The notes under the pieces: model-generated | The model's input: the letters and a program-made list of their open reading frames with translations, nothing else | The model's database searches: none | Told to the model about the DNA's origin: nothing | DNA from: a bacterium | Lineage (GTDB): Bacteria; Myxococcota; UBA727; JAUIJE01 | DNA: 64,000 nucleotides | Assembly (NCBI GenBank): GCA_030431455.1 | Contig: JAUIJE010000019.1 | Location: forward strand, 1 to 64,000 | Reading direction: 5' to 3' | Translations under genes and position numbers: made by a program | Shown here: in pieces, positions 1-64,000 of the stretch | Layout: each line of letters starts with the position of its first letter | Numbering within the stretch: the stretch's first letter is position 1

Positions 1-1
1 G

Positions 2-850
2 CAAGACCATTGCTACGCCGAGCGGCTCAAACCATCGACCATCCAGTTCAAGCAGTACGCATTCGACTGCCACCTCGGACCTGTGTTCGGGCACTTGCCG
101 CTCGATGAGATCAGCAACGCAGACGTGCAAGCGTTCAAGGCCAGCCATCAGGCCACGAGCGCCCACCACGTGAACAACCTGCTCTGCAGCCTCAACGTCG
201 CGGCCAAGAAGGCGGTGGAGTGGGGCGTCATCGAGTACGTCCCGTTCCGCATCCAACTCCTGAAGTCACCGCCCAAGGAAATGCCGTTCTATGACTTCGA
301 CGTCTACAACGACATTGTCAAAGCCGCGCGCGGCATCGACCACCGGGTCTACGTGCACGTCTTGCTCGGCGGCGACGCCGGCCTTCGCGCGGGCGAGACT
401 CGGGGGTTGCAGTGGCCGGACGTGGAGTTCGAGCGCAATCGCCTGCACATCCGCCGCAACCGCTGGCGGGGCCAAGACGTGGTCCCGAAGGGCGGGCGAG
501 GGCGGTACGTGCCGATGACCAAGCGACTGCGCGCGGCCCTCGAGACGCAGGAGGCGGTAGGCGACGACACGCTCTACGTCCTCGTGCGCGACGACGGCGA
601 GCCGCTCTCCCGCCGGACCAACCAGCAATGGATGCAGAAGGCGGAGCGCGCGGTGGGCATCGAGCCCAAGGGCAAGTGCCACATCCTGCGGCACACGTTC
701 TGCTCGCACCTGGCCATCAAAGGCGCGCCCGCGAAGGCCATCCAAGAGCTGGCCGGCCACGCGCAGCTGACGACCACGATGCGCTACATGCACCTCTCGC
801 CGCAGGCGAGAGATTCAGCGATTGCGCTCTTGGACGAGGTCGACGAGTGA
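2..850 (+). CDS. Tyrosine recombinase / phage-type integrase (5' end cut by window edge)
   Basis: Site-specific DNA recombinase of the tyrosine (lambda Int / XerC-like) family. The reading frame is open from base 2, and the first visible residues resemble an N-terminal SAM-like core-binding domain, so the true start lies left of the window; GTG at 83 is an internal codon, not the start. Counting from that GTG, the catalytic set is complete: Arg102 (GLRAGE), Lys136 as the likely beta-hairpin lysine, His200-x-x-Arg203 (HILRH), His226 (LAGHA) and nucleophile Tyr235 (MRYMH). It ends 240 bp before tRNA-Pro and points toward it, the usual geometry of an element integrated at a tRNA gene. The DNA between carries short tandem repeats and tRNA fragments. 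Family assignment is secure; whether it serves a prophage, an ICE or a genomic island cannot be told from what is visible. Confidence 0.93.
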   Translation, partial: QDHCYAERLKPSTIQFKQYAFDCHLGPVFGHLPLDEISNADVQAFKASHQATSAHHVNNLLCSLNVAAKKAVEWGVIEYVPFRIQLLKSPPKEMPFYDFDVYNDIVKAARGIDHRVYVHVLLGGDAGLRAGETRGLQWPDVEFERNRLHIRRNRWRGQDVVPKGGRGRYVPMTKRLRAALETQEAVGDDTLYVLVRDDGEPLSRRTNQQWMQKAERAVGIEPKGKCHILRHTFCSHLAIKGAPAKAIQELAGHAQLTTTMRYMHLSPQARDSAIALLDEVDE

Positions 851-900
851 ACAGGATGAGCAGTGTCCTCCTCGCCTCTCCCTGCGCGCTTTCCACCGCG

Positions 901-933
901 TTTGGAGAGACTTTGGAGACATTCTGGAGACGG
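901..933. repeat. Three tandem 11-bp repeats downstream of the integrase
   Basis: Three adjacent 11-mers, TTTGGAGAGAC, TTTGGAGACAT and TCTGGAGACGG, share the core TNTGGAGA. They lie 50 bp after the integrase stop and before the tRNA 3' end. Position and spacing suggest arm-type binding sites for the recombinase, but this is inference; no protein-binding evidence is visible. Confidence 0.45.
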
Positions 934-974
934 CCCACTTTCAAATGTGAGCAGTCACCACAAGTTGGCACCAA

Positions 975-1113
975 GGTCGGGGTGACCGGCGACCGGAGGG
1001 AGCCCAAAAAAGAACGTGAACAAGCGCTCGCAGAGCGCGTCGTTCAAATCCTGTCACCCAAAGAAAAAGGCTCACAAATGTGAGCCTTTTGGTCGGGGTG
1101 ACAGGATTTGAAC
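975..1113. repeat. Candidate attachment region: copies of the tRNA-Pro 3' end
   Basis: The 12-mer GGTCGGGGTGAC occurs at 975-986 and again at 1091-1102, where it is the 3' end of tRNA-Pro; the copies are in direct orientation. An 18-bp piece of the tRNA T-arm and acceptor (GTTCAAATCCTGTCACCC) also occurs inverted at 1042-1059 relative to its copy at 1096-1113, flanking the terminator hairpin. Duplicated tRNA 3' ends are the classic scar of integration at a tRNA gene. The inverted copy is not expected from simple integration and may reflect a rearranged att site. Confidence 0.5.
1064..1090. terminator. Bidirectional Rho-independent terminator
   Basis: A palindrome at 1069-1086 (GGCTCACA, 2-base centre, TGTGAGCC) is followed by TTTT on the plus strand and by TTTTT on the minus strand (bases 1064-1068). 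It can end both integrase transcripts coming from the left and tRNA-Pro transcripts coming from the right. Confidence 0.85.
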
Positions 1114-1166
1114 ATGCGACCTCTTGCTCCCGAAGCAAGCGCTCTACCAAGCTGAGCTACACCCCG
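1090..1166 (-). tRNA. tRNA-Pro (anticodon CGG)
   Basis: The 77-nt minus-strand cloverleaf includes an encoded CCA. The acceptor stem CGGGGTG/CACCCCG pairs fully; the D-stem is GCTC/GAGC; the anticodon arm is CTTGC, loop TTCGGGA, GCAAG, giving anticodon CGG for proline codon CCG. The T-arm is GCATG, loop TTCAAAT, CCTGT, with one mismatch (T opposite C) and one G-T pair. The 3' end faces the integrase, as in an occupied tRNA attachment site. Confidence 0.93.
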
Positions 1167-1177
1167 TCGCGGCCAAA

Positions 1178-1207
1178 CCAGTAGCCCCCCAGAGCCAACA
1201 TCGTCAA
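1178..1207 (-). promoter_or_regulatory. Candidate promoter of tRNA-Pro
   Basis: On the minus strand, TTGACG (bases 1202-1207) is followed after 18 bases by TACTGG (1178-1183). The -35 matches consensus at five of six positions; the -10 is weak. Predicted initiation lies a few bases before the mature tRNA 5' end at 1166. Confidence 0.4.
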
Positions 1208-1415
1208 CCGGGGAGCGCGCCTTGGGCGCACAAACTTCGCCGCCCCGCGCTCGTCGAGCCCACCCCCAACGTGAGCCGGGTCGCGGCGGGACATCCCAAA
1301 ACGAGTCACCGGGTTCGAGGTCACAAAGCGGCGTGTCGAAGCCTTGGTACTCGTGAACACCACACACACGGCGGGTCGCGGTTGGGGCACGCGCGGCCGG
1401 TCACGGAGGGCAAGA

Positions 1416-3770
1416 ATGCAGAAATGGCTGGGGACATTGGTCTTGTGCGGGGTGCTGGGCAGCGGCGGGACGGCGTGGGGACGGGCCGGGCCGGCCGCCG
1501 GAGATGAGAACCCGCGGGTACTGATGGCCGCGGCCGACGCCAAGGCCCAGAAGAAGATCGACAAGGCGCAGAAGGCCTTGGACAAGAAGTTCGATCAGCT
1601 GCGCAAGAAGTTCGAGAAGCGGCCGGAGAAGAAAAAGCCCAAAGACATCGAGAAGGCCCAGCAGGACCTCGACAAGGCCATCGACAAGCTCGAGCAGGCG
1701 GGGGCGGACGCGGGGGCGGTGGACGCGGCCAAGAAGAAGCGGGACGCGTTCATCCAGGAGGTCACGGCAAAGGTGAACAGCGCGCGGGGGGCGGCCCACG
1801 AAGCCGAGGTCGAGAAGCTGTTCGCCAAGCTCGACAAGGAATACGCCAAAGGCCTCGACCGGGTGAGCGAAGACGACCTGAAAAAGGCGGAGAAGAAGTT
1901 CAACCAGGCGGTGGCCCGGCTGCACGACAAAGACGGGGCCAGCGACGAGGCGGTGGCGAAATGGAACCAGCGCCGGGACACGTACTTTGCCGCCCTGCGC
2001 GAGAAGGTGGGAAAAGCCCAGGTGGGCAGCCTGCGGGACAAGATCTCCGACCCCCCCGCCGTGCCGGCGGCGTATCCCGCGGAGGCGGTGCCGGCGCAGG
2101 CGCCGACCTGGTGTGACGGGGTCGAGACCCCGTCGAACTTTCAGCCCAGCACGCTCAAGCTCGCCAGCGACGTCAACGGGCTGATGCGGCCGGACGCGAT
2201 GAAGAACCTGGTGTGGTTTTCCTGTGTCGACGTCGAGCACGACAAGCGCCAGAAGTGGGTGCAGGCGGTGAGGCAGAGCATCAGCAATGAATATGCATTG
2301 ACCAACGCCGACAACGAGAAGGTGATGAAGTTCGCCGCCCGCCTGGTGGTCGAGGACCAGGGCAAAAAGAAGCAGCGCGGCGGGGCGCGGGGGGCCGACC
2401 GCGCGGTGTGCCAGAAGTGGGCCCCGCTGTCGTCGGGCACCCTGGAGAAACGTCTGACCCGGGCCCTGGAGCGCATCGCCATCGGGTGCGGCAACGCGCT
2501 GTCCAAAGAGAACCGGGAGTCGGTGCCGCGGCGGTTCGCGGACAAGGGTTTTCCCTATTGGGTGGTGGACATCGACGGCGGGTTCGGCAGTGAGTTGGCC
2601 AAGTCCACGTTCGTGGCCGATGTGCTCACCGACCTGTCCGCGTATGGAGAGCAGGGCCAGGCCGACCTGCGCAACTACACCAACTGGGTGCTCGCGTCTG
2701 CAGTGTCATTGGACGACAAGGTGTTCCGCCAGGAGCTCGCGGGCATGGGCCTCGGGGAGGAAGGCGAGGTCGACGCGATCTTGTGGTTCTCCCGGGCCCG
2801 GGGCCGGTACCTGCGGCAAGGCAAGTTCGTCGAGGCTGCGGCCAAGAAGAACAAACAGGTCAAGGCGATGTTCATCGAGGGGCCCAAAGCGGCGCGGGGG
2901 TTGTGGAAGAAGGACGCGGCCCAGGCCAAGAAGCTGTTCAGCACTGTGCTCGCCCTCGAGGACAAGCTGCGCGACACCCCCGGGGGCATGTCCGGCTGCG
3001 CCAAGACCCTCTACCCCGATCTGCAGAAGTGGGTCGCGGCCAAGCACAAAAAGAACAAAGATGTGGCATTGGGTGAGATTCGGTTTGACGACTACGTCGG
3101 GTACCAGCTCGCCTACGGGCTGACCGTTTGCGGGTACAACGATCCCGAAGCGCCGGTGATGGACCAGGTGTTCGGCTACTATCTCGACCAGGCCTCGCCC
3201 CAACGTGGGCCGGTGACCGCGTCCTACGCGGGCATGCTCGAGGGGTACAACGACGCGCGGGCCGACAACAAGGCCGGCGGGTTTGACGGCAGCCGCGGGG
3301 GCGGCTCGGCCGGCGCGCTTCCCCAGCCCGCGGCGGTCCCGGTCCAGCCCCCGGACATCGGGCAGAGCATGCACGGCATCACCACCATGTTCGATCCGCG
3401 CTACGTGCCGTCGGCGGTGGTCAAGGCGGTGAAGAAAAAGGGCGACGTGGTCGAGGTCAGTTTTGTCACCACCAGCTGGCAAGAGCCGGTGCTCGCGTGC
3501 ACGGAGACGAACAAGATTTCAAAAATCCGTGCGGACGGGACCATCCAATACCGGATGAAGTGCAAAAAGACCGGCACGCGCACGGTGAAGAACACCCCCC
3601 AGCCGATCACGGTGCCGGCCTGGACCGCCACCGGGATCAAGGCCGGCGCCCTCCTCGTGTACACCGTCTACCCCAACCAAATGGCGGTGGGCCGCGGCTG
3701 GCCCCTCGAGGTCTACGCGAGCAAGGCGCGCAAAAAACGCACCGCCCTGCTCGGGGTCAAGGCCCCCTGA
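1416..3770 (+). CDS. Secreted protein with Lys/Asp-rich coiled-coil N-terminal half
   Basis: Unrecognised 784-residue exported protein. I place the start at ATG 1416 because GGAGGG lies six bases upstream and the product then begins with a classical signal peptide (MQKWLGTLVLCGVLGSGG) and a cleavage-like AWG site; the longer open frame before it carries no signal. Residues about 35-205 are rich in Lys, Glu, Asp and Ala in heptad-like runs, so a long coiled coil is likely. The remainder is mixed alpha/beta sequence with scattered Cys, a Pro-rich linker near residue 655, and a C-terminal beta-rich region. It stands alone between tRNA-Pro and a terminator. An envelope or periplasmic structural role is possible, but no family is recognised. 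Confidence 0.8.
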   Translation: MQKWLGTLVLCGVLGSGGTAWGRAGPAAGDENPRVLMAAADAKAQKKIDKAQKALDKKFDQLRKKFEKRPEKKKPKDIEKAQQDLDKAIDKLEQAGADAGAVDAAKKKRDAFIQEVTAKVNSARGAAHEAEVEKLFAKLDKEYAKGLDRVSEDDLKKAEKKFNQAVARLHDKDGASDEAVAKWNQRRDTYFAALREKVGKAQVGSLRDKISDPPAVPAAYPAEAVPAQAPTWCDGVETPSNFQPSTLKLASDVNGLMRPDAMKNLVWFSCVDVEHDKRQKWVQAVRQSISNEYALTNADNEKVMKFAARLVVEDQGKKKQRGGARGADRAVCQKWAPLSSGTLEKRLTRALERIAIGCGNALSKENRESVPRRFADKGFPYWVVDIDGGFGSELAKSTFVADVLTDLSAYGEQGQADLRNYTNWVLASAVSLDDKVFRQELAGMGLGEEGEVDAILWFSRARGRYLRQGKFVEAAAKKNKQVKAMFIEGPKAARGLWKKDAAQAKKLFSTVLALEDKLRDTPGGMSGCAKTLYPDLQKWVAAKHKKNKDVALGEIRFDDYVGYQLAYGLTVCGYNDPEAPVMDQVFGYYLDQASPQRGPVTASYAGMLEGYNDARADNKAGGFDGSRGGGSAGALPQPAAVPVQPPDIGQSMHGITTMFDPRYVPSAVVKAVKKKGDVVEVSFVTTSWQEPVLACTETNKISKIRADGTIQYRMKCKKTGTRTVKNTPQPITVPAWTATGIKAGALLVYTVYPNQMAVGRGWPLEVYASKARKKRTALLGVKAP

Positions 3771-3792
3771 GGCGCGCGTCCTGACCCACCGG

Positions 3793-3822
3793 GGCGCGCC
3801 CTTCACCGGGGGCGCGCCTTTT
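3793..3822 (+). terminator. GC-rich Rho-independent terminator
   Basis: Two copies of the self-complementary octamer GGCGCGCC (3793-3800 and 3811-3818) form a stem around a 10-base loop, followed by TTTT (3819-3822). It sits 22 bp after the stop of the coiled-coil protein gene. Confidence 0.7.
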
Positions 3823-3835
3823 GCGAAGATGGCGC

Positions 3836-5017
3836 ATGGGCATGCGCGTCGTCGTGGTGTGGGGCTTGATCGCGGGGGGCGCGCTCGCGGGCTGTGAGCC
3901 CCAGGCCGCGACCAATGGATTCAATGCCGCTGCATCCTCGTGTCGGTTTACGATCCTGCGCGCGGAGAACCCGCGGCTGGTCACGGTGGGCCGCGACGAG
4001 GAGCCGCTCCCCTGCGGCAACCGGCAGTGTTTCACCGGCGGCCACCGCTGGATGGTGCGGGCGCTCCCCGGCGAGGGCGAACGGCAGGGCTTCGAGGTGA
4101 CCCACCGGGGCGCGGTCACCGCCCGGTTCGCCGGCGACGGGCGTTGGCTCGACAACGCCCTCGGGGTGGTGGGCGGGACCAACCACGTGATGTGGAGCGA
4201 CGGGCTCGAGGTGTTCGTGCTCCCCGCGATGGTGGCGACGCCGGCCCCCGAGAGCCTGGGCCTGTTCATGCCGCCCCCCGATGGCCTGCACGCGGCGTGG
4301 ATGTGGCGCACCCCCGAGGGCGTACACCTGGTGCAGGAATGGCCGCGGGGGGCGGGGGACGTGCCCCTCTCGGGCCAGCCCGCGAAGAACCTCTACATGA
4401 CCCCCATGCAAGGACATTGGCCGACGCGCATCGACGTGTACAACGAAAACTGGATGCTCATCGAGCAACGACCCGCGGCCGCGGTGCACCAGGTGTTGCG
4501 GGCCACCGCGCCCTGGCCCGCGGACGAGAGCCCGGCGATCATCTACGGCGCGCGCGGGGGCACCGGCCGCACCTACTATTCGATTCCGTACTGGCCGTCG
4601 GCCGAGGTCGACGACGAGACCGGCGAGGTGTTCTGGCACGGGCTCGACTGCGAACACATGACCCACGCCGGGAGCGTGCACACCGATCGCCGCGCCGGCC
4701 TGCGCCTGACCAACGGCGACGACGTGCGGGTCTGGGAGCCCGACGACGGCCACGACTTTTTGGGCGCGCCGCTGCCCGCGGGGTGGACCCGGCGCCGGTT
4801 CAAGTTCTCGGTGCGGCTGGCCGGGCAGGTCCTGGTGGTGGAGCGGTTGCGCTCGGACACCTGCCGCATCGAGGACCGGGTCTATCTCTACGACGCGAAC
4901 ATGGACGGGGCCGAGCTGGTGGCGGCCGGACCCGGAATGAGACTGCACCCAAGATACGCGGACGGGGCCTGGCGCTTCGTCGAGGCCGACGTCAACTACG
5001 TCTTGCCCGGGGGCTGA
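3836..5017 (+). CDS. Predicted lipoprotein of unknown function
   Basis: A 393-residue protein with a lipoprotein signal (MGMRVVVVWGLIAGG followed by lipobox LAGC), so it should be lipid-anchored after Sec export. ATG 3836 and ATG 3842 both give a valid signal; upstream TTG 3821 falls inside the terminator T-run and is unlikely. The mature part holds several Cys residues, Trp-rich beta-like segments (HRWMVRAL, WPTRIDVY) and no motif I recognise; it could be a beta-propeller or sugar-binding-like fold, but that is a guess. Its last 22 bp overlap the end of the convergent beta-helix gene, so the two transcripts are antisense at their 3' ends. Confidence 0.75.
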   Translation: MGMRVVVVWGLIAGGALAGCEPQAATNGFNAAASSCRFTILRAENPRLVTVGRDEEPLPCGNRQCFTGGHRWMVRALPGEGERQGFEVTHRGAVTARFAGDGRWLDNALGVVGGTNHVMWSDGLEVFVLPAMVATPAPESLGLFMPPPDGLHAAWMWRTPEGVHLVQEWPRGAGDVPLSGQPAKNLYMTPMQGHWPTRIDVYNENWMLIEQRPAAAVHQVLRATAPWPADESPAIIYGARGGTGRTYYSIPYWPSAEVDDETGEVFWHGLDCEHMTHAGSVHTDRRAGLRLTNGDDVRVWEPDDGHDFLGAPLPAGWTRRRFKFSVRLAGQVLVVERLRSDTCRIEDRVYLYDANMDGAELVAAGPGMRLHPRYADGAWRFVEADVNYVLPGG

Positions 5018-6363
5018 GCCGCGGCCGGCACCGGGGTCGGGGCCGCGGCTTTGGCCCGGGCCACCAAGTCGGTGAGCGGGACCAGGGTGCCCTGGTCGCG
5101 CACCACCGGGACCCGGGCGGGGAGGTCGGCGGGGATGGTCTCCACCAGCTCGTCGGGGCGCATCACGATCTGGGTCTGGTTGGGCACCTCGCGCCCGGGG
5201 TGGATCAACACCTTGGCCCCCACGTAGGCCTCGTGTCCAATGCAACTGCCCAAGAACGAGCGCTCGGTGGACATGCGTTGCCCGTCCTTGACCACCTGGA
5301 TGTGCCCCTGGAACTTGGCGTCGATGAGGCCCGACCAGGGCGAGCAGGTCGCGCGGCGGCCGAGCACCGACATCTGGAGCTTGAGGTTGTAGGAGACCGA
5401 CTCGGGATAGATCGTCGACCACACCACGTAGCTCTTGGGGGCCACGAACGCCCCTGGCCCAATGGTACTGCCTAGAACCGCGGCGTGATCGCCCACCTCG
5501 GCCCCGTCGGCGACGATGCTGTTCTGCACCGTGGCCCGCGGGCCGATCACCACCCCGTCGCCGAGGATGCTCGCCTCCACGTGGGCGGTGGGGTGGATGC
5601 GCACCCCCTTGCCCCGCCGGACCAAGGACCGGGTGAGCCGGCCCCCCACCAAGGGAAAGGCGCGCACCACCCGCCACGCGGTCCAGACCTTGTGGGCCCG
5701 CACGATGTCCATCCACATCACCCCGAGGGCGAGCTGGTTGAGCCACAGGATGTGCACCCAATGCTCGACGTGGGCCGCCACCGTCGAGGTCACCGGGAAG
5801 ATCATCTTGGTCTGGTCGGGGTCGCCCAGAATCGGCATGCGAAACTCAGGGGACAGCTCACGCTTTTTCACCACCTGGGGCCCTGCGCGTTCGCGCAGCG
5901 ACGCCAGCACCGGCCCGTCGAGGGCCTCGCCCGGTGGGAGGTAAAAGACGTCGTAGCCCACGCGCTCGGTGGCGTCGGCCTCCTTGTCCTTGGCCCCCGC
6001 GGGCTTGGCCCCCCGGCCGCTCTCGTCGAGCGCGGCCACGTCGTGGGTGGCGCAGGGGCGGGCGTAGTCGGTGGCCGGGGTGCGGCACAACCACAACCGC
6101 AACGGGTCTTCGCTCCCGAGGGCGAGGGCGAGAAAATCGCCCAGGCACTTGTTGGAGACGTACACATGCTCGCCCAGCACCACCGCGGGCGCGTCCTGGG
6201 CGGGAATGGACGCGTCGTCGTCGAGCTCGACGATCTCAAACCCGCGGCGGGTCAACACGTCCCGGACCGCGGCCCCCACCGTGGTGAGCCCGAACCAGGC
6301 GTCGGTGGGCGCGTCGTCGAACGGGGTGATGCGCCGGCCGGTCTTGACCCAAAAGGCCTTCAC
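4996..6363 (-). CDS. Left-handed beta-helix (hexapeptide-repeat) protein
   Basis: A 455-residue protein whose C-terminal half shows imperfect hexapeptide repeats ([LIV]GxxxxI-like turns such as SILGDGVVIGPRATVQNSIVADGAEV and TIGPGAFVAP, broken here for length), typical of left-handed beta-helix domains in acyltransferases and GlmU-type enzymes. The N-terminal half has no recognisable nucleotidyltransferase signature. Start GTG 6363 is preceded by a GGGGGGA run and forms a GTGA overlap with the tlyA stop, so translation is probably coupled. Substrate unknown; a sugar-nucleotide or acyl-transfer role is inferred only from the fold. The 3' end overlaps the convergent lipoprotein gene. Confidence 0.72.
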   Translation of the reverse strand: MKAFWVKTGRRITPFDDAPTDAWFGLTTVGAAVRDVLTRRGFEIVELDDDASIPAQDAPAVVLGEHVYVSNKCLGDFLALALGSEDPLRLWLCRTPATDYARPCATHDVAALDESGRGAKPAGAKDKEADATERVGYDVFYLPPGEALDGPVLASLRERAGPQVVKKRELSPEFRMPILGDPDQTKMIFPVTSTVAAHVEHWVHILWLNQLALGVMWMDIVRAHKVWTAWRVVRAFPLVGGRLTRSLVRRGKGVRIHPTAHVEASILGDGVVIGPRATVQNSIVADGAEVGDHAAVLGSTIGPGAFVAPKSYVVWSTIYPESVSYNLKLQMSVLGRRATCSPWSGLIDAKFQGHIQVVKDGQRMSTERSFLGSCIGHEAYVGAKVLIHPGREVPNQTQIVMRPDELVETIPADLPARVPVVRDQGTLVPLTDLVARAKAAAPTPVPAAAQPPGKT

Positions 6364-7121
6364 GCTGTCCCCCCGTCGAACACCACCAAAAACTCCACGT
6401 TGCCGTCCGCTCCTTCGATGGGGCTTTGTACCACCCCCACCACCGACCATCCCAGCCCTTGGCCCACCGCGCGCACGTCGTCGACGCAGCGCTGCCGCAC
6501 CGCCTCGTCGCGCACGATCCCGCCCTTGCCCACGTGGGCGCGGCCTGCTTCGAACTGCGGCTTGACCAACGCGACCACCCGCGCCCCGGGCGCGAGGTGG
6601 GGGGCGACCCAAGGCAACACCTTCGCCAGCCCAATGAAACTGACATCGATGGAGCACCGGGTGGGGGCCGGGTCGAGCGCGCCCGCGGTCAGGTCTTTGA
6701 TGTGGGTGCGCTCCAAGCTCACCACCCGGTCGTCGTTGCGCAACGACCAGGCGAGCTGGTTGTGGCCGACGTCGAGGGCAAAGACCCGCGCGGCCCCGCG
6801 CTCGAGCCAGACCTGGGTGAAGCCCCCGGTGGACGCGCCCACGTCGAAGCAGGTGTGGGCCGCGACCTCGACGGGGAACGCCTCGAGGGCCGCGCGCAGC
6901 TTGAGCGCCCCCCGGGACACGTAGTGGTGGTCTTTGCCCTTGATGCGCACGGCGGCGTCGGGGGACACGGGCTGGCCGGGCTTGTCCGCGCGGTGATCGC
7001 CGAGCACCACCTGGCCGGCGAGCACCAGGGCCTTGGCCTTCGAGCGGGTCTCGACCAAGCCGCGCTCGACGAGGAGCGCGTCGAGGCGCAACTTTTTGGG
7101 GGGCCGGGGGCGGTCGCTCAC
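6360..7121 (-). CDS. tlyA: TlyA-family rRNA 2'-O-methyltransferase
   Basis: TlyA enzymes methylate 2'-hydroxyls of cytidines in 16S and/or 23S rRNA using S-adenosylmethionine. The 253-residue product has the expected two parts: an S4 RNA-binding domain at about residues 11-65 (LRLDALLVERGLVETRSKAK) and an FtsJ-type Rossmann domain with SAM-binding FDVGASTGGF at about 92-101, followed by the conserved aspartate strand FALDVG. Length fits the family. Start GTG 7121 is chosen because the S4 domain follows directly; the longer open frame upstream is antisense to the thioredoxin-like gene. It is the first gene of a pair with the beta-helix gene (GTGA overlap). Some relatives are annotated hemolysins; methyltransferase is the better supported role. 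Confidence 0.92.
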   Translation of the reverse strand: MSDRPRPPKKLRLDALLVERGLVETRSKAKALVLAGQVVLGDHRADKPGQPVSPDAAVRIKGKDHHYVSRGALKLRAALEAFPVEVAAHTCFDVGASTGGFTQVWLERGAARVFALDVGHNQLAWSLRNDDRVVSLERTHIKDLTAGALDPAPTRCSIDVSFIGLAKVLPWVAPHLAPGARVVALVKPQFEAGRAHVGKGGIVRDEAVRQRCVDDVRAVGQGLGWSVVGVVQSPIEGADGNVEFLVVFDGGTA

Positions 7122-7178
7122 CGGGCGGGAGCCTCGCACCGCGCGCCGCGGTTGGCAAAGCCCGCGGCGGGATGATGC

Positions 7179-7190
7179 TAGGTTGTCGGC
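7179..7190 (+). promoter_or_regulatory. -10 box placed for a leaderless transcript
   Basis: TAGGTT (7179-7184) fits TANNNT and is separated by six bases from ATG 7191. Initiation about seven bases after the box would fall on the start codon. No convincing Shine-Dalgarno or -35 is visible. Confidence 0.45.
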
Positions 7191-8447
7191 ATGTCCCGCG
7201 CGCGATGTGTCCGTCCGGTGGTCTTGTCCTTGTGCCTGGCGTCGCTGGCGCTGTCGTCGTGTAAGCGGCCGGCCAAGCCGCCCACCCCCGCAGACCTGTG
7301 CCCGGCCGGGGACTGGACGGTGTCGCTCGACATCGGCACGCCGTTGCCGGTGCGGTTTGTCCTCGACGTGAGCCACCGGGCCAAGGCCGCGACCGTCCGT
7401 CACGGGGGGGAGCGGTTGGGGATCGAAAAAGTCACCTGGGACGACGAGACCCGGCGCCTGACGTTGGCGATGCCGCACTACGACAGCGTGCTCGACCTCA
7501 CCGCCGACGCCGCCTGCGAATCGCTCACCGGCCACTTCACCAAACAAAAGCGCACGCAAAAAGAGCGCCTCGCCGCCTCCGCCGTGCGCACCGATGGCGC
7601 GCTCTACGACGCCGCGGCCCGGCCCGCGCCCCTGACCCTGTCCTACGCCATGGACTTCGCCCAAAGCGGCCCCGCGGTGGGGCGCTTCATCGTCGACAAG
7701 CGCGGGGTCGCCACCGGCACCATCCTCACCCCCACCGGCGATTACCGCTACCTCGCGGGGGCGCTCGCCGCCGACGGCACCTTGACCGTGAGCGCGTTCG
7801 ACTTTTCCCACGTGTTCTTGTTCACCGCCGCCGGGGCGCCCGAGGCGCGCCTGGCGGGCACGTTCGCGTCGGGCGCGTCCTTTCGCGAGGCGTTCACCGC
7901 GACCTACGATCCCGCCGCGTCCCTCGACGACGACGGCTTTGTGCCGGTGGGGGACAACGCCGCCGCGGTCATCGAGGGGCCGTTTGTCGACCTCGACGGC
8001 CAGCCGGTGGAGGCGCGCACCCTACAAACCGGGCCGCGCGTCGTCGAGCTGTTCGGCACTTGGTGCCCCAACTGCAACGACGCGGTGCGGGACCTGACCG
8101 CGCTGCACGCCGCGTACAAGGACCGGGGCCTGCAGGTGACGGGCCTGGCGTTTGAGCTCACCGGCGACCAAGCCCGCGACCTCGAGCAGGTCCGGCGCTA
8201 CCGCGCGCGCCACCACGTCGGCTATCCCCTGTATCTCGCGGGGGTGGCGGACAAGGACGGGGCCGCGGCGCGCCTTCGGTTCATGGACAAGGTGCGGGCC
8301 TGGCCGACGACGATCTTCATCGACCGCGCGGGCCAGGTCGCGGCGGTGCACACCGGCTACGCCGGTCCCGCCACCGGGCCGGACTGGGAAGCGCAGACCA
8401 AAAAGTTCAAGGCCGTGATCGAGGAGCGCCTGCTCAAGACCCCCTGA
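7191..8447 (+). CDS. Thioredoxin-fold (TlpA/ResA-like) lipoprotein
   Basis: A 418-residue envelope lipoprotein: signal peptide ending in lipobox LSSC at residue 24, an approximately 240-residue beta-rich domain of unknown family, then a C-terminal thioredoxin-like domain. The redox motif is WCPNC (around residues 289-293) in the context VELFGTWCPNCNDAV, and the cis-Pro segment WPTTIF lies near residue 370, as in TlpA/ResA proteins. Known relatives reduce or isomerise cysteines in exported proteins or apocytochromes; here the many Cys-rich secreted proteins of the window are plausible but unproven clients. It probably has a leaderless mRNA. The convergent neighbour begins seven bases beyond its stop, and a palindrome formed by both stop codons (CCCTGA/TCAGGG) spans the junction. 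Confidence 0.88.
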   Translation: MSRARCVRPVVLSLCLASLALSSCKRPAKPPTPADLCPAGDWTVSLDIGTPLPVRFVLDVSHRAKAATVRHGGERLGIEKVTWDDETRRLTLAMPHYDSVLDLTADAACESLTGHFTKQKRTQKERLAASAVRTDGALYDAAARPAPLTLSYAMDFAQSGPAVGRFIVDKRGVATGTILTPTGDYRYLAGALAADGTLTVSAFDFSHVFLFTAAGAPEARLAGTFASGASFREAFTATYDPAASLDDDGFVPVGDNAAAVIEGPFVDLDGQPVEARTLQTGPRVVELFGTWCPNCNDAVRDLTALHAAYKDRGLQVTGLAFELTGDQARDLEQVRRYRARHHVGYPLYLAGVADKDGAAARLRFMDKVRAWPTTIFIDRAGQVAAVHTGYAGPATGPDWEAQTKKFKAVIEERLLKTP

Positions 8448-8454
8448 CCGCGGC

Positions 8455-8877
8455 TCAGGGCGTCTCAGGGGCGCGTTTGAAGTGTTCGCGCGGGACGAGC
8501 ATGCGCAGTTGGCGATCCGGCATCTTGTAGACCAGGTAGTAGATGTCGATGGCCCCGTCGGGGAGCATGAAGGTCTCGGTGTCGCCCGCGGGGTCGTACA
8601 GCCCGGCCACGGTGTAGCCGGGGGGCTTCTTTTGCGGGTCGCGGGCGAGCACGGTCTCGCCCACGATGACGGGGGTGCCCTCGGGCATCACCGCGCCCTG
8701 CCAGTGAATCTCCCGGGTCACGGTGCCCTGGACCGAGGCTTCGCCCTTGATCTGCAGGGTGGTGAAGCCGTTGGCGTCGACGTCCACCGACACCGGCAGG
8801 CACCCCCCGAGGGCGAGGCCGAAGACGAGCAGAAGGGCCCCTGGGGGGCGGCGGCGGTCGTTTTGATATTTCTTCAT
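8455..8877 (-). CDS. Small lipoprotein of unknown function
   Basis: A 140-residue protein with signal peptide and lipobox (LALGGC, Cys about residue 26). The mature part is about 110 residues, mostly beta-prone, with no Cys after the lipid site and no recognised domain. Its ATG overlaps the stop of the sigma-54 activator gene as ATGA, so it is the last gene of that operon and translationally coupled to it. The strict coupling suggests a role connected with the regulator, perhaps envelope sensing or output, but nothing in the sequence identifies it. Confidence 0.78.
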   Translation of the reverse strand: MKKYQNDRRRPPGALLLVFGLALGGCLPVSVDVDANGFTTLQIKGEASVQGTVTREIHWQGAVMPEGTPVIVGETVLARDPQKKPPGYTVAGLYDPAGDTETFMLPDGAIDIYYLVYKMPDRQLRMLVPREHFKRAPETP

Positions 8878-10268
8878 AGGTCAAACTGTCGGAGCTTTTT
8901 GGCCAGGGTGTTGCGCGCGATGCCCAGGTCCCGCGCGGCTTGGCTTTGGTTGCCCCCCGCGTCGGCGAGGGCGCGTTCGATCTGGGCCCGGGTCAGGCTC
9001 CGGGCGTCGACCCGGGTCACCGGGCCTTCGTCGCCAAAGGCGATGTCGCGTTCTTGCAAATGTTGCTGCAACGCGTCGGGGCTGAGCACCAACACCGAGG
9101 GGTCGGCGCCGGCCACCAAGGCCCGGGCGAGGGCGAGCTGCACCAGCACCGAGACCGCGGCCCGGAGTTGTCGGATCTCCCCCGGCCATTGGGCCTGCTC
9201 GGCCGCGGTCACGAACCCGTCGAGCAGGCGCACCTGCACCCCCATGCGGGAGCGCTGCTCGTCGACGAAGTGGGCGATCAAGCCCGCGATGTCGTCGGTG
9301 CGCTGGGCCAACGAAGGCACGGTCCACAGGTGGCCCTCGGCGAGTCGCTCGCAGAGGTCATCGCGCAGCCCGCTTTGGGACAGCGGGGCCTTGGAGGCAG
9401 AAATGAGCCGAAACACCGGGGAGGGAGAGAGGGGGTCGTTGGTGCCGAGGGGGCAGAGCTCGCCGCTGCCCTCGAGCACGTCGAGCAAGAACCCCTGGCC
9501 GAGCTCGGACAAGCTCTCGACCTCATCGAGGAACAAGGTGCCCCCCCCCGCGCGGACGAGTTTGCCTTCGCGGGTGCGGTCGGCCCCGGTGAACGCGCCC
9601 TTGACGTGCCCGAGGAGCTCGGAATGTAACTGCGCGGGATCGGTGGGCAGGCGCGCGCAGTTGAGGGGCACAAAGGGCCCGGGGGCGCTGGACAGGTCGT
9701 GGATGGTGCGGGCGGCGTGGGTCTTGCCCACCCCCGAGGGCCCGAGGAGGAAGACCGGCACGTGGGTCCGGGCCGCGAGCCGGAGCTTGTCCCCAAATAC
9801 CCGGGCCGCGTCCGAGCGCGTGGTGGGGTCGTCGTCGGGGGCGGCGGCGTCCTTGCGCGGGTTGAAGATGAGTTCGATCCGGGCGTCGGCGCAGCCGACC
9901 TCGATGACGTCGCCCACCGACAGGGTCACCGGGTGGTGGGCGATGACCTCCTGGGGGCTGGCCTCGCGGGTGCCGCGCCGGACCAGGCTGCCGTTCTTGC
10001 TGCCCAGGTCCTCGTACACCCAGCCGTCGTCGGTGAAGCGCAACGCGCCGTGGACCCGCGAGACCGCGTCATAGTGAAAGGCGATGTCCGCGGCGTCGTG
10101 CCGGCCGAGCACGTAACGTTGCTGCTCGTCGAGGCTGAGCTCCGCGTCGGTGCGGGGGCCGCGCAGCACGCGCAGGCCCCCGGGGGCGATCACAGTCGGG
10201 GGCGTGGTCGCCGGCGGGCGCTTTGGCACCACCGGGCGCCGCTGCAAGGTGGGCGCGGGACGGGTCAT
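8874..10268 (-). CDS. FHA-domain sigma-54-dependent transcription activator
   Basis: An enhancer-binding protein that remodels sigma-54 RNA polymerase. Domains in order over 464 residues: FHA phosphothreonine-binding domain at about 50-115 (GRH 55-57, SRVH 70-73, Asn92); AAA+ core with Walker A GPSGVGKT 176-183, the sigma-54-contacting loop GAFTGA 224-229 and Walker B GGTLFLDE 242-249; and a Fis-type helix-turn-helix at about 425-462 (NQSQAARDLGIARNTLAKKL). FHA in place of a receiver domain implies control by Ser/Thr phosphorylation, a known Myxococcus theme. The Ser/Thr kinase gene ends 18 bp upstream on the same strand and is the obvious candidate partner. Start ATG 10268 has a TAGGGT box six bases before it, so the gene may also be transcribed separately as a leaderless mRNA. 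Confidence 0.93.
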   Translation of the reverse strand: MTRPAPTLQRRPVVPKRPPATTPPTVIAPGGLRVLRGPRTDAELSLDEQQRYVLGRHDAADIAFHYDAVSRVHGALRFTDDGWVYEDLGSKNGSLVRRGTREASPQEVIAHHPVTLSVGDVIEVGCADARIELIFNPRKDAAAPDDDPTTRSDAARVFGDKLRLAARTHVPVFLLGPSGVGKTHAARTIHDLSSAPGPFVPLNCARLPTDPAQLHSELLGHVKGAFTGADRTREGKLVRAGGGTLFLDEVESLSELGQGFLLDVLEGSGELCPLGTNDPLSPSPVFRLISASKAPLSQSGLRDDLCERLAEGHLWTVPSLAQRTDDIAGLIAHFVDEQRSRMGVQVRLLDGFVTAAEQAQWPGEIRQLRAAVSVLVQLALARALVAGADPSVLVLSPDALQQHLQERDIAFGDEGPVTRVDARSLTRAQIERALADAGGNQSQAARDLGIARNTLAKKLRQFDL

Positions 10269-10280
10269 GGGCCCACCCTA
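10269..10280 (-). promoter_or_regulatory. -10 box placed for a leaderless transcript
   Basis: On the minus strand TAGGGT (10275-10280) is followed by six bases and ATG 10268. It lies in the 18-bp gap between kinase and activator genes and could give the activator an internal promoter. Confidence 0.4.
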
Positions 10281-10286
10281 GCAGGG

Positions 10287-13076
<2,790 letters not shown>

Positions 13077-13077
13077 G

Positions 13078-14001
13078 TCAGGACTTGGCCCCCGCCCGGT
13101 GGCTGGCCTTTTTGGCCTCGAGCTCCTCGAGGCTGCGGGGCCAGTCCTTCTTCATCAGCCGGCTCATGGCCCGATCCGCGAGGAGCTTGCCCCCGGTCTG
13201 GCAGGTGGCGCAGTAGTTGGTCTCGTTCTTGGCGTAGCTGATGCGCTGGATGGGGTCGCCGCACACCGGGCACGGCTTGCCATATTTGCCGTGCACGGCC
13301 ATGTCCTCGCGAAATGCAGTGACTTTTCCAGGGAAGCCCCCCTTGCGCTCGGCCTTGAACCGCGCGGTGAACTCCTCGATGACCTCCTGCGTACAGCGCC
13401 ACAAGGCCGCGTACTGTTCGTCGGAGAGCTTTTGGGTGAGCAGCACCGGGGAGAGCTTGGCCCGGTGCAAAATCTCATCCGAGTAGGCGTTGCCGATGCC
13501 GGACAAGATGCGGGGGTCGGTCAAGGAGCGCTTGAGGGTGTGGTTCTCTTCGCGCAGCCGGGCCGCGAAGCGCTGCTCATCGAGGTCCTCGAGCTCGAGC
13601 CCGCCGCGGTTGTGGTCGGCCAGGCCCTCCTCCCCTCGCACCACGTAGAGCGACGCGCGCTTTTTGGTCCCCGCTTCGGTGAGCAGCAAGGTCGCGTGGT
13701 CGAAGTCGAACGCGCAGAGCCCGCGTCGTGCAGGCACATTGACACCCGGCGCCTCTTTGTACTGCAGCCGCCCGGCCACCATCAGGTGCAACACCAGGAA
13801 ATAATCGTCGTCGAGCTCGAACACGATGCGCTTGCCCAGCCGGCGAAAGCCGCGCACGGTCTTGTCCACACAGTCGGTGATCGGCGGCACCGCCGAGCGC
13901 AGCAAAAAAGGATTGGCCAGCCGCACCCCGCGCAGGGCGTGGCCGGTCAAGCGCTCGTCGAGCGCGTCGATGTAAGTCTCGATGTCCGGACGCTCGGGCA
14001 T
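13078..14001 (-). CDS. Fpg/Nei-family DNA glycosylase
   Basis: A 307-residue base-excision repair enzyme of the formamidopyrimidine/endonuclease VIII family, which removes oxidised bases and nicks the strand through an N-terminal proline Schiff base. After Met removal the product starts Pro-Glu (MPERPDIE), as required for catalysis; the conserved lysine loop appears as RRLGKRIVFEL near residue 57; the helix-two-turn-helix includes SGIGNAYSDEIL; the C-terminal zinc finger is CPVCG...CATC. The family split (MutM versus Nei) is not clear by eye, so no symbol is given. A TATGCT box nine bases before ATG suggests a very short leader. The kinase gene follows after one base, so repair and signalling genes share a transcript. 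Confidence 0.9.
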   Translation of the reverse strand: MPERPDIETYIDALDERLTGHALRGVRLANPFLLRSAVPPITDCVDKTVRGFRRLGKRIVFELDDDYFLVLHLMVAGRLQYKEAPGVNVPARRGLCAFDFDHATLLLTEAGTKKRASLYVVRGEEGLADHNRGGLELEDLDEQRFAARLREENHTLKRSLTDPRILSGIGNAYSDEILHRAKLSPVLLTQKLSDEQYAALWRCTQEVIEEFTARFKAERKGGFPGKVTAFREDMAVHGKYGKPCPVCGDPIQRISYAKNETNYCATCQTGGKLLADRAMSRLMKKDWPRSLEELEAKKASHRAGAKS

Positions 14002-14019
14002 GACCGCCCGAGCATAGCC

Positions 14020-15579
14020 CTACAGCACGCCGCGCGGGTAGTCGTCGCCCATGATCGCGCGCTGTTCGATCGCCTTCATCAGCGCGAAGTTGAGGTCCTC
14101 GCGAAACGGCTTGGTCACGATTTGCACGCCGACGGGCAGGCCCGCGCTGCCCGCGTCGACCTGGGCCGCGCGTTTGTCGTGCCGCTGGCTGACGTCGTGG
14201 CGGGTGGTCTCGTCGTCGCGCACGGTGGTGACCGGCACCACCCCGCCGGGGAAGTTGAGCAGGTTGTAGCGCATGGAGAACGCGCCCCCGATGGCGAAGT
14301 CGCGGCTGGTCCGGTGGGGCAGGGCCACGGTGGCGTGCGGGGGGGTGATCACGGCGTCAAAGCCACGGTGGCGCCACAGGGCGAAGACGTCCTCGGTGAG
14401 CTTGCGCGCCCGGGCGGTGATGGCCCACAGCTCGGCCACGGACTTTTCCCCCAGCGACTCGACGATGCGGCCGGCCACGCGCTCGCCCACCACCCCGAGG
14501 GCGAGGGCGGCGGCCTTGCGGGTGGGCTTGGCCAGGCGGCTGGAGCGCAGCAGCAATGTGAGTGCATCGTCGACCTCGCCCGAGCCGAGGCGGCCGATCA
14601 GGGTCTTGCCCCCGTCGGCGGACAGGGCCGCGAAGTAGGTGAAGATGATGTCCTCGGCCATGGGCGGCTCAAACTCCTCGACGATGCAGCCCGCGTCCTC
14701 GAGGTGTTGGGCCGCGGTTCGGACCGCGCGCTGGCAGGCGGCCGAGGGGGTCACGATGTGATCGGTGGTGATGACCCCGATGCGTTTGCCCTGGAGGTCG
14801 ATGGCCCGCCAATCGCCGAGGGGGTAGGGCACCACCCGCGGGTCGTAGGGCGCGCATTTTTCCGGCGACACCAGCTCGAACAGCGCGGCGGCGTCGTCGA
14901 CGGTGCGCGCCATCGGGCCCACCACCGAGGCGATGGTCTCTTGGCCGGGCACGCCCGCGCCGAAGCCTTGTTTGCTCAGGCGGTTGGCGGTGGGCTTGAG
15001 CCCGACGATGCCGCAGAAGTGGGCGGGCACGCGCACGCTCCCGCCGATGTCGGTGCCGAACCCGCCGGGGGACATGTGGGCGGCGATGGCCGCGGCCTCG
15101 CCCCCCGACGAGCCCCCCGGGGTGCGGCCGTGGTGGTGGGGGTTTTTGGTTTCGCCGAACAGCGGGTTGCGCGATTCATGAAACAACATTGCCTGGCTGA
15201 CGTTGGTCTTGCCGAGGATGACCCCGCCCTGGTCTTTGATCAGCTTGGCCATCACCGCGTCCTGGGCCGCGATGTCGCCCTTTTTGGTGGGCAGCCCGAG
15301 GGTCATTTCGTCGCCGGCGGTGGCGATGCATTCCTTGAGGCTGAGGGGCGCGCCGTCGTACGGGGAGAGCGCTTCGTTGCGGGCGCGCCGGCGGTCGGCG
15401 GCCTCGGCCGCGGCCTTGGCCCGGCGCCGGTAGATGTGGGTGTAGGCGCGCAATTCGCCCTGTACGGCGTCGATGCGGTCGAGGAGGGCGGTGGTGACCT
15501 CCACCGACGAGACCTCGCGATTTTGCAGGTGGCGGGCGATGTCGGAAAAGCCGAGGCGGAGCAGATCGGTCGAGTTCAT
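14020..15579 (-). CDS. Amidase-signature-family hydrolase (FAAH-like)
   Basis: A 519-residue amidase-signature enzyme. The Ser-cisSer-Lys triad context is complete: Lys in APLSLKECI, the Gly/Ser-rich GGSSGGEAAAIAA segment, and the nucleophile Ser in GTDIGGSVRVP. The continuation HFCGIVGLKPT resembles fatty-acid-amide-hydrolase-type members more than GatA, and there are no adjacent gatB or gatC genes, so a role in Gln-tRNA formation is unlikely. No signal peptide is seen, so it is probably cytosolic or peripherally bound. Start ATG 15579 (MNSTDLLRLG) fits the family N-terminus; the long upstream open frame is antisense to the metalloprotease gene. Substrate unknown. The gene ends 18 bp before the glycosylase gene and may head the same transcript. 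Confidence 0.9.
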   Translation of the reverse strand: MNSTDLLRLGFSDIARHLQNREVSSVEVTTALLDRIDAVQGELRAYTHIYRRRAKAAAEAADRRRARNEALSPYDGAPLSLKECIATAGDEMTLGLPTKKGDIAAQDAVMAKLIKDQGGVILGKTNVSQAMLFHESRNPLFGETKNPHHHGRTPGGSSGGEAAAIAAHMSPGGFGTDIGGSVRVPAHFCGIVGLKPTANRLSKQGFGAGVPGQETIASVVGPMARTVDDAAALFELVSPEKCAPYDPRVVPYPLGDWRAIDLQGKRIGVITTDHIVTPSAACQRAVRTAAQHLEDAGCIVEEFEPPMAEDIIFTYFAALSADGGKTLIGRLGSGEVDDALTLLLRSSRLAKPTRKAAALALGVVGERVAGRIVESLGEKSVAELWAITARARKLTEDVFALWRHRGFDAVITPPHATVALPHRTSRDFAIGGAFSMRYNLLNFPGGVVPVTTVRDDETTRHDVSQRHDKRAAQVDAGSAGLPVGVQIVTKPFREDLNFALMKAIEQRAIMGDDYPRGVL

Positions 15580-15687
15580 GCCCGTCGGTAGCGCGTGGAG
15601 CCGGCGCGCAGAAGGGGCGTGGGCGGGGAGGGGATGAAATGTCAGCGCCGATGTGGCAAGCGAAGGGCGGAAAGCTCGAGGTGTTCG

Positions 15688-16926
15688 ATGCAGAGTCGAT
15701 GGCGCAACCTGGCGGTGTTCTTCACGGTGATGTCCTTGGCCCCCTCCGCGGCGGCCTACAAGCTCATCGGGGTGTATTGGCCGGCCGATGACGGGCCGGT
15801 GCGGTACGCGCTCGATCCCGCCGGGTCCGACGACATCTCGGACGGCTCCGACCTCGATGCGGTGCGCAACGCGTTTCGTTCGTGGTCTTGTGTCGAGGGC
15901 AGCCGGTTGCGCTTTTTGGAAGCGGACGTCGACGGGGTGGCCGCCGCCGACCTCGACGACGGCATCAACAGCGTGTTCTGGGACGAGGACGGCGCGACCA
16001 TGCAAGGGCCGGCCACCCTGGGCATCACCCTCGGCACCGCCGGGGGCGGCCCCGACCAGTTGGTGTTGCGCACCGCGGCGGACATCGCGTTCAACGGGAA
16101 AGACCACACCTGGAGCACCGGGGGCGCGGGCTCGGGCGGGGTCGACGTCGAGAGCGTGGCCGTGCACGAGGCCGGTCACTTCCTGGGGCTCGACCACCCC
16201 TGCACTGACATTGCGGAGACCGACTGCCTCGGCCCCGACGAGGCGGTGATGACCCCGGCCCTGCCCGATGGGGCGATCATCCGCACCCCCTTCGCCGACG
16301 ACATGGACGGGGTGCTCGAGGTCTACCCCCAAGCCGAAGACGACGACTCCACCTGCGACGGGCCCTACCGGGTGGGCGAGCCCTGCGGCTGCAACGACGA
16401 GTGCATCGACGGCCTGCTCTGTTCGGCCGCCGGCGGCGACTACGCGGTGTGCGTGCCCAACTGCGGCGCCAACCCCGCGGGCTGTCCCAGCGACTACGTC
16501 TGCGTGTTCGCGGCCCGCGACGGCGACGGCGATGCCCCGGCCGCCTGCGTGGCCGCGTCCGACCCCGAAGAGCTCCCCGACGCCGCCTTGTGCGAGCGCG
16601 ACACCGATTGTCAGGACGGCGCGTTTTGCGCCGCCACCCCCGTGATCGGGCGCAGCGTGTGCCAACGCCAATGCGACGGCGACGGGGACTGCAACGACGG
16701 GTACGCCTGCACCGACGGCCTGTGCACGGGCGCGGGCGCCACCGCGGGCATCCGCTGTCAGGAGCCCGAGCCGGCCGGGGAGCCCGAGCCGGACGCCCAG
16801 TGCCAATGCCAGGGCACGTTGGACAACGACGCCGGGTGGCCGCCGGGGGCGGCCTTTCTAGGAATTCTGGTTTTGTTCGGGCTGGCCCAAAATCGACGCC
16901 GCCGGCCCCCCCACACCACCGCCTGA
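15688..16926 (+). CDS. Secreted matrixin-like metalloprotease with MYXO-CTERM-like tail
   Basis: A 412-residue exported protein. Start ATG 15688 follows a GAGG stretch and gives a signal peptide (MQSRWRNLAVFFTVMSLA). Residues about 25-225 form a metzincin-type peptidase domain with zinc motif HEAGHFLGLDH at about 160-170, followed by a Met-turn candidate (AVMTPAL). Then comes a Cys-rich region with two or three disulfide modules (CDGPYRVGEPCGCNDEC and CERDTDCQDGAFC). The C-terminus has CQCQG, a hydrophobic segment (AAFLGILVLFGLA) and Arg-rich end, the layout of MYXO-CTERM sorting tails. Predicted role: surface-associated or released protease. The divergent amidase gene starts 108 bp away. Confidence 0.9.
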   Translation: MQSRWRNLAVFFTVMSLAPSAAAYKLIGVYWPADDGPVRYALDPAGSDDISDGSDLDAVRNAFRSWSCVEGSRLRFLEADVDGVAAADLDDGINSVFWDEDGATMQGPATLGITLGTAGGGPDQLVLRTAADIAFNGKDHTWSTGGAGSGGVDVESVAVHEAGHFLGLDHPCTDIAETDCLGPDEAVMTPALPDGAIIRTPFADDMDGVLEVYPQAEDDDSTCDGPYRVGEPCGCNDECIDGLLCSAAGGDYAVCVPNCGANPAGCPSDYVCVFAARDGDGDAPAACVAASDPEELPDAALCERDTDCQDGAFCAATPVIGRSVCQRQCDGDGDCNDGYACTDGLCTGAGATAGIRCQEPEPAGEPEPDAQCQCQGTLDNDAGWPPGAAFLGILVLFGLAQNRRRRPPHTTA

Positions 16927-17034
16927 GGTACGCTAAGTCCGCAGGAATCTGATCTGTTTTGAACCCTGGGTGGCGCCGGCGAGAGGGCCGGTACCGCACG
17001 GGGCGGTCGCGCTGATGCGCCACCGGGAGGGTTT

Positions 17035-19074
17035 GTGGCCGACCCACTCGCGGGGAGCCGATACCACCTGATCCGCCGGCTCGCCGTGGGCGGGATGGGC
17101 GAGGTGTTGCTGGCCGAGTCCGAGGGCGATGACCGCCTCGGCCTCGGGCCCGGCCTGGTGGTGATCAAACGGACCCTGCCCAAGCACCCCAACAAGGCCC
17201 ACCAAAACGACATGCTCCGGGAAGAGGGCCGGGTCGCGCTGCGCCTTCGCCACGAAAACCTCGTGGAGACCTTCGGCATCGACATGGTCGACGGTGACCC
17301 CATCCTGATCATGGAGTTCCTCGCCGGGCGCTCGATGGCCCAGGTGCTGGGCTCAGCCAAACGCACCAAACAGATGCTGCCCGTCGACGTGGCCCTCAAG
17401 ATCGTGCACGCCGCGGCCTGCGGGCTGCACTTTGCACATACATTGCGCGACGGCCACCGCCCCCTCGGCCTGGTGCACCGCGACGTCAGCCCGGCCAACA
17501 TCTTCGTGACCTACGACGGCCGCGTGAAGGTCATCGATTTCGGGGTGGCCAAAGCCGACGACAGCGAAATCAAGACCAGCACCGGCGTGCTCAAGGGCAA
17601 GATCGGGTACATGTCCCCCGAGCACACCCGCGGCGAGGTCCTCGACCCCCGCGCCGACCTCTGGTCGTTGGGGGTGTTGTTGTGGGAGTCGCTGGTCGCC
17701 GACCGCCTGTTCTCCAACCAAAACCCCGCCATCACCCTGCACAAAATCAACGAGGGCAACGTCCCGCCCCCGTCGAGCCGGCGCGACGACATCCCCGCCT
17801 CGGTGGACGGCTTGGTCGCCCACCTGCTCGAGCGCAAACGCGAGCGACGGGTGGCCTCGGGCCGTCACCTCGTCGAGCTCATCGAGGCCATCGCCGACGT
17901 GCCCTGGCGCGACGCCGACCTCGAGGTGTTCTTGCGCGGGCGGTTCCCCGCGGATCACGAAAAGGGACTGCAAGAGGCCCAACGCGCGGCCCGGACCCGC
18001 GGCGAGCCCACCCCCCGCGGGCTCATCGAGGTCGACAAGATGTCCGAGGCCGACCTCGAGGCCGCCACCGTCGTCGCCGACCGCAAAGACCTGGTGGCGC
18101 TGGCCAAGTCCATCGCCAGCGACGAGGCCGGCGAAGACGACCTGCGCACCGTGCAGATGTCGCACGAGGACGTGCGCCGGATGATCGAGGGCGACCTCAC
18201 CGAGGAGCCCCAGCTCGCCGGCCTGTCCGACGACGACGACAACCGCACCATCCCCCTCATCCGCCCGGAAATCTCGGCCACCCAAAAACACCCCCCGGCC
18301 CTGATCAGCGACGAGGGCGCCGACACCTTGATGGCCCCCATGCCCCTCGACGTGCCGTCCACCGGCGCCGAGACCGCCCCCGGTCGCCCGGTGCCCAAGG
18401 AGGTGGCCCGCCCGCCGGTGGTGGCCCCCGCCGAATCGTCCGCGCCGTCGCGCCCGGTGCGCCGCCGTCGTCGCCGCCGGGGCCCGAGCTCGCTGTCGGT
18501 GGCGGCGGGCACGTTCGGGGTGTTCGCGGTGGCCATCGGCATGGTGTTTTCGCTGTACGCCGAGAACACCCGCACCGAGCCATTGGTGTGCATTTACACC
18601 GGCCCCCAAGACGCCGACGTGTTCACCTCGTGCGTCGACGCCCCCGCCGAGTTGATGGCGCAAGGCGCGGTGCACCGGGTGGACTTTGGCCAGGACAAAG
18701 GTGTCCCGGTGCACCACGGCGCGGTCCGCGCCAATGTGCCCGCCGACCAGCTGCTCGAGCGGTTGGCCGCCGCGGGCATCGTCGAGCGCGCGCTGTTGCC
18801 CTACACTGCCAAGGAGCGCCGCGACGCGATGCTCAGCCCCGCGATCGTGGCGTTGGGTCTGCTCGCGCTGGCGTTCGCGATCCCCGGGTTCATGTTCCGC
18901 GGGGCCACGTCGGTGGTGTTGCGGGTGCTGCTCCTCGTCGCGGCCTTGGGGGCCTCGGTCTTTGGGGCGCAGCAGGGGGCGCTGACATGGCCAGGCCTGA
19001 CCAAACTCGCTAAAAGACCGCTGGTGCTCGATGCGTCGGCGATCATGCCGCCGGCGCCCGAGAAGAAGCCATGA
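17035..19074 (+). CDS. Membrane Ser/Thr protein kinase
   Basis: A 679-residue kinase starting at GTG 17035, with GGGAGG four bases upstream. Kinase domain about residues 9-285: glycine loop LAVGGMGEV, Lys45, catalytic HRD 148-150 in HRDVSPANIF, DFG 168-170, and SPE instead of APE. A long acidic, Pro-rich linker with Thr-rich segments (about 330-480) could hold autophosphorylation sites. Membrane segments lie at about 486-507, 602-620 and 626-645, so a domain of roughly 95 residues between the first and second should be periplasmic and may sense a signal. The second kinase gene starts inside its stop codon (ATGA), implying stoichiometric production of both kinases. Confidence 0.93.
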   Translation: MADPLAGSRYHLIRRLAVGGMGEVLLAESEGDDRLGLGPGLVVIKRTLPKHPNKAHQNDMLREEGRVALRLRHENLVETFGIDMVDGDPILIMEFLAGRSMAQVLGSAKRTKQMLPVDVALKIVHAAACGLHFAHTLRDGHRPLGLVHRDVSPANIFVTYDGRVKVIDFGVAKADDSEIKTSTGVLKGKIGYMSPEHTRGEVLDPRADLWSLGVLLWESLVADRLFSNQNPAITLHKINEGNVPPPSSRRDDIPASVDGLVAHLLERKRERRVASGRHLVELIEAIADVPWRDADLEVFLRGRFPADHEKGLQEAQRAARTRGEPTPRGLIEVDKMSEADLEAATVVADRKDLVALAKSIASDEAGEDDLRTVQMSHEDVRRMIEGDLTEEPQLAGLSDDDDNRTIPLIRPEISATQKHPPALISDEGADTLMAPMPLDVPSTGAETAPGRPVPKEVARPPVVAPAESSAPSRPVRRRRRRRGPSSLSVAAGTFGVFAVAIGMVFSLYAENTRTEPLVCIYTGPQDADVFTSCVDAPAELMAQGAVHRVDFGQDKGVPVHHGAVRANVPADQLLERLAAAGIVERALLPYTAKERRDAMLSPAIVALGLLALAFAIPGFMFRGATSVVLRVLLLVAALGASVFGAQQGALTWPGLTKLAKRPLVLDASAIMPPAPEKKP

Positions 19075-20555
19075 CCTCCCATTCTGGGTGGGAAGTGGGC
19101 GACGGGCGGGAGGATCGGCACGTGGCCGGACAACGCGTGGGGCGCTACGAGGTGGTGGGCCGTTTGGGCTCCGGCGGCATGAGCCGCGTGTCCCTCGCGC
19201 GCTCTGAGTCCGGTCACCTGGTGGTGCTCAAGCAACAGCTCCACGAAAACGAAGACGCCGCCCTCATCGACGAGGCCCGCGTCGGCATCCGCCTGTCCCA
19301 CCCGGCCATCGTCGAGACCCTCGACCTGTTCGAGCACGACGGGCGCCCGGTGCTTGTCGTCGACTACGTCTCCGGGGCGAGCCTGGCGGACCTGCGCGCC
19401 ACCGGCCCCCTTCCGGTGGGGGTGTGCATCCGGGTCGGCGCGGAGATCGCCGAGGCCCTGCAGTGTATTCACGAGGCCACCGAGGAGGACGGCCGGCCGC
19501 TCAACATGCTGCACCGGGACGTGACCCCGGCCAACATCATCGTCGGACACGACGGTCACGCCCGGCTCATCGACCTCGGCATCGCCCGCAGCGCGGTCAA
19601 CCAAGCCGCGCGCACCCAAGAGGGCATGCTCAAAGGCACCCTGCGCTACCTCGCCCCCGAGCTGCTCGACACCGGCATCTACTCCTGCGCCACCGACCTG
19701 TGGGGGCTGGGCATGACCTTGTGGGAGTCGGCCCTCGGTCGCCTCGCGGTGGAGGGCGACGACGTCGAGGTCTACCGGCAGATTTGCGATGGGCGTGCCA
19801 TGGCATTGCGCAAGGGCGAGACCGTCGACCCGCGTTTGGCCCACGCCATCGGCCAGCTGTTGAGCGTGGCCCCTGAGTGTCGGCCCAAGACCGCCCTCGA
19901 CGCCGCGTCGGTGTTTCACAACTACCTCGGCGCGTTTGGCGAACTCGACGGCCAGGCCCAAGCCAGCGTGGTAGCCGCGGTCGGCCCCCCCCAAGAACTC
20001 ACCGGGCAGACCGGCCTGTTCGAGACCCAGATGCTCGTCAATCGCGCGGCCGCGACCTTCGGCGGCCCCAACGGCGACTGGGAGGTGGTGGTCGCGCCGT
20101 CCAACATGGCCGACAACGACCTCGGCCCGATCCAGACCGAGATTCTCGACGAGCACGACGTGGCCGTGGGCCCGCCGCTGGTGCAAGGCCAGCTGGTCGC
20201 CACCCCCGACGACCGGGCGGTGCCCGCCCCCCTCAGCTTTGGCGCCGAGGAGGCGGTGGAGGTCGCCCCCGCCACCGTGCCGGTCTACGACAACCCCTTC
20301 CGGAGCGAGAGCACCGCGCCCCCCGAAGCCCCCGAGCCCGACGACGCCGACGCCCCTTACGTCAACCCCTTCACCGGGGCCCCGGCCGCCGCCAATCCTT
20401 TTGCATCGGGCAGCGACAACGACTTCGATCCCAACCGCACCGAGATCGTCAGCGTCGACGAAATCGCCAGCCGGCGCCGCGCCCTCGAGGCCCGCCGCCG
20501 CATCGAACGCCGCCGCACCGGCTCCAACCCCGTGCTCCCCAAAGACGACGAGTAG
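19071..20555 (+). CDS. Cytosolic Ser/Thr protein kinase with DLG motif
   Basis: A 494-residue kinase coupled to the preceding kinase by an ATGA overlap. Kinase domain about residues 24-290: glycine loop RLGSGGMSRV, Lys54, HRD 148-150 in HRDVTPANII, and DLG 168-170 where DFG is usual; APE is conserved (YLAPELLD). DLG occurs in some active kinases, so activity is likely. The C-terminal 200 residues are acidic, low-complexity and contain repeated NPF-type tripeptides (DNPFRSE, VNPFTGA, ANPFASG) and Thr-Glu motifs (QTEILD, RTEIVS) that could be FHA-binding or phosphorylation sites. No membrane segment. It probably acts with its membrane-bound neighbour. Confidence 0.92.
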   Translation: MTSHSGWEVGDGREDRHVAGQRVGRYEVVGRLGSGGMSRVSLARSESGHLVVLKQQLHENEDAALIDEARVGIRLSHPAIVETLDLFEHDGRPVLVVDYVSGASLADLRATGPLPVGVCIRVGAEIAEALQCIHEATEEDGRPLNMLHRDVTPANIIVGHDGHARLIDLGIARSAVNQAARTQEGMLKGTLRYLAPELLDTGIYSCATDLWGLGMTLWESALGRLAVEGDDVEVYRQICDGRAMALRKGETVDPRLAHAIGQLLSVAPECRPKTALDAASVFHNYLGAFGELDGQAQASVVAAVGPPQELTGQTGLFETQMLVNRAAATFGGPNGDWEVVVAPSNMADNDLGPIQTEILDEHDVAVGPPLVQGQLVATPDDRAVPAPLSFGAEEAVEVAPATVPVYDNPFRSESTAPPEAPEPDDADAPYVNPFTGAPAAANPFASGSDNDFDPNRTEIVSVDEIASRRRALEARRRIERRRTGSNPVLPKDDE

Positions 20556-20582
20556 GAGCCCGCCTCGGCGAGGTTGTTCCCC

Positions 20583-22406
20583 CTAGGGGGCCACGCAGGC
20601 CTGGCCTTCGCAGGTGTAGGTATTGGGGTCGCGGCACTGGTCCGCCTGCTCACAGGTCACGTAACATTGTCCGTTGACCCCGTCGAAGACCGCCGCTTCG
20701 TTGCAGCCGTACTCCCCACAGGGAATGAACTGGTCGACGTTGCACGCGCCCTGGTCATTGCAGCTCGCGTTGTAAGAGGCCCAGGCGTTGGCGACCCCCT
20801 CCACGTCCCCCAAGAAACACCCGATGCCGCAGTCCGCGGTCTGGGTGTTGTAGCCACAGAACCCGTCGTAGTTGAACGCGCCCACGTCGTCGTAGCGTTG
20901 GCATTGGCCCTGGTCGAGCAGGCACTCGTTGTCGCAGGGGGCGAAGGGGGCGGCGGCCTGTCCCTGGCCGTCGCACTGTTGGGCGGCGTCGGGGGGCAGG
21001 GCGGGGCAGCCCTGGTCGGTGCACTGGGCGTAGATGAGGCCCCCGGCGAAGGTGTGGCAGCCATCGCCCTGGGCCCCGGCCACGACCTCGGTGCAGTCCA
21101 AGGGGGCGCCGCAGTTGCCGCCGGCTTGGATCACGCATTGTCCATTGGCATTGCAGGCTTCGCATTCGCCGTTGCAGGCTTGGTCACAACAGATGCCATC
21201 GACGCAGAACAGACCCGGGGCGCAGTACGGGCCCCCCGCGCCGGGGGCGCAGGTGTCGCCGGCTTGGCCATCGCCGCGGCCGCAGACGCAGTAGTCGGAC
21301 TGGTGGTTGATCTCGGCGCAGCCGAGTTGGCTGTCGAGGTTGGGCGCGCACATATCAGTGACATTGTCCCAGCTGTCGTGGCAGGTGAGACCGGCCAGCG
21401 CGCACGCCGCGTGGCACCCCTCTTGGCCCAAGAACTCGATCTCACAGGTGTCCGGCGACTCCCCGCAGAGGTTGATGCCGTTTTGGGCGAACACGGTGCA
21501 GTCGATGGGCACGTCGCCGTCGCCATCCCCATCGCCGTCTCCATCCCCGTCTCCGTCGCCGTCGCCGTCTCCGTTGAGCCCCACCACGTACACCTCGAGG
21601 TCGAAGCTGAGGTCGCTGCTCTCGGGCGAGGCCTGGTGAACCTCCGCGGCGATGGTGTTGGTGCCCGCGAGCAACAGGCCCGCGCTGATGGTCTGCACCA
21701 GCGGGGTGGCCTCGTCGGCGGCCCCGATGCTGGCGGTGGCCAGGGTGGCGCTGTCGATGGGCGGGGCGGGGAGGTTGTCCGCGAACAGCTGCACCCCGTT
21801 GAGGTACACCACCACGCCGTCGTCACGGATCACGCGCACTTCGGCGTCGGGTTGCACGAAGGGTTGGGCCACGGTGAAGGTGCGGCGGAAATAGGTGGTG
21901 ATGTGTTTGTTCGCCTCGTCGCCGCCGAAGAGCACGGTGGTGGCCTCATCGTTGTCCCCGTAGCCGAGCTCGGCCGGGCCCTCCGACCACGCGCTGTCAT
22001 CGAACAGCGGCGAGGCCCAATCCGCCGGCGGAACCGAGCCGTCGTCGAGGTAGCGCCAGGTCGACCCAAACGGGACCACGTACGGGTCGTCGCCATCCCC
22101 GTCTCCGTCGCCATCCCCGTCCCCGTCGCCATCTCCGTCTCCGTCGCCATCTCCGTCTCCGTCGCCATCCCCGTCTCCGTCGCCGTCCCCGTCTCCGTCG
22201 CCGTCGCCATCTCCGTCGCCGTCGCCATCCCCGTCGCCGTCCCCCGGCCGGGTGGTGTCCACACAGACGCCGTCGATGCAGGACAGGTTGGCGTCTGCGC
22301 ACTCATCGTCGGCGCTGCAGAGCTTGCCTTCCACGTTCAAGGAGGGGAGAAAGCAGCCGGCGATCGACGCGACTGCCGCGAACAGAATCCATACCCGCGC
22401 ATTCAT
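20583..22406 (-). CDS. Cys-rich lipoprotein with two (Gly-Asp)n linkers
   Basis: A 607-residue lipoprotein. ATG 22406 is chosen because it gives a clean signal with lipobox IAGC and has TATACT seven bases upstream. Order: short Cys motif domain (CSADDECADANLSC); a Gly-Asp tract at about residues 55-108; a beta-sandwich region (about 110-290) with a jelly-roll-like GSTWRYLDDGS...DWASPLFDDSAW pattern seen in galactose-binding-like modules; a second Gly-Asp tract; then 300 residues with some 40 cysteines in CxxxxCxxxC modules. Likely displayed on the cell surface and disulfide-stabilised. The product resembles other Myxococcota secreted proteins only in style; no enzyme signature is visible. Confidence 0.85.
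   Translation of the reverse strand: MNARVWILFAAVASIAGCFLPSLNVEGKLCSADDECADANLSCIDGVCVDTTRPGDGDGDGDGDGDGDGDGDGDGDGDGDGDGDGDGDGDGDGDGDGDGDGDGDGDDPYVVPFGSTWRYLDDGSVPPADWASPLFDDSAWSEGPAELGYGDNDEATTVLFGGDEANKHITTYFRRTFTVAQPFVQPDAEVRVIRDDGVVVYLNGVQLFADNLPAPPIDSATLATASIGAADEATPLVQTISAGLLLAGTNTIAAEVHQASPESSDLSFDLEVYVVGLNGDGDGDGDGDGDGDGDGDGDVPIDCTVFAQNGINLCGESPDTCEIEFLGQEGCHAACALAGLTCHDSWDNVTDMCAPNLDSQLGCAEINHQSDYCVCGRGDGQAGDTCAPGAGGPYCAPGLFCVDGICCDQACNGECEACNANGQCVIQAGGNCGAPLDCTEVVAGAQGDGCHTFAGGLIYAQCTDQGCPALPPDAAQQCDGQGQAAAPFAPCDNECLLDQGQCQRYDDVGAFNYDGFCGYNTQTADCGIGCFLGDVEGVANAWASYNASCNDQGACNVDQFIPCGEYGCNEAAVFDGVNGQCYVTCEQADQCRDPNTYTCEGQACVAP
21513..21574 (-). repeat. (Gly-Asp)n hexanucleotide tract, second linker
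   Basis: About ten imperfect GGNGAY hexamers (read on the minus strand) encode a Gly-Asp linker between the beta-sandwich and Cys-rich parts of the lipoprotein. Hexamer slippage would change linker length without shifting frame. Confidence 0.8.
22089..22245 (-). repeat. (Gly-Asp)n hexanucleotide tract, first linker
   Basis: Roughly 26 GGNGAY hexamers, with third-base variation (gga/ggc/ggg and gac/gat), encode a long acidic Gly-Asp spacer after the N-terminal Cys motif. The synonymous variation is greatest at hexamer level, as in an old microsatellite. Confidence 0.85.
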
Positions 22407-22419
22407 TCTCAGCAGTATA
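22407..22419 (-). promoter_or_regulatory. -10 box for leaderless transcript of the Cys-rich lipoprotein
   Basis: TATACT (22414-22419, minus strand) lies seven bases before ATG 22406. Initiation would fall at or next to the start codon. It is the best -10 match among the leaderless candidates. Confidence 0.55.
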
Positions 22420-22450
22420 GCGCCGATGGCCGCGAGCTGAACCTTGGGGT

Positions 22451-22479
22451 TTGACACCGGCCCGATTGCTCAAGACAAT
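22451..22479 (+). promoter_or_regulatory. Sigma-70-type promoter, TTGACA-N17-GACAAT
   Basis: A perfect -35 TTGACA (22451-22456) is separated by exactly 17 bases from GACAAT (22474-22479). ATG 22487 follows the -10 after seven bases, so the mRNA should be leaderless or nearly so. It is divergent from the TATACT promoter about 35 bp away. Confidence 0.65.
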
Positions 22480-22486
22480 CCCGCCC

Positions 22487-23173
22487 ATGCTGGTTTTTGC
22501 CTTGCTTCCTGCGCTGTTGACGGTGGGTGCGGCCGACGATGGGTTTGACCGGGCGGTCACCAAATACCAAGCCATGGATCTGCAGGGCGCGCTGGAGGGC
22601 TTCTCGGAGCTGACCGGCGAGGACCAAGATCGCGACACGCGCGCGCGCGCGTACATGTGGCTCGGCATCACCCAAGCGGACATGGGCAAGTTCGACGAGT
22701 CCGAGGCCAACTTCGTCGAGGCCTTGGTGCTCGACCCCGGCCTGGAGCTGCCCCCCGATCTCTCGCCCAAGGTGCAGGAGATGTTCGAGTCCGCGCAAAA
22801 GACCGCGGCCGAGCGGCCGGCGGCAGACCAGCCCGAGGACGGAGCCGCGGCCGAGGACAAGCCCGCCACCGGTGATGACCCGGCCTCCGCCGACGACGGG
22901 GGCGGGCTGACCGTCGCCCCCCTGTTGCTGTACGGCGGGGTGGCGGTGACCGCGGGGGCGGTGCTGGCCGCGGTGTTCGCGATGGCGGCCTGGAGCGGTG
23001 CAGTGGGATTGTATCAGGGGGCGGTGGCCGCCGATGAAGCCGGGGCCGCGCTGTCGATGTACACCTTCGCCCAGGTTTTTGCTTGGACGGGCAACGGGCT
23101 CGTCGGGGCGTCGGGGTTGATGCTCGCGGGGGCCGGCGTGCTCGGCACGTCCTGGTTCCTGTTGCGGGAGTAG
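22487..23173 (+). CDS. TPR-type membrane protein
   Basis: A 228-residue protein. I take ATG 22487 because it follows a strong promoter by seven bases and starts a signal-like segment (MLVFALLPALLTVGAADDG); TTG 22451 is the -35 box itself. Residues about 20-105 show tetratricopeptide character (AVTKYQAMDLQGALEGFSEL and YMWLGITQADMGKFDESEA), followed by an acidic Ala/Asp-rich linker and two hydrophobic segments (APLLLYGGVAVTAGAVLAAV and WTGNGLVGASGLMLAGAGV). Such proteins usually scaffold envelope complexes. The next membrane gene starts nine bases after its stop, so they are probably co-transcribed. Confidence 0.8.
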   Translation: MLVFALLPALLTVGAADDGFDRAVTKYQAMDLQGALEGFSELTGEDQDRDTRARAYMWLGITQADMGKFDESEANFVEALVLDPGLELPPDLSPKVQEMFESAQKTAAERPAADQPEDGAAAEDKPATGDDPASADDGGGLTVAPLLLYGGVAVTAGAVLAAVFAMAAWSGAVGLYQGAVAADEAGAALSMYTFAQVFAWTGNGLVGASGLMLAGAGVLGTSWFLLRE

Positions 23174-23182
23174 CGGCGACAC

Positions 23183-24412
23183 ATGGGGGCGGTGCTGGCC
23201 GCCATCGGCGCGGTGTTGGCGGCGAGCGTGTTTGCCCGGGCCCCGGTGCGGCGCGGGCCGGCGGTGGTGGTGACCGCTGGCTATGCCCTGTTGCTCGTCG
23301 GGGGCTTGGCCGCGGCGTGGGCCGATCCCGGGGGCTGGACGACGTGGGCCCAAGAGGACGGCCCGGTGGAGTGGGCCACGGTGGCGGCGTTTGTCCTCGC
23401 CGCCGGGCTCTACCTGGGGCGCGCCCGCGGGGCGGGGGGCCTGGCCCGGCTCGGCCTGGTGGTCATGGCGGTGTTCTGTGTTTTTGTCGCCGGGGAGGAA
23501 GTGTCTTGGGGCCAGCGGCTGTTTGGCTTTGTGCCCCCCGAGATGTTCTTGGCCGACAACTTTCAGCAAGAGCTCAACCTGCACAACTTCGTCAAAGACG
23601 CCAAGGTGGGGGGCTTTTCTGTGAGCAGCGGCGACGTCGTGGCCCTGCTCGCGCTCGCCTACGCGGTGGTGCCGTTCATCGGGGAGACCCGTCGACAATG
23701 GTACGGGAAGGTCCGCGAGGTGTTCCCCCGGCGCGACGTGGCCGGCTTGTTCGTGCTCGTGGCCGCGCTCGAGGTGGGCTATCCGGTGCCCTACACCGGC
23801 GAGGGCGCGGAGCTCTTGTTCGGGCTCGCGTTTTTGGCCGTGGCCCTCGACGAGCCGGGCCGCCGCGCGGGCCGCGGGGGGTGGGCGCTGGCGGTGGTGC
23901 CGGTGGGGGCGCTGTTTGCCCCCCTCTGGCTGTGGTGGGCCACGGGGGGCGACGACGAGGGCCGGGCGAGGGCGGGGGTCGAGCTCAACCAACTCGCGGC
24001 CGACCTCGGCAAGGACCTCGCGGGCGCGCGCCGGTTGCGGAAAAAATCGAGCGTGCACAAACGGTTGTTCACCGCGGTGCGCAAGGGGTACTTCCGCCCC
24101 GGCACGGCCTGGACCTATCTCGAGGGCGAGGGCACACCGGCCGAGCGCGGGGCCTCCAGCGTGCGCCACGACGCGCGCGGGTACTTCATCGACCCGTGGG
24201 GTACCCCGTACTGGGTGTACTGGAACCGCCGCGCGCACCGGCTGATCGTGTACAGCTGCGGCCCCAACCGCCGCCGGGATCTGGAGCTCGATGACGTCGC
24301 CGGCGCGGACTTTGCCCCCCCCCAAAAAGACCCGGCCGGCGAGGGGCCGGCCGGGGATGACATCGTGCGGGTGATCGCGCCCCAGCGCGCGTCCGGTGCA
24401 TCTCAAGATTGA
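23183..24412 (+). CDS. Multi-pass membrane protein with GspG-like C-terminal segment
   Basis: A 409-residue protein with about seven hydrophobic segments in the first 260 residues (for example AVVVTAGYALLLVGGLAAAW and WALAVVPVGALFAPLWLWW). The C-terminal 120 residues are soluble and include ARGYFIDPWGTPYWVYWNRR followed by LIVYSCGPNRR. This resembles the conserved DPWGxPYxY and Y-S-x-G-P/A turn of type II secretion major pseudopilins (GspG), normally attached to an N-terminal pilin helix, here attached to a polytopic membrane domain. No prepilin cleavage motif is present at the N-terminus. Function unknown. It follows the TPR membrane gene closely and ends 19 bp before a convergent lipoprotein gene. 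Confidence 0.75.
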   Translation: MGAVLAAIGAVLAASVFARAPVRRGPAVVVTAGYALLLVGGLAAAWADPGGWTTWAQEDGPVEWATVAAFVLAAGLYLGRARGAGGLARLGLVVMAVFCVFVAGEEVSWGQRLFGFVPPEMFLADNFQQELNLHNFVKDAKVGGFSVSSGDVVALLALAYAVVPFIGETRRQWYGKVREVFPRRDVAGLFVLVAALEVGYPVPYTGEGAELLFGLAFLAVALDEPGRRAGRGGWALAVVPVGALFAPLWLWWATGGDDEGRARAGVELNQLAADLGKDLAGARRLRKKSSVHKRLFTAVRKGYFRPGTAWTYLEGEGTPAERGASSVRHDARGYFIDPWGTPYWVYWNRRAHRLIVYSCGPNRRRDLELDDVAGADFAPPQKDPAGEGPAGDDIVRVIAPQRASGASQD

Positions 24413-24431
24413 GATGCGTCCTCGGCCGGCG

Positions 24432-25028
24432 TCAGCCGCCGGCGAGCACTTGGTCGCAGTCCATGTCGTCGGGCACGCCGTCGCCGTCCTCGTCGGATGC
24501 GCCGTCGTCTGAATCGCTGTCGCTGTCGTCGTCTGAATCGCTGTCGCTGTCGTCGTCGCCGTCGCTGTCCCCGTCGTTGTCGTCACCGGCTTCGCCGTCT
24601 CCGTCGTCCTCGTCGCCGCCGTCCTCGTCGCCGGCCGCGTCGCTGTCCCCGTCATCGTCGCCGCCGTCCTCGTTGTCGTCGGACACGTCGCCGTCGCCCC
24701 CGGCGCCGTCGTCACCGGTGTCATCGTCCGCGTCATCGCCCGCGTCACCATCGCTGTCGCCGTCCGAATCGCCGTCGTCGTCGGAGTCGCCGTCGCTGTC
24801 CCCGTCGTCGTCATCGTCCGCAACCGGATCGCCGTCGGCGTCGGCACACACAAAGGGATCGGCCTCGCCGTCGTCGTCCACGTCTTCGTCGTCGGCGGTG
24901 AGCGCGTCGGTGTTGCGGCAGGTCAACCCGCCGGCATCAAAACACTTGACCAGATCGAACGTCCCGTCGGCACAGGAGCCCAACAACAGCCCCCCCATCG
25001 CCAAACACCACAGCAACAACTTCGACAT
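24432..25028 (-). CDS. Asp-rich lipoprotein
   Basis: A 198-residue lipoprotein: signal peptide with lipobox LLGSC, about 35 ordinary residues with two further Cys, then about 140 residues dominated by Asp, Gly, Ser and Glu (DGDSDGDSDDD type), ending in DEDGDGVPDDMDCDQ, which resembles one calcium-binding thrombospondin type 3 repeat. Start ATG 25028 is supported by AAGGAG six bases upstream. The acidic tail should bind divalent cations and behave as a disordered surface polymer. Composition differs from the strict Gly-Asp tracts elsewhere because Ser and Asp-Asp pairs interrupt it. Confidence 0.8.
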   Translation of the reverse strand: MSKLLLWCLAMGGLLLGSCADGTFDLVKCFDAGGLTCRNTDALTADDEDVDDDGEADPFVCADADGDPVADDDDDGDSDGDSDDDGDSDGDSDGDAGDDADDDTGDDGAGGDGDVSDDNEDGGDDDGDSDAAGDEDGGDEDDGDGEAGDDNDGDSDGDDDSDSDSDDDSDSDSDDGASDEDGDGVPDDMDCDQVLAGG

Positions 25029-25156
25029 GCAGACTCCTTGGGTGAGGGGTTGTGGATGTTTACGGGCCGCGCGCCGCCTTGTGAGCGGTGATCTCCCGGG
25101 CGCCGCGCGGGGGGCCCGCCGGGGGCCGCGGGCTTTGCTAGGTGCTTGATTTCTCT

Positions 25157-25208
25157 AATATTCCGGGCACGTAGGGAAATGTCGCCACCCGAATATTTGC
25201 GATACACT
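25157..25208 (+). promoter_or_regulatory. Promoter with overlapping inverted-repeat operator
   Basis: An AT-rich inverted repeat, AATATTCCGGG (25157-25167) and CCCGAATATT (25188-25197), lies just upstream of TACACT (25203-25208). The right arm covers the expected -35 position. TACACT is six bases before GTG 25215. The layout suggests a repressor or activator site controlling the kinase gene, with leaderless initiation. Confidence 0.5.
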
Positions 25209-25214
25209 TGGCCG

Positions 25215-27530
25215 GTGCGAGGAAAACGCGCCCGATTTGACGACAACACCTTGTCGGACGGCGCCGGCCTCATGACCGCGGCCCCCGACTACCAGACGGT
25301 GCGGCGCCTCGGCGTGGGCGGCATGGCCGAGGTGTTTCTGGCCAAGGACCGCGCGGGCAAGAAGGTGGTGATCAAGCGCCTGTTCGAAGAGCAGGCCCGG
25401 GGCCGCAAAAACGACGAACAGGTCACGATGTTCCTCCGCGAAGCCAAGTTCGCGGGCAAGCTTCAACACAAGAACATTGTGCGGGTGCTCGACTATGGCA
25501 AGGACGCCATGGGGCTGTTCATCGTCATGGAGTACCTGCGCGGCTACACCCTCCGCGAGCTGGGGCTCAAGGTCTGGCAGACCGGCTGCATGATCCCCCT
25601 CGAGACCCTCCTCGCGGTGATCAACGAGGTCGCCCGAGGCCTCGACTACGCCCACAACTTCAAAGACCCGTCCGGGAAGTTCAAAGGGTTGATCCACCGC
25701 GACGTCAGCCCCGACAACATCTTTGTCTGCTTCGACGGCACCGTGAAGCTCCTCGACTTCGGCATCGTCAAGCCCATCGGCTCCACCGACGTGACCCAGG
25801 CGGGCATCCTCAAGGGCAAGTTCAACTTCATGGCCCCGGAGCTGTTCGAGACCGGCGAGGCCAGCCCCCGCACCGATGTATATGCATTGGGGGTGACCCT
25901 CTACCTCCTCTGCACCGGCAAGAACCCTCACTCGGGCAAGGAGGGCATGCAGCTGGTGCGCGCCCTCATGGACACCGACCCCCCCCGGGCCATCGAGCGC
26001 AACCCCGACCTCCCCCCCGAGGTCGACCGGTTCGTGATGGACCTCATCTCGCGCAAGCCCAAAAAGCGGCTCGCCAACTGCGCCACCGTGCAGAAGGCCA
26101 TCGGGTTGTTGCTGCGGGGCAAAGACCCGATGCTCCCCCGCGAGCTCATCGGCCTGGTCAAAAACCAAAAGCCCCTGCCGCTCCCGTCGCTGCGCCCCGG
26201 CGCCCGGCCCCTGGTGGCCTGGGACAAGCGCGAGGCCAACCTCGGCCTCACCGACCCCGGCGCCGACGACAAATCCGACACCTCCATCGGGTCCGACCTC
26301 ATCGTGGCCATCGATCCCGACGCCGACAGCGAGCGCACCATCGCCGCCACCGACCCCGGCGCGCTCGAGCAGACCCGGATCGAACCCCACCCCGCCTCCG
26401 GCCCCACCATCGACGACCCCACGATGTTGTCCTCGGGCCGACCGGCCACCGACCCGCCGCCGCTGGCCCCGCCCCCGGCCACGTCCGAGGAGACGCTCGT
26501 CGACGGCCCGTTCCCCGCCGCGGTGTTGCAAGAGGCGGCGCGCAAGTACGCCACCACCGAGCTGCGCAAGAAGCCGCCCCCCTCGCCGGTGATGCGCTAC
26601 GCCGCGGTGGTGGCCGCGTTCGCCGTGCTCGCGGTCCTGGGGGTGGTGGTGGGGCTGTACGTCGGTGGCGGGGGCGACGAAGACCCGGTGACGCCGGGGG
26701 TCGACATCGATCCCAATGCCATTGTGGTCAAGGAGCGGGACGAGCCCGCGGCCGATCCCCCCGAGGAGGAGCGCCCCACCGGGGCGGCCGCGTTGGTGGG
26801 GGCCGAAGAGGAGCAGGCCGCGCGGGACAAGGCAGAAAAAGAACAAGCCGACAAGCGCGCCGCGGAACAAGCCGCGGCCGACGCGGAGGCCGCGGCTGAG
26901 GCCGAGGCCGAAGCGGAAGCCAAAGCCCAAGCCGAGCGGGACAAGGCGGACAAAGAGCGCGCGGACAAGCTCGCGGCCGCAGAGAAGGCCCGCAGCGACA
27001 AAGCCGCCGACAAGGCCGCGGCGGAAAAACGCGCCGCCGAGAAGCGGGCCGCCGACGCCCGGCGCGCGGCCGAGGCCCGCAGGGCTGCCGACGAGCGCGC
27101 CGCGGCCGCGCGTCGACGGGCCGCGGACAAGGGCCGCACCGTGAAGTTGTCGGGGCCGAGCCGCATCAAGTGGCGCACCGCCAACGGCAAGACGATCAAG
27201 ACCGGGTCGGGCACCGTACAGCTCCCCGACTCGGTCAAGAGCATTGTGGCCTACGACCCGGTGTGGGGGGTCAAGACCAAGGTCGAGGTCTCGTCCCGCA
27301 TCGACTATGACAAGCTGCCGCGTTACCCGGTGGTGGTGCGGGCGCGACCCTGGGCTGAGGTCACCATCGGGCGCAAAAAGTTGGGCGCGACCCCGTTCGA
27401 AAAGCCCTTCATGCTCGTGGAAGGCCGCTACACGGTGAAGCTCACCTGGAACGACGCGAAAAAGACCCTCCCCCTTGAGGTGGGGGGCAGCAGCAAGCCG
27501 GTGATCGTGGCCGCGGACATGCGCCAATAG
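25215..27530 (+). CDS. Ser/Thr protein kinase with coiled coil and PEGA-like domain
   Basis: A 771-residue kinase if started at GTG 25215, chosen because TACACT lies six bases upstream; ATG 25272 is an alternative that keeps the kinase domain. Kinase features: glycine loop LGVGGMAEV, Lys54, HRD 161-163 in HRDVSPDNIF, DFG 181-183, APE present. After an acidic, Thr-rich linker comes one membrane segment at about 458-483 (YAAVVAAFAVLAVLGVVVGLYV). The periplasmic part has about 120 residues of Ala/Lys/Asp/Arg-rich coiled coil (DKAEKEQADKRAAEQ) and a C-terminal PEGA-like beta domain (ARPWAEVTIGRKKLGATPF). The architecture suggests a receptor kinase that touches cell wall or envelope proteins. Confidence 0.93.
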   Translation: MRGKRARFDDNTLSDGAGLMTAAPDYQTVRRLGVGGMAEVFLAKDRAGKKVVIKRLFEEQARGRKNDEQVTMFLREAKFAGKLQHKNIVRVLDYGKDAMGLFIVMEYLRGYTLRELGLKVWQTGCMIPLETLLAVINEVARGLDYAHNFKDPSGKFKGLIHRDVSPDNIFVCFDGTVKLLDFGIVKPIGSTDVTQAGILKGKFNFMAPELFETGEASPRTDVYALGVTLYLLCTGKNPHSGKEGMQLVRALMDTDPPRAIERNPDLPPEVDRFVMDLISRKPKKRLANCATVQKAIGLLLRGKDPMLPRELIGLVKNQKPLPLPSLRPGARPLVAWDKREANLGLTDPGADDKSDTSIGSDLIVAIDPDADSERTIAATDPGALEQTRIEPHPASGPTIDDPTMLSSGRPATDPPPLAPPPATSEETLVDGPFPAAVLQEAARKYATTELRKKPPPSPVMRYAAVVAAFAVLAVLGVVVGLYVGGGGDEDPVTPGVDIDPNAIVVKERDEPAADPPEEERPTGAAALVGAEEEQAARDKAEKEQADKRAAEQAAADAEAAAEAEAEAEAKAQAERDKADKERADKLAAAEKARSDKAADKAAAEKRAAEKRAADARRAAEARRAADERAAAARRRAADKGRTVKLSGPSRIKWRTANGKTIKTGSGTVQLPDSVKSIVAYDPVWGVKTKVEVSSRIDYDKLPRYPVVVRARPWAEVTIGRKKLGATPFEKPFMLVEGRYTVKLTWNDAKKTLPLEVGGSSKPVIVAADMRQ

Positions 27531-27547
27531 ACGGCGCCGGGCGCGGG

Positions 27548-28039
27548 TCAGGTCGCGTCGTCCGCCTCGAGAATCCGCGCCAACAATGCCTCTGCACCCG
27601 CTTGGCACAGATCCAGGACCTCGTCGAAGCCTCTCGGCCCCCCATAGTACGGGTCGGGCACGTCCTCGGGCCCGGTGCCCCGGTACGACAAAAACCGCGC
27701 GACCTCCGCGCGCCCATCCGCTCGCCCCGCGGCCAGCGTCTCCAGGTGGGCGAGGTTGCGGCCGTCCATGGCGAGCACGTAGTCGAAGCGGTCGAGGTCG
27801 TCGGCGGTCACCTGCCGGGCCCGTTGGCTGGACAGGTCGATGCCCCGGCGCTGGGCCGCCGCGGTGCTGCGTTCATCCGGGGGCTCGCCGATGTGGTACG
27901 CGCTGGTACCCGCGGAGTCGATGACAAACCGGGCGGCCAGTCCCCGCTGGTCGACGAGGTGACGAAACACCCCTTCGGCGGTGGGGGAGCGGCAGATGTT
28001 GCCCAAACAGACGAACAGCACGCGGACCGGGGCGGACAT
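27548..28039 (-). CDS. Low-molecular-weight protein tyrosine phosphatase
   Basis: A 163-residue enzyme of the LMW-PTP family, which hydrolyses phosphotyrosine (or arginine phosphate in some members). The P-loop CX5R is Cys11 to Arg17 in VCLGNICRSPTAEG, near the N-terminus as expected, and the general-acid loop is DPYYGG near residue 130. Length is typical. No bacterial tyrosine kinase gene is adjacent; the upstream convergent gene is a Ser/Thr kinase, so a dual role in kinase signalling is only possible, not shown. The start at ATG 28039 fits the family N-terminus. Confidence 0.92.
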   Translation of the reverse strand: MSAPVRVLFVCLGNICRSPTAEGVFRHLVDQRGLAARFVIDSAGTSAYHIGEPPDERSTAAAQRRGIDLSSQRARQVTADDLDRFDYVLAMDGRNLAHLETLAAGRADGRAEVARFLSYRGTGPEDVPDPYYGGPRGFDEVLDLCQAGAEALLARILEADDAT

Positions 28040-28153
28040 CGGCCCGGTATCGAGCCCCCGGCGCGGATGGTCAAGCGCCGGTCGACGACGAAGATCCGCG
28101 AAGATCTCAGAAATCCGACGTCAAATTGGCCGGCGGAGGCCCCCCGGCGGCCG

Positions 28154-28175
28154 TACACTGGATGGCACCAGGGGT
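28154..28175 (+). promoter_or_regulatory. -10 box and Shine-Dalgarno of the 982-residue lipoprotein gene
   Basis: TACACT at 28154-28159 would start transcription near 28166, giving a leader of about 13 bases that contains AGGGG four to nine bases before ATG 28179. This gene therefore appears leadered, in contrast with several neighbours. Confidence 0.4.
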
Positions 28176-28178
28176 GCA

Positions 28179-31127
28179 ATGCGACGCGACATGAAGTGGT
28201 TTTGGACTGGGGTTTGTGTGTTGGCGATGGCGGCCGGCTGTGACGACGGCGGCTACACCACCTTGGAAGCGGACTTCGCGGTCTCGCCCGAAGAGGTGGA
28301 CATCGGGGTGTTGTACGGCGGGCGCACCCGCACCGTCCGGGTGACGGTGGACAACACCGGGGCCGCGCCCCTCGAGTTCAATGGCTTCGCGGTGCGGCGT
28401 GTGTCGGGGCCCGCGGTGGCCACCGCCAACTCGCCGCAGCGGGTGGTGGCCGCGGGGGGGCAGCTGACGGTGGACGTGCGGTTCACCGCCCAGATGGACA
28501 GCACCGGCTTGTACACCGCCGAGCTCGTGATCGAGCCCATTCGCATGGACCCGGTGATCGTGCCGCTCACCGCGCAGGTGTTGCCGGTGCCGCCGTGCGA
28601 CGACAACAACCCGTGCACGTTCGACACGTTTGAAGACGGGGCGTGTGTGTACACCCCCGCCATCGACAACACCCCGTGCGACGACGGCAACGCGTGCACC
28701 TACAACACGGTGTGCGTCGAGGCGCGCTGCGTGGGACAGGTCATCGACTGCGCCGATGCCCAGGACTGCACCGTGGACCGCTGCGACCCCGCGGTGGGCT
28801 GCGTGTTCGATCCCATCGATGCCCGCTGCGACGACGAGGACGGCTGTACCCTCGACACCTGCTCGCCGACGTTTGGCTGCACCAATGAGCCCGCGCCCAC
28901 CGGCACCGTGTGTCACTTCGACGGGTGCGTAGACATTGGCTTTTGTGTGCTCGGCTCCTGTCAGATCCAGCCCACCCCCAACGGCGTGCCCTGCGAAGAC
29001 GGCAACCCCTGCACCCTCGACGACACCTGCCAGGAAGGCGCGTGCGCGTCGGGCGAGGAAGGCGACATCGGCGCCTACGATCCCCTGACCACCGCTGAGG
29101 GCTCGTACGCGGTGGACCTGTGCTTCGGGGCCACCGGTGAGTACAGCTGCGGCACCCCGGGGTACGCGGCGCCGGACGCGATCCTCGCCACCGGGGTGTT
29201 GCTTGACGGGCGGTCCCGGGTGGTGTGGCGCAGCGGATTTGTGGACAGCGTCGGCAGCACCTGCACCCCCCCGCACATCACCGGCCTCAACGTCGAGGGG
29301 GTGCCCCGGCGCGACGAAGACCCCGACAACGGCCGCGCGGCCGAGCCCCCGCCCCCCCTGCCCGACCCCCCGTGCAGCGCGGGCATCTTCTTCACCGACA
29401 CCGACCCCCTCACCGGGGCCAGCGGCACCCTGCAGATCGGCGTGGCCCGGGCCGCGAGCGCAGCGACATTGGGCCCCCCCGGCGACCCCCTCACCGAGAC
29501 GGTGATCAAGATCGCCCGGGTCGATCACACCCAGACCGCCCTCACCATCGACCACATCGACACCACCTTCGGCGCGGTGGTGCAGTACGAAGAGACCCTG
29601 GCCCTCGACGACCTGGGCGCGCCCGCCAACGGCGTCTCCCGCGTGGCCATCCACACCGACGGCACCGATGTGGCGGTGGCCGCGCTCGCGCAGTTTCATC
29701 GCTCAGAGGCGGACTGTGACGACGACGGCCTGTGCCCGTTCTCGCTGGGCGTGCCCGCCAGCGTGTGGCTGATCGCCCCCGGCGCCCCCATCGCGCGCCG
29801 GGACCTCGGCCTGCTCGACCAGGCCTCGGCCGGCGACCCCGGCTGTGAGTTCGCGATGCCGGTGCACCTCCCGTCCACCCCCGTGCTCGGCCGCAACCTC
29901 CACGTCCGGGCCTACGAGGGCGCGGCCCTGATGTCGGCCCGGGTGCACGACGACGTGTGCACCCTGGGCATGCGGTGGGAGGACGCCCCGCTGTACTCCG
30001 CGTTCGGCCCCGGCACCGTCGACCAAGGGGTGTTCGTGCCCCCGGTGGACATCGTGCTCGACCCCGGCGTGGTCGGGCCCACCGCGGGCGTGGAGGCGAC
30101 GTTCCTCGACACCACCCTGGCCCCCTACGTCGCCGGCATCGCCAACGTGTACCCCCCGGGGTGCACCGTCGGCGATCCCTACTGCGTGACCTCCCACGCG
30201 GTGGTCGCGGGCAGCATCAACAGCCCCGCGCCCGACGAGGCGCCCACCCTCGTCATCGAGCTGTCGTTCTTCGACGCGGGCACGACCCTCACCCGTCCCG
30301 AGGCGCACCACTTCCCGCTCGGCCCCCACGAGCTGGTGGTGGCCCGCCTCGGCCAAAGCGTCCGCCTGCTCGGGCTGCACGCGGGCACCAGCGAACAAAT
30401 CTCGGTGCTGGCCCCGCCGCTGTTCCAGGGCGGGCAATGGATGCTGGGGCGTTCGATGACCAATGGTCCTGGACAGGTCGCGGGGTTGGCCACCAAGGTG
30501 GTGAGCGAGGACGGGGACTGTTCGTGTGACCTCCCCCCCGACGCCGGCAACGCAGAACAATGTGTCTGCGATCCGGTGGTGCTCGAGGTGCCGCACATCG
30601 TGGTGCAGCGCTTTGGCTGCTTGGCCCCCGCCGCGGTCAACCAGGAAGGTTGTCTCGAGCACGCCGATTGTGACGTGGGCGAGGCCTGCCGGTTGGCCCC
30701 CGACGTGTGCCTGCCCCCCCCGGGATGTGGCGGCGACAACAACGAAGAGCCGTTCTGCAGCGTGTGCGCGGGGGAATGTGTGGCCACCGCGGTGTGTACG
30801 CCCCCGGCCCCGGACGCCGGGCCGGCCCCGGACGGCGGCGGCAGCATCCTGATCTGCGCGGCCGAGCCGACCACCGACGTGCCGCTGTGCCCGGCGGGGT
30901 CGGGGCCGCGCTGGGGCCACGAAGGGGCCTGCGACTGGACCTGTCTCGACGACCAGTGCCAGGTGGTGGTCGCCGGTGGGCCCGACGCGGGCCCGGCCGA
31001 CGGCGGGACCGGGGACGAGGACGGCGGGCCCGGGGACAGCGGGAGCCCGTGGTTCGATGGGGGGGCGGCGGCGGATGCCGGACCCGCCGACCCGCCGGAC
31101 GCGGGGTCCACCGCCGACGCCGGTTAG
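28179..31127 (+). CDS. Large Cys-rich lipoprotein with ASH-type Ig-like N-terminal domain
   Basis: A 982-residue surface lipoprotein (signal ending in lipobox MAAGC; ATG 28179 supported by AGGGG). Residues about 30-140 match the choice-of-anchor-D / ASH Ig-like pattern (VDIGVLYGGRTRTVRVTVDNTGAAPLEF, given here as family pattern and not in full). Next come about five Cys repeats of the type CDDGNACTYNTVC with CDDxNPCT spacing, a middle beta-rich region of about 500 residues, a further Cys cluster near the C-terminus (CLEHADCDVGEACRL), and an Asp/Ala/Gly-rich disordered end. Such CDDGxxCT repeats are common in Myxococcota exported proteins. No catalytic motif is seen; adhesion or matrix binding is plausible. 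Confidence 0.85.
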   Translation: MRRDMKWFWTGVCVLAMAAGCDDGGYTTLEADFAVSPEEVDIGVLYGGRTRTVRVTVDNTGAAPLEFNGFAVRRVSGPAVATANSPQRVVAAGGQLTVDVRFTAQMDSTGLYTAELVIEPIRMDPVIVPLTAQVLPVPPCDDNNPCTFDTFEDGACVYTPAIDNTPCDDGNACTYNTVCVEARCVGQVIDCADAQDCTVDRCDPAVGCVFDPIDARCDDEDGCTLDTCSPTFGCTNEPAPTGTVCHFDGCVDIGFCVLGSCQIQPTPNGVPCEDGNPCTLDDTCQEGACASGEEGDIGAYDPLTTAEGSYAVDLCFGATGEYSCGTPGYAAPDAILATGVLLDGRSRVVWRSGFVDSVGSTCTPPHITGLNVEGVPRRDEDPDNGRAAEPPPPLPDPPCSAGIFFTDTDPLTGASGTLQIGVARAASAATLGPPGDPLTETVIKIARVDHTQTALTIDHIDTTFGAVVQYEETLALDDLGAPANGVSRVAIHTDGTDVAVAALAQFHRSEADCDDDGLCPFSLGVPASVWLIAPGAPIARRDLGLLDQASAGDPGCEFAMPVHLPSTPVLGRNLHVRAYEGAALMSARVHDDVCTLGMRWEDAPLYSAFGPGTVDQGVFVPPVDIVLDPGVVGPTAGVEATFLDTTLAPYVAGIANVYPPGCTVGDPYCVTSHAVVAGSINSPAPDEAPTLVIELSFFDAGTTLTRPEAHHFPLGPHELVVARLGQSVRLLGLHAGTSEQISVLAPPLFQGGQWMLGRSMTNGPGQVAGLATKVVSEDGDCSCDLPPDAGNAEQCVCDPVVLEVPHIVVQRFGCLAPAAVNQEGCLEHADCDVGEACRLAPDVCLPPPGCGGDNNEEPFCSVCAGECVATAVCTPPAPDAGPAPDGGGSILICAAEPTTDVPLCPAGSGPRWGHEGACDWTCLDDQCQVVVAGGPDAGPADGGTGDEDGGPGDSGSPWFDGGAAADAGPADPPDAGSTADAG

Positions 31128-31139
31128 GGCCGCGGGTGG

Positions 31140-32528
31140 CTATTCATGATAGAGGTCGAGGCCGACGATGAACGCGTCGGCGGCCCCGGCCCCCCACGCC
31201 ACCGCGGTGAACGCGGCCGCGCCGAGGGTGGTCCACATCAAGGCCGAACCGAGCACCCGGCGGCCGACGACCTGGGCCGCTTGTTGCTCGGCGGTGAGGC
31301 TCTTGTCGGGCACGTAGGTCAGGTACACGTAGGCCGCGACCCCCGACGCCACCGCCAAGGCCACGGTGGTGGCCGCGCCCCCGTAGGCGAGCACCCCGAC
31401 GACGCCGCCCTTGATCGGCTCCTGGTTGTAGAACTGTCCCCAACCCGGCGCCACCGCGCTGCGGAACATCGCGTCGAGCGCACTCTTGGTTTCAATGGCA
31501 TTGCTGGCGAGGCTGATCGCGCCTTCGCGTTGCAGCTGGGTGCTGGCCGTGCCCACCACCTTGCCGTCGTCGGTGCCCACCACCCGGGCGCTGACCACAA
31601 AGACCTCGCCCGCGGCCGCGATGGAGCCCATCACCACCGCCTGGGCGTCGAGCAACGAGCCGTATTGGGGGGCGGACTCGTCGCCGAGGCCGGCCGCGAC
31701 TTGGTCGAGCACGGCGTTGACCTGTTGCCGCTCGACGACGAGAAAGCCGCGGGCCTGCAGCGCGTCGATGAGCGCACCCTGGAGGGCGCGGTCGATGCCG
31801 GAGGCTTGCACCTCGGGGGACGCGCCGTCGAAGGCGAGCACGGCCACGCGTTGGTAGCGCGGCTCGCCGGGGATGGCCTGCATCGCGGCTTGCACGTCGT
31901 CGGCGAGGGCGGCCACCCCCCCTTGTACGGTGTTGGCGGTGACCGAGGTCTTGGTCGCCGCGGCCTCGGCGATTTTGCCGCGGCCGGTGCCCACCACCGC
32001 GCCGGTCTCGACGTGCAGCAGCCGAAGGTTGACCGTGACCTCGCCGGCGAGCTCCACCACCTCGGCGAGCAGGACGTGGTCGGCGGCGAGGGGGCCCACC
32101 GCCGCGACCTCGCCCCGGGCGGCGGCGTCCATCTGGTCGGCGGCGAGCAGCTCTTGGGCCCGGCCGGGGGAGACCGCTTGGGGGCCGGCGTCCATCACCG
32201 CCAAGAACAGCGCGGTGCCGACCCGGCGCGCGCGGTCGGCGTCGGTGTCGGCGACGGGCAGGACCGCGACCCGGACCGGATCGATGGCGCCGTCGAGGGC
32301 GGCGAGCACGGCCGCGTCGAGGTCCACCGCGGGGGGGACGTCGGCGGTGTCGGCCGCGGGCGGGGTTGTGGCCGGCGCGGGTTCGGCCTCGACCGGGGTG
32401 GGCGCGGCGGGGGTGTCGGCGACCGGCTCGACCGTCTTGGGCGCTTCGAGTTTGGCCGTGCCGGGGGCGGGCTCGTCGGGAGCGAGGCCCACCGCGTGCA
32501 CCATCAGAAAAATCACCGCTGGGGTCAT
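31140..32528 (-). CDS. CsgG/FlgO-like two-domain exported protein with C-terminal membrane segments
   Basis: A 462-residue protein starting at ATG 32528, preceded by GAGGT and a TACTCT box; the signal is MTPAVIFLMVHAVGLAPDE. A Pro/Ala/Glu-rich linker is followed by two related alpha/beta domains: VRVAVLPVADTDADRARRVG and RYQRVAVLAFDGASPEVQAS each start a strand then a helix, and the second continues GFLVVERQQVNAVLDQV...LDAQAVVMGSI, the pattern of CsgG/FlgO outer-membrane-associated proteins. The C-terminus has two or three hydrophobic helices (GVVGVLAYGGAATTVALAVA) as in proteins with a DUF5683-type end. It may be an envelope complex component. Confidence 0.75.
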   Translation of the reverse strand: MTPAVIFLMVHAVGLAPDEPAPGTAKLEAPKTVEPVADTPAAPTPVEAEPAPATTPPAADTADVPPAVDLDAAVLAALDGAIDPVRVAVLPVADTDADRARRVGTALFLAVMDAGPQAVSPGRAQELLAADQMDAAARGEVAAVGPLAADHVLLAEVVELAGEVTVNLRLLHVETGAVVGTGRGKIAEAAATKTSVTANTVQGGVAALADDVQAAMQAIPGEPRYQRVAVLAFDGASPEVQASGIDRALQGALIDALQARGFLVVERQQVNAVLDQVAAGLGDESAPQYGSLLDAQAVVMGSIAAAGEVFVVSARVVGTDDGKVVGTASTQLQREGAISLASNAIETKSALDAMFRSAVAPGWGQFYNQEPIKGGVVGVLAYGGAATTVALAVASGVAAYVYLTYVPDKSLTAEQQAAQVVGRRVLGSALMWTTLGAAAFTAVAWGAGAADAFIVGLDLYHE

Positions 32529-32669
32529 GCACACCTCGCGCAGCAGAGTACCCGAGGACCCCGGTGCCGGGCGACTGCACGGCTCACATTCATGGCGCAC
32601 ATGTACCTACAAGCGCCCCCGGGGGGAACAATCTTGCGTCAGCCGGCGATAGGGAGTTGAATCAACCCG

Positions 32670-33077
32670 ATGACGACTGCGCGATGGGTCGCCCTTTGGC
32701 GGGCGTTGGTGATGGTGGCGGTGGGCGCGGGCCTGCTCGGTTGCGAGGAGACCCCGGCCGAGGGCTTCGACGCGTTTTTGCGGGCCGCGTACCAAAAGGA
32801 CCTCGAGGCGACGTGGACGCGGTTCGACACCACGTCGCAGCAGCGCATGGAGGAGCTGGCGGCGATCGGTGCCACCGGGGGCAAGGACCCGCGGCGGCAC
32901 TTGCTCGACGTGTTCGGGGTGGTGTTGGTCGAGTCCATCGAGGTCGTGGCCCAAGACGGGAACAAAGCGCGGCTGTCGATCGTCCCCACCGAGGGGGCCG
33001 CGCGCGAGGTGAACATGGTCAAACAGGGCGGAACGTGGCGCATCGCGCTGCTCGACGAGACCGCGGGGCGCCCATGA
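32670..33077 (+). CDS. Small lipoprotein, NTF2/DUF4878-like
   Basis: A 135-residue lipoprotein (signal ending GLLGC) whose mature part, DAFLRAAYQKDLEATWTRFD...VKQGGTWRIALLDE, has the helix-then-sheet pattern of NTF2-like/DUF4878 lipoproteins ending in a Trp-containing strand. These small domains usually bind hydrophobic ligands or proteins. It is the first gene of the eight-gene operon and overlaps the DUF1460 gene by ATGA. AGGGAG lies about 15 bases before the ATG, rather far for a Shine-Dalgarno. Confidence 0.75.
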   Translation: MTTARWVALWRALVMVAVGAGLLGCEETPAEGFDAFLRAAYQKDLEATWTRFDTTSQQRMEELAAIGATGGKDPRRHLLDVFGVVLVESIEVVAQDGNKARLSIVPTEGAAREVNMVKQGGTWRIALLDETAGRP

Positions 33078-33970
33078 CCCGCGTGCTGGTCGTGCTCGGC
33101 CTCGGCATGGCCGCGTCGGCGTTTGCCGCGGCGCCGTTCGCCGCGCCCTCGGCGCAGAGCCTCGACGAGCATGTGCAGGCCGCCCGGGAGCGGCCGATGC
33201 CCGAGCGGTTGGTGGCGGTGAGCGATGCCTTCGTGGGCGCGCCGTACGTGCTCTCGCCCCTCGGTGAGGGCGCGCCCCCCGACGCGGACCCGCGCTGGCG
33301 GTTCGACGCGTTCGACTGCACGACCTTCGTCGAGACCACCTTGGCCCTGTCGCGCGCGGGCTCGGTGCGCGAAGCCCGCACCGTGCTCGACGAGATTCGG
33401 TACAAAGAAGGCCGCCCCGCGTTCGAGGCCCGGCGGCATTTTCCCGAGGCCGAGTGGTTGCCCGAGCTCATCGGCCTCGGGTACCTCGAGGACATCACCC
33501 AAAAAGTCGCCGGCCCCTCGGCCAAGCGGGTGCAGAAGATCCTCAGCCACGACTCCTGGCAGCGCCGCAAAAAACCCATCTTGTCCGAGCTGCCCCCCGA
33601 GCGCATTCCCACCGGCACCCACCAGCTTTGGGTGTGGCCCATCGACGAGGCGGTGGCCCACCCGCACCGCATCCCCCCGGGCACCGTGCTCAGCGTGGTG
33701 CGCGACGACTACCGCTCGATTCCGGTGCGGGTCTCCCACCAGGGCTTGGTGATCAAAAAGGGCCGAACGCTCTACATGCGCCACGCCGCCGACCGGGTGT
33801 TCCACCGGGTGGTGGACGAGCCGCTCAAGAACTTCCTCACCCGCATCCAGCGCTACCAGAAGTGGCCGGTCACCGGCATCCATCTCGCCAAGGTGCTCGA
33901 CGACCAGGGCCCGGCCGCGCCCCGGGACGCGCGCCGCGCGAGCCCCCCGTCCACCACAAAGGTCCAGTGA
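33074..33970 (+). CDS. DUF1460 family exported protein (amidase-like NlpC/P60 fold)
   Basis: A 298-residue protein with a signal peptide (MTRVLVVLGLGMAASAFA) and a DUF1460 domain. The nucleophile context FDCTTFVETTLALS (near residue 78) and the later His region (RVSHQGLVIKK near 225) match N-acetylmuramoyl-L-alanine amidase-like members that cleave cell-wall stems. The longer open frame upstream is antisense to the CsgG-like gene; ATG 33074 is set by the ATGA overlap with the lipoprotein gene. A cell-wall role fits an operon that otherwise encodes the MoxR/DUF58 set. Confidence 0.85.
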   Translation: MTRVLVVLGLGMAASAFAAAPFAAPSAQSLDEHVQAARERPMPERLVAVSDAFVGAPYVLSPLGEGAPPDADPRWRFDAFDCTTFVETTLALSRAGSVREARTVLDEIRYKEGRPAFEARRHFPEAEWLPELIGLGYLEDITQKVAGPSAKRVQKILSHDSWQRRKKPILSELPPERIPTGTHQLWVWPIDEAVAHPHRIPPGTVLSVVRDDYRSIPVRVSHQGLVIKKGRTLYMRHAADRVFHRVVDEPLKNFLTRIQRYQKWPVTGIHLAKVLDDQGPAAPRDARRASPPSTTKVQ

Positions 33971-33971
33971 C

Positions 33972-34928
33972 ATGGCGCCGGACCTCGGTCCCCTCCTCGA
34001 CGAGACCGAGCCGCAGGGGCTGGGGGCGATGTTCTCCGAGGGCGCGCGCCTGTTGCGGCGCCACCTCAAGGCGTTCATCACGCTGGGCATCGGCCTGAGC
34101 GCGCTGGAGTTGGTGCTCCGGGAAGCCGGAACAGTGTTTATGCATCGCATGCGCGAAGCGATGGGCATCGAGTCCTTCTGGAACGTCGAGCCCCTGGAGG
34201 AGATCGGGGACGGCACCTTGCTCTACCTCGCGGCGAGCGTGGGGCTGTTCATGGCCAGCCGGGTGGTGGTCGAGGTCATCACCCTGCTCGGGGCCCTCGC
34301 CACCGTCGAGGCCAAGGCCGGCGGCACGTTGTCCCCCGCGGGGTTGCTGGCGCGGGCGGGGCGGCTTTTGCCCCGGGTGCTGGGGGCGGAGTTTTTGTTC
34401 TGGGGGCTGACCGCGTTGGTCGCGTTTGTGCCCCCGGTGCTGTTGCTGTTCGGCGCGGCGGTGGCGGGCAGCCCGGTGCTGGTGGTGGTGGCGGTGGTTG
34501 GCGGCGGGGCGTGGACGATCTTGGTGTTCATCACCTTGATGCTGCGGTGGGCGCTGTTCGTCGAGGTCATCGCCCTGGAAGACGCCGGCGCGTTCTCGTC
34601 GCTGCGGCGCTCGGCGGAGCTGATGGGGCCCCGGGGCATCAAGTTGTTCAAGGGACCCAAGCTCGCGCTGAGCGTGCTGCTGCTGTTGTTCTGGACCGTG
34701 ACCTCATCGGTGCAGTCCACGTTTATGATCCCGATGGCGATCTTGGCATGGATGCAGGGCATTCCCGTCGAGCAGTGGCCGCCTCCGCTGTTCGAGCTGC
34801 CCTTGTGGGGGGCGGTTCCGGTGACATTGCTTCAGGCGCTGGTCAACGCGCTGCTGTACCCCACCGCGGGGGTGTTCCTGACGTTGTTCTACCTCGACGT
34901 CCGGGTGCGCTATGACGAAGACACATGA
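33972..34928 (+). CDS. Multi-pass membrane protein of unknown function
   Basis: A 318-residue protein with about six hydrophobic segments (FITLGIGLSALELVL, LLYLAASVGLFMASRVVVEV, EFLFWGLTALVAFVPPVLLL, VLVVVAVVGGGAWTILVFI, LALSVLLLLFWTVTSSV and a last one near 290). The layout of an N-terminal cytosolic stretch with LRRHLKAF and a central amphipathic helix (SLRRSAELMGPRG) resembles integral membrane domains found with SpoIIM/MoxR gene sets. Only one base separates it from the DUF1460 stop, and its own stop overlaps the next ATG. Confidence 0.8.
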   Translation: MAPDLGPLLDETEPQGLGAMFSEGARLLRRHLKAFITLGIGLSALELVLREAGTVFMHRMREAMGIESFWNVEPLEEIGDGTLLYLAASVGLFMASRVVVEVITLLGALATVEAKAGGTLSPAGLLARAGRLLPRVLGAEFLFWGLTALVAFVPPVLLLFGAAVAGSPVLVVVAVVGGGAWTILVFITLMLRWALFVEVIALEDAGAFSSLRRSAELMGPRGIKLFKGPKLALSVLLLLFWTVTSSVQSTFMIPMAILAWMQGIPVEQWPPPLFELPLWGAVPVTLLQALVNALLYPTAGVFLTLFYLDVRVRYDEDT

Positions 34929-35779
34929 GCGCGACGTGGGTATTGCTGCTGGGTCTTTGCGCGGGGGACGCGTCGATGGCCCGCCGGTCGTTGTGCCCGC
35001 CGGGGCCCGCGGGCGATGTCGAGGCGTTGTTGGCCGCGCCGCCGGCTGACCTCGCGCCGCACCTCGCCTTCGCCCAGCAACAGGGACAAGCGGGCCGGGA
35101 CCAACAACAGCGCCAAGCCACCGTCGACGAGCTCCGGGCGGTGGTGTGCGCCGATGCCGAGCCACCGTCGGCCGTGGATGCGGACAGCTTGCGCCAAGAG
35201 ATCGCCGACATCCGGCGAGACCCGCGCTTTTTTGGGGCCCGGGCCCAAAAGGACGCGCTGGCCCGTTTCTGGGACGAGGCCATCGCCTGGTTCATGGGCC
35301 TGCTCGAGAGCGACGCCATGCAGCGCTATGCAGGGATTTCGCGCGCGATCTACCTCATCATCGTGTTGCTCGGCGGGGGCTTGGTCATCGGCCGGGCCCT
35401 GCGCCGTCGTCGACGCGCGATGCACGCCGAGCCAGACACGCAGCAGGTCGAGCGCCGCCGCCGGCAACAATCCGCCGACCTGCGCGGCCAAGCCGAGCAA
35501 GCGCTGGGCGCGGGGGCCCCGCGCCGGGCCTTCGCCCTCGGCGACCTCGCCCTGCTCGCGCGGGTGTCCGACGTCGACCGGGTGGCGGTGCGCTCGGCCG
35601 ACACCCACCGTGAAGTCCTGGCCAAGCTGTCGCCGGCCCGGGCCGCGCTGGTCGCGCCCGGCTTTGCCCAATACGCCCGCGGGGTGTTCGCCACCGCGCC
35701 CACCCTCGAGGGGGCGCGGGCGTTCTTGGCCACCGTCGACGAGATCCTCGCCGCCCTCGACGCGGGGGGCGCAGGATGA
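34925..35779 (+). CDS. DUF4129-like membrane-anchored protein
   Basis: A 284-residue protein: N-terminal hydrophobic export segment, about 100 periplasmic residues rich in Gln and Asp, one membrane helix at about 135-158 (AIYLIIVLLGGGLVIGRAL), and a cytosolic C-terminal domain of about 110 helical residues. The position between the membrane gene and DUF4350/MoxR/DUF58 genes is where DUF4129 proteins normally lie, and the topology agrees; assignment relies partly on context. ATGA overlaps link it to both neighbours. Confidence 0.7.
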   Translation: MSATWVLLLGLCAGDASMARRSLCPPGPAGDVEALLAAPPADLAPHLAFAQQQGQAGRDQQQRQATVDELRAVVCADAEPPSAVDADSLRQEIADIRRDPRFFGARAQKDALARFWDEAIAWFMGLLESDAMQRYAGISRAIYLIIVLLGGGLVIGRALRRRRRAMHAEPDTQQVERRRRQQSADLRGQAEQALGAGAPRRAFALGDLALLARVSDVDRVAVRSADTHREVLAKLSPARAALVAPGFAQYARGVFATAPTLEGARAFLATVDEILAALDAGGAG

Positions 35780-36695
35780 GGCGGGGACCGATCGGGGTGG
35801 CCGCGGCGGTGATCGTGGTGGGCCTGCTCCTGCTCAAGGGGGTGGGCAGCACCGAGCGGCCGCCCATGGTGGTCGCGCCCGACAACGGCGGGCCGCGGGG
35901 TCTGCTCGCCCTCGCCACCTGGTTGCGGGGGCCGCGCGGGCTCGACGTGGTGGTGCACGACGACGAGCAACCCCACGCGCCGGCCGGCGACCAGCTTGTC
36001 ATCATTCCGCCCCCCGAAGCGCAGACCATGCGCGAAGACGCGGCCCACGCCGTGGCCCTCGGGCTCGAACGCGGCGCGCACGTGGTGGTGCTCTGCGACG
36101 AGGACAACGTGCGCAACCGGCGGCTACAGCGGCTTTTTTCGGTGTACGGATTTCAGTGTCTGGGGGGCGATGGCCCGGCCGCGGACGCCACCAGCACCGT
36201 GGTCGCGCCAGGGTCGCTGCGGTTTTTGGTGCACAGCGACCTCTCGCTCTCGTTCGATGCGGCGTGGGCGGTGCCCTACGTGTTCGACCAGGGCCAGGCC
36301 GCGGTCGCCACCCGCCGGGTGGGGGCGGGCCGGCTCACGGTGCTGTCCAACGGCGCCCTCGTCGAGAACGACGGCCTCGGCGAAGGGCAAAACGCGGCCT
36401 ACGTGCTCGGCCTCGTCCAGGGCCGCAACCAGGTGGTGATCGACACCAGCCACCACCGGCTGCGGCAAAGCCGGGCCGCGGCCGCCGCCTTCGGCCGGGC
36501 CGGGCCGATGACGGGCTTTTTGTGTTTGTTGTTGCTGGTGCTGTGCGCCGGCTTGATGCTGTTCCCCCGCGCCGGCGACCCCGTGCCCGGCCGCGCCGTG
36601 GCCGGCGCCGCCCCCGCCGCCGATGTCTATGCATTGGCCGCGCTGTACCGCCGCGCCGGCCTCGCCGACGACGATGCCCCTGACCAGGAGACGCC

Positions 36696-36699
<4 letters not shown>
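35776..36699 (+). CDS. DUF4350-like protein
   Basis: A 307-residue protein with an N-terminal membrane helix (AAAVIVVGLLLLKGV), a periplasmic or external alpha/beta domain with a Rossmann-like start (LLALATWLRG...DQLVIIPPPEA...LERGAHVVVLCDED), and a second helix at about 240-260 (GFLCLLLLVLCAGLMLF). The helix-alpha/beta-helix layout and place before moxR agree with DUF4350, often part of MoxR-associated operons. No catalytic residues are evident. Coupled by ATGA to the DUF4129-like and MoxR genes. Confidence 0.78.
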
Positions 36700-37675
<976 letters not shown>

Positions 37676-37679
<4 letters not shown>

Positions 37680-38968
37680 TCGAACCCACCGAACGGCTGC
37701 TCTGGGCCCTCGGCGCGGTGGCGTTTTTGGGCTTGGTCTCGGCCTCGATCCCGGTGCTCAACCTCGCCGCCCCGGTGTTCGGCCTGGGGCTGTTGGGCTT
37801 GGTCCTGATCGACGCGGGGTGGGCCAAGAGCCCGCGCCGGGTCCGGGTGCGGCGCGAGCTGCCCGGGTTGGTGGCGGGACAGGACGGGCAGGCGCACTTT
37901 GTCCTCGAGGCCGACGCGCCGGTGACGGTGGCGCTGACCGATACCTGGCCTGGGTTTGCGTCGCCGTATGTCACTGTAGAGGTGGCCCTGGTCCCGGGCG
38001 AAATCGCGCGGGTGCCGTTTGTGGTCCGGGCCCCGCGGCGCGGCCGGTTTGTGCTTGGGCACGTGGCGGTGCGCACGCTGGGGCCCCTCGGCCTGGTGCG
38101 CCGCCGGGTCCGCCAGGTCGTGCCCGACGTGGCCGGGGTGGGGCCCGACCTCGTCACCCTCGAGCGGCAAGCGGTGCGCACCCTGCGGGGACAAAACGCG
38201 GCCGGCCGGGCCCGCCGCGCCCCCAAGGCGGGCCGGGCCTTCGCGATGCTGCGCGAGTACCGGCGCGGCGACGACGTGCGGCAGGTGGCGTGGAAGGCCT
38301 CGGCCAAGCGGCAACAGCTCGTGGTCAAGCAGACCGAGCCCGAGCGGCACCAGGACGTGATCATCGCGCTCGACTGCGGCCGCCAGATGTTCGGCCAAGC
38401 TGAAGCAGAGACATTGTCGCGCCCGCGGCTCGACATCGCGGTGGACGCGGCCCTGAGCTTGGCCGCGGCCTGCGTCGAGCTCTCGGATCGGCCGGGGCTG
38501 TCCGCGTTCGCCCAGCAGGTGCTCGCCCACTGCCCCCCGGGGGCGGGGCGGCGGCACTTTGCCCGCCTCGGCGACATCACCGCCCCCCTCGAAGCGGGGG
38601 CGGCCGAGCCCGACTACGTGGCCTGGGCCGCGCAGCTGATGCGACACCAAAAGCGCCGGGCGTTGGTGTGTCTCATCACCGACCTCACCGACGTGACCAC
38701 CGCGCGCACCTTGTTGCGGGCGGTCGCCCGGTTGCGGGGCACGCACCTGGTGTGGGTGTGCGCGCTGTCGGACCCGGCGCTGTTGCGCGCGACCCACGAC
38801 GACGATCCCCTGGTCCGCCGGGCCGCGGCCCGGGTCACCGGCCACCGGCAAAAGGCCTTGGCCGCGGTGCGGGCGCTGGGGGCGCTGGTGAGCGACGCCC
38901 CCGCGCCCCAGTTGAGCAGTCACATTGTGAATGCCTACCGCGACATCAAACAACAGGGGCGGCTGTGA
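37676..38968 (+). CDS. DUF58 family protein
   Basis: A 430-residue protein with two N-terminal membrane helices (LLWALGAVAFLGLVSASIPVL and NLAAPVFGLGLLGLVLID), then a beta-rich region and the DUF58 signature REYRRGDDVRQVAWKASAKR at about 198-217, followed by a VWA-like strand DVIIALDCGRQM that keeps a partial MIDAS-type Asp. Start GTG 37676 is fixed by the overlap with the moxR stop. In known gene sets DUF58, MoxR, DUF4129 and SpoIIM/RDD proteins act together in the membrane; the exact reaction is not established. Confidence 0.93.
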
Positions 38969-39843
38969 GCGGCTTGATGCAACCGGGCTTGGGCTCGAGT
39001 CTGTTCTGGGGGGTGCTCGCCTTCACGTTCTATGGCGTGGCCATGGTGATGATGAAGTACGGGGCCGACGCCCTGTCCACCCCCAAGGCGGTGCTCACCG
39101 ACGCGGGGGTGCGGGTAAAGGCCCTGGTGTGGGCCACCGGCAGCGGGCTGAACCTCGCGTTTACAGGCACATTGGGTTTGGCGGTGGGGCTCGGCCACGC
39201 CTCGGTGGTGAGCGCGCTCAACGGCTACGGCCTGGTGGTGGTGGCGGTGCTCGGCCGGGTGTTCCTCAAAGAGCGCCTGGTGCGCCTGCAGCTTTTGGGC
39301 ATGGTGGTGGTGGTGGCGGGGGTGGCGGGCATCGGGTTCAGCGCCTCGCCCATGGCCGAGGGACCTTTGACCTGGACCATGGCCGACCTCTTGTGGTTCT
39401 GCGCGGGCTTGGCGGTGCTGTCGGGGGCCGGGGTCGCCGGCAGCTATGCCCAAAAATGGCGCCACGCCGCCCCGGTGTTCGCGGCGGTGGCGGGGGTGCT
39501 CGGGGGGGTGGCGATCGTGCTGCAGAAGGTGGCGATCACCCCCGTGCTCGAGGTCGAGAGCGAGCAGTGGGTGGTGTGGCGGCTGGCCACGTCGCTTCTG
39601 TTCTGGGCCTGGAGCGCCACCGCCACGGGATCGTTCGTGGTGCTGCAGGTGGCGTACAAGTTCGGCAAGGCGAACACCATCGCGCCGGTGATGGTGGCGA
39701 CCATGATCGTGGTGCCGTTGCTCGGGGGCCCGTTGGTGCTCGGCGAAGTGCTCACCGCGGGGCAAATGGCGGGCACGCTGGTGGTCATCGCCGGGGCGGT
39801 GATGATCACCCTGTTCGAGCCGGCGCCCACCGAACAGACCTGA
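38965..39843 (+). CDS. DMT-superfamily (EamA-like) transporter
   Basis: A 292-residue polytopic membrane protein with about nine or ten hydrophobic helices and the internal duplication typical of drug/metabolite transporters; VVSALNGYGLVVVAVLGRVFLKERL matches the conserved end of the first EamA repeat and VPLLGGPLVLGEVL that of the second. Substrate unknown. GTG 38965 overlaps the DUF58 stop, making it the last gene of the operon, although transporters are not usual members of MoxR sets. It ends nine bases before the convergent RDD-SpoIIM gene. Confidence 0.85.
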   Translation: MSGLMQPGLGSSLFWGVLAFTFYGVAMVMMKYGADALSTPKAVLTDAGVRVKALVWATGSGLNLAFTGTLGLAVGLGHASVVSALNGYGLVVVAVLGRVFLKERLVRLQLLGMVVVVAGVAGIGFSASPMAEGPLTWTMADLLWFCAGLAVLSGAGVAGSYAQKWRHAAPVFAAVAGVLGGVAIVLQKVAITPVLEVESEQWVVWRLATSLLFWAWSATATGSFVVLQVAYKFGKANTIAPVMVATMIVVPLLGGPLVLGEVLTAGQMAGTLVVIAGAVMITLFEPAPTEQT

Positions 39844-39852
39844 CCCCCGACG

Positions 39853-41553
39853 TCACCCCGCCGCGCTTCGGCCCTTTTTCTGCACGTAGAAAAAGAACGC
39901 CCCAAATGTGCACAGCCCCACCAGCGCGTTGACCGGCCAGGGGAACAGCTTGCCCGGCGAGATAAAGCCCTCGACGGTGCCGATGAACACAAAGCCCATG
40001 GTGGCCCCGAGCAAAAGCCTGACCCCCCGGGCCCCCTCCTCGCGCAACGCGTCGAGCCGGGGCCGGGGCCCGGGAGAAAAGATGCCCCGGCCGAGCACGA
40101 GCCCGCCGGCGGCGGCCACGCAGATGGACGTGAGCTCCACCGGGCCGTGGGCGAGAATAAACGTGCCCAGGGTGCCGCCCACCCCGAGGCTCGCGGCGTG
40201 ACCGAACACCGCCCCGAGGTGAAAGCCGTTGAAGAACAAAAGCAGCAGGGTGCCCATGCCCCCGAGCAGGCCGGCCCCGAAGCAGAGGATGCCGACGCGC
40301 ACGTTGTTGACGATGATCTGCAGCGCGGCCCGGGAAAAATGTCCCTGCTGCTCGATGCGGTCGGTCCAGCTCGCGCCCCCCTCGATCATCGCCGCGAGGT
40401 CGTCGCCCACCAGGGCGCGGGCCACGTTGACGTCCATGTAGGCCATGGCAAACGCCAGCGCGGCGCTGCCGAACAGCACCCCCGCGGCCCGGGCAATGTT
40501 GTTGCGCTCTTGGTAGACGGTGACGGGCACATCTGTGAACAGCAGCTGGCCGAGGGTGCGCTCTCGGCGATCGCCTCTGTGCCGCAACCGCTCGGCCGCG
40601 AGCAACGACAAGGACAGCTGGTGCACCGCGGGACCGGTCGCGCGCCCCTCGGCGCGCAAGAGCAGCGCGGCCGCGGCCCGGATGCCGTCGTCGAGGGCGT
40701 GGGCCAACCGCTCGCTCGGGGCTTTGGCAAATCCCGCCACCGCCTCGTCGAGAGCGTGGGCGGCCCGGGCCAAATCTCGCATCAAGCCGAGCTTGCTCCC
40801 CGGCCGCTCTGCGGCGTGGGCCAAGGCCTCGGTCAGGACCGCGAGGGCCTGTTCGGGGGCGACCTCGAGCCCGGCCTTTTTGTGCAACCAGCGCGCGGCC
40901 CGGCGGGCCTTGGCGGCGTCGGTGAGGTGTTCGCTCCGGTCAAAAAAGGCGAGCGCGTCGGGGGCCTGCTCTTCTCCCATGCGCCAGGCGGGCTCGCCTG
41001 GGGCGTCGGCCAGCGTGGCCAGCCACGGCTGGGTGCGCGGCTTGTCCCGAATCACCACCGTGCCGGCCACGAGGTCGCCGAGCCTCTGGGCCCCGGTCAA
41101 AAACACCGCCACCGTGCCCACCCCGTACCCGAGGGGGAGCACGTCGAGCAGGCGCAGGGCGTTGCGGGCAAAACTCGCCAAGGGGTCAGGGGCGAGGCCG
41201 CCTTCGCCCACCACCCGGATGCCGAGCAGCCGCTTGCCCGGGGTCTGCCCCGCGAACACCAGGTCCCCGACCATGTCGTAGCCGGCCACGAGCAAGAACC
41301 CGGTGGCGACCAGCAACAGCCACCCCAAGCGGGACAGCGCGCCGAGGTCGCGCTCGATGTCGCCCCAGAAGTTGTACACGAACAACAATGCAAATGCACA
41401 AGCCACGATGATGGACAGATCGATGGCGTAGGCCAGGCCCCGCTCCCCGAGCCCCACCACCGGCAACGTCAACGGCACCCGCTCCGCGGTGAGCAGCCGC
41501 ACGCTGCCCGCGTCGGCGGCGGCATCTTCAGGAGGGGTCTCGTCGAGGGCCAC
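39853..41553 (-). CDS. RDD-SpoIIM fusion membrane protein
   Basis: A 566-residue protein joining two families normally encoded separately: an RDD domain at about residues 17-165 (RGLAYAIDLSIIVACAFALLF, then QTPGKRLLGIRVV and DLVAGTVVIR), a helical linker of about 150 residues, and a SpoIIM (DUF95) domain at about 320-566 with HFSRAALQIIVNNVRVGILCFGAGLLGG in pieces and LAHGPVELTSI. I choose GTG 41553 because TATTGT lies five bases upstream; the earlier GTG 41574 is possible. RDD and SpoIIM proteins accompany MoxR/DUF58/DUF4129 sets; here the fusion is convergent with such an operon. Confidence 0.88.
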   Translation of the reverse strand: MALDETPPEDAAADAGSVRLLTAERVPLTLPVVGLGERGLAYAIDLSIIVACAFALLFVYNFWGDIERDLGALSRLGWLLLVATGFLLVAGYDMVGDLVFAGQTPGKRLLGIRVVGEGGLAPDPLASFARNALRLLDVLPLGYGVGTVAVFLTGAQRLGDLVAGTVVIRDKPRTQPWLATLADAPGEPAWRMGEEQAPDALAFFDRSEHLTDAAKARRAARWLHKKAGLEVAPEQALAVLTEALAHAAERPGSKLGLMRDLARAAHALDEAVAGFAKAPSERLAHALDDGIRAAAALLLRAEGRATGPAVHQLSLSLLAAERLRHRGDRRERTLGQLLFTDVPVTVYQERNNIARAAGVLFGSAALAFAMAYMDVNVARALVGDDLAAMIEGGASWTDRIEQQGHFSRAALQIIVNNVRVGILCFGAGLLGGMGTLLLLFFNGFHLGAVFGHAASLGVGGTLGTFILAHGPVELTSICVAAAGGLVLGRGIFSPGPRPRLDALREEGARGVRLLLGATMGFVFIGTVEGFISPGKLFPWPVNALVGLCTFGAFFFYVQKKGRSAAG

Positions 41554-41564
41554 GCCGCACAATA
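41554..41564 (-). promoter_or_regulatory. -10 box placed for a leaderless transcript
   Basis: TATTGT (41559-41564, minus strand) is five bases before GTG 41553. It argues for the shorter start of the RDD-SpoIIM fusion. Confidence 0.4.
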
Positions 41565-41591
41565 CCAGCGTCACGGCGTGCGCGCCGCGGC

Positions 41592-44162
41592 CTACTCGAG
41601 CTTGGTCAGGCGCAGCCGGAGCGCGTTGCTGATCACCGACACCGACGACAGGCTCATGGCCACCGCCGCGATCATCGGGCTGAGCAACAGGCCGAACACC
41701 GGGAACAAGACCCCCGCGGCCACCGGCACCCCGATGACGTTGTAGCCGAAGGCGAACCAGAGGTTTTGCTGGATGTTGTGCATGGTCCGGGTCGAGAGCC
41801 GCCGGGCCCGGACCAGGCCGGCGAGGTCGCCGCCCACCAAGGTGACCCCCGCCGACTCGATGGCCACGTCGGTGCCCGTGCCCATGGCGATGCCCACGTG
41901 GGCGGCGGCGAGGGCGGGGGCGTCGTTGATGCCGTCGCCGGCCATGGCCACACCGCGCCCTTGGGCGATGCGGTCTTTGACCACCTTCTGTTTTTCATCG
42001 GGCAACACCCCGGCGATGACCTCGTCGATGCCGAGCGCGTCGGCCACCGCCTGGGCGGTCTTGGCGTTGTCCCCGGTGAGCATCACCACCTGCAGGCCCA
42101 TGCCCTGCAAGGCTTTGACCGCGGCCGCGGCCCCGTCCTTGATCGCGTCCCGGACGTGAAGCAGGCCGCGCAGCGTCGAGCCGTCGGCCACGTACATCAC
42201 GGTTTCGCCTTCGGCTTGTCCCTGTTGCACCACCTCGTCGAGGGCGGACACATCGACGCCGCGGTCGTCCATCAGGCGGCGGTTGCCGAGGGCGATGTCT
42301 CGGCCCTCGACCTGGCCGGTCACCCCTTGGCCGGTGACGGCCGCGAACCCTTCGGCGCCGGGCACCTCGAGGTCGCGGGCGGCGGCCCCCTCGACGATGG
42401 CCCGGGCCAGGGGGTGTTCGCTCGCGCGCTCGAGGGCGGCGGCGAGCCGGAGCACTTGGTCCTCGGTGGCCCCGTCCGCGGCGGTGACGCGGGTGAGCGA
42501 GGGGCGCCCCTCGGTGAGGGTGCCGGTCTTGTCCACGATGACGGTGTCGACGTCGCGGAGCTGTTCGATGGCGGCGGCGTCTTTGAACAGCACGCCGGCC
42601 TGGGCCCCGCGCCCCGACGCGACCATGATCGACATCGGGGTGGCGAGGCCGAGCGCGCAGGGGCAGGCGATGATCAGCACCGCCACCGCGTTGACCAATG
42701 CATAGGCAAGGCGCGGCTCGGGGCCGAACACCGCCCACACCACGAAGGTGAGGGCGGAGGCCGCGAGCACCGCGGGCACAAAGATGGCCGAGACCTTGTC
42801 CGCCAGCCGCTGGATCGGGGCCCGGCTGCGCTGGGCCTCCGAGACCATCTGCACGATGCGCGACAACAATGTGTCTGACCCCACCCGGGCGGCCTCGATC
42901 AAAAGTGCGCCCGATTGGTTGACGGTGGCCCCGATGACCTCATCGCCCGGGCCCTTGCGCACCGGCACACTCTCGCCCGTGACCATGCTCTCGTCGACGT
43001 GGCTCTCGCCTTCGGTGACCCGGCCGTCGACGGGCACCTTTTCCCCCGGGCGGACCCGGAGCGTGTCCCCCACCGCGACCTGCTCGAGGGGCACGTCGTG
43101 TTCGTGCCCGCTTTTGTCCACCCGGCGGGCGGTGGGGGGGGCGAGGTCGAGCAGGGCCCGGAGCGCGTCCGAGGTGCGGCTGCGGGCGCGCAGCTCGAGC
43201 ACCTGGCCCACCAACACCAGGGTCACGATCACCGCCGCGGATTCAAAGTAGAGCGCGACCTGGCCGGCGTGGTCGTGAAACGACGCGGGGAACACCTGGG
43301 GCGCGAGCAGGGCCACCACCGAGAAGGTCCAGGCGGTGAGGGTGCCGACCCCGATGAGGGTGAACATGTTGAGGCTGCGGTTGAGGAAGGACCGGTAGGC
43401 CCGTTCGATGAAGGGCCAGCCCGCCCACAGCACCACCGGGGTGGCCAAGAAAAACTGTGCATAGCGGAGCCAGGCGGGGTTGGCCCAGGAAAAGAGCGGG
43501 TTGCCGGGCAGCATCTCGCCCATGGAGATGGTGAACACCGGGGCGCTCAGGGCCAACGCCACCCAGAACCGGCGGCGCATGTCGACGAGCTCGGGGTTTT
43601 CTTCGGGGGCCTTTTGGATGGTCTTGGGCTCGAGGGCCATGCCACATTTCGGGCATTCGCCGGGGCCGTCCTGTTCGACCTCGGGGTGCATGGGGCAGGT
43701 GTAGACCGTGACCCGGTTGCTCTTGACCGGGGCCTTGGGCTCGAGGGCCATGCCGCACGACGGGCACGGCACCGGCGCGCTCTCTTCGACCTCGGGGCAC
43801 ATCGGGCACACCCAGGTCGTGCCTTCGGGGGGCGGGGGCGCCGGCTCTTGGTCGCCGAGGTAGGCGCTCGGATCCGCTTCGAACTTTTCTTGGCAGCGCG
43901 GGTTGCAGAACGCGTAGCGCACGCCTTCATGTTTGACCGTGCGCTTGTAGGGATAGCGCACGGTCATGCCGCACACGGGGTCGATCTTCTCGAGGTACGC
44001 GGGCGGGTCGGCTTCGAACTTCTCTTTGCAGCGCGGGTTGCAGAACCCGTACTCGGTGCCCTCGTGCACGAGATGATGCTTGTAGGGGGCGGTCACGGTC
44101 ATGCCACACACCGGGTCGGTGGTGGTCACGGGGGCATCGGCGGGGGCGGGGGCGTCGGACAT
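41592..44162 (-). CDS. copA: Copper/silver-type P1B ATPase with four N-terminal metal-binding modules
   Basis: An 856-residue heavy-metal-exporting P-type ATPase. Instead of HMA domains it has two YHS modules (DPVCGMTV followed by CNPRC, starting near residues 17 and 60) and two heavy-metal-binding modules (CPMCPEVEE...CPSCGMAL and CPMHPEVEQ...CPKCGMAL). The catalytic core is complete: transmembrane CPC (IIACPCALG), phosphorylation motif [13 protein letters not shown] (VTGESVPV), SEHPLA and [13 protein letters not shown] plus these tails suggests Cu(I)/Ag(I). ATG 44162 has GAGG nine bases upstream. It seems monocistronic; no copper-responsive regulator gene is adjacent. Confidence 0.95.
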
Positions 44163-44300
44163 GCGGAACCTCGATGGGCATCGACTCAAAAACTGCGCCA
44201 AGCGGGCGGACGCTCGCGGGTGCGGGCGGTTTTGTCCAGGTGTGGAGATGTCCACACCGGGGTGGGCAATACTCCTCAGCGGTTTTTCAACCGCCCGGCG

Positions 44301-44329
44301 TTGTGCTCCCCCGGGCGCGCTCGTACACG
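44301..44329 (+). promoter_or_regulatory. Candidate promoter, TTGTGC-N17-TACACG
   Basis: TTGTGC (44301-44306) and TACACG (44324-44329) are spaced by 17 bases; ATG 44336 follows six bases later. The -10 lacks the final T of TANNNT, so it is a weaker leaderless candidate. Confidence 0.35.
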
Positions 44330-44335
44330 GTGGCC

Positions 44336-45523
44336 ATGACATCTTCCCTGCGTTCACCCGATTGGTTGTTGGCCCTGTTGGCGGTGGTCTCGCTGGTGTC
44401 CTGCACCGGCGGACCCGATGACCCCGTGGAGGACGGGGGCACCGCGTCTTCGGACGCGGGCAACGGTGACGGGCCGCCTGACGGCGGCTTGGAAGAACCG
44501 TCGGACGGCGGAGCCGCCGACGCCGGTTCTTCAGGCGATGGAGACGGTGACGGGGATGGCGACGGTGATGGGGATGGGGATGGAGATGGTGATGGGGATG
44601 GAGATGGAGATGGAGATGGCGACGGTGATGGAGATGGCGACGGCGATGGGGATGGAGATGGCGACGGCGATGGGGATGGGGACGGCGACGAGGACTACAG
44701 CGTCATGGGCCCGGCCACGGTCGCCCTGACCAGCGAGGACATCACGCGCGACGGCCGCTTTATCGGCATCACCCGCTACACCCCGTCGACGACCGCGGTG
44801 GGTCACGTCGTGTTCGCGCCCGGCTTTCAGCTCGACGCCGCCTTCTACGAGACCTGGCTCACCCACCTGGCGAGCTGGGGCTTTGACGTGCTCGCCCTCG
44901 ACCTCGAAGGGGGGCCGCTCACGGTCAACCACGTCGCCATGTCACTGGACATGTCCGCGGCGATCGATCACGCGGGCCCCGACGCCACCGGTCTGCCCGT
45001 GGTGGTGGCCGGGCACAGCCTGGGCGGCAAGGTCGCGTTCATGACCGCCTTCGCCGACGACCGGGCCGCGGCCGTGCTCGCCCTCGACCCCGTCAACGGG
45101 GCCAACCCCATCACCGGCTATTCGGCGAACCTCCCCGACATCGTGCCCGACCAGGTCGCGCCGCTGACCGTGCCCATCGCGCTGTTCGGCGAGACCACCG
45201 ACGCGATGGTGCCGGGTTTTGGCCAAGCCTGCGCGCCCGCGGCGCAGAACTTCCAGACCTTCTTCGACGCCGCGACCTCGTCGCCCTTGGTCTACGCCTG
45301 GACCGTCACCGGCGCGAACCACATGGACTTTTTGTCCGACCCGGAGGACTGCGGGTTTGCCTGTGGCCTGTGCAACGACAGCACCGCGGACGTGCCCGCG
45401 GTGCAGCTCGCCCTCCGCGAACGCGCGGCCGCCTTCGTCCTCAGCGCGGTGGCCGCCATCGCGCCCCCGCCCGCGGTGCTGGCCAGCGACGACGCCACGA
45501 TCACCACCCAGGTGGGGCCGTGA
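44336..45523 (+). CDS. Alpha/beta-hydrolase lipoprotein with (Gly-Asp)n linker
   Basis: A 395-residue lipoprotein: signal with lipobox LVSC, a 40-residue linker containing the palindromic cassette, a tract of 26 Gly-Asp pairs, then an alpha/beta-hydrolase domain from about residue 120. The nucleophile elbow GHSLGG is near 224-229, an acid loop DPVNGAN follows, and the last-strand His lies in TGANHMDFL. The pattern ([27 protein letters not shown]) resembles dienelactone hydrolase, chlorophyllase and polyester-hydrolase-like lipases. Predicted to hydrolyse an ester outside the cell while held away from the surface by the acidic spacer. Cys residues near the C-terminus may form a disulfide. Confidence 0.88.
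44471..44541 (+). repeat. Palindromic cassette, copy A
   Basis: A 71-bp segment identical base for base to 55042-55112. It contains GAAGAACCG and its complement CGGTTCTTC around an inner CGGCGG/CCGCCG stem, and encodes a Gly-Pro-Pro-Asp-Gly-Gly then [12 protein letters not shown] linker directly before a Gly-Asp tract. Confidence 0.85.
44534..44689 (+). repeat. (Gly-Asp)26 hexanucleotide tract
   Basis: Twenty-six GGNGAY hexamers with synonymous variation between cassette copy A and the hydrolase domain. Slippage would change spacer length in frame. Confidence 0.85.
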
Positions 45524-45606
45524 CGGATTTTTGAGGCCGGTCTCCGGTCGCAGACCGCATCAAATAGGCCGTGAGCGCCTGGCATGAGACGTGATCAGAT
45601 CGCCCC

Positions 45607-46431
45607 ATGAACCGCACCAGCACCCTCCTCGCCGCCACCACCTTCCTCGCCGCCTCCGCGGCCTTCCCCTGCTCCTTCGTGCAGCCAGGGCCCTGGGGTC
45701 TGACCCAACCCGGTGAGGGCGCGGCGGACGTGCCCCTCAACACCGTGTTGACGCTCTTCACCTCCCCCACCCGGCAGTTCGGGTCGGTGGCGGCCGAGCT
45801 TGTCGATCTCGAGACCGACGAGCGACGCAGCCTCTCGGTGGACAAGGAGTTTGACACCGTGCTCGTCGATCTCGAGGGGGTGATCGAGGCCGGAAAGTCC
45901 TACCGGGTGGAGTTTCCGCCCACCGACGACTTCACCCCAGAGCGCGAACCCGTCGCGTTCACCGCTGGGGACATCGTCGACACCACCGCGCCCGAGGTCG
46001 AGCCGACGTTGACCTACGACGTCACCTTCCGCACCGACCCCGCCAACGGGGCGAGCTCGTGCGGGTCGATTCCCGATCAATGGATCGTCCGGGTGAACAT
46101 GCCCGCGGCCGAAGACGACGTGCTCGTCGCCGGGGCGCGGCTTTTGATCGTCGACGAGAACGGCGGCCGGCGCGAGGTCAACACCAACCGCTACGCCGAG
46201 AGCGGCATCATCGAGCACCGCGCGTTGGAAGGCGGCGTTGACACCTACGTGGTCGAGGTCTTCGACCTCGCCGGCAACGTGGCCTCCACCGAGGAAATCG
46301 AGATCAACCGCGGCGGGTACATGGGGCTCGGCGGGGGATGCGCGGCAGTGCACCATCGGACGGGGGCGGCCTTCAGCGGGGCGTTCGCGTTGTTCGGTCT
46401 GCTGCTGGTCGGTTTCCGCCGCCGGTCGTGA
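45607..46431 (+). CDS. Exported Ig-like protein with MYXO-CTERM-like tail
   Basis: A 274-residue protein with signal peptide (MNRTSTLLAATTFLAASAAF), one or two beta-sandwich domains in the middle (VLTLFTSPTRQFGSVAAELVD, VVEVFDLAGNVASTEEIEI, the latter like bacterial Ig-type strands), and a C-terminal GGGCAAV, hydrophobic helix (FSGAFALFGLLLVGF) and RRRS end typical of MYXO-CTERM sorting tails with the required Cys. Only a few Cys otherwise. Likely surface-attached; function not recognised. No clear Shine-Dalgarno or TANNNT box is visible before ATG 45607. Confidence 0.8.
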   Translation: MNRTSTLLAATTFLAASAAFPCSFVQPGPWGLTQPGEGAADVPLNTVLTLFTSPTRQFGSVAAELVDLETDERRSLSVDKEFDTVLVDLEGVIEAGKSYRVEFPPTDDFTPEREPVAFTAGDIVDTTAPEVEPTLTYDVTFRTDPANGASSCGSIPDQWIVRVNMPAAEDDVLVAGARLLIVDENGGRREVNTNRYAESGIIEHRALEGGVDTYVVEVFDLAGNVASTEEIEINRGGYMGLGGGCAAVHHRTGAAFSGAFALFGLLLVGFRRRS

Positions 46432-46487
46432 ACATTTCTCGCACACCCCTGCAGAACCTTTCACTCGAAAGTGTTCTTCAGGTCCGG

Positions 46488-46499
46488 TACCGTGCGGTC
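46488..46499 (+). promoter_or_regulatory. -10 box placed for a leaderless transcript
   Basis: TACCGT (46488-46493) lies six bases before ATG 46500 of the small protein gene; no Shine-Dalgarno is present. Confidence 0.4.
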
Positions 46500-46667
46500 A
46501 TGGTTCGTCGCCGTCCGTCCCGTGTGCCCAGCAAAGAAAACCCCGTGATCCACCGGCTGCCCAGCGTCGTGCCCGCGGAGTTCGACGAGGGGGAGCCGAC
46601 CTTGCCCGGCTTCAAGTCGCCGGTGCGGTCGTCTGAGGACGGCGCCCCCCTCACCGACGACGAGTAG
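46500..46667 (+). CDS. Small basic-to-acidic protein of 55 residues
   Basis: A 55-residue open frame starting MVRRRPSRVPSKENP and ending in Asp/Glu-rich PLTDDE. It is short, but the leaderless-type box exactly upstream and GC-rich third codon positions support it. Composition suggests a disordered protein with basic N-terminus and acidic C-terminus, such as a nucleic-acid or ribosome binder. No family is recognised and the gene could be spurious. It lies in a gap between two supported genes on the same strand. Confidence 0.5.
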   Translation: MVRRRPSRVPSKENPVIHRLPSVVPAEFDEGEPTLPGFKSPVRSSEDGAPLTDDE

Positions 46668-46754
46668 GCCCGCGCGGTCCCGGGCGCAGGGGGCCGGGGT
46701 GTGTCACTTCGATTCGGTCCGGGCCGGGTCGAATACCATCCCGGGTGGTGTACC

Positions 46755-47015
46755 GTGTCTGATCCCGTGACATTCGACGACCTGGAAACGCGCCTCGCCG
46801 GCCTGGTCGAGCCCGCCAAAGCCCGGGCCCTGATCGACGAGGTCCGGCGCCAGACCGGGCTGTCCACCATTCGCGACCACAAAGACCAGCTCACGGTGGG
46901 CGACTGGCTCATCCGCCGGGGCGGGTTTGCCGGGATCGTGGGGCGGCTGATCAAGATCGACGCCCAGAACGCGCGGCGGGACACCGGCGCGCACCGGCGC
47001 CCCCCGCCCGGGTGA
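46755..47015 (+). CDS. Small helical protein of unknown family
   Basis: An 86-residue protein if started at GTG 46755 (GGTGG lies eight bases upstream); GTG 46767 is an alternative. The sequence is predicted mostly helical: TFDDLETRLAGLVEPAKARALIDE and LTVGDWLIRRGGFAGIVGRLIKI. It is charged, has no Cys, signal or membrane segment, and is probably cytosolic. The gene converges with the next one two bases beyond its stop. No function can be assigned. Confidence 0.6.
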   Translation: MSDPVTFDDLETRLAGLVEPAKARALIDEVRRQTGLSTIRDHKDQLTVGDWLIRRGGFAGIVGRLIKIDAQNARRDTGAHRRPPPG

Positions 47016-47017
47016 GC

Positions 47018-47833
47018 TCAGCCGCCGAGGGGCTCGCCCGGGGCGTACACCTGGCGGTTGGGGCCGAACCCAAACCCACGCACGCCCGCTTTGCGCAGGG
47101 CCTCGGCCACCTCCCGGCGGGCAAACCAAGCCCGCGACATCTCGCCGAGGCCGAACAGGGCGGGCGCGGGCACGGTCTTCAACACGACCTGTTTGGGCGC
47201 GAGGTTGTTCACGGAGGCGGCGGGGTGTTGCAGGGTCACCACCCCCCATCCCGCCGGGTCGCGGGGGTCGCCGAAGTAAAACGACGACTTGGCCAGGTCG
47301 ATGTCCCCGGCCGCGGTGGCGTAGCTGAACAGTGCATAGTGGGTCGCGGTCTTGTCCCCGCGGGCCACCTGCACGGGGACAAAACGGCTCGGCCCGAGGT
47401 CGAAGCGCTCCAGCACCGCCTTGGCCCGGGCGCTGACCACAAAGCCGGCGGTGAGCCAGGGGGCAAAAAAACAATCCCCGCCGTCATCGCCCCCCTCGAG
47501 GCGGAACGTGCCGAGGTCGAGGTCGATGGGCGGGAGCGTTCGCGCGGTTTGCAGGCTGTAGACCGAGGCCGGGTCGGTGGCTTGCCAGACCGGGGCGGTG
47601 GTGCGGACCGGATTGGCGTAGGCCGCGGTGGGTGCACAATCAAACTGCACAAACGCGGTGGACACCGCGTGATCGGCGTAGCGGGCCTCGTGGGCGCGCT
47701 TGGCCTCGAACGCGGCCTCGACCAAGGGGTCGACGGGCGCCTGGGCGACGGCGGGCGCGGCCGCGGCCAAGGCCCCGGCGAGGAGCGCCGGTCGCATAGA
47801 CATTGTGGACGAGGCGAAGCCGGGGATGTTCAC
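47018..47833 (-). CDS. Exported protein of unknown function
   Basis: A 271-residue protein with a signal peptide (core MSMRPALLAGALAAAAPAVAQA). GTG 47833 overlaps the stop of the LamG-type lipoprotein gene as GTGA, so I keep it; internal ATGs at 47803 and 47797 would give a shorter, more standard signal. The mature part has Cys in FDCAPT and GGDCFF, beta-rich segments (RFVPVQVARGDKTATHYALFSYA) and a conserved-looking C-terminus (GVRGFGFGPNRQVY). No family is recognised. Coupling suggests it works with the LamG-type lipoprotein. Confidence 0.7.
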   Translation of the reverse strand: MNIPGFASSTMSMRPALLAGALAAAAPAVAQAPVDPLVEAAFEAKRAHEARYADHAVSTAFVQFDCAPTAAYANPVRTTAPVWQATDPASVYSLQTARTLPPIDLDLGTFRLEGGDDGGDCFFAPWLTAGFVVSARAKAVLERFDLGPSRFVPVQVARGDKTATHYALFSYATAAGDIDLAKSSFYFGDPRDPAGWGVVTLQHPAASVNNLAPKQVVLKTVPAPALFGLGEMSRAWFARREVAEALRKAGVRGFGFGPNRQVYAPGEPLGG

Positions 47834-49293
47834 GGGCCCTCCGCGGGGTCGACGGTGACAAAGTCAGAGTTCGGGCGTTGGCTCGCGTACACCGCTTCCG
47901 CCCAGCCCGCGGGCACCGCCTGGTCGAGGAGCAGGACCTCGTCGAGGGTGCCGTCCAGCCATTCGTCGGTGGTCACCCAGGGCACGGTGGCGAGCCACAC
48001 GTCTTGGTCGGGGTCGTCGAAATACGGGGTCACGTCCTGTTCGTCGACGAGAACGCCGTTGATCCACAACGTGGACAGGCCCGCCTCGGTGGCGCGCAAA
48101 AAGACGTGGGTCCAGCCCGGGTGGCCCTGGCCGGGCGGGGGCGTGAGCAACGACAGGTAGTTGTTGGGCCCAAAGCGCGTGTGCAGGTTGTACGCGGTGT
48201 CCGCGGGGTTGGGGTTGAGCACCACGTCGAGCCCGTCGACCGAGTCGAACGCGGGGCGGCGCACGAACAGGCGCATCCAGCGGTTGGCGTTCTCGTCGTC
48301 GACGGAGACCCACGCGGAGAGGCTCAGGCTGGCCAGCGACGGGGCGGCGGCATCGGACCAGGGCACTTGCACCCCCGCGGTGCCGCTGAAGTGCGACGCG
48401 CGGCCGACCACGCCGGCGGGGAAGGGGTTGTTGGGGTCGAGGGCCTGGGGCTGCAAGATGCCGTCGCGTTGCGCCTGGCTGCTGTCGGGCACGGTGTCGC
48501 CAACGTTGCCTTGGTCGAGGTGCCAGACGCCGACGAAGTCATCGGACCAGGCCGGGGGGGGGACGGGCGGGGTCCCAGCCGGGTGGAAATAGGCATAGAA
48601 GGTCGTGTTTTGGCCGGGCACGAGCTGGGGGACCCGCACGTAGGCTTCGAGGCTGCCGGTGCCCGGGTCGTAGTGGGTGATGTCCGCGCCCCAGAGCACA
48701 TCGGTGCTCGAGAAGAACGCGATCTGTGCGGCCTGTGCGCCGGAGGCCTCGGGGCTGGCGTCGAGCCGCACCAACACCGGGAAGTCCTGGAGCGTGGCCG
48801 TGACCTGGGTGCCGTCGACGTGAATCGCGCGCCGGGCGAGGTACGGCAGGTTCCATGGGGCGCCCGCGTCGACGCCGTGCGCGTCCGGGGGCCCCCCCGC
48901 ATCAAACAGCCCCGCGTCGAGCCCCCCGGCGTCGACCGTCACGATCACCCCGGCGTCGTCGTCGCCTGAAGAACCGGCGTCGGCGGCTCCGCCGTCCGAC
49001 GGTTCTTCCAAGCCGCCGTCAGGCGGCCCATCTCCATCCCCATCTCCATCTCCATCTCCATCTCCGTCGCCGTCGCCGTCGCCTGAAGAACCGGCGTCGG
49101 CGGCTCCGCCGTCCGACGGTTCTTCCAAGCCGCCGTCCGGCGGCCGGTCTCCATCGCCATCGCCATCGCCGTCACCGTCGCCGTCTCCATCCCCGTCGCC
49201 GGAAGAACCGGGGCCCCCCACCAAAAAGAACGAGCAGCCGCCCGCCATTGTCAGCAACCCCACCAGCGCGCTCGCCCACACCATCCGCAGCAT
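47830..49293 (-). CDS. DUF2341/LamG-type lipoprotein with duplicated cassette linker
   Basis: A 487-residue lipoprotein (lipobox MAGGC). The N-terminal 130 residues are linker: a Gly-Asp tract, a cassette copy, a second Gly-Asp tract and a second cassette copy, then Asp/Ala/Gly sequence. From about 145 a DUF2341-like domain (ARRAIHVDGTQVTATLQDFPVLVRLD) is followed by a LamG/concanavalin-like lectin domain (WSDDFVGVWHLDQ, SLSAWVSVDDE, WTHVFLRATEAGL, WLDGTLDEVLLLD). Such pairs bind glycans or polymers on secreted proteins. TACGCT six bases before ATG 49293 suggests a leaderless mRNA, although GGGGG there could also act as a weak Shine-Dalgarno. Confidence 0.88.
   Translation of the reverse strand: MLRMVWASALVGLLTMAGGCSFFLVGGPGSSGDGDGDGDGDGDGDGDGDRPPDGGLEEPSDGGAADAGSSGDGDGDGDGDGDGDGDGDGPPDGGLEEPSDGGAADAGSSGDDDAGVIVTVDAGGLDAGLFDAGGPPDAHGVDAGAPWNLPYLARRAIHVDGTQVTATLQDFPVLVRLDASPEASGAQAAQIAFFSSTDVLWGADITHYDPGTGSLEAYVRVPQLVPGQNTTFYAYFHPAGTPPVPPPAWSDDFVGVWHLDQGNVGDTVPDSSQAQRDGILQPQALDPNNPFPAGVVGRASHFSGTAGVQVPWSDAAAPSLASLSLSAWVSVDDENANRWMRLFVRRPAFDSVDGLDVVLNPNPADTAYNLHTRFGPNNYLSLLTPPPGQGHPGWTHVFLRATEAGLSTLWINGVLVDEQDVTPYFDDPDQDVWLATVPWVTTDEWLDGTLDEVLLLDQAVPAGWAEAVYASQRPNSDFVTVDPAEGP
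48962..49029 (-). repeat. Palindromic cassette, copy C
   Basis: 68 bp identical to the corresponding part of copies A and D, on the minus strand, inside the lipoprotein linker. Flanked by a Gly-Asp tract on its 5' side. Confidence 0.85.
49030..49204 (-). repeat. Two (Gly-Asp)n tracts flanking cassette copy B
   Basis: GGNGAY hexamers occupy about 49030-49078 and 49147-49204 (minus strand), separated by cassette copy B. They encode acidic spacers of about eight and ten Gly-Asp pairs. Confidence 0.75.
49079..49146 (-). repeat. Palindromic cassette, copy B
   Basis: 68 bp matching copy C at all but about two positions, 117 bp away in the same gene. Together with the Gly-Asp tract between them it looks like a tandem duplication of a cassette-plus-tract unit. 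Confidence 0.85.
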
Positions 49294-49305
49294 GCCCCCA
49301 GCGTA
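49294..49305 (-). promoter_or_regulatory. -10 box placed for a leaderless transcript
   Basis: TACGCT (49300-49305, minus strand) lies six bases before ATG 49293. Confidence 0.4.
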
Positions 49306-49461
49306 CCCCGGCCGCGCCCGGTGCGGCGCCAGCCGGCCTTGGCTTTGGCAGCCAAAGCGGCGCGGATCGTGTTGACCGATGTCTCACCTTTCTGTACCCC
49401 GCGCCCACCCGGGATAACCCCGCAAAAGCTTTGACATGTTTGTTGTCTGAGGAGCCACGCC

Positions 49462-51672
<2,211 letters not shown>

Positions 51673-52177
51673 TTTTTGGGAGGGGCTGTCCCAGGCCCCT
51701 GGCAATGCTTCGCATTGCTTAGGCGAACTGTGTTCGCCCTCCCCCGCTCACGGCTCCTAAAGTCGCCGAGTCGCGGGGCCCCCACCCAATGTCGCTGCTC
51801 CAACGGCCTGGCTGCCGCGAAGCGGCAGCTTAAGCCAAGCCGAAGGCTTGGCCTCCGGCCCGTCGCAGCGGGCTTGCATCCTGCGGATGCAACGGTGTTG
51901 AGGTTTTGGGATGTGCTAGATGCTCTGTCCTCCGCGAGGGGGCGTAGGCCCCCTCGCCCCTTCACGGCGCGCAAGCGCTCGTGGGGGGCCAAGCGACGCT
52001 TGGCTGGAGCAACGCGGATGCAACCAGCTGGGGAAGACAACGGGTGGATCGGAAAAGCCCGCGCCTTGTGCGCGGGTTTTTTGTGCGTGGGGCGGGCCCC
52101 CCTTCCGGGGCGCAGGAGGCTCGTCCATTCGCGGGGACCGAATCGTTTTGTCGGTGTGGCCAAGGCCCGGAGGCGAC
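51673..52177. other. 505-bp non-coding region with an array of small perfect hairpins
   Basis: No credible gene is seen here. Instead a series of short palindromes follow one another: 51681-51700; 51702-51718 (7 bp, loop TTC); 51722-51738 (7 bp, loop TGT); 51811-51829 (8 bp, loop GAA); 51834-51852 (8 bp, loop GAA); 51858-51873; 51874-51892 (8 bp, loop TGC); 51935-51956 (9 bp, loop GTAG); 51964-51984; 51988-52004 (7 bp, loop GAC); and the terminator at 52058-52082. Stem sequences differ from each other, loops are three or four bases. The first hairpin may terminate hppA. The rest could be a structured RNA or a mobile palindrome cluster. Confidence 0.75.
52058..52082 (+). terminator. Rho-independent terminator
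   Basis: CCCGCGC (52058-52064), loop CTTGT, GCGCGGG (52070-52076), then six T (52077-52082). It closes the hairpin array on the plus strand, consistent with transcription through that region. Confidence 0.8.
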
Positions 52178-54636
52178 GTGCAACGATTTGAGCTGTCGGA
52201 CGGAAAATCGAACAAATTCTGGCAAGTAGACGTGCAGGACACGGACCTGGTGGTCCGGTACGGGCGCATCGGGACCGACGGCCAGGAGAAGATCAAGTCG
52301 TTCGACTCCACGACCCAGGCGGAAAAGGAGCGCGACAAGCTCATCGCCCAGAAGACCAAGAAGGGCTACGCCCCGGCCGGGGACACCGCCCGGGCGGCGC
52401 CGCCCGCGCCGAATCGTGACAAGCCGGCGCCGAAGCCAGCGGCCTCGAAGCCGGCGGTCAAAAAAACGGCCCGCGCGGGGGTGCCGGAGGTGCTCGCGCA
52501 CCCCCCGTGGCTGGCGCCGAAAAAGGCCTCAACCAAAAAAGCGGGGCCGGCGGTGGTGATCGAGCTCGAGCCCCTCCCGCATCCCGAGTCGATGGACTGG
52601 GAAGAGGGCGCGCGGGAAGAGCACACCCGCTATGCCCCACACGAATCCAGAAAGAGCGTGCAGGAGTTCTTGAACCGGTGCGCAGAACACGCGGACAAGG
52701 GCAAAAGCATGTACGCGTACATCGATGACCACTGGTACATGCGTGACCTGGTCGACGACGACATCGCCCGCGCGCTGGCGGAGGCCCCGAATCACGTCTG
52801 GCGCAGCTACACCGCAGAGTACGTCGTGGGCCGGCTGAACGAGCGCGTGCTCGAGTCCGAACGCATCTTCGAGCTCGCCGCCCATTTCGGCCAACCCGCC
52901 GCGAGCAAGATGTTGGCGCCGGTGGTGTCCACCCGGGCGGCGCGGTTCATGGCCCGCGGGTTCGTGGGCAAGCGCACCCGCGCGTTGGGCGAAGCCTGGC
53001 TCGACAAACACCCCGAGACCGCGGCGGTGGGGCTCATTCCTGTGGCATTGGAAAAGAAGGGCAAAGACCGCGACGCGGCCCGGGCCGCCCTGCAACACCT
53101 GGGGGCTCGCGGCCACGGCCCGCTCGTGCAGCAGACCGCGGCGCGCTACGGTGAGGAAGCCGCCGCCGACATGCGCGCGTTGCTCGGCGAGGACACCGCG
53201 GCCGCGTTGCCGGACAAGCTGCCCAAGCTCCCGAAGTTCCTGCAGCGGGACGCGCTCCCACCCGTCGAGCTGACAAGCGGCGGCACCCTGGCCGAGGACG
53301 AGGTCGAGGCGCTGCTCACGATGCTCGCGTTTTCGCCCCTGGACAATCCCTACACCGGCATCGCCGCGGTCAAGGCCGCGTGCACCGACGAGAGCTTGGC
53401 CGCGTTCGCCTTGGCCTTGTTCCAACAGTGGCAAGCCAACCGCGAGCCGTCCGCCGAGGCCTGGATGCTGTTCGCGGGGGGGCTGCTCGGCGACGATCAG
53501 CTGGCCCGGGCGCTCACCCCCGTGATCCGGGCCTGGCCGGGGGCGGGCGGTCACCAAAAGGCGGTCAAAGGCCTGGCCGTGCTGCGGGCCATCGGGTCCG
53601 ACGTGGCGATGATGATGCTGTATGGCATTTCGCAGAAGGTGAAGTTCAAGGGCATCAAGGAGCAGGCCCGCCAGATGGTGGACGCCATCGCCCAGGAGCG
53701 CGGCCTCACCGTGGCCGAGCTCGGCGACCGGTTGGTCCCGCGGCTCGACCTCGACGACGATGGGTCGATGCGCCTCGACTTTGGGCCCCGGGCGTTCACG
53801 TGGGCTTCGATGAAGCGCTCAAGCCCTTTGTCGTCGACGAGAACAATAAGCGGCTCAAGTCCTTGCCCAAGCCGGGCAAGGCCGACGACGCGGCGCTGGC
53901 CGCCGCCGCCACCGAGCGGTTCAAGACGCTGAAGAAGGACGTGCGGACCTTGGCCCACCAACAGGTGCTGCGGCTCGAGCTCGCGATGTGCGACCGGCGG
54001 CGCTGGCGCGCGGCCGATTTTCGGTCCTACCTGGTGGAGCACCCCTTGGTGGTGCACCTGGCCCGCCGCCTGGTGTGGGGGGTGTACGACGCGCAGGGCG
54101 CGCTGCAGACCACGTTCCGGGTGGCGGAGGACCGCACCTTGGCCGATGTCGACGACAACCAAATGACATTGGACGACAACGCCCGCGTGGGGTTGGTGCA
54201 CCGGCTCGACCTGTCCGACGCGCAGGTCGCGCGCTGGGGCCAGGTGTGGAGTGACTACGAGTTGGTGCAACCGTTCGAACAGCTCAGCCGCGAGACGTTT
54301 GTGCTGCGCGACGACGAACGCGGGTCCCGATCCCTCGGCCGGCACGACGCCGAGCGCGAGGTGTCGTTGTCCCAGGTGCTCAGCCTGCTCAACCGCGGGT
54401 GGGAAAAGGGCCCGCCCCAGGACGCGGGCCTCATCTGGTGGCTGCGGCGTCCGCTCCCCGGCGCGCGCGACCCCGCCAAGCTTCACCTCAGCCCGGGGCT
54501 GTACGCCGGGGGCCATTGGGAAGAGGGCGAGGCCCAAAAGCTCGAGGCGATTTCGTTGCCGGTGGCCGCGGGCGACCTCGACCCCGCGCTCTGTTCGGAG
54601 CTGTTGCGCGACATCTCGCTGGTGATGTCCGACTGA
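52178..54636 (+). pseudogene. WGR/DUF4132 protein gene with a single-base frameshift
   Basis: GTG 52178 follows GGAGG at four bases. The first frame (to 53932) gives a WGR domain at about residues 1-75 (FWQVDVQDTDLVVRYGRIGTDGQ), a Lys/Ala/Pro linker, and the start of a DUF4132 region. At about 53795-53801 homology moves to the next frame: the first ends its sensible sequence at DFGPRAF, the second continues VGFDEALKPFVVDENNKRL and runs to 54636 with typical DUF4132 motifs (SDYELVQPFEQLSRE, WWLRRPLPG). One missing base in TTCACGTGGGC explains it. Restored length would be about 819 residues. WGR domains bind DNA or act as protein modules; function unknown. It may be an assembly indel rather than a real pseudogene. 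Confidence 0.8.
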
Positions 54637-54777
54637 CCGTGCGCGGCCGTCGCAATGCCACTGCGTGCCTCCGCGGCGTGCGGGTGTGGCCGCGGGTGGA
54701 TGTGGGCGCGGTCACAGAACACGCCGTGCCATTTGCGCCCGGCCCACGATCTGGCCAGCGCCCGGTCCGCGTCGTTT

Positions 54778-54805
54778 CTCCTCCACGGGGCTGCCCCGGA
54801 GGAGG
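54778..54805 (+). promoter_or_regulatory. Hairpin burying the Shine-Dalgarno of the LNR lipoprotein gene
   Basis: CTCCTCC (54778-54784) can pair with GGAGGAG (54798-54804), with an inner GGGG/CCCC stem (54787-54790 and 54794-54797, loop CTG). The right arm is the Shine-Dalgarno GGAGGAGG, six bases before ATG 54811. In the folded state the ribosome site would be closed. Confidence 0.6.
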
Positions 54806-54810
54806 TCAGG

Positions 54811-56241
54811 ATGTGGCATCGGCTGAACAATCGTGGGGGGTTGGCTCTCATCATCTTCCTCGGGGGGGCGCTGTCCGCGTGCACCGGCGGGGACGGGGAG
54901 GAGATCGCCCGCGACGACGACGACCGCGGCGATGGGCAAGAAGACCTCTGCGAGACCCAGGGCTTGTACGGCGATGGTGTGTGCGACCGCGCCTGCGCCA
55001 ACCCCGACCCCGATTGTGAGGGCGAAGGCGGCGATGGCGATGGGCCGCCTGACGGCGGCTTGGAAGAACCGTCGGACGGCGGAGCCGCCGACGCCGGTTC
55101 TTCAGGCGATGGGGACGGCGACGGGGATGGGGATGGGGATGGTGATGGTGATGGGGATGGGGATGGCGACGGCGACGGCGACGGCGATTGCGCGGGCCAA
55201 CCTGCCTGGATCAGCGACGGCTACTGCGACCCGGAGAACAACAACGCGGGGTGCGGCTACGACGGGGGCGATTGTTGTTCGGACACCTGCAGCGACGGGC
55301 CCCAGTACATGTGCGGCTCAGCCGGCTTCGACTGCCAAGACCCCAACGCGAGCGGCAACGGCGGGTGCGGCGACCCGCTTCACGTCGCGGGCACGTTGCA
55401 GGTGGCGGGCAAGACCGTCACCGCCCAACCCGGTGCGTTCGCCACCATGAACCTGCGCCACAAGATCGACATCGACCCCATCGAGGACGGCTGCGTGTCC
55501 GCCCAGAACGTGCAGGTCGAAATGAAACTGCATCCGAACGGGTGTCGGGTGGACCTGCACTTCACCCAGCAGGACAACACCGCGTTGGTGCGGCTGAGCT
55601 GGCTCTCGTTCCACGCCGATTCTTTCTGCCCCGGGTTTTTGGACGCGGAGGAGGGCTCCTACACGACGTCGTCGTCCGCGGCGATGGCCGATGGCTTCGC
55701 TGCCCACGCCGCCCTGTGGCTGCAAGGGCTGCCCGCCCAGGTCCCGGATGCCCAGGCGAGCACCTCCTGCTTGGACAACGTCACCCTCAGCGTCGCGGAC
55801 CTCGACATCCCGGTGGGCACCCCCGGCGGCGAAGCGGCCAGCATCAATCTCAGCGGGTTGACCATCACCGGCTCGCCGGTGAGCACCGGCAGCACCAACG
55901 CCGCGTGCCTTCAGGGCGTGGGGTGTATGGCGTCCGCGCACGACGGGGGCGGCGGCCTCTGCTACGACTTCGGCACCTGCGCCCCCGGCTACAGCTATGA
56001 CCCCGACCAGGACATGTGCCAGTTCGGCCCTGGGCCCGAGCCGGAGCCGGAGCCGGAGCCCGAGCCCACCGGCGAGTGGACCTGTTCGGCCAGCTACTAC
56101 GGCACCGGCGACGGCTGTGACTGCGGGTGCGGCATCCCCGACCCGGACTGCGCGACCTCCGCCATCGCCTCGTGCGCCTACGCGGGCAACTGCGGGTCCC
56201 TCGACTTCGTCGACCCCGCGGACACGACCCAATGTCTCTGA
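54811..56241 (+). CDS. LNR-containing Cys-rich lipoprotein with cassette and (Gly-Asp)n linker
   Basis: A 476-residue lipoprotein (lipobox LSAC). After an acidic stretch and a short Cys motif (LYGDGVCDRACANPDPDC) come cassette copy D, 14 Gly-Asp pairs, and an LNR (Lin-12/Notch repeat) module of about 30 residues, ISDGYCDPENNNAGCGYDGG followed by DCC, with the DGxCD and GYDGGDC calcium-coordinating pattern. A beta-rich domain of about 230 residues with two Cys pairs follows, then a Pro-Glu repeat and a final Cys module ending GCGIPDPDCA. ATG 54811 has a strong Shine-Dalgarno in a hairpin. Surface display and calcium-dependent folding are likely; the function is unknown. Confidence 0.87.
   Translation: MWHRLNNRGGLALIIFLGGALSACTGGDGEEIARDDDDRGDGQEDLCETQGLYGDGVCDRACANPDPDCEGEGGDGDGPPDGGLEEPSDGGAADAGSSGDGDGDGDGDGDGDGDGDGDGDGDGDGDCAGQPAWISDGYCDPENNNAGCGYDGGDCCSDTCSDGPQYMCGSAGFDCQDPNASGNGGCGDPLHVAGTLQVAGKTVTAQPGAFATMNLRHKIDIDPIEDGCVSAQNVQVEMKLHPNGCRVDLHFTQQDNTALVRLSWLSFHADSFCPGFLDAEEGSYTTSSSAAMADGFAAHAALWLQGLPAQVPDAQASTSCLDNVTLSVADLDIPVGTPGGEAASINLSGLTITGSPVSTGSTNAACLQGVGCMASAHDGGGGLCYDFGTCAPGYSYDPDQDMCQFGPGPEPEPEPEPEPTGEWTCSASYYGTGDGCDCGCGIPDPDCATSAIASCAYAGNCGSLDFVDPADTTQCL
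55042..55112 (+). repeat. Palindromic cassette, copy D
   Basis: 71 bp identical to copy A at 44471-44541, about 10.5 kb away in a gene of unrelated domain content. It again directly precedes a Gly-Asp tract. Confidence 0.85.
55105..55188 (+). repeat. (Gly-Asp)14 hexanucleotide tract
   Basis: Fourteen GGNGAY hexamers between cassette copy D and the LNR module. Confidence 0.85.
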
Positions 56242-56328
56242 CCGCGCGGGGGACCAGGCCCGGCCCCGGCGGCGGCACGATGTGCTATTCCCTCCCCGCG
56301 GGGCGCGCTTGGCCCCCGGTGAGGTGAC

Positions 56329-56949
56329 ATGGCCCGACCGACCGACGCCGATTCCGCCAAGACCTTGGAGACGATTCAGGGCGCGGCCATGGACATCCTC
56401 CAGACCGATGGGCCCGAGGGGTTGAGCTTTCGCAAGGTGGCCAAGGCCGCGGGGGTGGGGCTCGGTACCGTGCGGTACTACTTCGCGACCCAAGAAGAGC
56501 TGCTCGAGGCGTGTCTGGACGGTTTTCAGGACCGGCTCGTCGACCTCGAGCGCCAGTGGGTCGCGGTGCTCGCCGACGCCGACGACATCGACGAGGCCCT
56601 GCGCCAGGCGATGCGCGCGACGTGTCTTCTGGTCTGGGCCAACCAACCGCTCCTGCGGCTGCGCATGATGGACTCGGTGCAAAAAGGCGGGCTCAACCCG
56701 CGTCGCCGGCGCAACCAGCGCGACCCGTTCTTTCGCAACGTGGCCGGGGTGCTGGCGGAGCACGCCGGCCGCAGCGCCGACGACCTGCGGTTGGTCATCG
56801 ACACCGTGATGCGGCTGGTCTCGTGGTACGGCGCCATCGACGACGATGAGGCGTGCAACGTGGCCGACCTGGCCGACGTCGGCGCCGCCCGCGAGCGGTT
56901 GATGGAGCATTGTGTACAAACCGCGCTTCAGCTGTTGCGGGCCCGCTGA
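56329..56949 (+). CDS. TetR-family transcriptional regulator
   Basis: A 206-residue regulator. The N-terminal helix-turn-helix at about 29-62 (GLSFRKVAKAAGVGLGTVRYYF followed by QEELLEA, given in parts) is typical of TetR repressors; the C-terminal 140 residues are helical and variable, forming the ligand-binding and dimer part. ATG 56329 follows GGTGAGGTG. The gene directly precedes, without a gap, a large lipoprotein gene starting GTG after its stop, so it may regulate its own operon. The effector is unknown. Confidence 0.93.
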   Translation: MARPTDADSAKTLETIQGAAMDILQTDGPEGLSFRKVAKAAGVGLGTVRYYFATQEELLEACLDGFQDRLVDLERQWVAVLADADDIDEALRQAMRATCLLVWANQPLLRLRMMDSVQKGGLNPRRRRNQRDPFFRNVAGVLAEHAGRSADDLRLVIDTVMRLVSWYGAIDDDEACNVADLADVGAARERLMEHCVQTALQLLRAR

Positions 56950-59384
56950 GTGCGCGCCCTGCGTTTGACCGTCGCCATCGCCGCGCTGGCCGCGGGCGGT
57001 TGTGCCAGCGAGCCGACACAACCTGACGCGCCCGGGCCCGCGCCGGACCAGGGGCCCCCGAGTCTGGTCTGGGAGGTCGAGAGCGCCGCGGGGGAGATCG
57101 ACTACATCGCGGTGCAGCCGCCGGTCACGATGCCGGTGGCGGACGTGGACGACACGTTCGTCACCGTGTTCGAGAACGCCGACCGGTCCAACCTCGTCGG
57201 GGGGGGACTCGACCGCCTGCCCGTCGACCGGTTGCTGCGGCTGTTCGGGTTGCCCGCGGGGCAGAAGCTGCGGGAGGTGATCGATGTCGAGACCCAGGCC
57301 GCGGTGGACGCCTGGATCGCCGCGCTGGGCGCGCAGCGCCCGGACCTGCTCGAGAACCTGCACCCGGTGGCGGTGGCGCTGTTGGTGTGGACCACCCGGC
57401 CGCCGGTGAAGGTCGAGGCCGCCGATGTTCCCCAATGTGACAGTGAAGGGTACAGGTCCCGGCTGCGGCGGGTGCCCGCGTCGCCAACCGCGGACGCGGC
57501 GACGTGGGACACCCTCGAGCAGGCGATCAAAGACATTCCGCCGGCCCAAGGCGCGGCCCTGCTTCGCACCGCGCTGACCGCGTCCGAAGCCGAGGCCGCG
57601 GTGGCCGAGGAGCACAAGGCCTGGGATGCCTATCGCGGGGGGGACCTGGCCGCGATCGCCCAGGCGATGGGGGCGGTGAGCGCGCACCATCCACTGTACG
57701 GGCTGGAAGCGTTGGTCGAAGGGGCGATGGCCCAGCGGCCTTGCAGCAGCATTCTGGACAACCACGCCGTCGACGCGATGGTGATCTACCACCGCCAGAT
57801 GGAGGGCTGCCGCGCCGACCTCGCGTCCGCGGGGGCCACCCTGCGCCGCCTGCACCGGGGCGACACCCTGCGCACCGCCACCGATCGCGCCCCCCACCGC
57901 ACCACCCTCACCGCGGCGGCGCCCACCGAACAGACCTTGGGGGTGCACGTCACCGGCGGCCCCGCGCCCCAGGTGGTTCGCATGCCCGCGGACCTCTCCC
58001 TGACCATGGTGCGCGCCGCCGCGGGCCGGCTGTATTTCGACGACACCACCATGATCCTGCTGCAGGACCTGGGCGCCACCAGCGGGCGAGGCCCCAAGCC
58101 CCACACGATGTGGAACGTGGAGACCAACCAGGTCGCGGCGACGTTTCACGCGCGCACCCTGCTCGAGATCTACGACGGGCCCGCGGGGCGGGGGGTGTTG
58201 ATTCACGACGACGCGGGCGGCGGGCTGGCGATGGTGGACCCCGCCGGGCAACGCCACGTGCCCGAGGCGCACACCGTCGAGGGCGCCCCGCTTGCCATCG
58301 TCCGCATCCTGCCCTTCCACCAAGGTCCGGTGGTGGTGTTCGCCACCGATCCCAGCGAGACCGCGTACCGCCGTGGGGGGACGGGGGACGTCTACCTCGC
58401 CAACTGGGAAGACCTGTCGAACAGTCGCATTGTGTTCGCACCACACAACCGGGTTCGGGTCTCGTCGCGGGCGATGCGGTCCGCGATCTCCCAAGCCGGG
58501 ACCAAGTTGCGCTTTGGCGCGGCCGTCCCCGGGGTGCGGTCCCCGTCGGGTCCGGACGCGACGTGCGTGGCCCTGGACTGGATCGAAGGCCGGGCGACCT
58601 GTGTGCGCTGGGAAGGCGGCGGCCGGCAGTGGGTGGGCGGGCTCGAGAGCGATCCGCTGGAGGTCGCCGGGGCCACCACCGTCCAGGTGCTCGGCCGCGG
58701 CCTGGACGGGGCCGGCGCGGTGGCGCCGACCCCGGGCTGTGTCGATCCGCGCGCCTGGCTCCACCAACATTGGGTGGCCTTGCCCTGTCCCGGCCACGTG
58801 GTGTTTGCCCACGGGGCGGACGAGCGGGTGCTCCCGGTGGCGCCCGGGGAGGGCCGCGCCGGGGCCCGGGTCACCCCGGTGGCGGACGGGCTGGTCGTCG
58901 TCGAACAGCGCCAGTCAGGGGCCCACCACAGCGTGGTGGTGAACCTGGACCGCGCGGTGGTCGCCTTGCCCGCCCACGCCCGGGTCGGGGTGGGGCTGCA
59001 CCACCGCGCGCTGCTGGTGTTCGGGGGGGACGACCACCGCACCGGCGTGTACGCGGTCGACACCGGCGTGCTCACCTGGCTCGACGGGTTCGCCTGCGCG
59101 GGGGCGCGGTCCCCGCATCTCAAGTTTGCCTCCGCCGAGCGCTTGGTGTGCAGTGCCCCGAGGACCGCAAACATGACGCCCCGGCCACGGTGGTGGTCGT
59201 GGACCGGGCCACCGGGGCGTCGGTGTCGCACGAGGGCGCCTTCTTTGCCCTGGGCCGCGACAAGCTGTTCTTGGCGCGCGCGCTGCCGTCGCTGCCCCCC
59301 CGGGGGAAGGCGCTGCCGACCACGCGGACGACCCGCATGCAGTATCTTTGGGTTCCCTGGCCCGGGGGATCGGCCCCCGAGTGA
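56950..59384 (+). pseudogene. Large lipoprotein gene with a single-base frameshift near its 3' end
   Basis: GTG 56950 immediately after the TetR stop starts a lipoprotein (signal MRALRLTVAIAALAAGGC). The reading frame is coherent for about 735 residues, with many beta-strand-like segments (VVVFATDPSETAYRRGGTG, HHRALLVFGGDDHRTGVYAV) suggesting a beta-propeller. At the C-run 59156-59159 it stops making sense; the other frame continues EDRKHDAPATVVVVDRATGASV to a stop at 59384, abutting the tolC-like gene stop with no gap. Adding one C to CCCC restores a protein of about 811 residues. A homopolymer assembly error is likely; otherwise the product has an aberrant Arg/Pro-rich tail. Confidence 0.75.
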
Positions 59385-60881
59385 CTACAGGGTGGTGAGC
59401 AAATGCTGGGCCCGGTCGTCGGGGTTGGGCCCGAGCAGCCACCACAACGAGACGTAGGTGCGCTCGACGTCGATGACCGCGACGCCGAGTTTGATCAAGG
59501 CGCCGGCGGCTTGCTGCTCGCGGAGGTTGAGCGCGAGCAGGTCCACCGCCCCGAGGGCGTACTGCTGGGCGGCCCCGGCCTCGATGCGCAGGGCGAGGTC
59601 CGCGGCCCGGGCTTGGGCTTGGGCCGCGGCGCAGGCCCGGGTGAGCTTGACCCGCAATGCATGTGCATCGGCCTCGATTTTGAGGCGGGCCCGGGACAGG
59701 AGGGTGCGGGCCTGGCGCAGGCTGGCGCGGGCGACCTGGCGCGCCCCGCGGGCTTTGCGGTTGATGGTGGGCAGCTCAAAGGACAGGCCCACTCCGGCCT
59801 CGGTGTCGTTCTTGGTGGCGTATTGGTCACCGTAGGGGCGGGGGGTGCCGAAATCTTTGGCCACGAACCCGCTGACGTTGACCTTGGGCAGGAGCTGGTT
59901 GTCGGCGAGGTGCAGCTGTCGCTCGGCCGCGCGGACGTCGAGACCCAGCTTCTTCATGTAGGGGTGGGCGTCGAGCATGTCCGCGATGCGCTGGTCGTCG
60001 GGGATCTCGGCCGCGCAGATCACCGTCCACAGCCCGGGGTCGGTGTCGGGGGGCGCGTTGGCCGTACGCGCCCCGTCGGGCCCGAAGAAGCGGGTGTGCA
60101 CCTCGAGGGGGCGCGGTCGTTGGGAGGCGAGGGCGGCGACGTCGTCGCCGGCGCCGCCGATGATCCCTTGCAGCTTGTAGGCGGCGACCTCGACGTCGGC
60201 GTTGCGCTTTTCCAGGTCCGCGCGCCGCTCGGCCACGAGGCGCTGGTTGTCCCACAGGTCGAACTCGGCTTGCCGGCCCGCCTTCACCCGCTTCTCGATC
60301 GCCGCCTCGCGGGTCTCGGCGAGGCTGAGCAGCCAGGTCTGGACCAGGGCCTGGAAGCGCAGCTCTTTCCAGTCGAGGTACTGGTCCGCGCTCATCCGGG
60401 CCAGGTGCAGCGACTCGAACCAGGCCTGAAACCCGGTGGCCTCCCGCTTGATGTCCGAGACCTCCGCTTTGGTGCGCGCACCGTCAATGTAGCCGTCCCG
60501 CAGCAAGGGCACGTCGATCTTGGCGAAGGCTTCGCCATAGGTGCTGGTCGCGGTCTTTCCGTCGTACACCGCCTCTGCAGTGCCATTGCGGTAGCCGGCG
60601 GACATCGCCGCCCCCCACAGCAGGCCCAGCCGCTGCTCGACCCCCCCGTACAGCTCGCTGCTTCGGGTCTTGCCCAGGGTCTCGACGTCTCCGCGGGCCT
60701 TGAGCTTCGGGTCGAACGATCCCTGGGCCGCCATCGCCGCCCCCTGGGCTTCGTCCACCTGGGCCCGCAGGAGCTCCAACGTCGCCGACGACGTGAGCGC
60801 GCGATCCAAGACCCCGTCGAGGCCGATGACCGAAGGGGGTGTGGCCGCCACGGCCACCGCCACCCATACCGCGGGGGTCAT
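59385..60881 (-). CDS. TolC-family outer-membrane efflux protein
   Basis: A 498-residue channel subunit with a signal peptide (MTPAVWVAVAVAATPPSV). Two long helical repeats typical of outer-membrane efflux proteins are visible: the first with DQYLDWKELRFQALVQTWLLS and AEFDLWDNQRLVAERRADLEKR, the second with LLSRARLKIEADAHALRVKL and QYALGAVDLLALNLREQQA. The helix-barrel forms the outer-membrane exit of a tripartite exporter. Its ATG overlaps the stop of the HlyD-fusion gene (ATGA), so adaptor and channel are produced together. The gene ends exactly where the convergent lipoprotein gene ends. Confidence 0.9.
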   Translation of the reverse strand: MTPAVWVAVAVAATPPSVIGLDGVLDRALTSSATLELLRAQVDEAQGAAMAAQGSFDPKLKARGDVETLGKTRSSELYGGVEQRLGLLWGAAMSAGYRNGTAEAVYDGKTATSTYGEAFAKIDVPLLRDGYIDGARTKAEVSDIKREATGFQAWFESLHLARMSADQYLDWKELRFQALVQTWLLSLAETREAAIEKRVKAGRQAEFDLWDNQRLVAERRADLEKRNADVEVAAYKLQGIIGGAGDDVAALASQRPRPLEVHTRFFGPDGARTANAPPDTDPGLWTVICAAEIPDDQRIADMLDAHPYMKKLGLDVRAAERQLHLADNQLLPKVNVSGFVAKDFGTPRPYGDQYATKNDTEAGVGLSFELPTINRKARGARQVARASLRQARTLLSRARLKIEADAHALRVKLTRACAAAQAQARAADLALRIEAGAAQQYALGAVDLLALNLREQQAAGALIKLGVAVIDVERTYVSLWWLLGPNPDDRAQHLLTTL

Positions 60882-63172
60882 TTCTTGTTGCCTCCGAGCG
60901 GTCCCTTGGCATTGGCTTGCGCGGCGAGCTCGTTGGGGATCATGGGGAAGCCGTTCACGCGTCGCCACAACTCGTAGCCGATGCTCACGCGGTTGAGCAC
61001 CGCCCAGCCTTGGACCCGCATGCCCTGGCGCAGCCTCGACGACGGCGGCCACTCGACCCCGGGTTCGGGCGTGACCAGCACGCGCACCTTGCCATTGTTG
61101 CGGGTCTGGGGGTCGATGGCCGAGACCTGACCGGCAAACGTGCCCGGCTGCGCGCCCGGCACCCCGGCCAGCACCAGCGCCGGCCACCCCTCGAACTGCA
61201 GGCGCACATGGTCGTGCATGTTGAGCAGCGGAACGTCATTGCCGTCGAAATAGAGCTCCACCGCGAGGTCGTCGGTGCGCGGCACCAACGAGAGTAAGGC
61301 CTCGCCTTCTTTCACCACCGCCCCCCCTTGGTGGCCGCGGACCCAGGAGATGGTCCCCGCCGACGGGGCCACGATCACCTGCTGGGCTTGGCGCGCCACC
61401 GAGGTCTCGATTTTGGCCAACGACTCTTGGGCCGAGGCGATGTCCGACGCGGCCTTCTCCAGCTCGGCCTCGGCGGTGGCGATCTTGACCTCCGCGTCCG
61501 CGCGCACCTTCAAAAGCTCGGCGCTCTGCACCGCGATGTCCGCGTCGGCCTCGAGAATCTTCGCTTGCAGTGACAATGCTTTGGCCGAGAGCTCGCCGAC
61601 CTTGGCGTCGGCCAGCTCGTCTTCGCGCTGGGAGGTGAGGCCGTCGCGGGTGAGGGTCTCGATGCGCACCTTGTTCTTCTCGGCCGCCTTCAGCTGGGCC
61701 TGCACCGCCTCGAACTGCTTCTCCATCGCGCGCTTTTTCTGCCGCGCGACCTCGACCTTGCGCTGGGCGGCGAGGATCGAGCGCTCGCGCATTTGTACGT
61801 AGGCGTCGCGCTTTTTCTCGTAGGCATCGCGCTGCTTCTGGGCCGCGAGCAGCTTGGCTTCCACCGCGTCGCGGTTGCGGCGCAGCCGCTGCAGGTATTG
61901 GTCGTCGATGTCCTCGAGCTCGACGAGCACGTCCCCCTGCGCGACCTGGGAGCCCTCCATCACGTGCCACTTCTTGACCCGGCCTTTGACCGCCGCGTCC
62001 ACCATTTGTTCGCGGTCGACCGGGGCGTACGCAACCACATTGCCGGAGGCCTGCGCGGTCTGTTGCCAGGGCAGCGCGAGCAGGCCGGGGGCGAGCACAA
62101 ACCACAGCAGCAACCGGCGGGCGCTCCGCCCGTCGGCGGCGCTGGCTCGCTGCCCGTCGTCACAGGTCTGGGACTGGAACTGCGCGTCGTCGTGGCCCGG
62201 GACCTTGCTCAGCTTCGAGAACGACGCGTACATGTCGTACATCTTGGGCAGGACCTTGGTCAGCTTGAGCAGCGACGCGGACATCCCGGTGACGATGATC
62301 TCGGCCGCCACCAGCTGGCCCAACGAGAGTTGGCCGTAGGCGACCAAGGACGCCCCGATGAGCACCACCGCGGTGGTGGCGAGGGCGCTGAGCACCACGA
62401 GGGAACGGGACTGAAACAACACCAGCGAGAAGTGTTCCGCCCGGGCGGTGTACCAGCGCCCCAAGGCTTTTTCGAACGCGCCCAGGGGGGCGCGGGGGTC
62501 GGGCAGAAGCTTGAGGTCGAGCTGCCTGAAGTTGTGCAGCTGCTCGGCGATGGCGTACTTGGCCGAGGACTCATCCACCGCGGTGCGCCGGCCCCGGGCA
62601 AAGCCCACCGACAGCGCCAGCGTCGTCAACACCGTGACCAAAAACGCGAACAACAAAAACCAGCGATCGTACAGCGCGAGCAACACCAGGCCGAACAAAA
62701 GCTGCAGCACGGCGCCGAGGCCGTTCATCAGCAGCGACGCCATGTTCTTCTCGATGGACACGACCTCGAAGAAGCGGTCCGCCCAGTGGGTGGTGTCGGT
62801 GGGCACCGACCGGTGGGCCAACAACCGGCTCCCAAGGTCGCGGGCGATGCGGAGGAAGATGTTGCGCGAGATCCACTCCACCGCCCGGATCTCGAGGATG
62901 TGCAGCAGGCCGAGGTAGGCGAGGCAGACCAGCAGGACCCCGGACAGCACAAACACGGGGGGCAGCAGGGCCGAGGCGGTGAGGGTGCTGATCACGCCCT
63001 GGGCGATGACCGGCGCGGCCAGGGACAACAGGCCGATGCCGATGGAGACCAGCAGCACCCGACCGAACGTCCGCCGGTCGGTCTTCAACCAGTGCCGGAT
63101 CATGTCCCCCGGACCGGCGTCGGCGGTGGGGCGGAGCCCATCGGGGGTGGGCTGGGAGGGGAGTTCGGTCAT
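60878..63172 (-). CDS. ABC-exporter membrane domain fused to HlyD-type adaptor, no ATPase domain
   Basis: A 764-residue fusion. Residues about 30-310 form a type I ABC-exporter membrane domain with about six helices (RVLLVSIGIGLLSLAAPVIA, FVLSGVLLVCLAYLGLLHIL, QLLFGLVLLALYDRWFLLFA and others). Where the nucleotide-binding domain should follow, the chain has a 35-residue linker and a further helix (ARRLLLWFVLAPGLLALPW), then a membrane-fusion protein: a lipoyl half-motif, about 190 residues of coiled coil, the second lipoyl half (IVAPSAGTISWVRGHQGG) and beta-barrel. No Walker A, LSGGQ or Walker B is present. Known exporters encode these parts as separate ABC and HlyD proteins. With the coupled TolC gene it makes two of three exporter parts plus a bare membrane domain. 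Confidence 0.88.
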   Translation of the reverse strand: MTELPSQPTPDGLRPTADAGPGDMIRHWLKTDRRTFGRVLLVSIGIGLLSLAAPVIAQGVISTLTASALLPPVFVLSGVLLVCLAYLGLLHILEIRAVEWISRNIFLRIARDLGSRLLAHRSVPTDTTHWADRFFEVVSIEKNMASLLMNGLGAVLQLLFGLVLLALYDRWFLLFAFLVTVLTTLALSVGFARGRRTAVDESSAKYAIAEQLHNFRQLDLKLLPDPRAPLGAFEKALGRWYTARAEHFSLVLFQSRSLVVLSALATTAVVLIGASLVAYGQLSLGQLVAAEIIVTGMSASLLKLTKVLPKMYDMYASFSKLSKVPGHDDAQFQSQTCDDGQRASAADGRSARRLLLWFVLAPGLLALPWQQTAQASGNVVAYAPVDREQMVDAAVKGRVKKWHVMEGSQVAQGDVLVELEDIDDQYLQRLRRNRDAVEAKLLAAQKQRDAYEKKRDAYVQMRERSILAAQRKVEVARQKKRAMEKQFEAVQAQLKAAEKNKVRIETLTRDGLTSQREDELADAKVGELSAKALSLQAKILEADADIAVQSAELLKVRADAEVKIATAEAELEKAASDIASAQESLAKIETSVARQAQQVIVAPSAGTISWVRGHQGGAVVKEGEALLSLVPRTDDLAVELYFDGNDVPLLNMHDHVRLQFEGWPALVLAGVPGAQPGTFAGQVSAIDPQTRNNGKVRVLVTPEPGVEWPPSSRLRQGMRVQGWAVLNRVSIGYELWRRVNGFPMIPNELAAQANAKGPLGGNKK

Positions 63173-63208
63173 AGGCCTTGGATGTCCAGGTTTCCCGGCT
63201 GGTTACCT

Positions 63209-63262
63209 GTTGAATGTTTCATGTAAATAGATGCTGGCAAGTTGAATCAAGAAAATAGACGC
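63209..63262. promoter_or_regulatory. AT-rich divergent control region with a two-part direct repeat
   Basis: GTTGAAT occurs at 63209-63215 and 63241-63247, followed in each case by AAATAGAYGC (63225-63234 and 63253-63262). The region is AT-rich compared with its surroundings and lies between the divergent exporter and winged-helix genes. It probably holds their promoters and operator sites; TATTTA on the minus strand is a candidate -10. Confidence 0.45.
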
Positions 63263-63297
63263 TTGAGAAACCAAGACAACCACGCCATGGTTCCCCC

Positions 63298-63603
63298 ATG
63301 AGCGGATCTTCCGGCGCCCACTGGACGTTTTTCACCAACCACGCCCACGTGTTGTTTTTGCTCGCCACCGACCCCAACGCCCGCATGCGTGATCTTGCTG
63401 CGGAGGTTGGCATCACCGAGCGGGCGGTACACCGAATTCTGCATGAGTTGAGCGAGGATGGGTACGTCGACATCGAGCGGGTGGGCCGGCGCAACGCCTA
63501 CCATGTGCACGTCGACCAGCCCCTGCGCCACGACGTCGAGTCGCACCTCACGGTGGGCGATCTGGTCCGCGCGCTCCGGCGCAAGCGGCGTCGCGTCTCC
63601 TGA
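63298..63603 (+). CDS. Small winged-helix transcriptional regulator
   Basis: A 101-residue DNA-binding protein with a winged helix-turn-helix of MarR/ArsR type: helices at about 10-25 and 31-55 (ARMRDLAAEVGITERAVHRI), then LHELSEDGYVDIERVGRRNAYHV as recognition helix end and wing. The C-terminus is basic (RALRRKRRRVS). It is short and has no sensory domain. ATG 63298 lacks a visible Shine-Dalgarno. Divergent from the exporter genes across an AT-rich region with direct repeats, it is the likely local regulator. Confidence 0.88.
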   Translation: MSGSSGAHWTFFTNHAHVLFLLATDPNARMRDLAAEVGITERAVHRILHELSEDGYVDIERVGRRNAYHVHVDQPLRHDVESHLTVGDLVRALRRKRRRVS

Positions 63604-63637
63604 TCCGCGCCCGGAGATCGACCGTCGGCCACCCCCG

Positions 63638-64000
63638 TCAGGTCAGCTGCAACCCGGCGCACACCGCGTCGGCCTCGGCGATGGACCGGGCCACGATGTC
63701 GCGCAGGCGCGGGGCGGGCAGGACCAGCCAGGGGGGCAGCTTGTGGGCCAAGGCCTCCAGCGCGGGCTCGCCCTCGTCGAGCAGCGAGGGGGTGCCGGGC
63801 ATCGCGGAGGGGAACATGGCCAGGTCCGCGACCCGCAGCAGGGCCACGATCTTGTCGACCTTGCGGGTGGGGCGCGGGGGCACGGGGTGGTGGTGTTCGC
63901 GCACCACGTGGGCCAGCTCGCTGGGCAAGCGCCACTTTTCGCAGGCCCGGGCCCCGAGCTCACTGTGGGTCAGACCACAGATCGCGCGCTCTTGGGCCAC
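63638..64000 (-). CDS. HDOD-domain protein (5' end cut by window edge)
   Basis: The last 120 or so residues of an HDOD protein; the frame is open through base 64000, so the start lies to the right. The visible part has the conserved segment GLTHSELGARACEKWRLP followed by AHVVREHHHPV, matching the H-x-x-x-G / EHH pattern of the HDOD C-terminal half, and a final helical region (LRDIVARSIAEADAVCAGL). HDOD domains resemble HD phosphohydrolases without full metal ligands and act in signalling, chemotaxis and motility. The N-terminal part, possibly with other domains, cannot be seen. Confidence 0.82.
   Translation of the reverse strand: MAQERAICGLTHSELGARACEKWRLPSELAHVVREHHHPVPPRPTRKVDKIVALLRVADLAMFPSAMPGTPSLLDEGEPALEALAHKLPPWLVLPAPRLRDIVARSIAEADAVCAGLQLT

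Follow-up and report, generated by a model that had tools for sequence, protein, structure and literature searches.

Copies of the tRNA 3' end between an integrase and tRNA-Pro(CGG) probably form a unit of a tRNA-tail array and are not mainly attachment scars

Introduction

Near the left end of the window, by which we mean the whole 64-kb stretch of DNA analysed here, direct and inverted copies of the 3' end of a tRNA-Pro(CGG) gene lie between this gene and an integrase gene. Are these copies scars left by integration, or do they have another origin? A sequence-only reading of this DNA had proposed that they may record nested or failed integrations.

Results

The tRNA-Pro(CGG) gene occupies positions 1090-1166 on the minus strand (ARAGORN and RF00005). 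The repeats given in the sequence-only reading are exact: the 12-bp direct pair (975-986/1091-1102) matches at 12/12 positions and can be lengthened to 15 nt at the cost of one mismatch (975-989/1091-1105), the copy being on the minus strand, while the 18-bp inverted pair (1042-1059/1096-1113) matches at 18/18 positions, the copy being on the plus strand and corresponding to the T-arm and acceptor 3' strand of the tRNA. The inverted copy is part of a longer arm (1042-1076), which together with 1079-1113 forms an inverted repeat of 35 nt that is 89% complementary, has a gap of 2 nt and is centred on the terminator hairpin immediately 3' of the tRNA (1066-1089, minus strand). This arm pair is the top entry among the 13 inverted repeats listed in the window (arms of at least 20 nt, spacing of at most 60 nt). 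In the direction of tRNA-Pro, the tRNA 3' end is followed by the terminator hairpin with a T-run, the inverted copy, a GC hairpin (GCGCTC-TGC-GAGCGC; 1024-1038, minus strand), a second T-run and the direct copy of 12-15 bases, which is 124 bp from the integrase stop. The fold of 1020-1166 has a z-score of -7.6, and 0/200 dinucleotide shuffles equalled it. The rest of the window contains no comparable palindrome, and we therefore rejected the idea that it is a general feature of the terminators in this genome.

The integrase gene (2-850, plus strand) encodes a tyrosine integrase with a Phage_integrase domain (Pfam, E 1.8e-30) and an N-terminal SAM-like domain. Its frame is open at the 5' end, and this end is missing because base 1 of the window is base 1 of contig C27 in a 7.7-Mb genome assembled into 28 contigs. 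The integrase relatives that carry a name belong to Myxococcales, Anaeromyxobacter and other Deltaproteobacteria records, plus one 'bacterium CPR1', which makes Myxococcota the probable phylum of this genome. The sequence-only reading described the integrase as abutting tRNA-Pro; the two are indeed adjacent, but the term is loose, as the integrase stop is 240 bp from the tRNA. Between them, three TGGAGA repeats in 11-bp steps (903-931, plus strand) are probably arm-type sites of the integrase. The pattern TGGAGAN5TGGAGA has two overlapping matches at 903-930 and no other in the window, with 0 expected; in 20 kb of a second contig, C16, it has one match. Among 269 loci, 11 were matched, ten of which are overlapping stretches of these C27 and C16 places, and the eleventh (L100) carries phased repeats that adjoin a related integrase.

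The sequence-only reading had suggested that a far attachment copy be sought, and such a copy was found, albeit on another contig. A search with the 23-nt tRNA end, allowing up to 3 mismatches, gave four places: the window, C16:766053-766075 (one mismatch) and two other tRNA-Pro genes. Window positions 1086-1112 (plus strand) are identical to C16:766048-766074 at 27/27 bases and in the same orientation, making the latter a candidate far att site; the phased match on C16 lies 131 bp past this copy. Because the 11-bp-phased TGGAGA repeats are common to C16 and C27, these contigs probably hold the opposite ends of a single integrated element. They are separate in the assembly; C16 stops 1.4 kb past the copy and C27 begins inside the integrase. 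In a synteny comparison with three order mates (G006, G003 and G008), the right flank was common to all three, the C16-side genes were not found beside tRNA-Pro, and one weak C16 match lay ~15 kb from the tRNA. It seems that an ordinary mobile element landed at tRNA-Pro. The sequence-only reading is thus supported in part, as regards an integration at the tRNA; we found no support for its view of the inverted and closely spaced direct copies as records of nested or failed integrations.

Beside the far tRNA-end copy, near the right end of C16, there are four tail units, the fourth of which is incomplete (TRF period 119, 2.7 copies, 87%). Units one to three terminate in CACCCCGACCA. The unit in the window shares the layout of these units and differs from them in the letters of its hairpins. 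When folded, the units form the terminator and a further structure, which in most cases is closed by pairing of the inverted with the direct copy, and four stretches gave z-scores of -5.5 to -9.0. Between C16 units 2 and 3, the terminator stems have changed on both sides with pairing kept (read by eye). Separately, the outermost C16 unit (L046 18100-18150) and the tail of tRNA-fMet (L065), which belong to different tRNAs, match over 55 nt at 84%.

We compared the last 45 nt of each of the 44 tRNAs listed with RF00005 with the 300 bp on its 3' side, in either direction and with other tRNAs masked; the cut-off, a local score of at least 12, was chosen after an initial inspection of this genome. 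All 44 were examined, and 8/44 were positive (Pro-CGG, Arg-TCT, Phe, Gly-GCC, Asn, Arg-ACG, His and Ser-TGA), with inverted copies in 6 and direct copies in 6; the upstream control gave 2. When tRNAs were permuted among tails, the mean was 1.2 and the maximum 6, and 0/20,000 permutations reached 8. Moreover, five other genomes of the phylum had self copies at only 3/168 tRNAs (Fisher p = 2e-4 versus 8/44 here): 2/44 in G006, 0/46 in G008, and 0/29, 0/26 and 1/23 in G002, G057 and G048, which were examined in part (tRNAs listed there: 32, 62 and 44). The two positives in G006 were matched by 792/20,000 permutations, and a single 33-bp terminator array follows tRNA-Trp in G008. With TRF, arrays that begin within the tRNA end were found in 5/44 tails of 600 bp, in 4/44 tails of 300 bp and at 1/44 upstream. 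Thus, at several tRNAs of this genome, inverted and/or direct copies of the tRNA's own 3' end surround the terminator hairpin, often in tandem, and the repeats near tRNA-Pro are not mainly att scars but one unit of such a tRNA-tail array.

The tails vary from tRNA to tRNA in unit sequence, length and hairpins. In Arg-TCT and Phe, the units contain copies of the anticodon arm instead of an inverted acceptor. Two further tails resemble the array tails and fail the self-copy test, i.e. those of Gln (terminator in tandem, 43 bp x2.9) and fMet (a weaker copy). The inverted copy in the fMet tail is closer to the tRNA-Pro end than to its own, 8/43 swapped tRNAs scoring equally, and the Asn and fMet tails share stretches, as do those of Arg-ACG and His; therefore, not every tail copy is plainly self-made. 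Past the first terminator, the array tails (10) fold slightly better than the others (34; p = 0.04). A common mobile unit among the tails was considered and not supported: matching pairs numbered 15 for tail-tail, 8 for upstream-upstream and 18 for tail-upstream comparisons, although three pairs do share stretches. Short-period tandem repeats, which make up most TRF rows of the window, include GATGGC/GTCGCC-type repeats at 22088-22244, 44537-44690, 48954-49211 and 55105-55192; these repeats also occur behind tRNA-Leu(CAA) and on C16, and perhaps reflect Gly/Asp-rich coding.

The relatives used for comparison were order mates from other families and genomes of the same phylum. The tRNA-Pro sequence was matched in 56/58 genomes; at 29 loci from these genomes (L017-L045), there was no inverted tRNA-end match longer than 8 nt within 160 bp 3' of the tRNA. 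In G006, G003 and G008, the in-place tRNA-Pro tail has only a terminator-like hairpin (read by eye). G006 has a 22.5-kb element in tRNA-Pro (contig C13, 107.6-130.2 kb; L262 7653-7830, L263 10107-10195); each end of the element carries a 45-nt att copy and TTTGCTAC repeats in 11-bp phase. The original tRNA end of 45 nt has been displaced to the far side of the element, and behind it come a terminator, an inverted copy and a GC hairpin; this displaced tail folds with a z-score of -8.1. Across the phylum, the tRNA-Pro palindrome pattern occurs in 2/195 genomes, namely this genome (two places) and G006 (one place), and in none of the controls. Accordingly, either two families of this order share the tRNA-Pro unit or it has two origins.

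Discussion

We consider it probable that the inverted and direct copies near tRNA-Pro make up a single unit of an RtT-like tRNA-tail array; the likeliest origin of such arrays is template switching at the terminator together with tandem duplication, and we take them to be mostly a by-product. During replication, the terminator hairpin would allow the growing strand to loop back and use the tRNA end as its template, which would leave an inverted tRNA copy past the terminator. Further switching or slippage, with the short direct copies also recombining unequally, could then give tandem units. At tRNA-Pro, a common tRNA-targeting element would have entered in or beside the array, so that most units would have come to lie past the element at its C16 end and one between the tRNA and the integrase. 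A read-through transcript is predicted to string together terminators and hairpin structures, which in several units would be closed by pairing of the inverted with the direct copy, and to end in CCA.

An alternative is that the units are selected as RNA and, as proposed for RtT, either back up termination downstream of tRNAs with strong transcription or yield CCA-ended small RNAs that tRNA processing sets free. The folding of every unit around the terminator, with the low z-scores of the four stretches, would agree with such a function, as would stems that remain paired in spite of changes; moreover, passages of PMC4986893 describe RtT RNAs as expressed in A. pleuropneumoniae. Against it, only 8/44 tails are involved here and nearly no tRNAs in the five other genomes, the units of different tRNAs differ in sequence, length and hairpins, and Rfam gives no match in them apart from the tRNA. 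Template switching keeps palindromes too, and both-sided stem changes are expected under it according to parts of PMC8794818; the pairing-preserving changes in C16 units 2 and 3 are what either template switching or selection would be expected to give. We therefore regard selection for RNA as rather unlikely. The wider hypothesis that tRNA 3' ends in this lineage amplify themselves, with template switching at the terminator continually adding palindromic tail arrays with CCA ends at many tRNA genes, and that these arrays serve as spare attachment sites where elements integrate instead of in the tRNA, is, in our view, improbable.

That elements use array copies as spare attachment sites in place of the tRNA, with the element here sitting at the copy at 975-986, is suggested by the spacing of the integrase region. 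Among ten integrase relatives, four face a tRNA (L099 Leu, L100 Glu, L101 Gly and L104 Asp) and six do not; the gap between the match end and the tRNA is 87-94 bp in these four and ~255 bp in the window, and the extra distance is about the size of one tail unit. Likewise, 43 bp separate the end of the phased repeats from the copy at 975, and 158 bp separate it from the tRNA; in L100, the corresponding distance to the tRNA is 36 bp. Thus, either an array copy was used as the core of the element or a unit grew after integration; as the latter yields equal spacing, as the phased repeats provide a single comparison and as arrays are absent from the three other tRNAs that adjoin an integrase, we consider the use of spare sites improbable.

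Least probable, and in our judgement very much so, are nested or failed integrations at tRNA-Pro: the adjacent integrase, the far copy and the 22.5-kb element in the G006 tRNA-Pro would fit them, but among the eight tyrosine-integrase (PF00589) genes of the genome (nine matches) those within ~0.25 kb of a tRNA lie at Pro, Asp, Arg-CCG and Ala-TGC, with copies at Pro only, the nine other tails with copies or arrays have no such gene within 40 kb (the nearest on the contig being at least 41 kb away, or none), and integration by itself does not yield inverted copies centred on a terminator.

These tails are of interest in two respects. With about one-fifth of the tRNA genes (8/44) carrying copies of their own 3' ends, this genome offers many parallel cases in which to trace how such tails originate; in addition, short tRNA repeats near an integrase are not necessarily att sites.

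Three known systems resemble parts of this locus. Like tRNA-targeting elements with a tyrosine integrase, it has an integrase of the tyrosine recombinase family adjoining tRNA-Pro and convergent with it, a tRNA-end copy at the far side, here on another contig, and phased repeats on both sides; these elements account for the C16 copy but not for the inverted copy or the 116-bp spacing of the direct copies. Template-switch (quasipalindrome) mutation likewise gives a hairpin-centred inverted copy and stems changed on both sides together, whereas tandem amplification requires a further step; known events of this kind are mostly shorter.

The third system is the RtT repeat (RF00391; rttR, tpr) of E. 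coli tyrT/tyrV, whose tandem units behind the tRNA each include the final 19 nt of that tRNA. Among repeats of this type, the best known follow a single E. coli tRNA-Tyr operon. Our self-copy comparison detects the E. coli tyrV tail (178 bp x3.1, 95%; direct 19; inverted 14.5). The Rfam model recognises the units of this tail and, among 14 control genomes, matches E. coli alone. With this model (at least 45 bits), 11 loci gave only the tRNA at gathering score, the genome had no match at E 0.1, and 0/193 genomes of the phylum exceeded the cut-off under stricter filters; sub-threshold matches in G113, G111 and G063 were discarded, being at loci without a tRNA. As a separate observation, the inverted T-arm in the Ser-TGA tail (L077 1618-1637) reads GGTGGGTGAGAACC and that of E. 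coli RtT GGATGAGAAGC; both show TTCGAA changed to TGAGAA, perhaps by chance.

Among the results listed in a literature search, which lay mostly outside subscription journals, there was no report of such palindromic tails behind numerous tRNA genes in a single genome. Passages of PMC4986893 describe RtT-like RNAs from many E. coli tRNA operons, so that occurrence at many tRNAs is not without precedent, and place RtT RNAs adjacent to tRNA-Asn and tRNA-Lys genes; part of PMC2965389 likens RtT to BIME repeats. As in E. coli, where an inverted T-arm/acceptor copy closes the structure with CCA at the end, tandem units carrying the tRNA 3' end occur here in the C16 array and in 5/44 tRNA tails, and an inverted tRNA end pairs with a direct copy in the folds of several units, among them Pro, His and Asn, but not in those of Arg-TCT, Phe and Gly. 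Unlike E. coli RtT, the units here vary with the tRNA they follow, and an intrinsic terminator forms their centre. In total, as judged from their sequences, the tails fall outside RF00391 and are built like RtT, the closest known kind.

Follow-up and report, generated by a model that had tools for sequence, protein, structure and literature searches.

The DNA analyzed here (the window) comprises 64,000 nucleotides, positions 1 to 64,000 of contig JAUIJE010000019.1 in assembly GCA_030431455.1. It carries hppA, and between the stop codon of this gene and an ordinary terminator lie two neighboring copies of a dispersed repeat that is here named F1 (Table 1). The run of hairpins that the first-pass annotation had placed from position 51681 onwards corresponds to these two copies, and its start is the hppA stop codon at 51670. 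The gene downstream of F1, at window positions 52180 to 53932 (+), encodes by eye a WGR-domain-like protein with a long C-terminal region and a MQRFELSDGKSNKFWQVDVQ-like start. The proteins encoded at 47830 to 49293 (-) and 54655 to 56241 (+) have long low-complexity repeats of the GDGDGD... kind in common, as though a repeat in coding sequence had spread from one gene to the other.

Table 1. Features of the hppA locus (window coordinates) and positions of the derivative F3 on other contigs
Feature	Position	Strand	Basis
hppA ORF	49462-51672	+	ORF list
hppA TAG stop; with the preceding C it forms CTAG, the left boundary of F1	51670-51672	+	Stop at offset 0 of the model match
F1 copy 1, full length: TAG, leader, H1, H2, H5, H6, tail, CTAG	51670-51919	+	Covariance-model match and right-end motif
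H1 of copy 1, GGGAGGGG ... CTCCC, split by an inserted double-hairpin module	51678-51743	+	Sequence and fold; H1 intact in L005
Double-hairpin module 1 inside H1: GCAATGC-TTC-GCATTGC, TTA, GGCGAAC-TGT-GTTCGCC	51700-51738	+	
H2 of copy 1, CCCCGC ... CGGC ... GCCG ... GCGGGG	51742-51778	+	Consensus structure with covariation
H5 of copy 1, CGCTGC TCCAA CGGCC ... GGCCC GTC GCAGCG, interrupted by module 2	51793-51870	+	Consensus structure with covariation; empty site in L005
Double-hairpin module 2 in the H5 apex: GCTGCCGC-GAA-GCGGCAGC, TTAA, GCCAAGCC-GAA-GGCTTGGC	51809-51853	+	Site C: filled in L001, empty in L005
H6 of copy 1, TTGCATCC-TGC-GGATGCAA	51874-51892	+	Perfect hairpin and covariation
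Right end TTTTGGGATGTG(--)CTAG, resembling the resident IS5-family terminus, CTAG at the boundary	51904-51919	+	
F1 copy 2, degenerate: H1 (51934-51957), H2, one hairpin (51988-52004), H6 remnant	51925-52036	+	Covariance model
Ordinary Rho-independent terminator	52053-52081	+	Inverted repeat and T run
F3, ~86 bp, one IS5-like end, one hairpin (CGACGAGACGCCC...GGGCGCTCGTCG)	C8:510469-510570, C18:143383-143746, C16:127349-127449		

Within the segment scored for hairpins (51673 to 52082), seven perfect hairpins with stems of 7 to 10 bp and loops of 3 to 4 nt occur at 51702 to 52004, as against a mean of 0.14 and a maximum of 2 when these 410 bp are shuffled 300 times with preservation of dinucleotides. 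This bears out the dense array of tight hairpins originally noticed, and their stems indeed differ in sequence and are not copies of one another. The hairpin strand downstream of hppA folds with a z-score of −5.7 as RNA relative to shuffles, and F1 copy 1 taken alone with a z-score of −4.3 as DNA. A count of the kind that the first-pass annotation had proposed for the whole genome gives, over 2.46 Mb of it, a background of 0.41 perfect short-loop hairpins per kb. Clusters with at least three such hairpins number only 22 in these 2.46 Mb; the seven in the window are among the largest, and the large clusters lie mostly at F1. With this background, a general richness of intergenic DNA in hairpins is ruled out, and the density is special to the F1 element and far beyond chance. 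The hppA copy is particularly rich in hairpins because two double-hairpin modules sit in it. The run had also been described as ending in a terminator; a Rho-independent terminator is present, but it is an ordinary one lying beyond the insertions, probably that of hppA itself, pushed downstream by them.

A covariance model of F1 built from ten copies finds approximately 76 matches at an E value of <1e-4 in its own genome (7.7 Mb, 28 contigs), and a BLASTN search of the same genome with the hppA hairpin segment retrieves 68. Copy 1 at hppA matches the model at C27:51670-51906 (E value of 3.7e-23), with a match to the right-end motif at 51904 to 51921, and copy 2 matches at an E value of 1.5e-5. 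The order of parts in F1 is stop codon, short pyrimidine-rich leader, H1, H2, C-rich linker, H5, H6, and the tail AGCTGAGGTTTTGGGATGTGCTCTAG. H1 is a G-rich stem, and H2 is a two-part stem with the apex TCGCAAGCTC. H5 consists of an outer stem, an internal loop (TCCAA/GTC), an inner stem, and a TCC loop, and H6 is of the GTTGCATCC type. Altogether, F1 has six hairpins in a fixed order, their loops conserved and their stems covarying strongly.

An F1 tandem array with a period of 159 bp is found at the end of contig C6 (G000:C6:1-443), and a similar copy is found at the start of C20 (C20:1-126); contigs appear to break at F1 tandem arrays. Three F1-like units follow one another at C4:394054-394458; their H6 is of another type (GTCGTAGGC-TTC-GCCTACGAC), and double-hairpin modules recur in them. 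BLASTN across 57 relatives gave no F1 match. A covariance-model match in the relative G053 looks like coding sequence and was dropped, and the single matches of the exact H2 pattern in GTDB and viral contigs appear, from their flanks, to be chance occurrences within coding sequence. A word search of open-access papers, which leaves most subscription journals outside, found no description of a multi-hairpin repeat that lies flush with stop codons.

The gene context of F1 was read over 2.46 Mb of the genome plus individual loci, with several F1 matches outside that set. In nearly all primary copies examined, F1 begins at the initial T of an in-frame stop codon, and this codon ends a long ORF upstream. 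The stops at the 45 tabulated copies are TAG in 30 and TGA in 15, whereas the called ORFs as a background end in 980 TGA, 330 TAG, and 82 TAA (30/45 versus 330/1392 for TAG, p of 2.6e-9). The dinucleotide immediately preceding the stop fits [AT][CT] in 41 of the 45 copies, compared with 247 of 1392 (18%) in the background (p of 1.5e-25). The left-boundary context is mostly [AT][CT]TAG, and overall [AT][CT]T(AG/GA), and the placement of F1 reflects a preference for sequence, with CTAG as the main target. In the genome sample, CTAG occurs at 327 sites, distributed over 105 stops of called genes, 55 coding positions, and 167 other, noncoding positions. The availability of CTAG accounts for a good part of the placement but not for the whole; by itself, it would not put over 90% of copies at stops unless some extra selection or preference acted. 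The upstream proteins (hppA, pheS-like, outer-membrane, and others) show no obvious common theme when their C termini are compared by eye. The clearest primary copy away from a protein-gene stop is at C24:189165-189481 (-), where two tandem F1 copies directly follow a tRNA CCA end (C24:189481). At L023 (C18:320401-320537), an insertion is flanked by a 26-bp direct repeat of the gene end, CTTGTGCTCCGCCCCACCTCCTCTAG, and at C28:396832 an insertion is flanked by a direct repeat of about 30 bp of the gene 3′ end, including the stop; both exceed a 4-bp target duplication.

The right end of F1, GGTTTTGGGATGTGCTCTAG, matches TTTTGRGAYGYGYTCTAG, and its similarity to the end of a resident insertion sequence (IS) extends over 18 bp. 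The tail end TTTTGRGAYGYGYTCTAG occurs at 56 sites in the genome, compared with 4 for the reversed control pattern. Two inverted pairs of this motif enclose an IS of approximately 1.0 kb with DUF4096 and DDE_Tnp_1 halves (IS5 family, NF033580), and an autonomous IS5-family transposase is present in two full copies, at C28:26315-27339 and C16:127430-128431. This element also has derivatives, namely, F2, with both ends, and F3, with one end, which usually lies on the stop codon of a gene. The ends of the IS and of its derivatives are mostly flush, at offset 0, with the TAG stops (CTAG) of genes coming from outside, and F1, F2, and F3 are stacked side by side at CTAG in several places. Copies of F1 that retain the tail are bordered at each end by CTAG or by a sequence one base different from it. 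For comparison, IS5 of Escherichia coli duplicates a 4-bp target of the CTAA/CTAG type (PMC11677980). As a YTAR target, CTAG or TTAG is found at most of the TAG copies of F1, and the 15 TGA copies do not fit YTAR.

A relative of F1 was found in G008, a genome of the same order but another family. The covariance model yields three weak matches there, and with one of these loci (L182) as the query, some 40 copies are found in G008 and several in G006. L182 starts at a TAA stop and closely resembles the hppA copy in H1 and H2. The ends of the G008 repeat are inverted repeats, YTAR-CAGGSTGCKGAAAA, often arranged as inverted pairs about 130 to 145 bp apart, and the 4-bp flanks of these pairs mostly match each other (CTAG/CTAG, CTAA/CTAA, and TTAG/TTAG). 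The relative has the standard layout of a miniature inverted-repeat transposable element (MITE) around the same kind of hairpins, and it provides the strongest single support for mobility by an IS5-type mechanism.

Because of the flush CTAG stops, the shared right end, and the inverted repeats and YTAR duplications in G008, F1 is filed here as MITE-like and as probably moved by an IS5-type transposase. The region 3′ of hppA probably consists of two adjacent copies of such a nonautonomous element at the CTAG of the hppA end, served by the transposase in trans. Of the meanings proposed at first sight, that of decaying mobile palindromes is the one that fits best in its mobile part, given the dispersed copies, the placement at stop codons, the IS-like right end, and the MITE-type relative with target duplications. 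The decay applies only partly, as 158 of 201 hairpins in F1 copies are perfect and both arms of the stems vary together. In the mechanism that we propose, the transposase would insert F1 at YTAR sites, mostly CTAG. Such sites would be rare in this genome of 70% G+C, and many of the harmless ones would be stop codons. An insertion at a stop codon would leave the gene intact, and later insertions could stack at the CTAG newly formed beyond the first one. Pairing would be maintained in the DNA itself: the spread might depend on hairpins in single-stranded or cruciform form, or template switching during replication might repair imperfect palindromes.

The pairing of the hairpins is extensive. Across 67 F1 copies, pairing holds in 93.8% of the stem cells, and both partners have changed in 29 of 33 pairs. 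The covariation score is 0.377, compared with 0.13 for shuffled and 0.03 to 0.06 for slid controls, and for each helix there are between 5 and 13 different stem sequences that pair completely. A selected RNA would tolerate G-U mismatches but not A-C. In F1, G-U is no commoner than A-C: the model alignment has 49 versus 41, and 201 hairpins counted without an alignment have 5 versus 13. As a control, nine tRNAs from this genome show 15 G-U versus 0 A-C, which is indicative only, since paired stems are a requirement of the tRNA finder. The model alignment is biased in favor of G-U, and the true balance is thus, if anything, less RNA-like. A search of Rfam at the gathering threshold finds only one tRNA in the window and no match for the hairpins. 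The structured RNA that had been offered as one meaning of the array is thus rejected as the main reading for the lack of a wobble preference and of an Rfam match. The way in which the hairpins change from copy to copy and yet stay paired fits hairpins kept at the level of DNA rather than a folded RNA.

A more specific form of the RNA explanation is a 3′-untranslated region (UTR) RNA, such as a new terminator, stabilizer, or regulatory RNA, selected after particular genes, with the position after the stop being functional. The exact placement in sense orientation after stops would suit such an RNA, as would the conserved loops, covarying stems, and strong fold and the copy that directly follows a tRNA CCA end. 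Besides the mismatch balance and the missing Rfam family, it has to contend with upstream genes that share no obvious theme, with a normal hppA terminator retained beyond F1, and with IS5-type elements and derivatives that are equally flush on stops. A 3′-UTR RNA is, on this evidence, quite improbable.

Covariation could also arise without function, if template switching during replication turns imperfect palindromes into perfect ones and both arms change together. Events of this type at imperfect palindromes are known in E. coli (PMC7202029), and the changes of H6 by single pairs in steps (GTTGCATCC, GTCGCATCC, GTCGTATGC, GTCGTACGC ...) and the swaps of G-C to C-G without wobble intermediates are what it would produce. 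Pure mutation leaves unexplained, however, that unpaired internal loops (diversity of 0.09 to 0.30) are more conserved than several stems (outer stems, 0.48 to 0.51), with values of 0.18 for the H2 apex TCGCAAGCTC and 0.09 for the GTC of the H5 internal loop. As a full account of the covariation, template switching is possible but not likely; it concerns the hairpins alone and can be compatible with the MITE-like reading. The conserved unpaired motifs indicate that the hairpins are not mere passive palindromes. We infer that folded DNA matters for F1, perhaps aided by template switching.

Some properties of F1 count against an ordinary MITE. CTAG is palindromic, and a DDE transposase is expected to insert in both orientations. 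F1, however, meets the stop codon with its left end in essentially all copies, and this end lacks a terminal inverted repeat corresponding to the right one, such as is present in the IS, in F2, and in the G008 relative. The TGA copies could be explained by a change of TAA to TGA after insertion, which is possible. Taken together, the missing left inverted repeat, the strict orientation, and the one third of copies at TGA could mean a strand-specific mechanism that reads hairpins rather than ordinary DDE transposition. A single-stranded DNA transposon of the REP/RAYT, IS200/IS605, or IS91 type, with an enzyme that binds hairpins and inserts 3′ of CTRR, would account for these properties, including a tetranucleotide kept 5′ of F1 and the use of both CTAG and CTGA, and for hairpins conserved as DNA with conserved unpaired bases. 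Against it, the right end resembles that of the resident DDE element, the G008 relative bears the inverted repeats and duplicated targets that characterize DDE elements, and the Y1 (TnpA-REP) transposase PF01797 is absent from this 97% complete genome, while control genomes were positive. A transposon of this kind is therefore considered unlikely, and a REP/RAYT origin in particular was rejected for want of a Y1 transposase. A retroelement origin (group II intron, DGR, or retron) was rejected likewise, as the reverse transcriptase PF00078 is absent from the genome and was found in control genomes.

Apart from F1 itself, the genome contains nested modules of 43 to 46 nt with two triloop hairpins each (consensus TGGCC-stem-GAA-stem-TTCA-GCAACGC-GAA-GCGTTGCC). 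They are inserted at five distinct F1 sites, with clean empty sites in other copies, and also occur in F2 and alone. Tandem triloop pairs number 23 in 2.46 Mb, compared with 3 in a shuffle. These double-hairpin units appear to constitute a second layer of insertion inside F1 and related elements. They resemble the double-hairpin or repetitive hairpin-forming elements of the mitochondria of fungi and sponges (PMC2800124) in having two short-loop hairpins a few bases apart, in occupying many noncoding sites, and in being structurally diverse, but they reside in a bacterial chromosome and are mostly nested in another mobile repeat. The likeness is one of form only, and no descent is claimed, the units being too short and variable. 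It is conceivable, if somewhat doubtful, that F1 and the modules represent a new structure-recognized class of bacterial mobile DNA, a counterpart of the mitochondrial elements, in which folded DNA hairpins, constant in their loops but free to vary in their stems, direct insertion immediately 3′ of WYTRR stops and the modules move by themselves.

The closest known elements include the IS5-family IS (NF033580, DUF4096 plus DDE_Tnp_1) and their MITEs, which F1 resembles in its mainly CTAG/YTAR sites, in a right end similar over 18 bp to that of the resident element, in the stacking at CTAG, and in the inverted repeats and YTAR duplications of its G008 relative; it differs from them in the absent left inverted repeat, the orientation bias, the TGA copies, and the covarying interior of six hairpins. 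Known MITEs are mostly single long palindromes. BOX and REP/BIME are among the small bacterial repeats to which F1 can be likened, being noncoding, intergenic, 100 to 250 bp long, able to fold into hairpins, and present in many copies. To our knowledge, repeats of the RUP, Correia, ERIC, BOX, or REP type are not flush on stops, nor do they combine a covarying multihairpin architecture with nested modules. The general likeness extends to RUP, Correia/NEMIS, and ERIC (PMC2229807), and RUP is thought to be mobilized by a resident IS (PMC2229807). Integron attC sites are similar in lying right after stops and in having a conserved structure with variable sequence, but F1 is dispersed and not found in cassette arrays, and no attC core sites were seen by eye. 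The attC sites are recognized as folded single-stranded DNA.

F1 is largely explained as a small nonautonomous mobile repeat. It is of note for its placement on stop codons, its covariation at the DNA level, and its nested modules, and it is not a new RNA. As a natural case of stems that covary without an excess of G-U, it means that covariation alone is no proof of a functional RNA. Nested double-hairpin insertions in a bacterial chromosome would connect the MITEs of bacteria with the hairpin elements of mitochondrial DNA, which have long gone unexplained. For a dense, G+C-rich genome, a target motif that is rare except at stops and in noncoding DNA would provide mobile DNA with a harmless niche, and the retention of the stop codon, with further insertions stacked on its far side, would be part of this harmless strategy.
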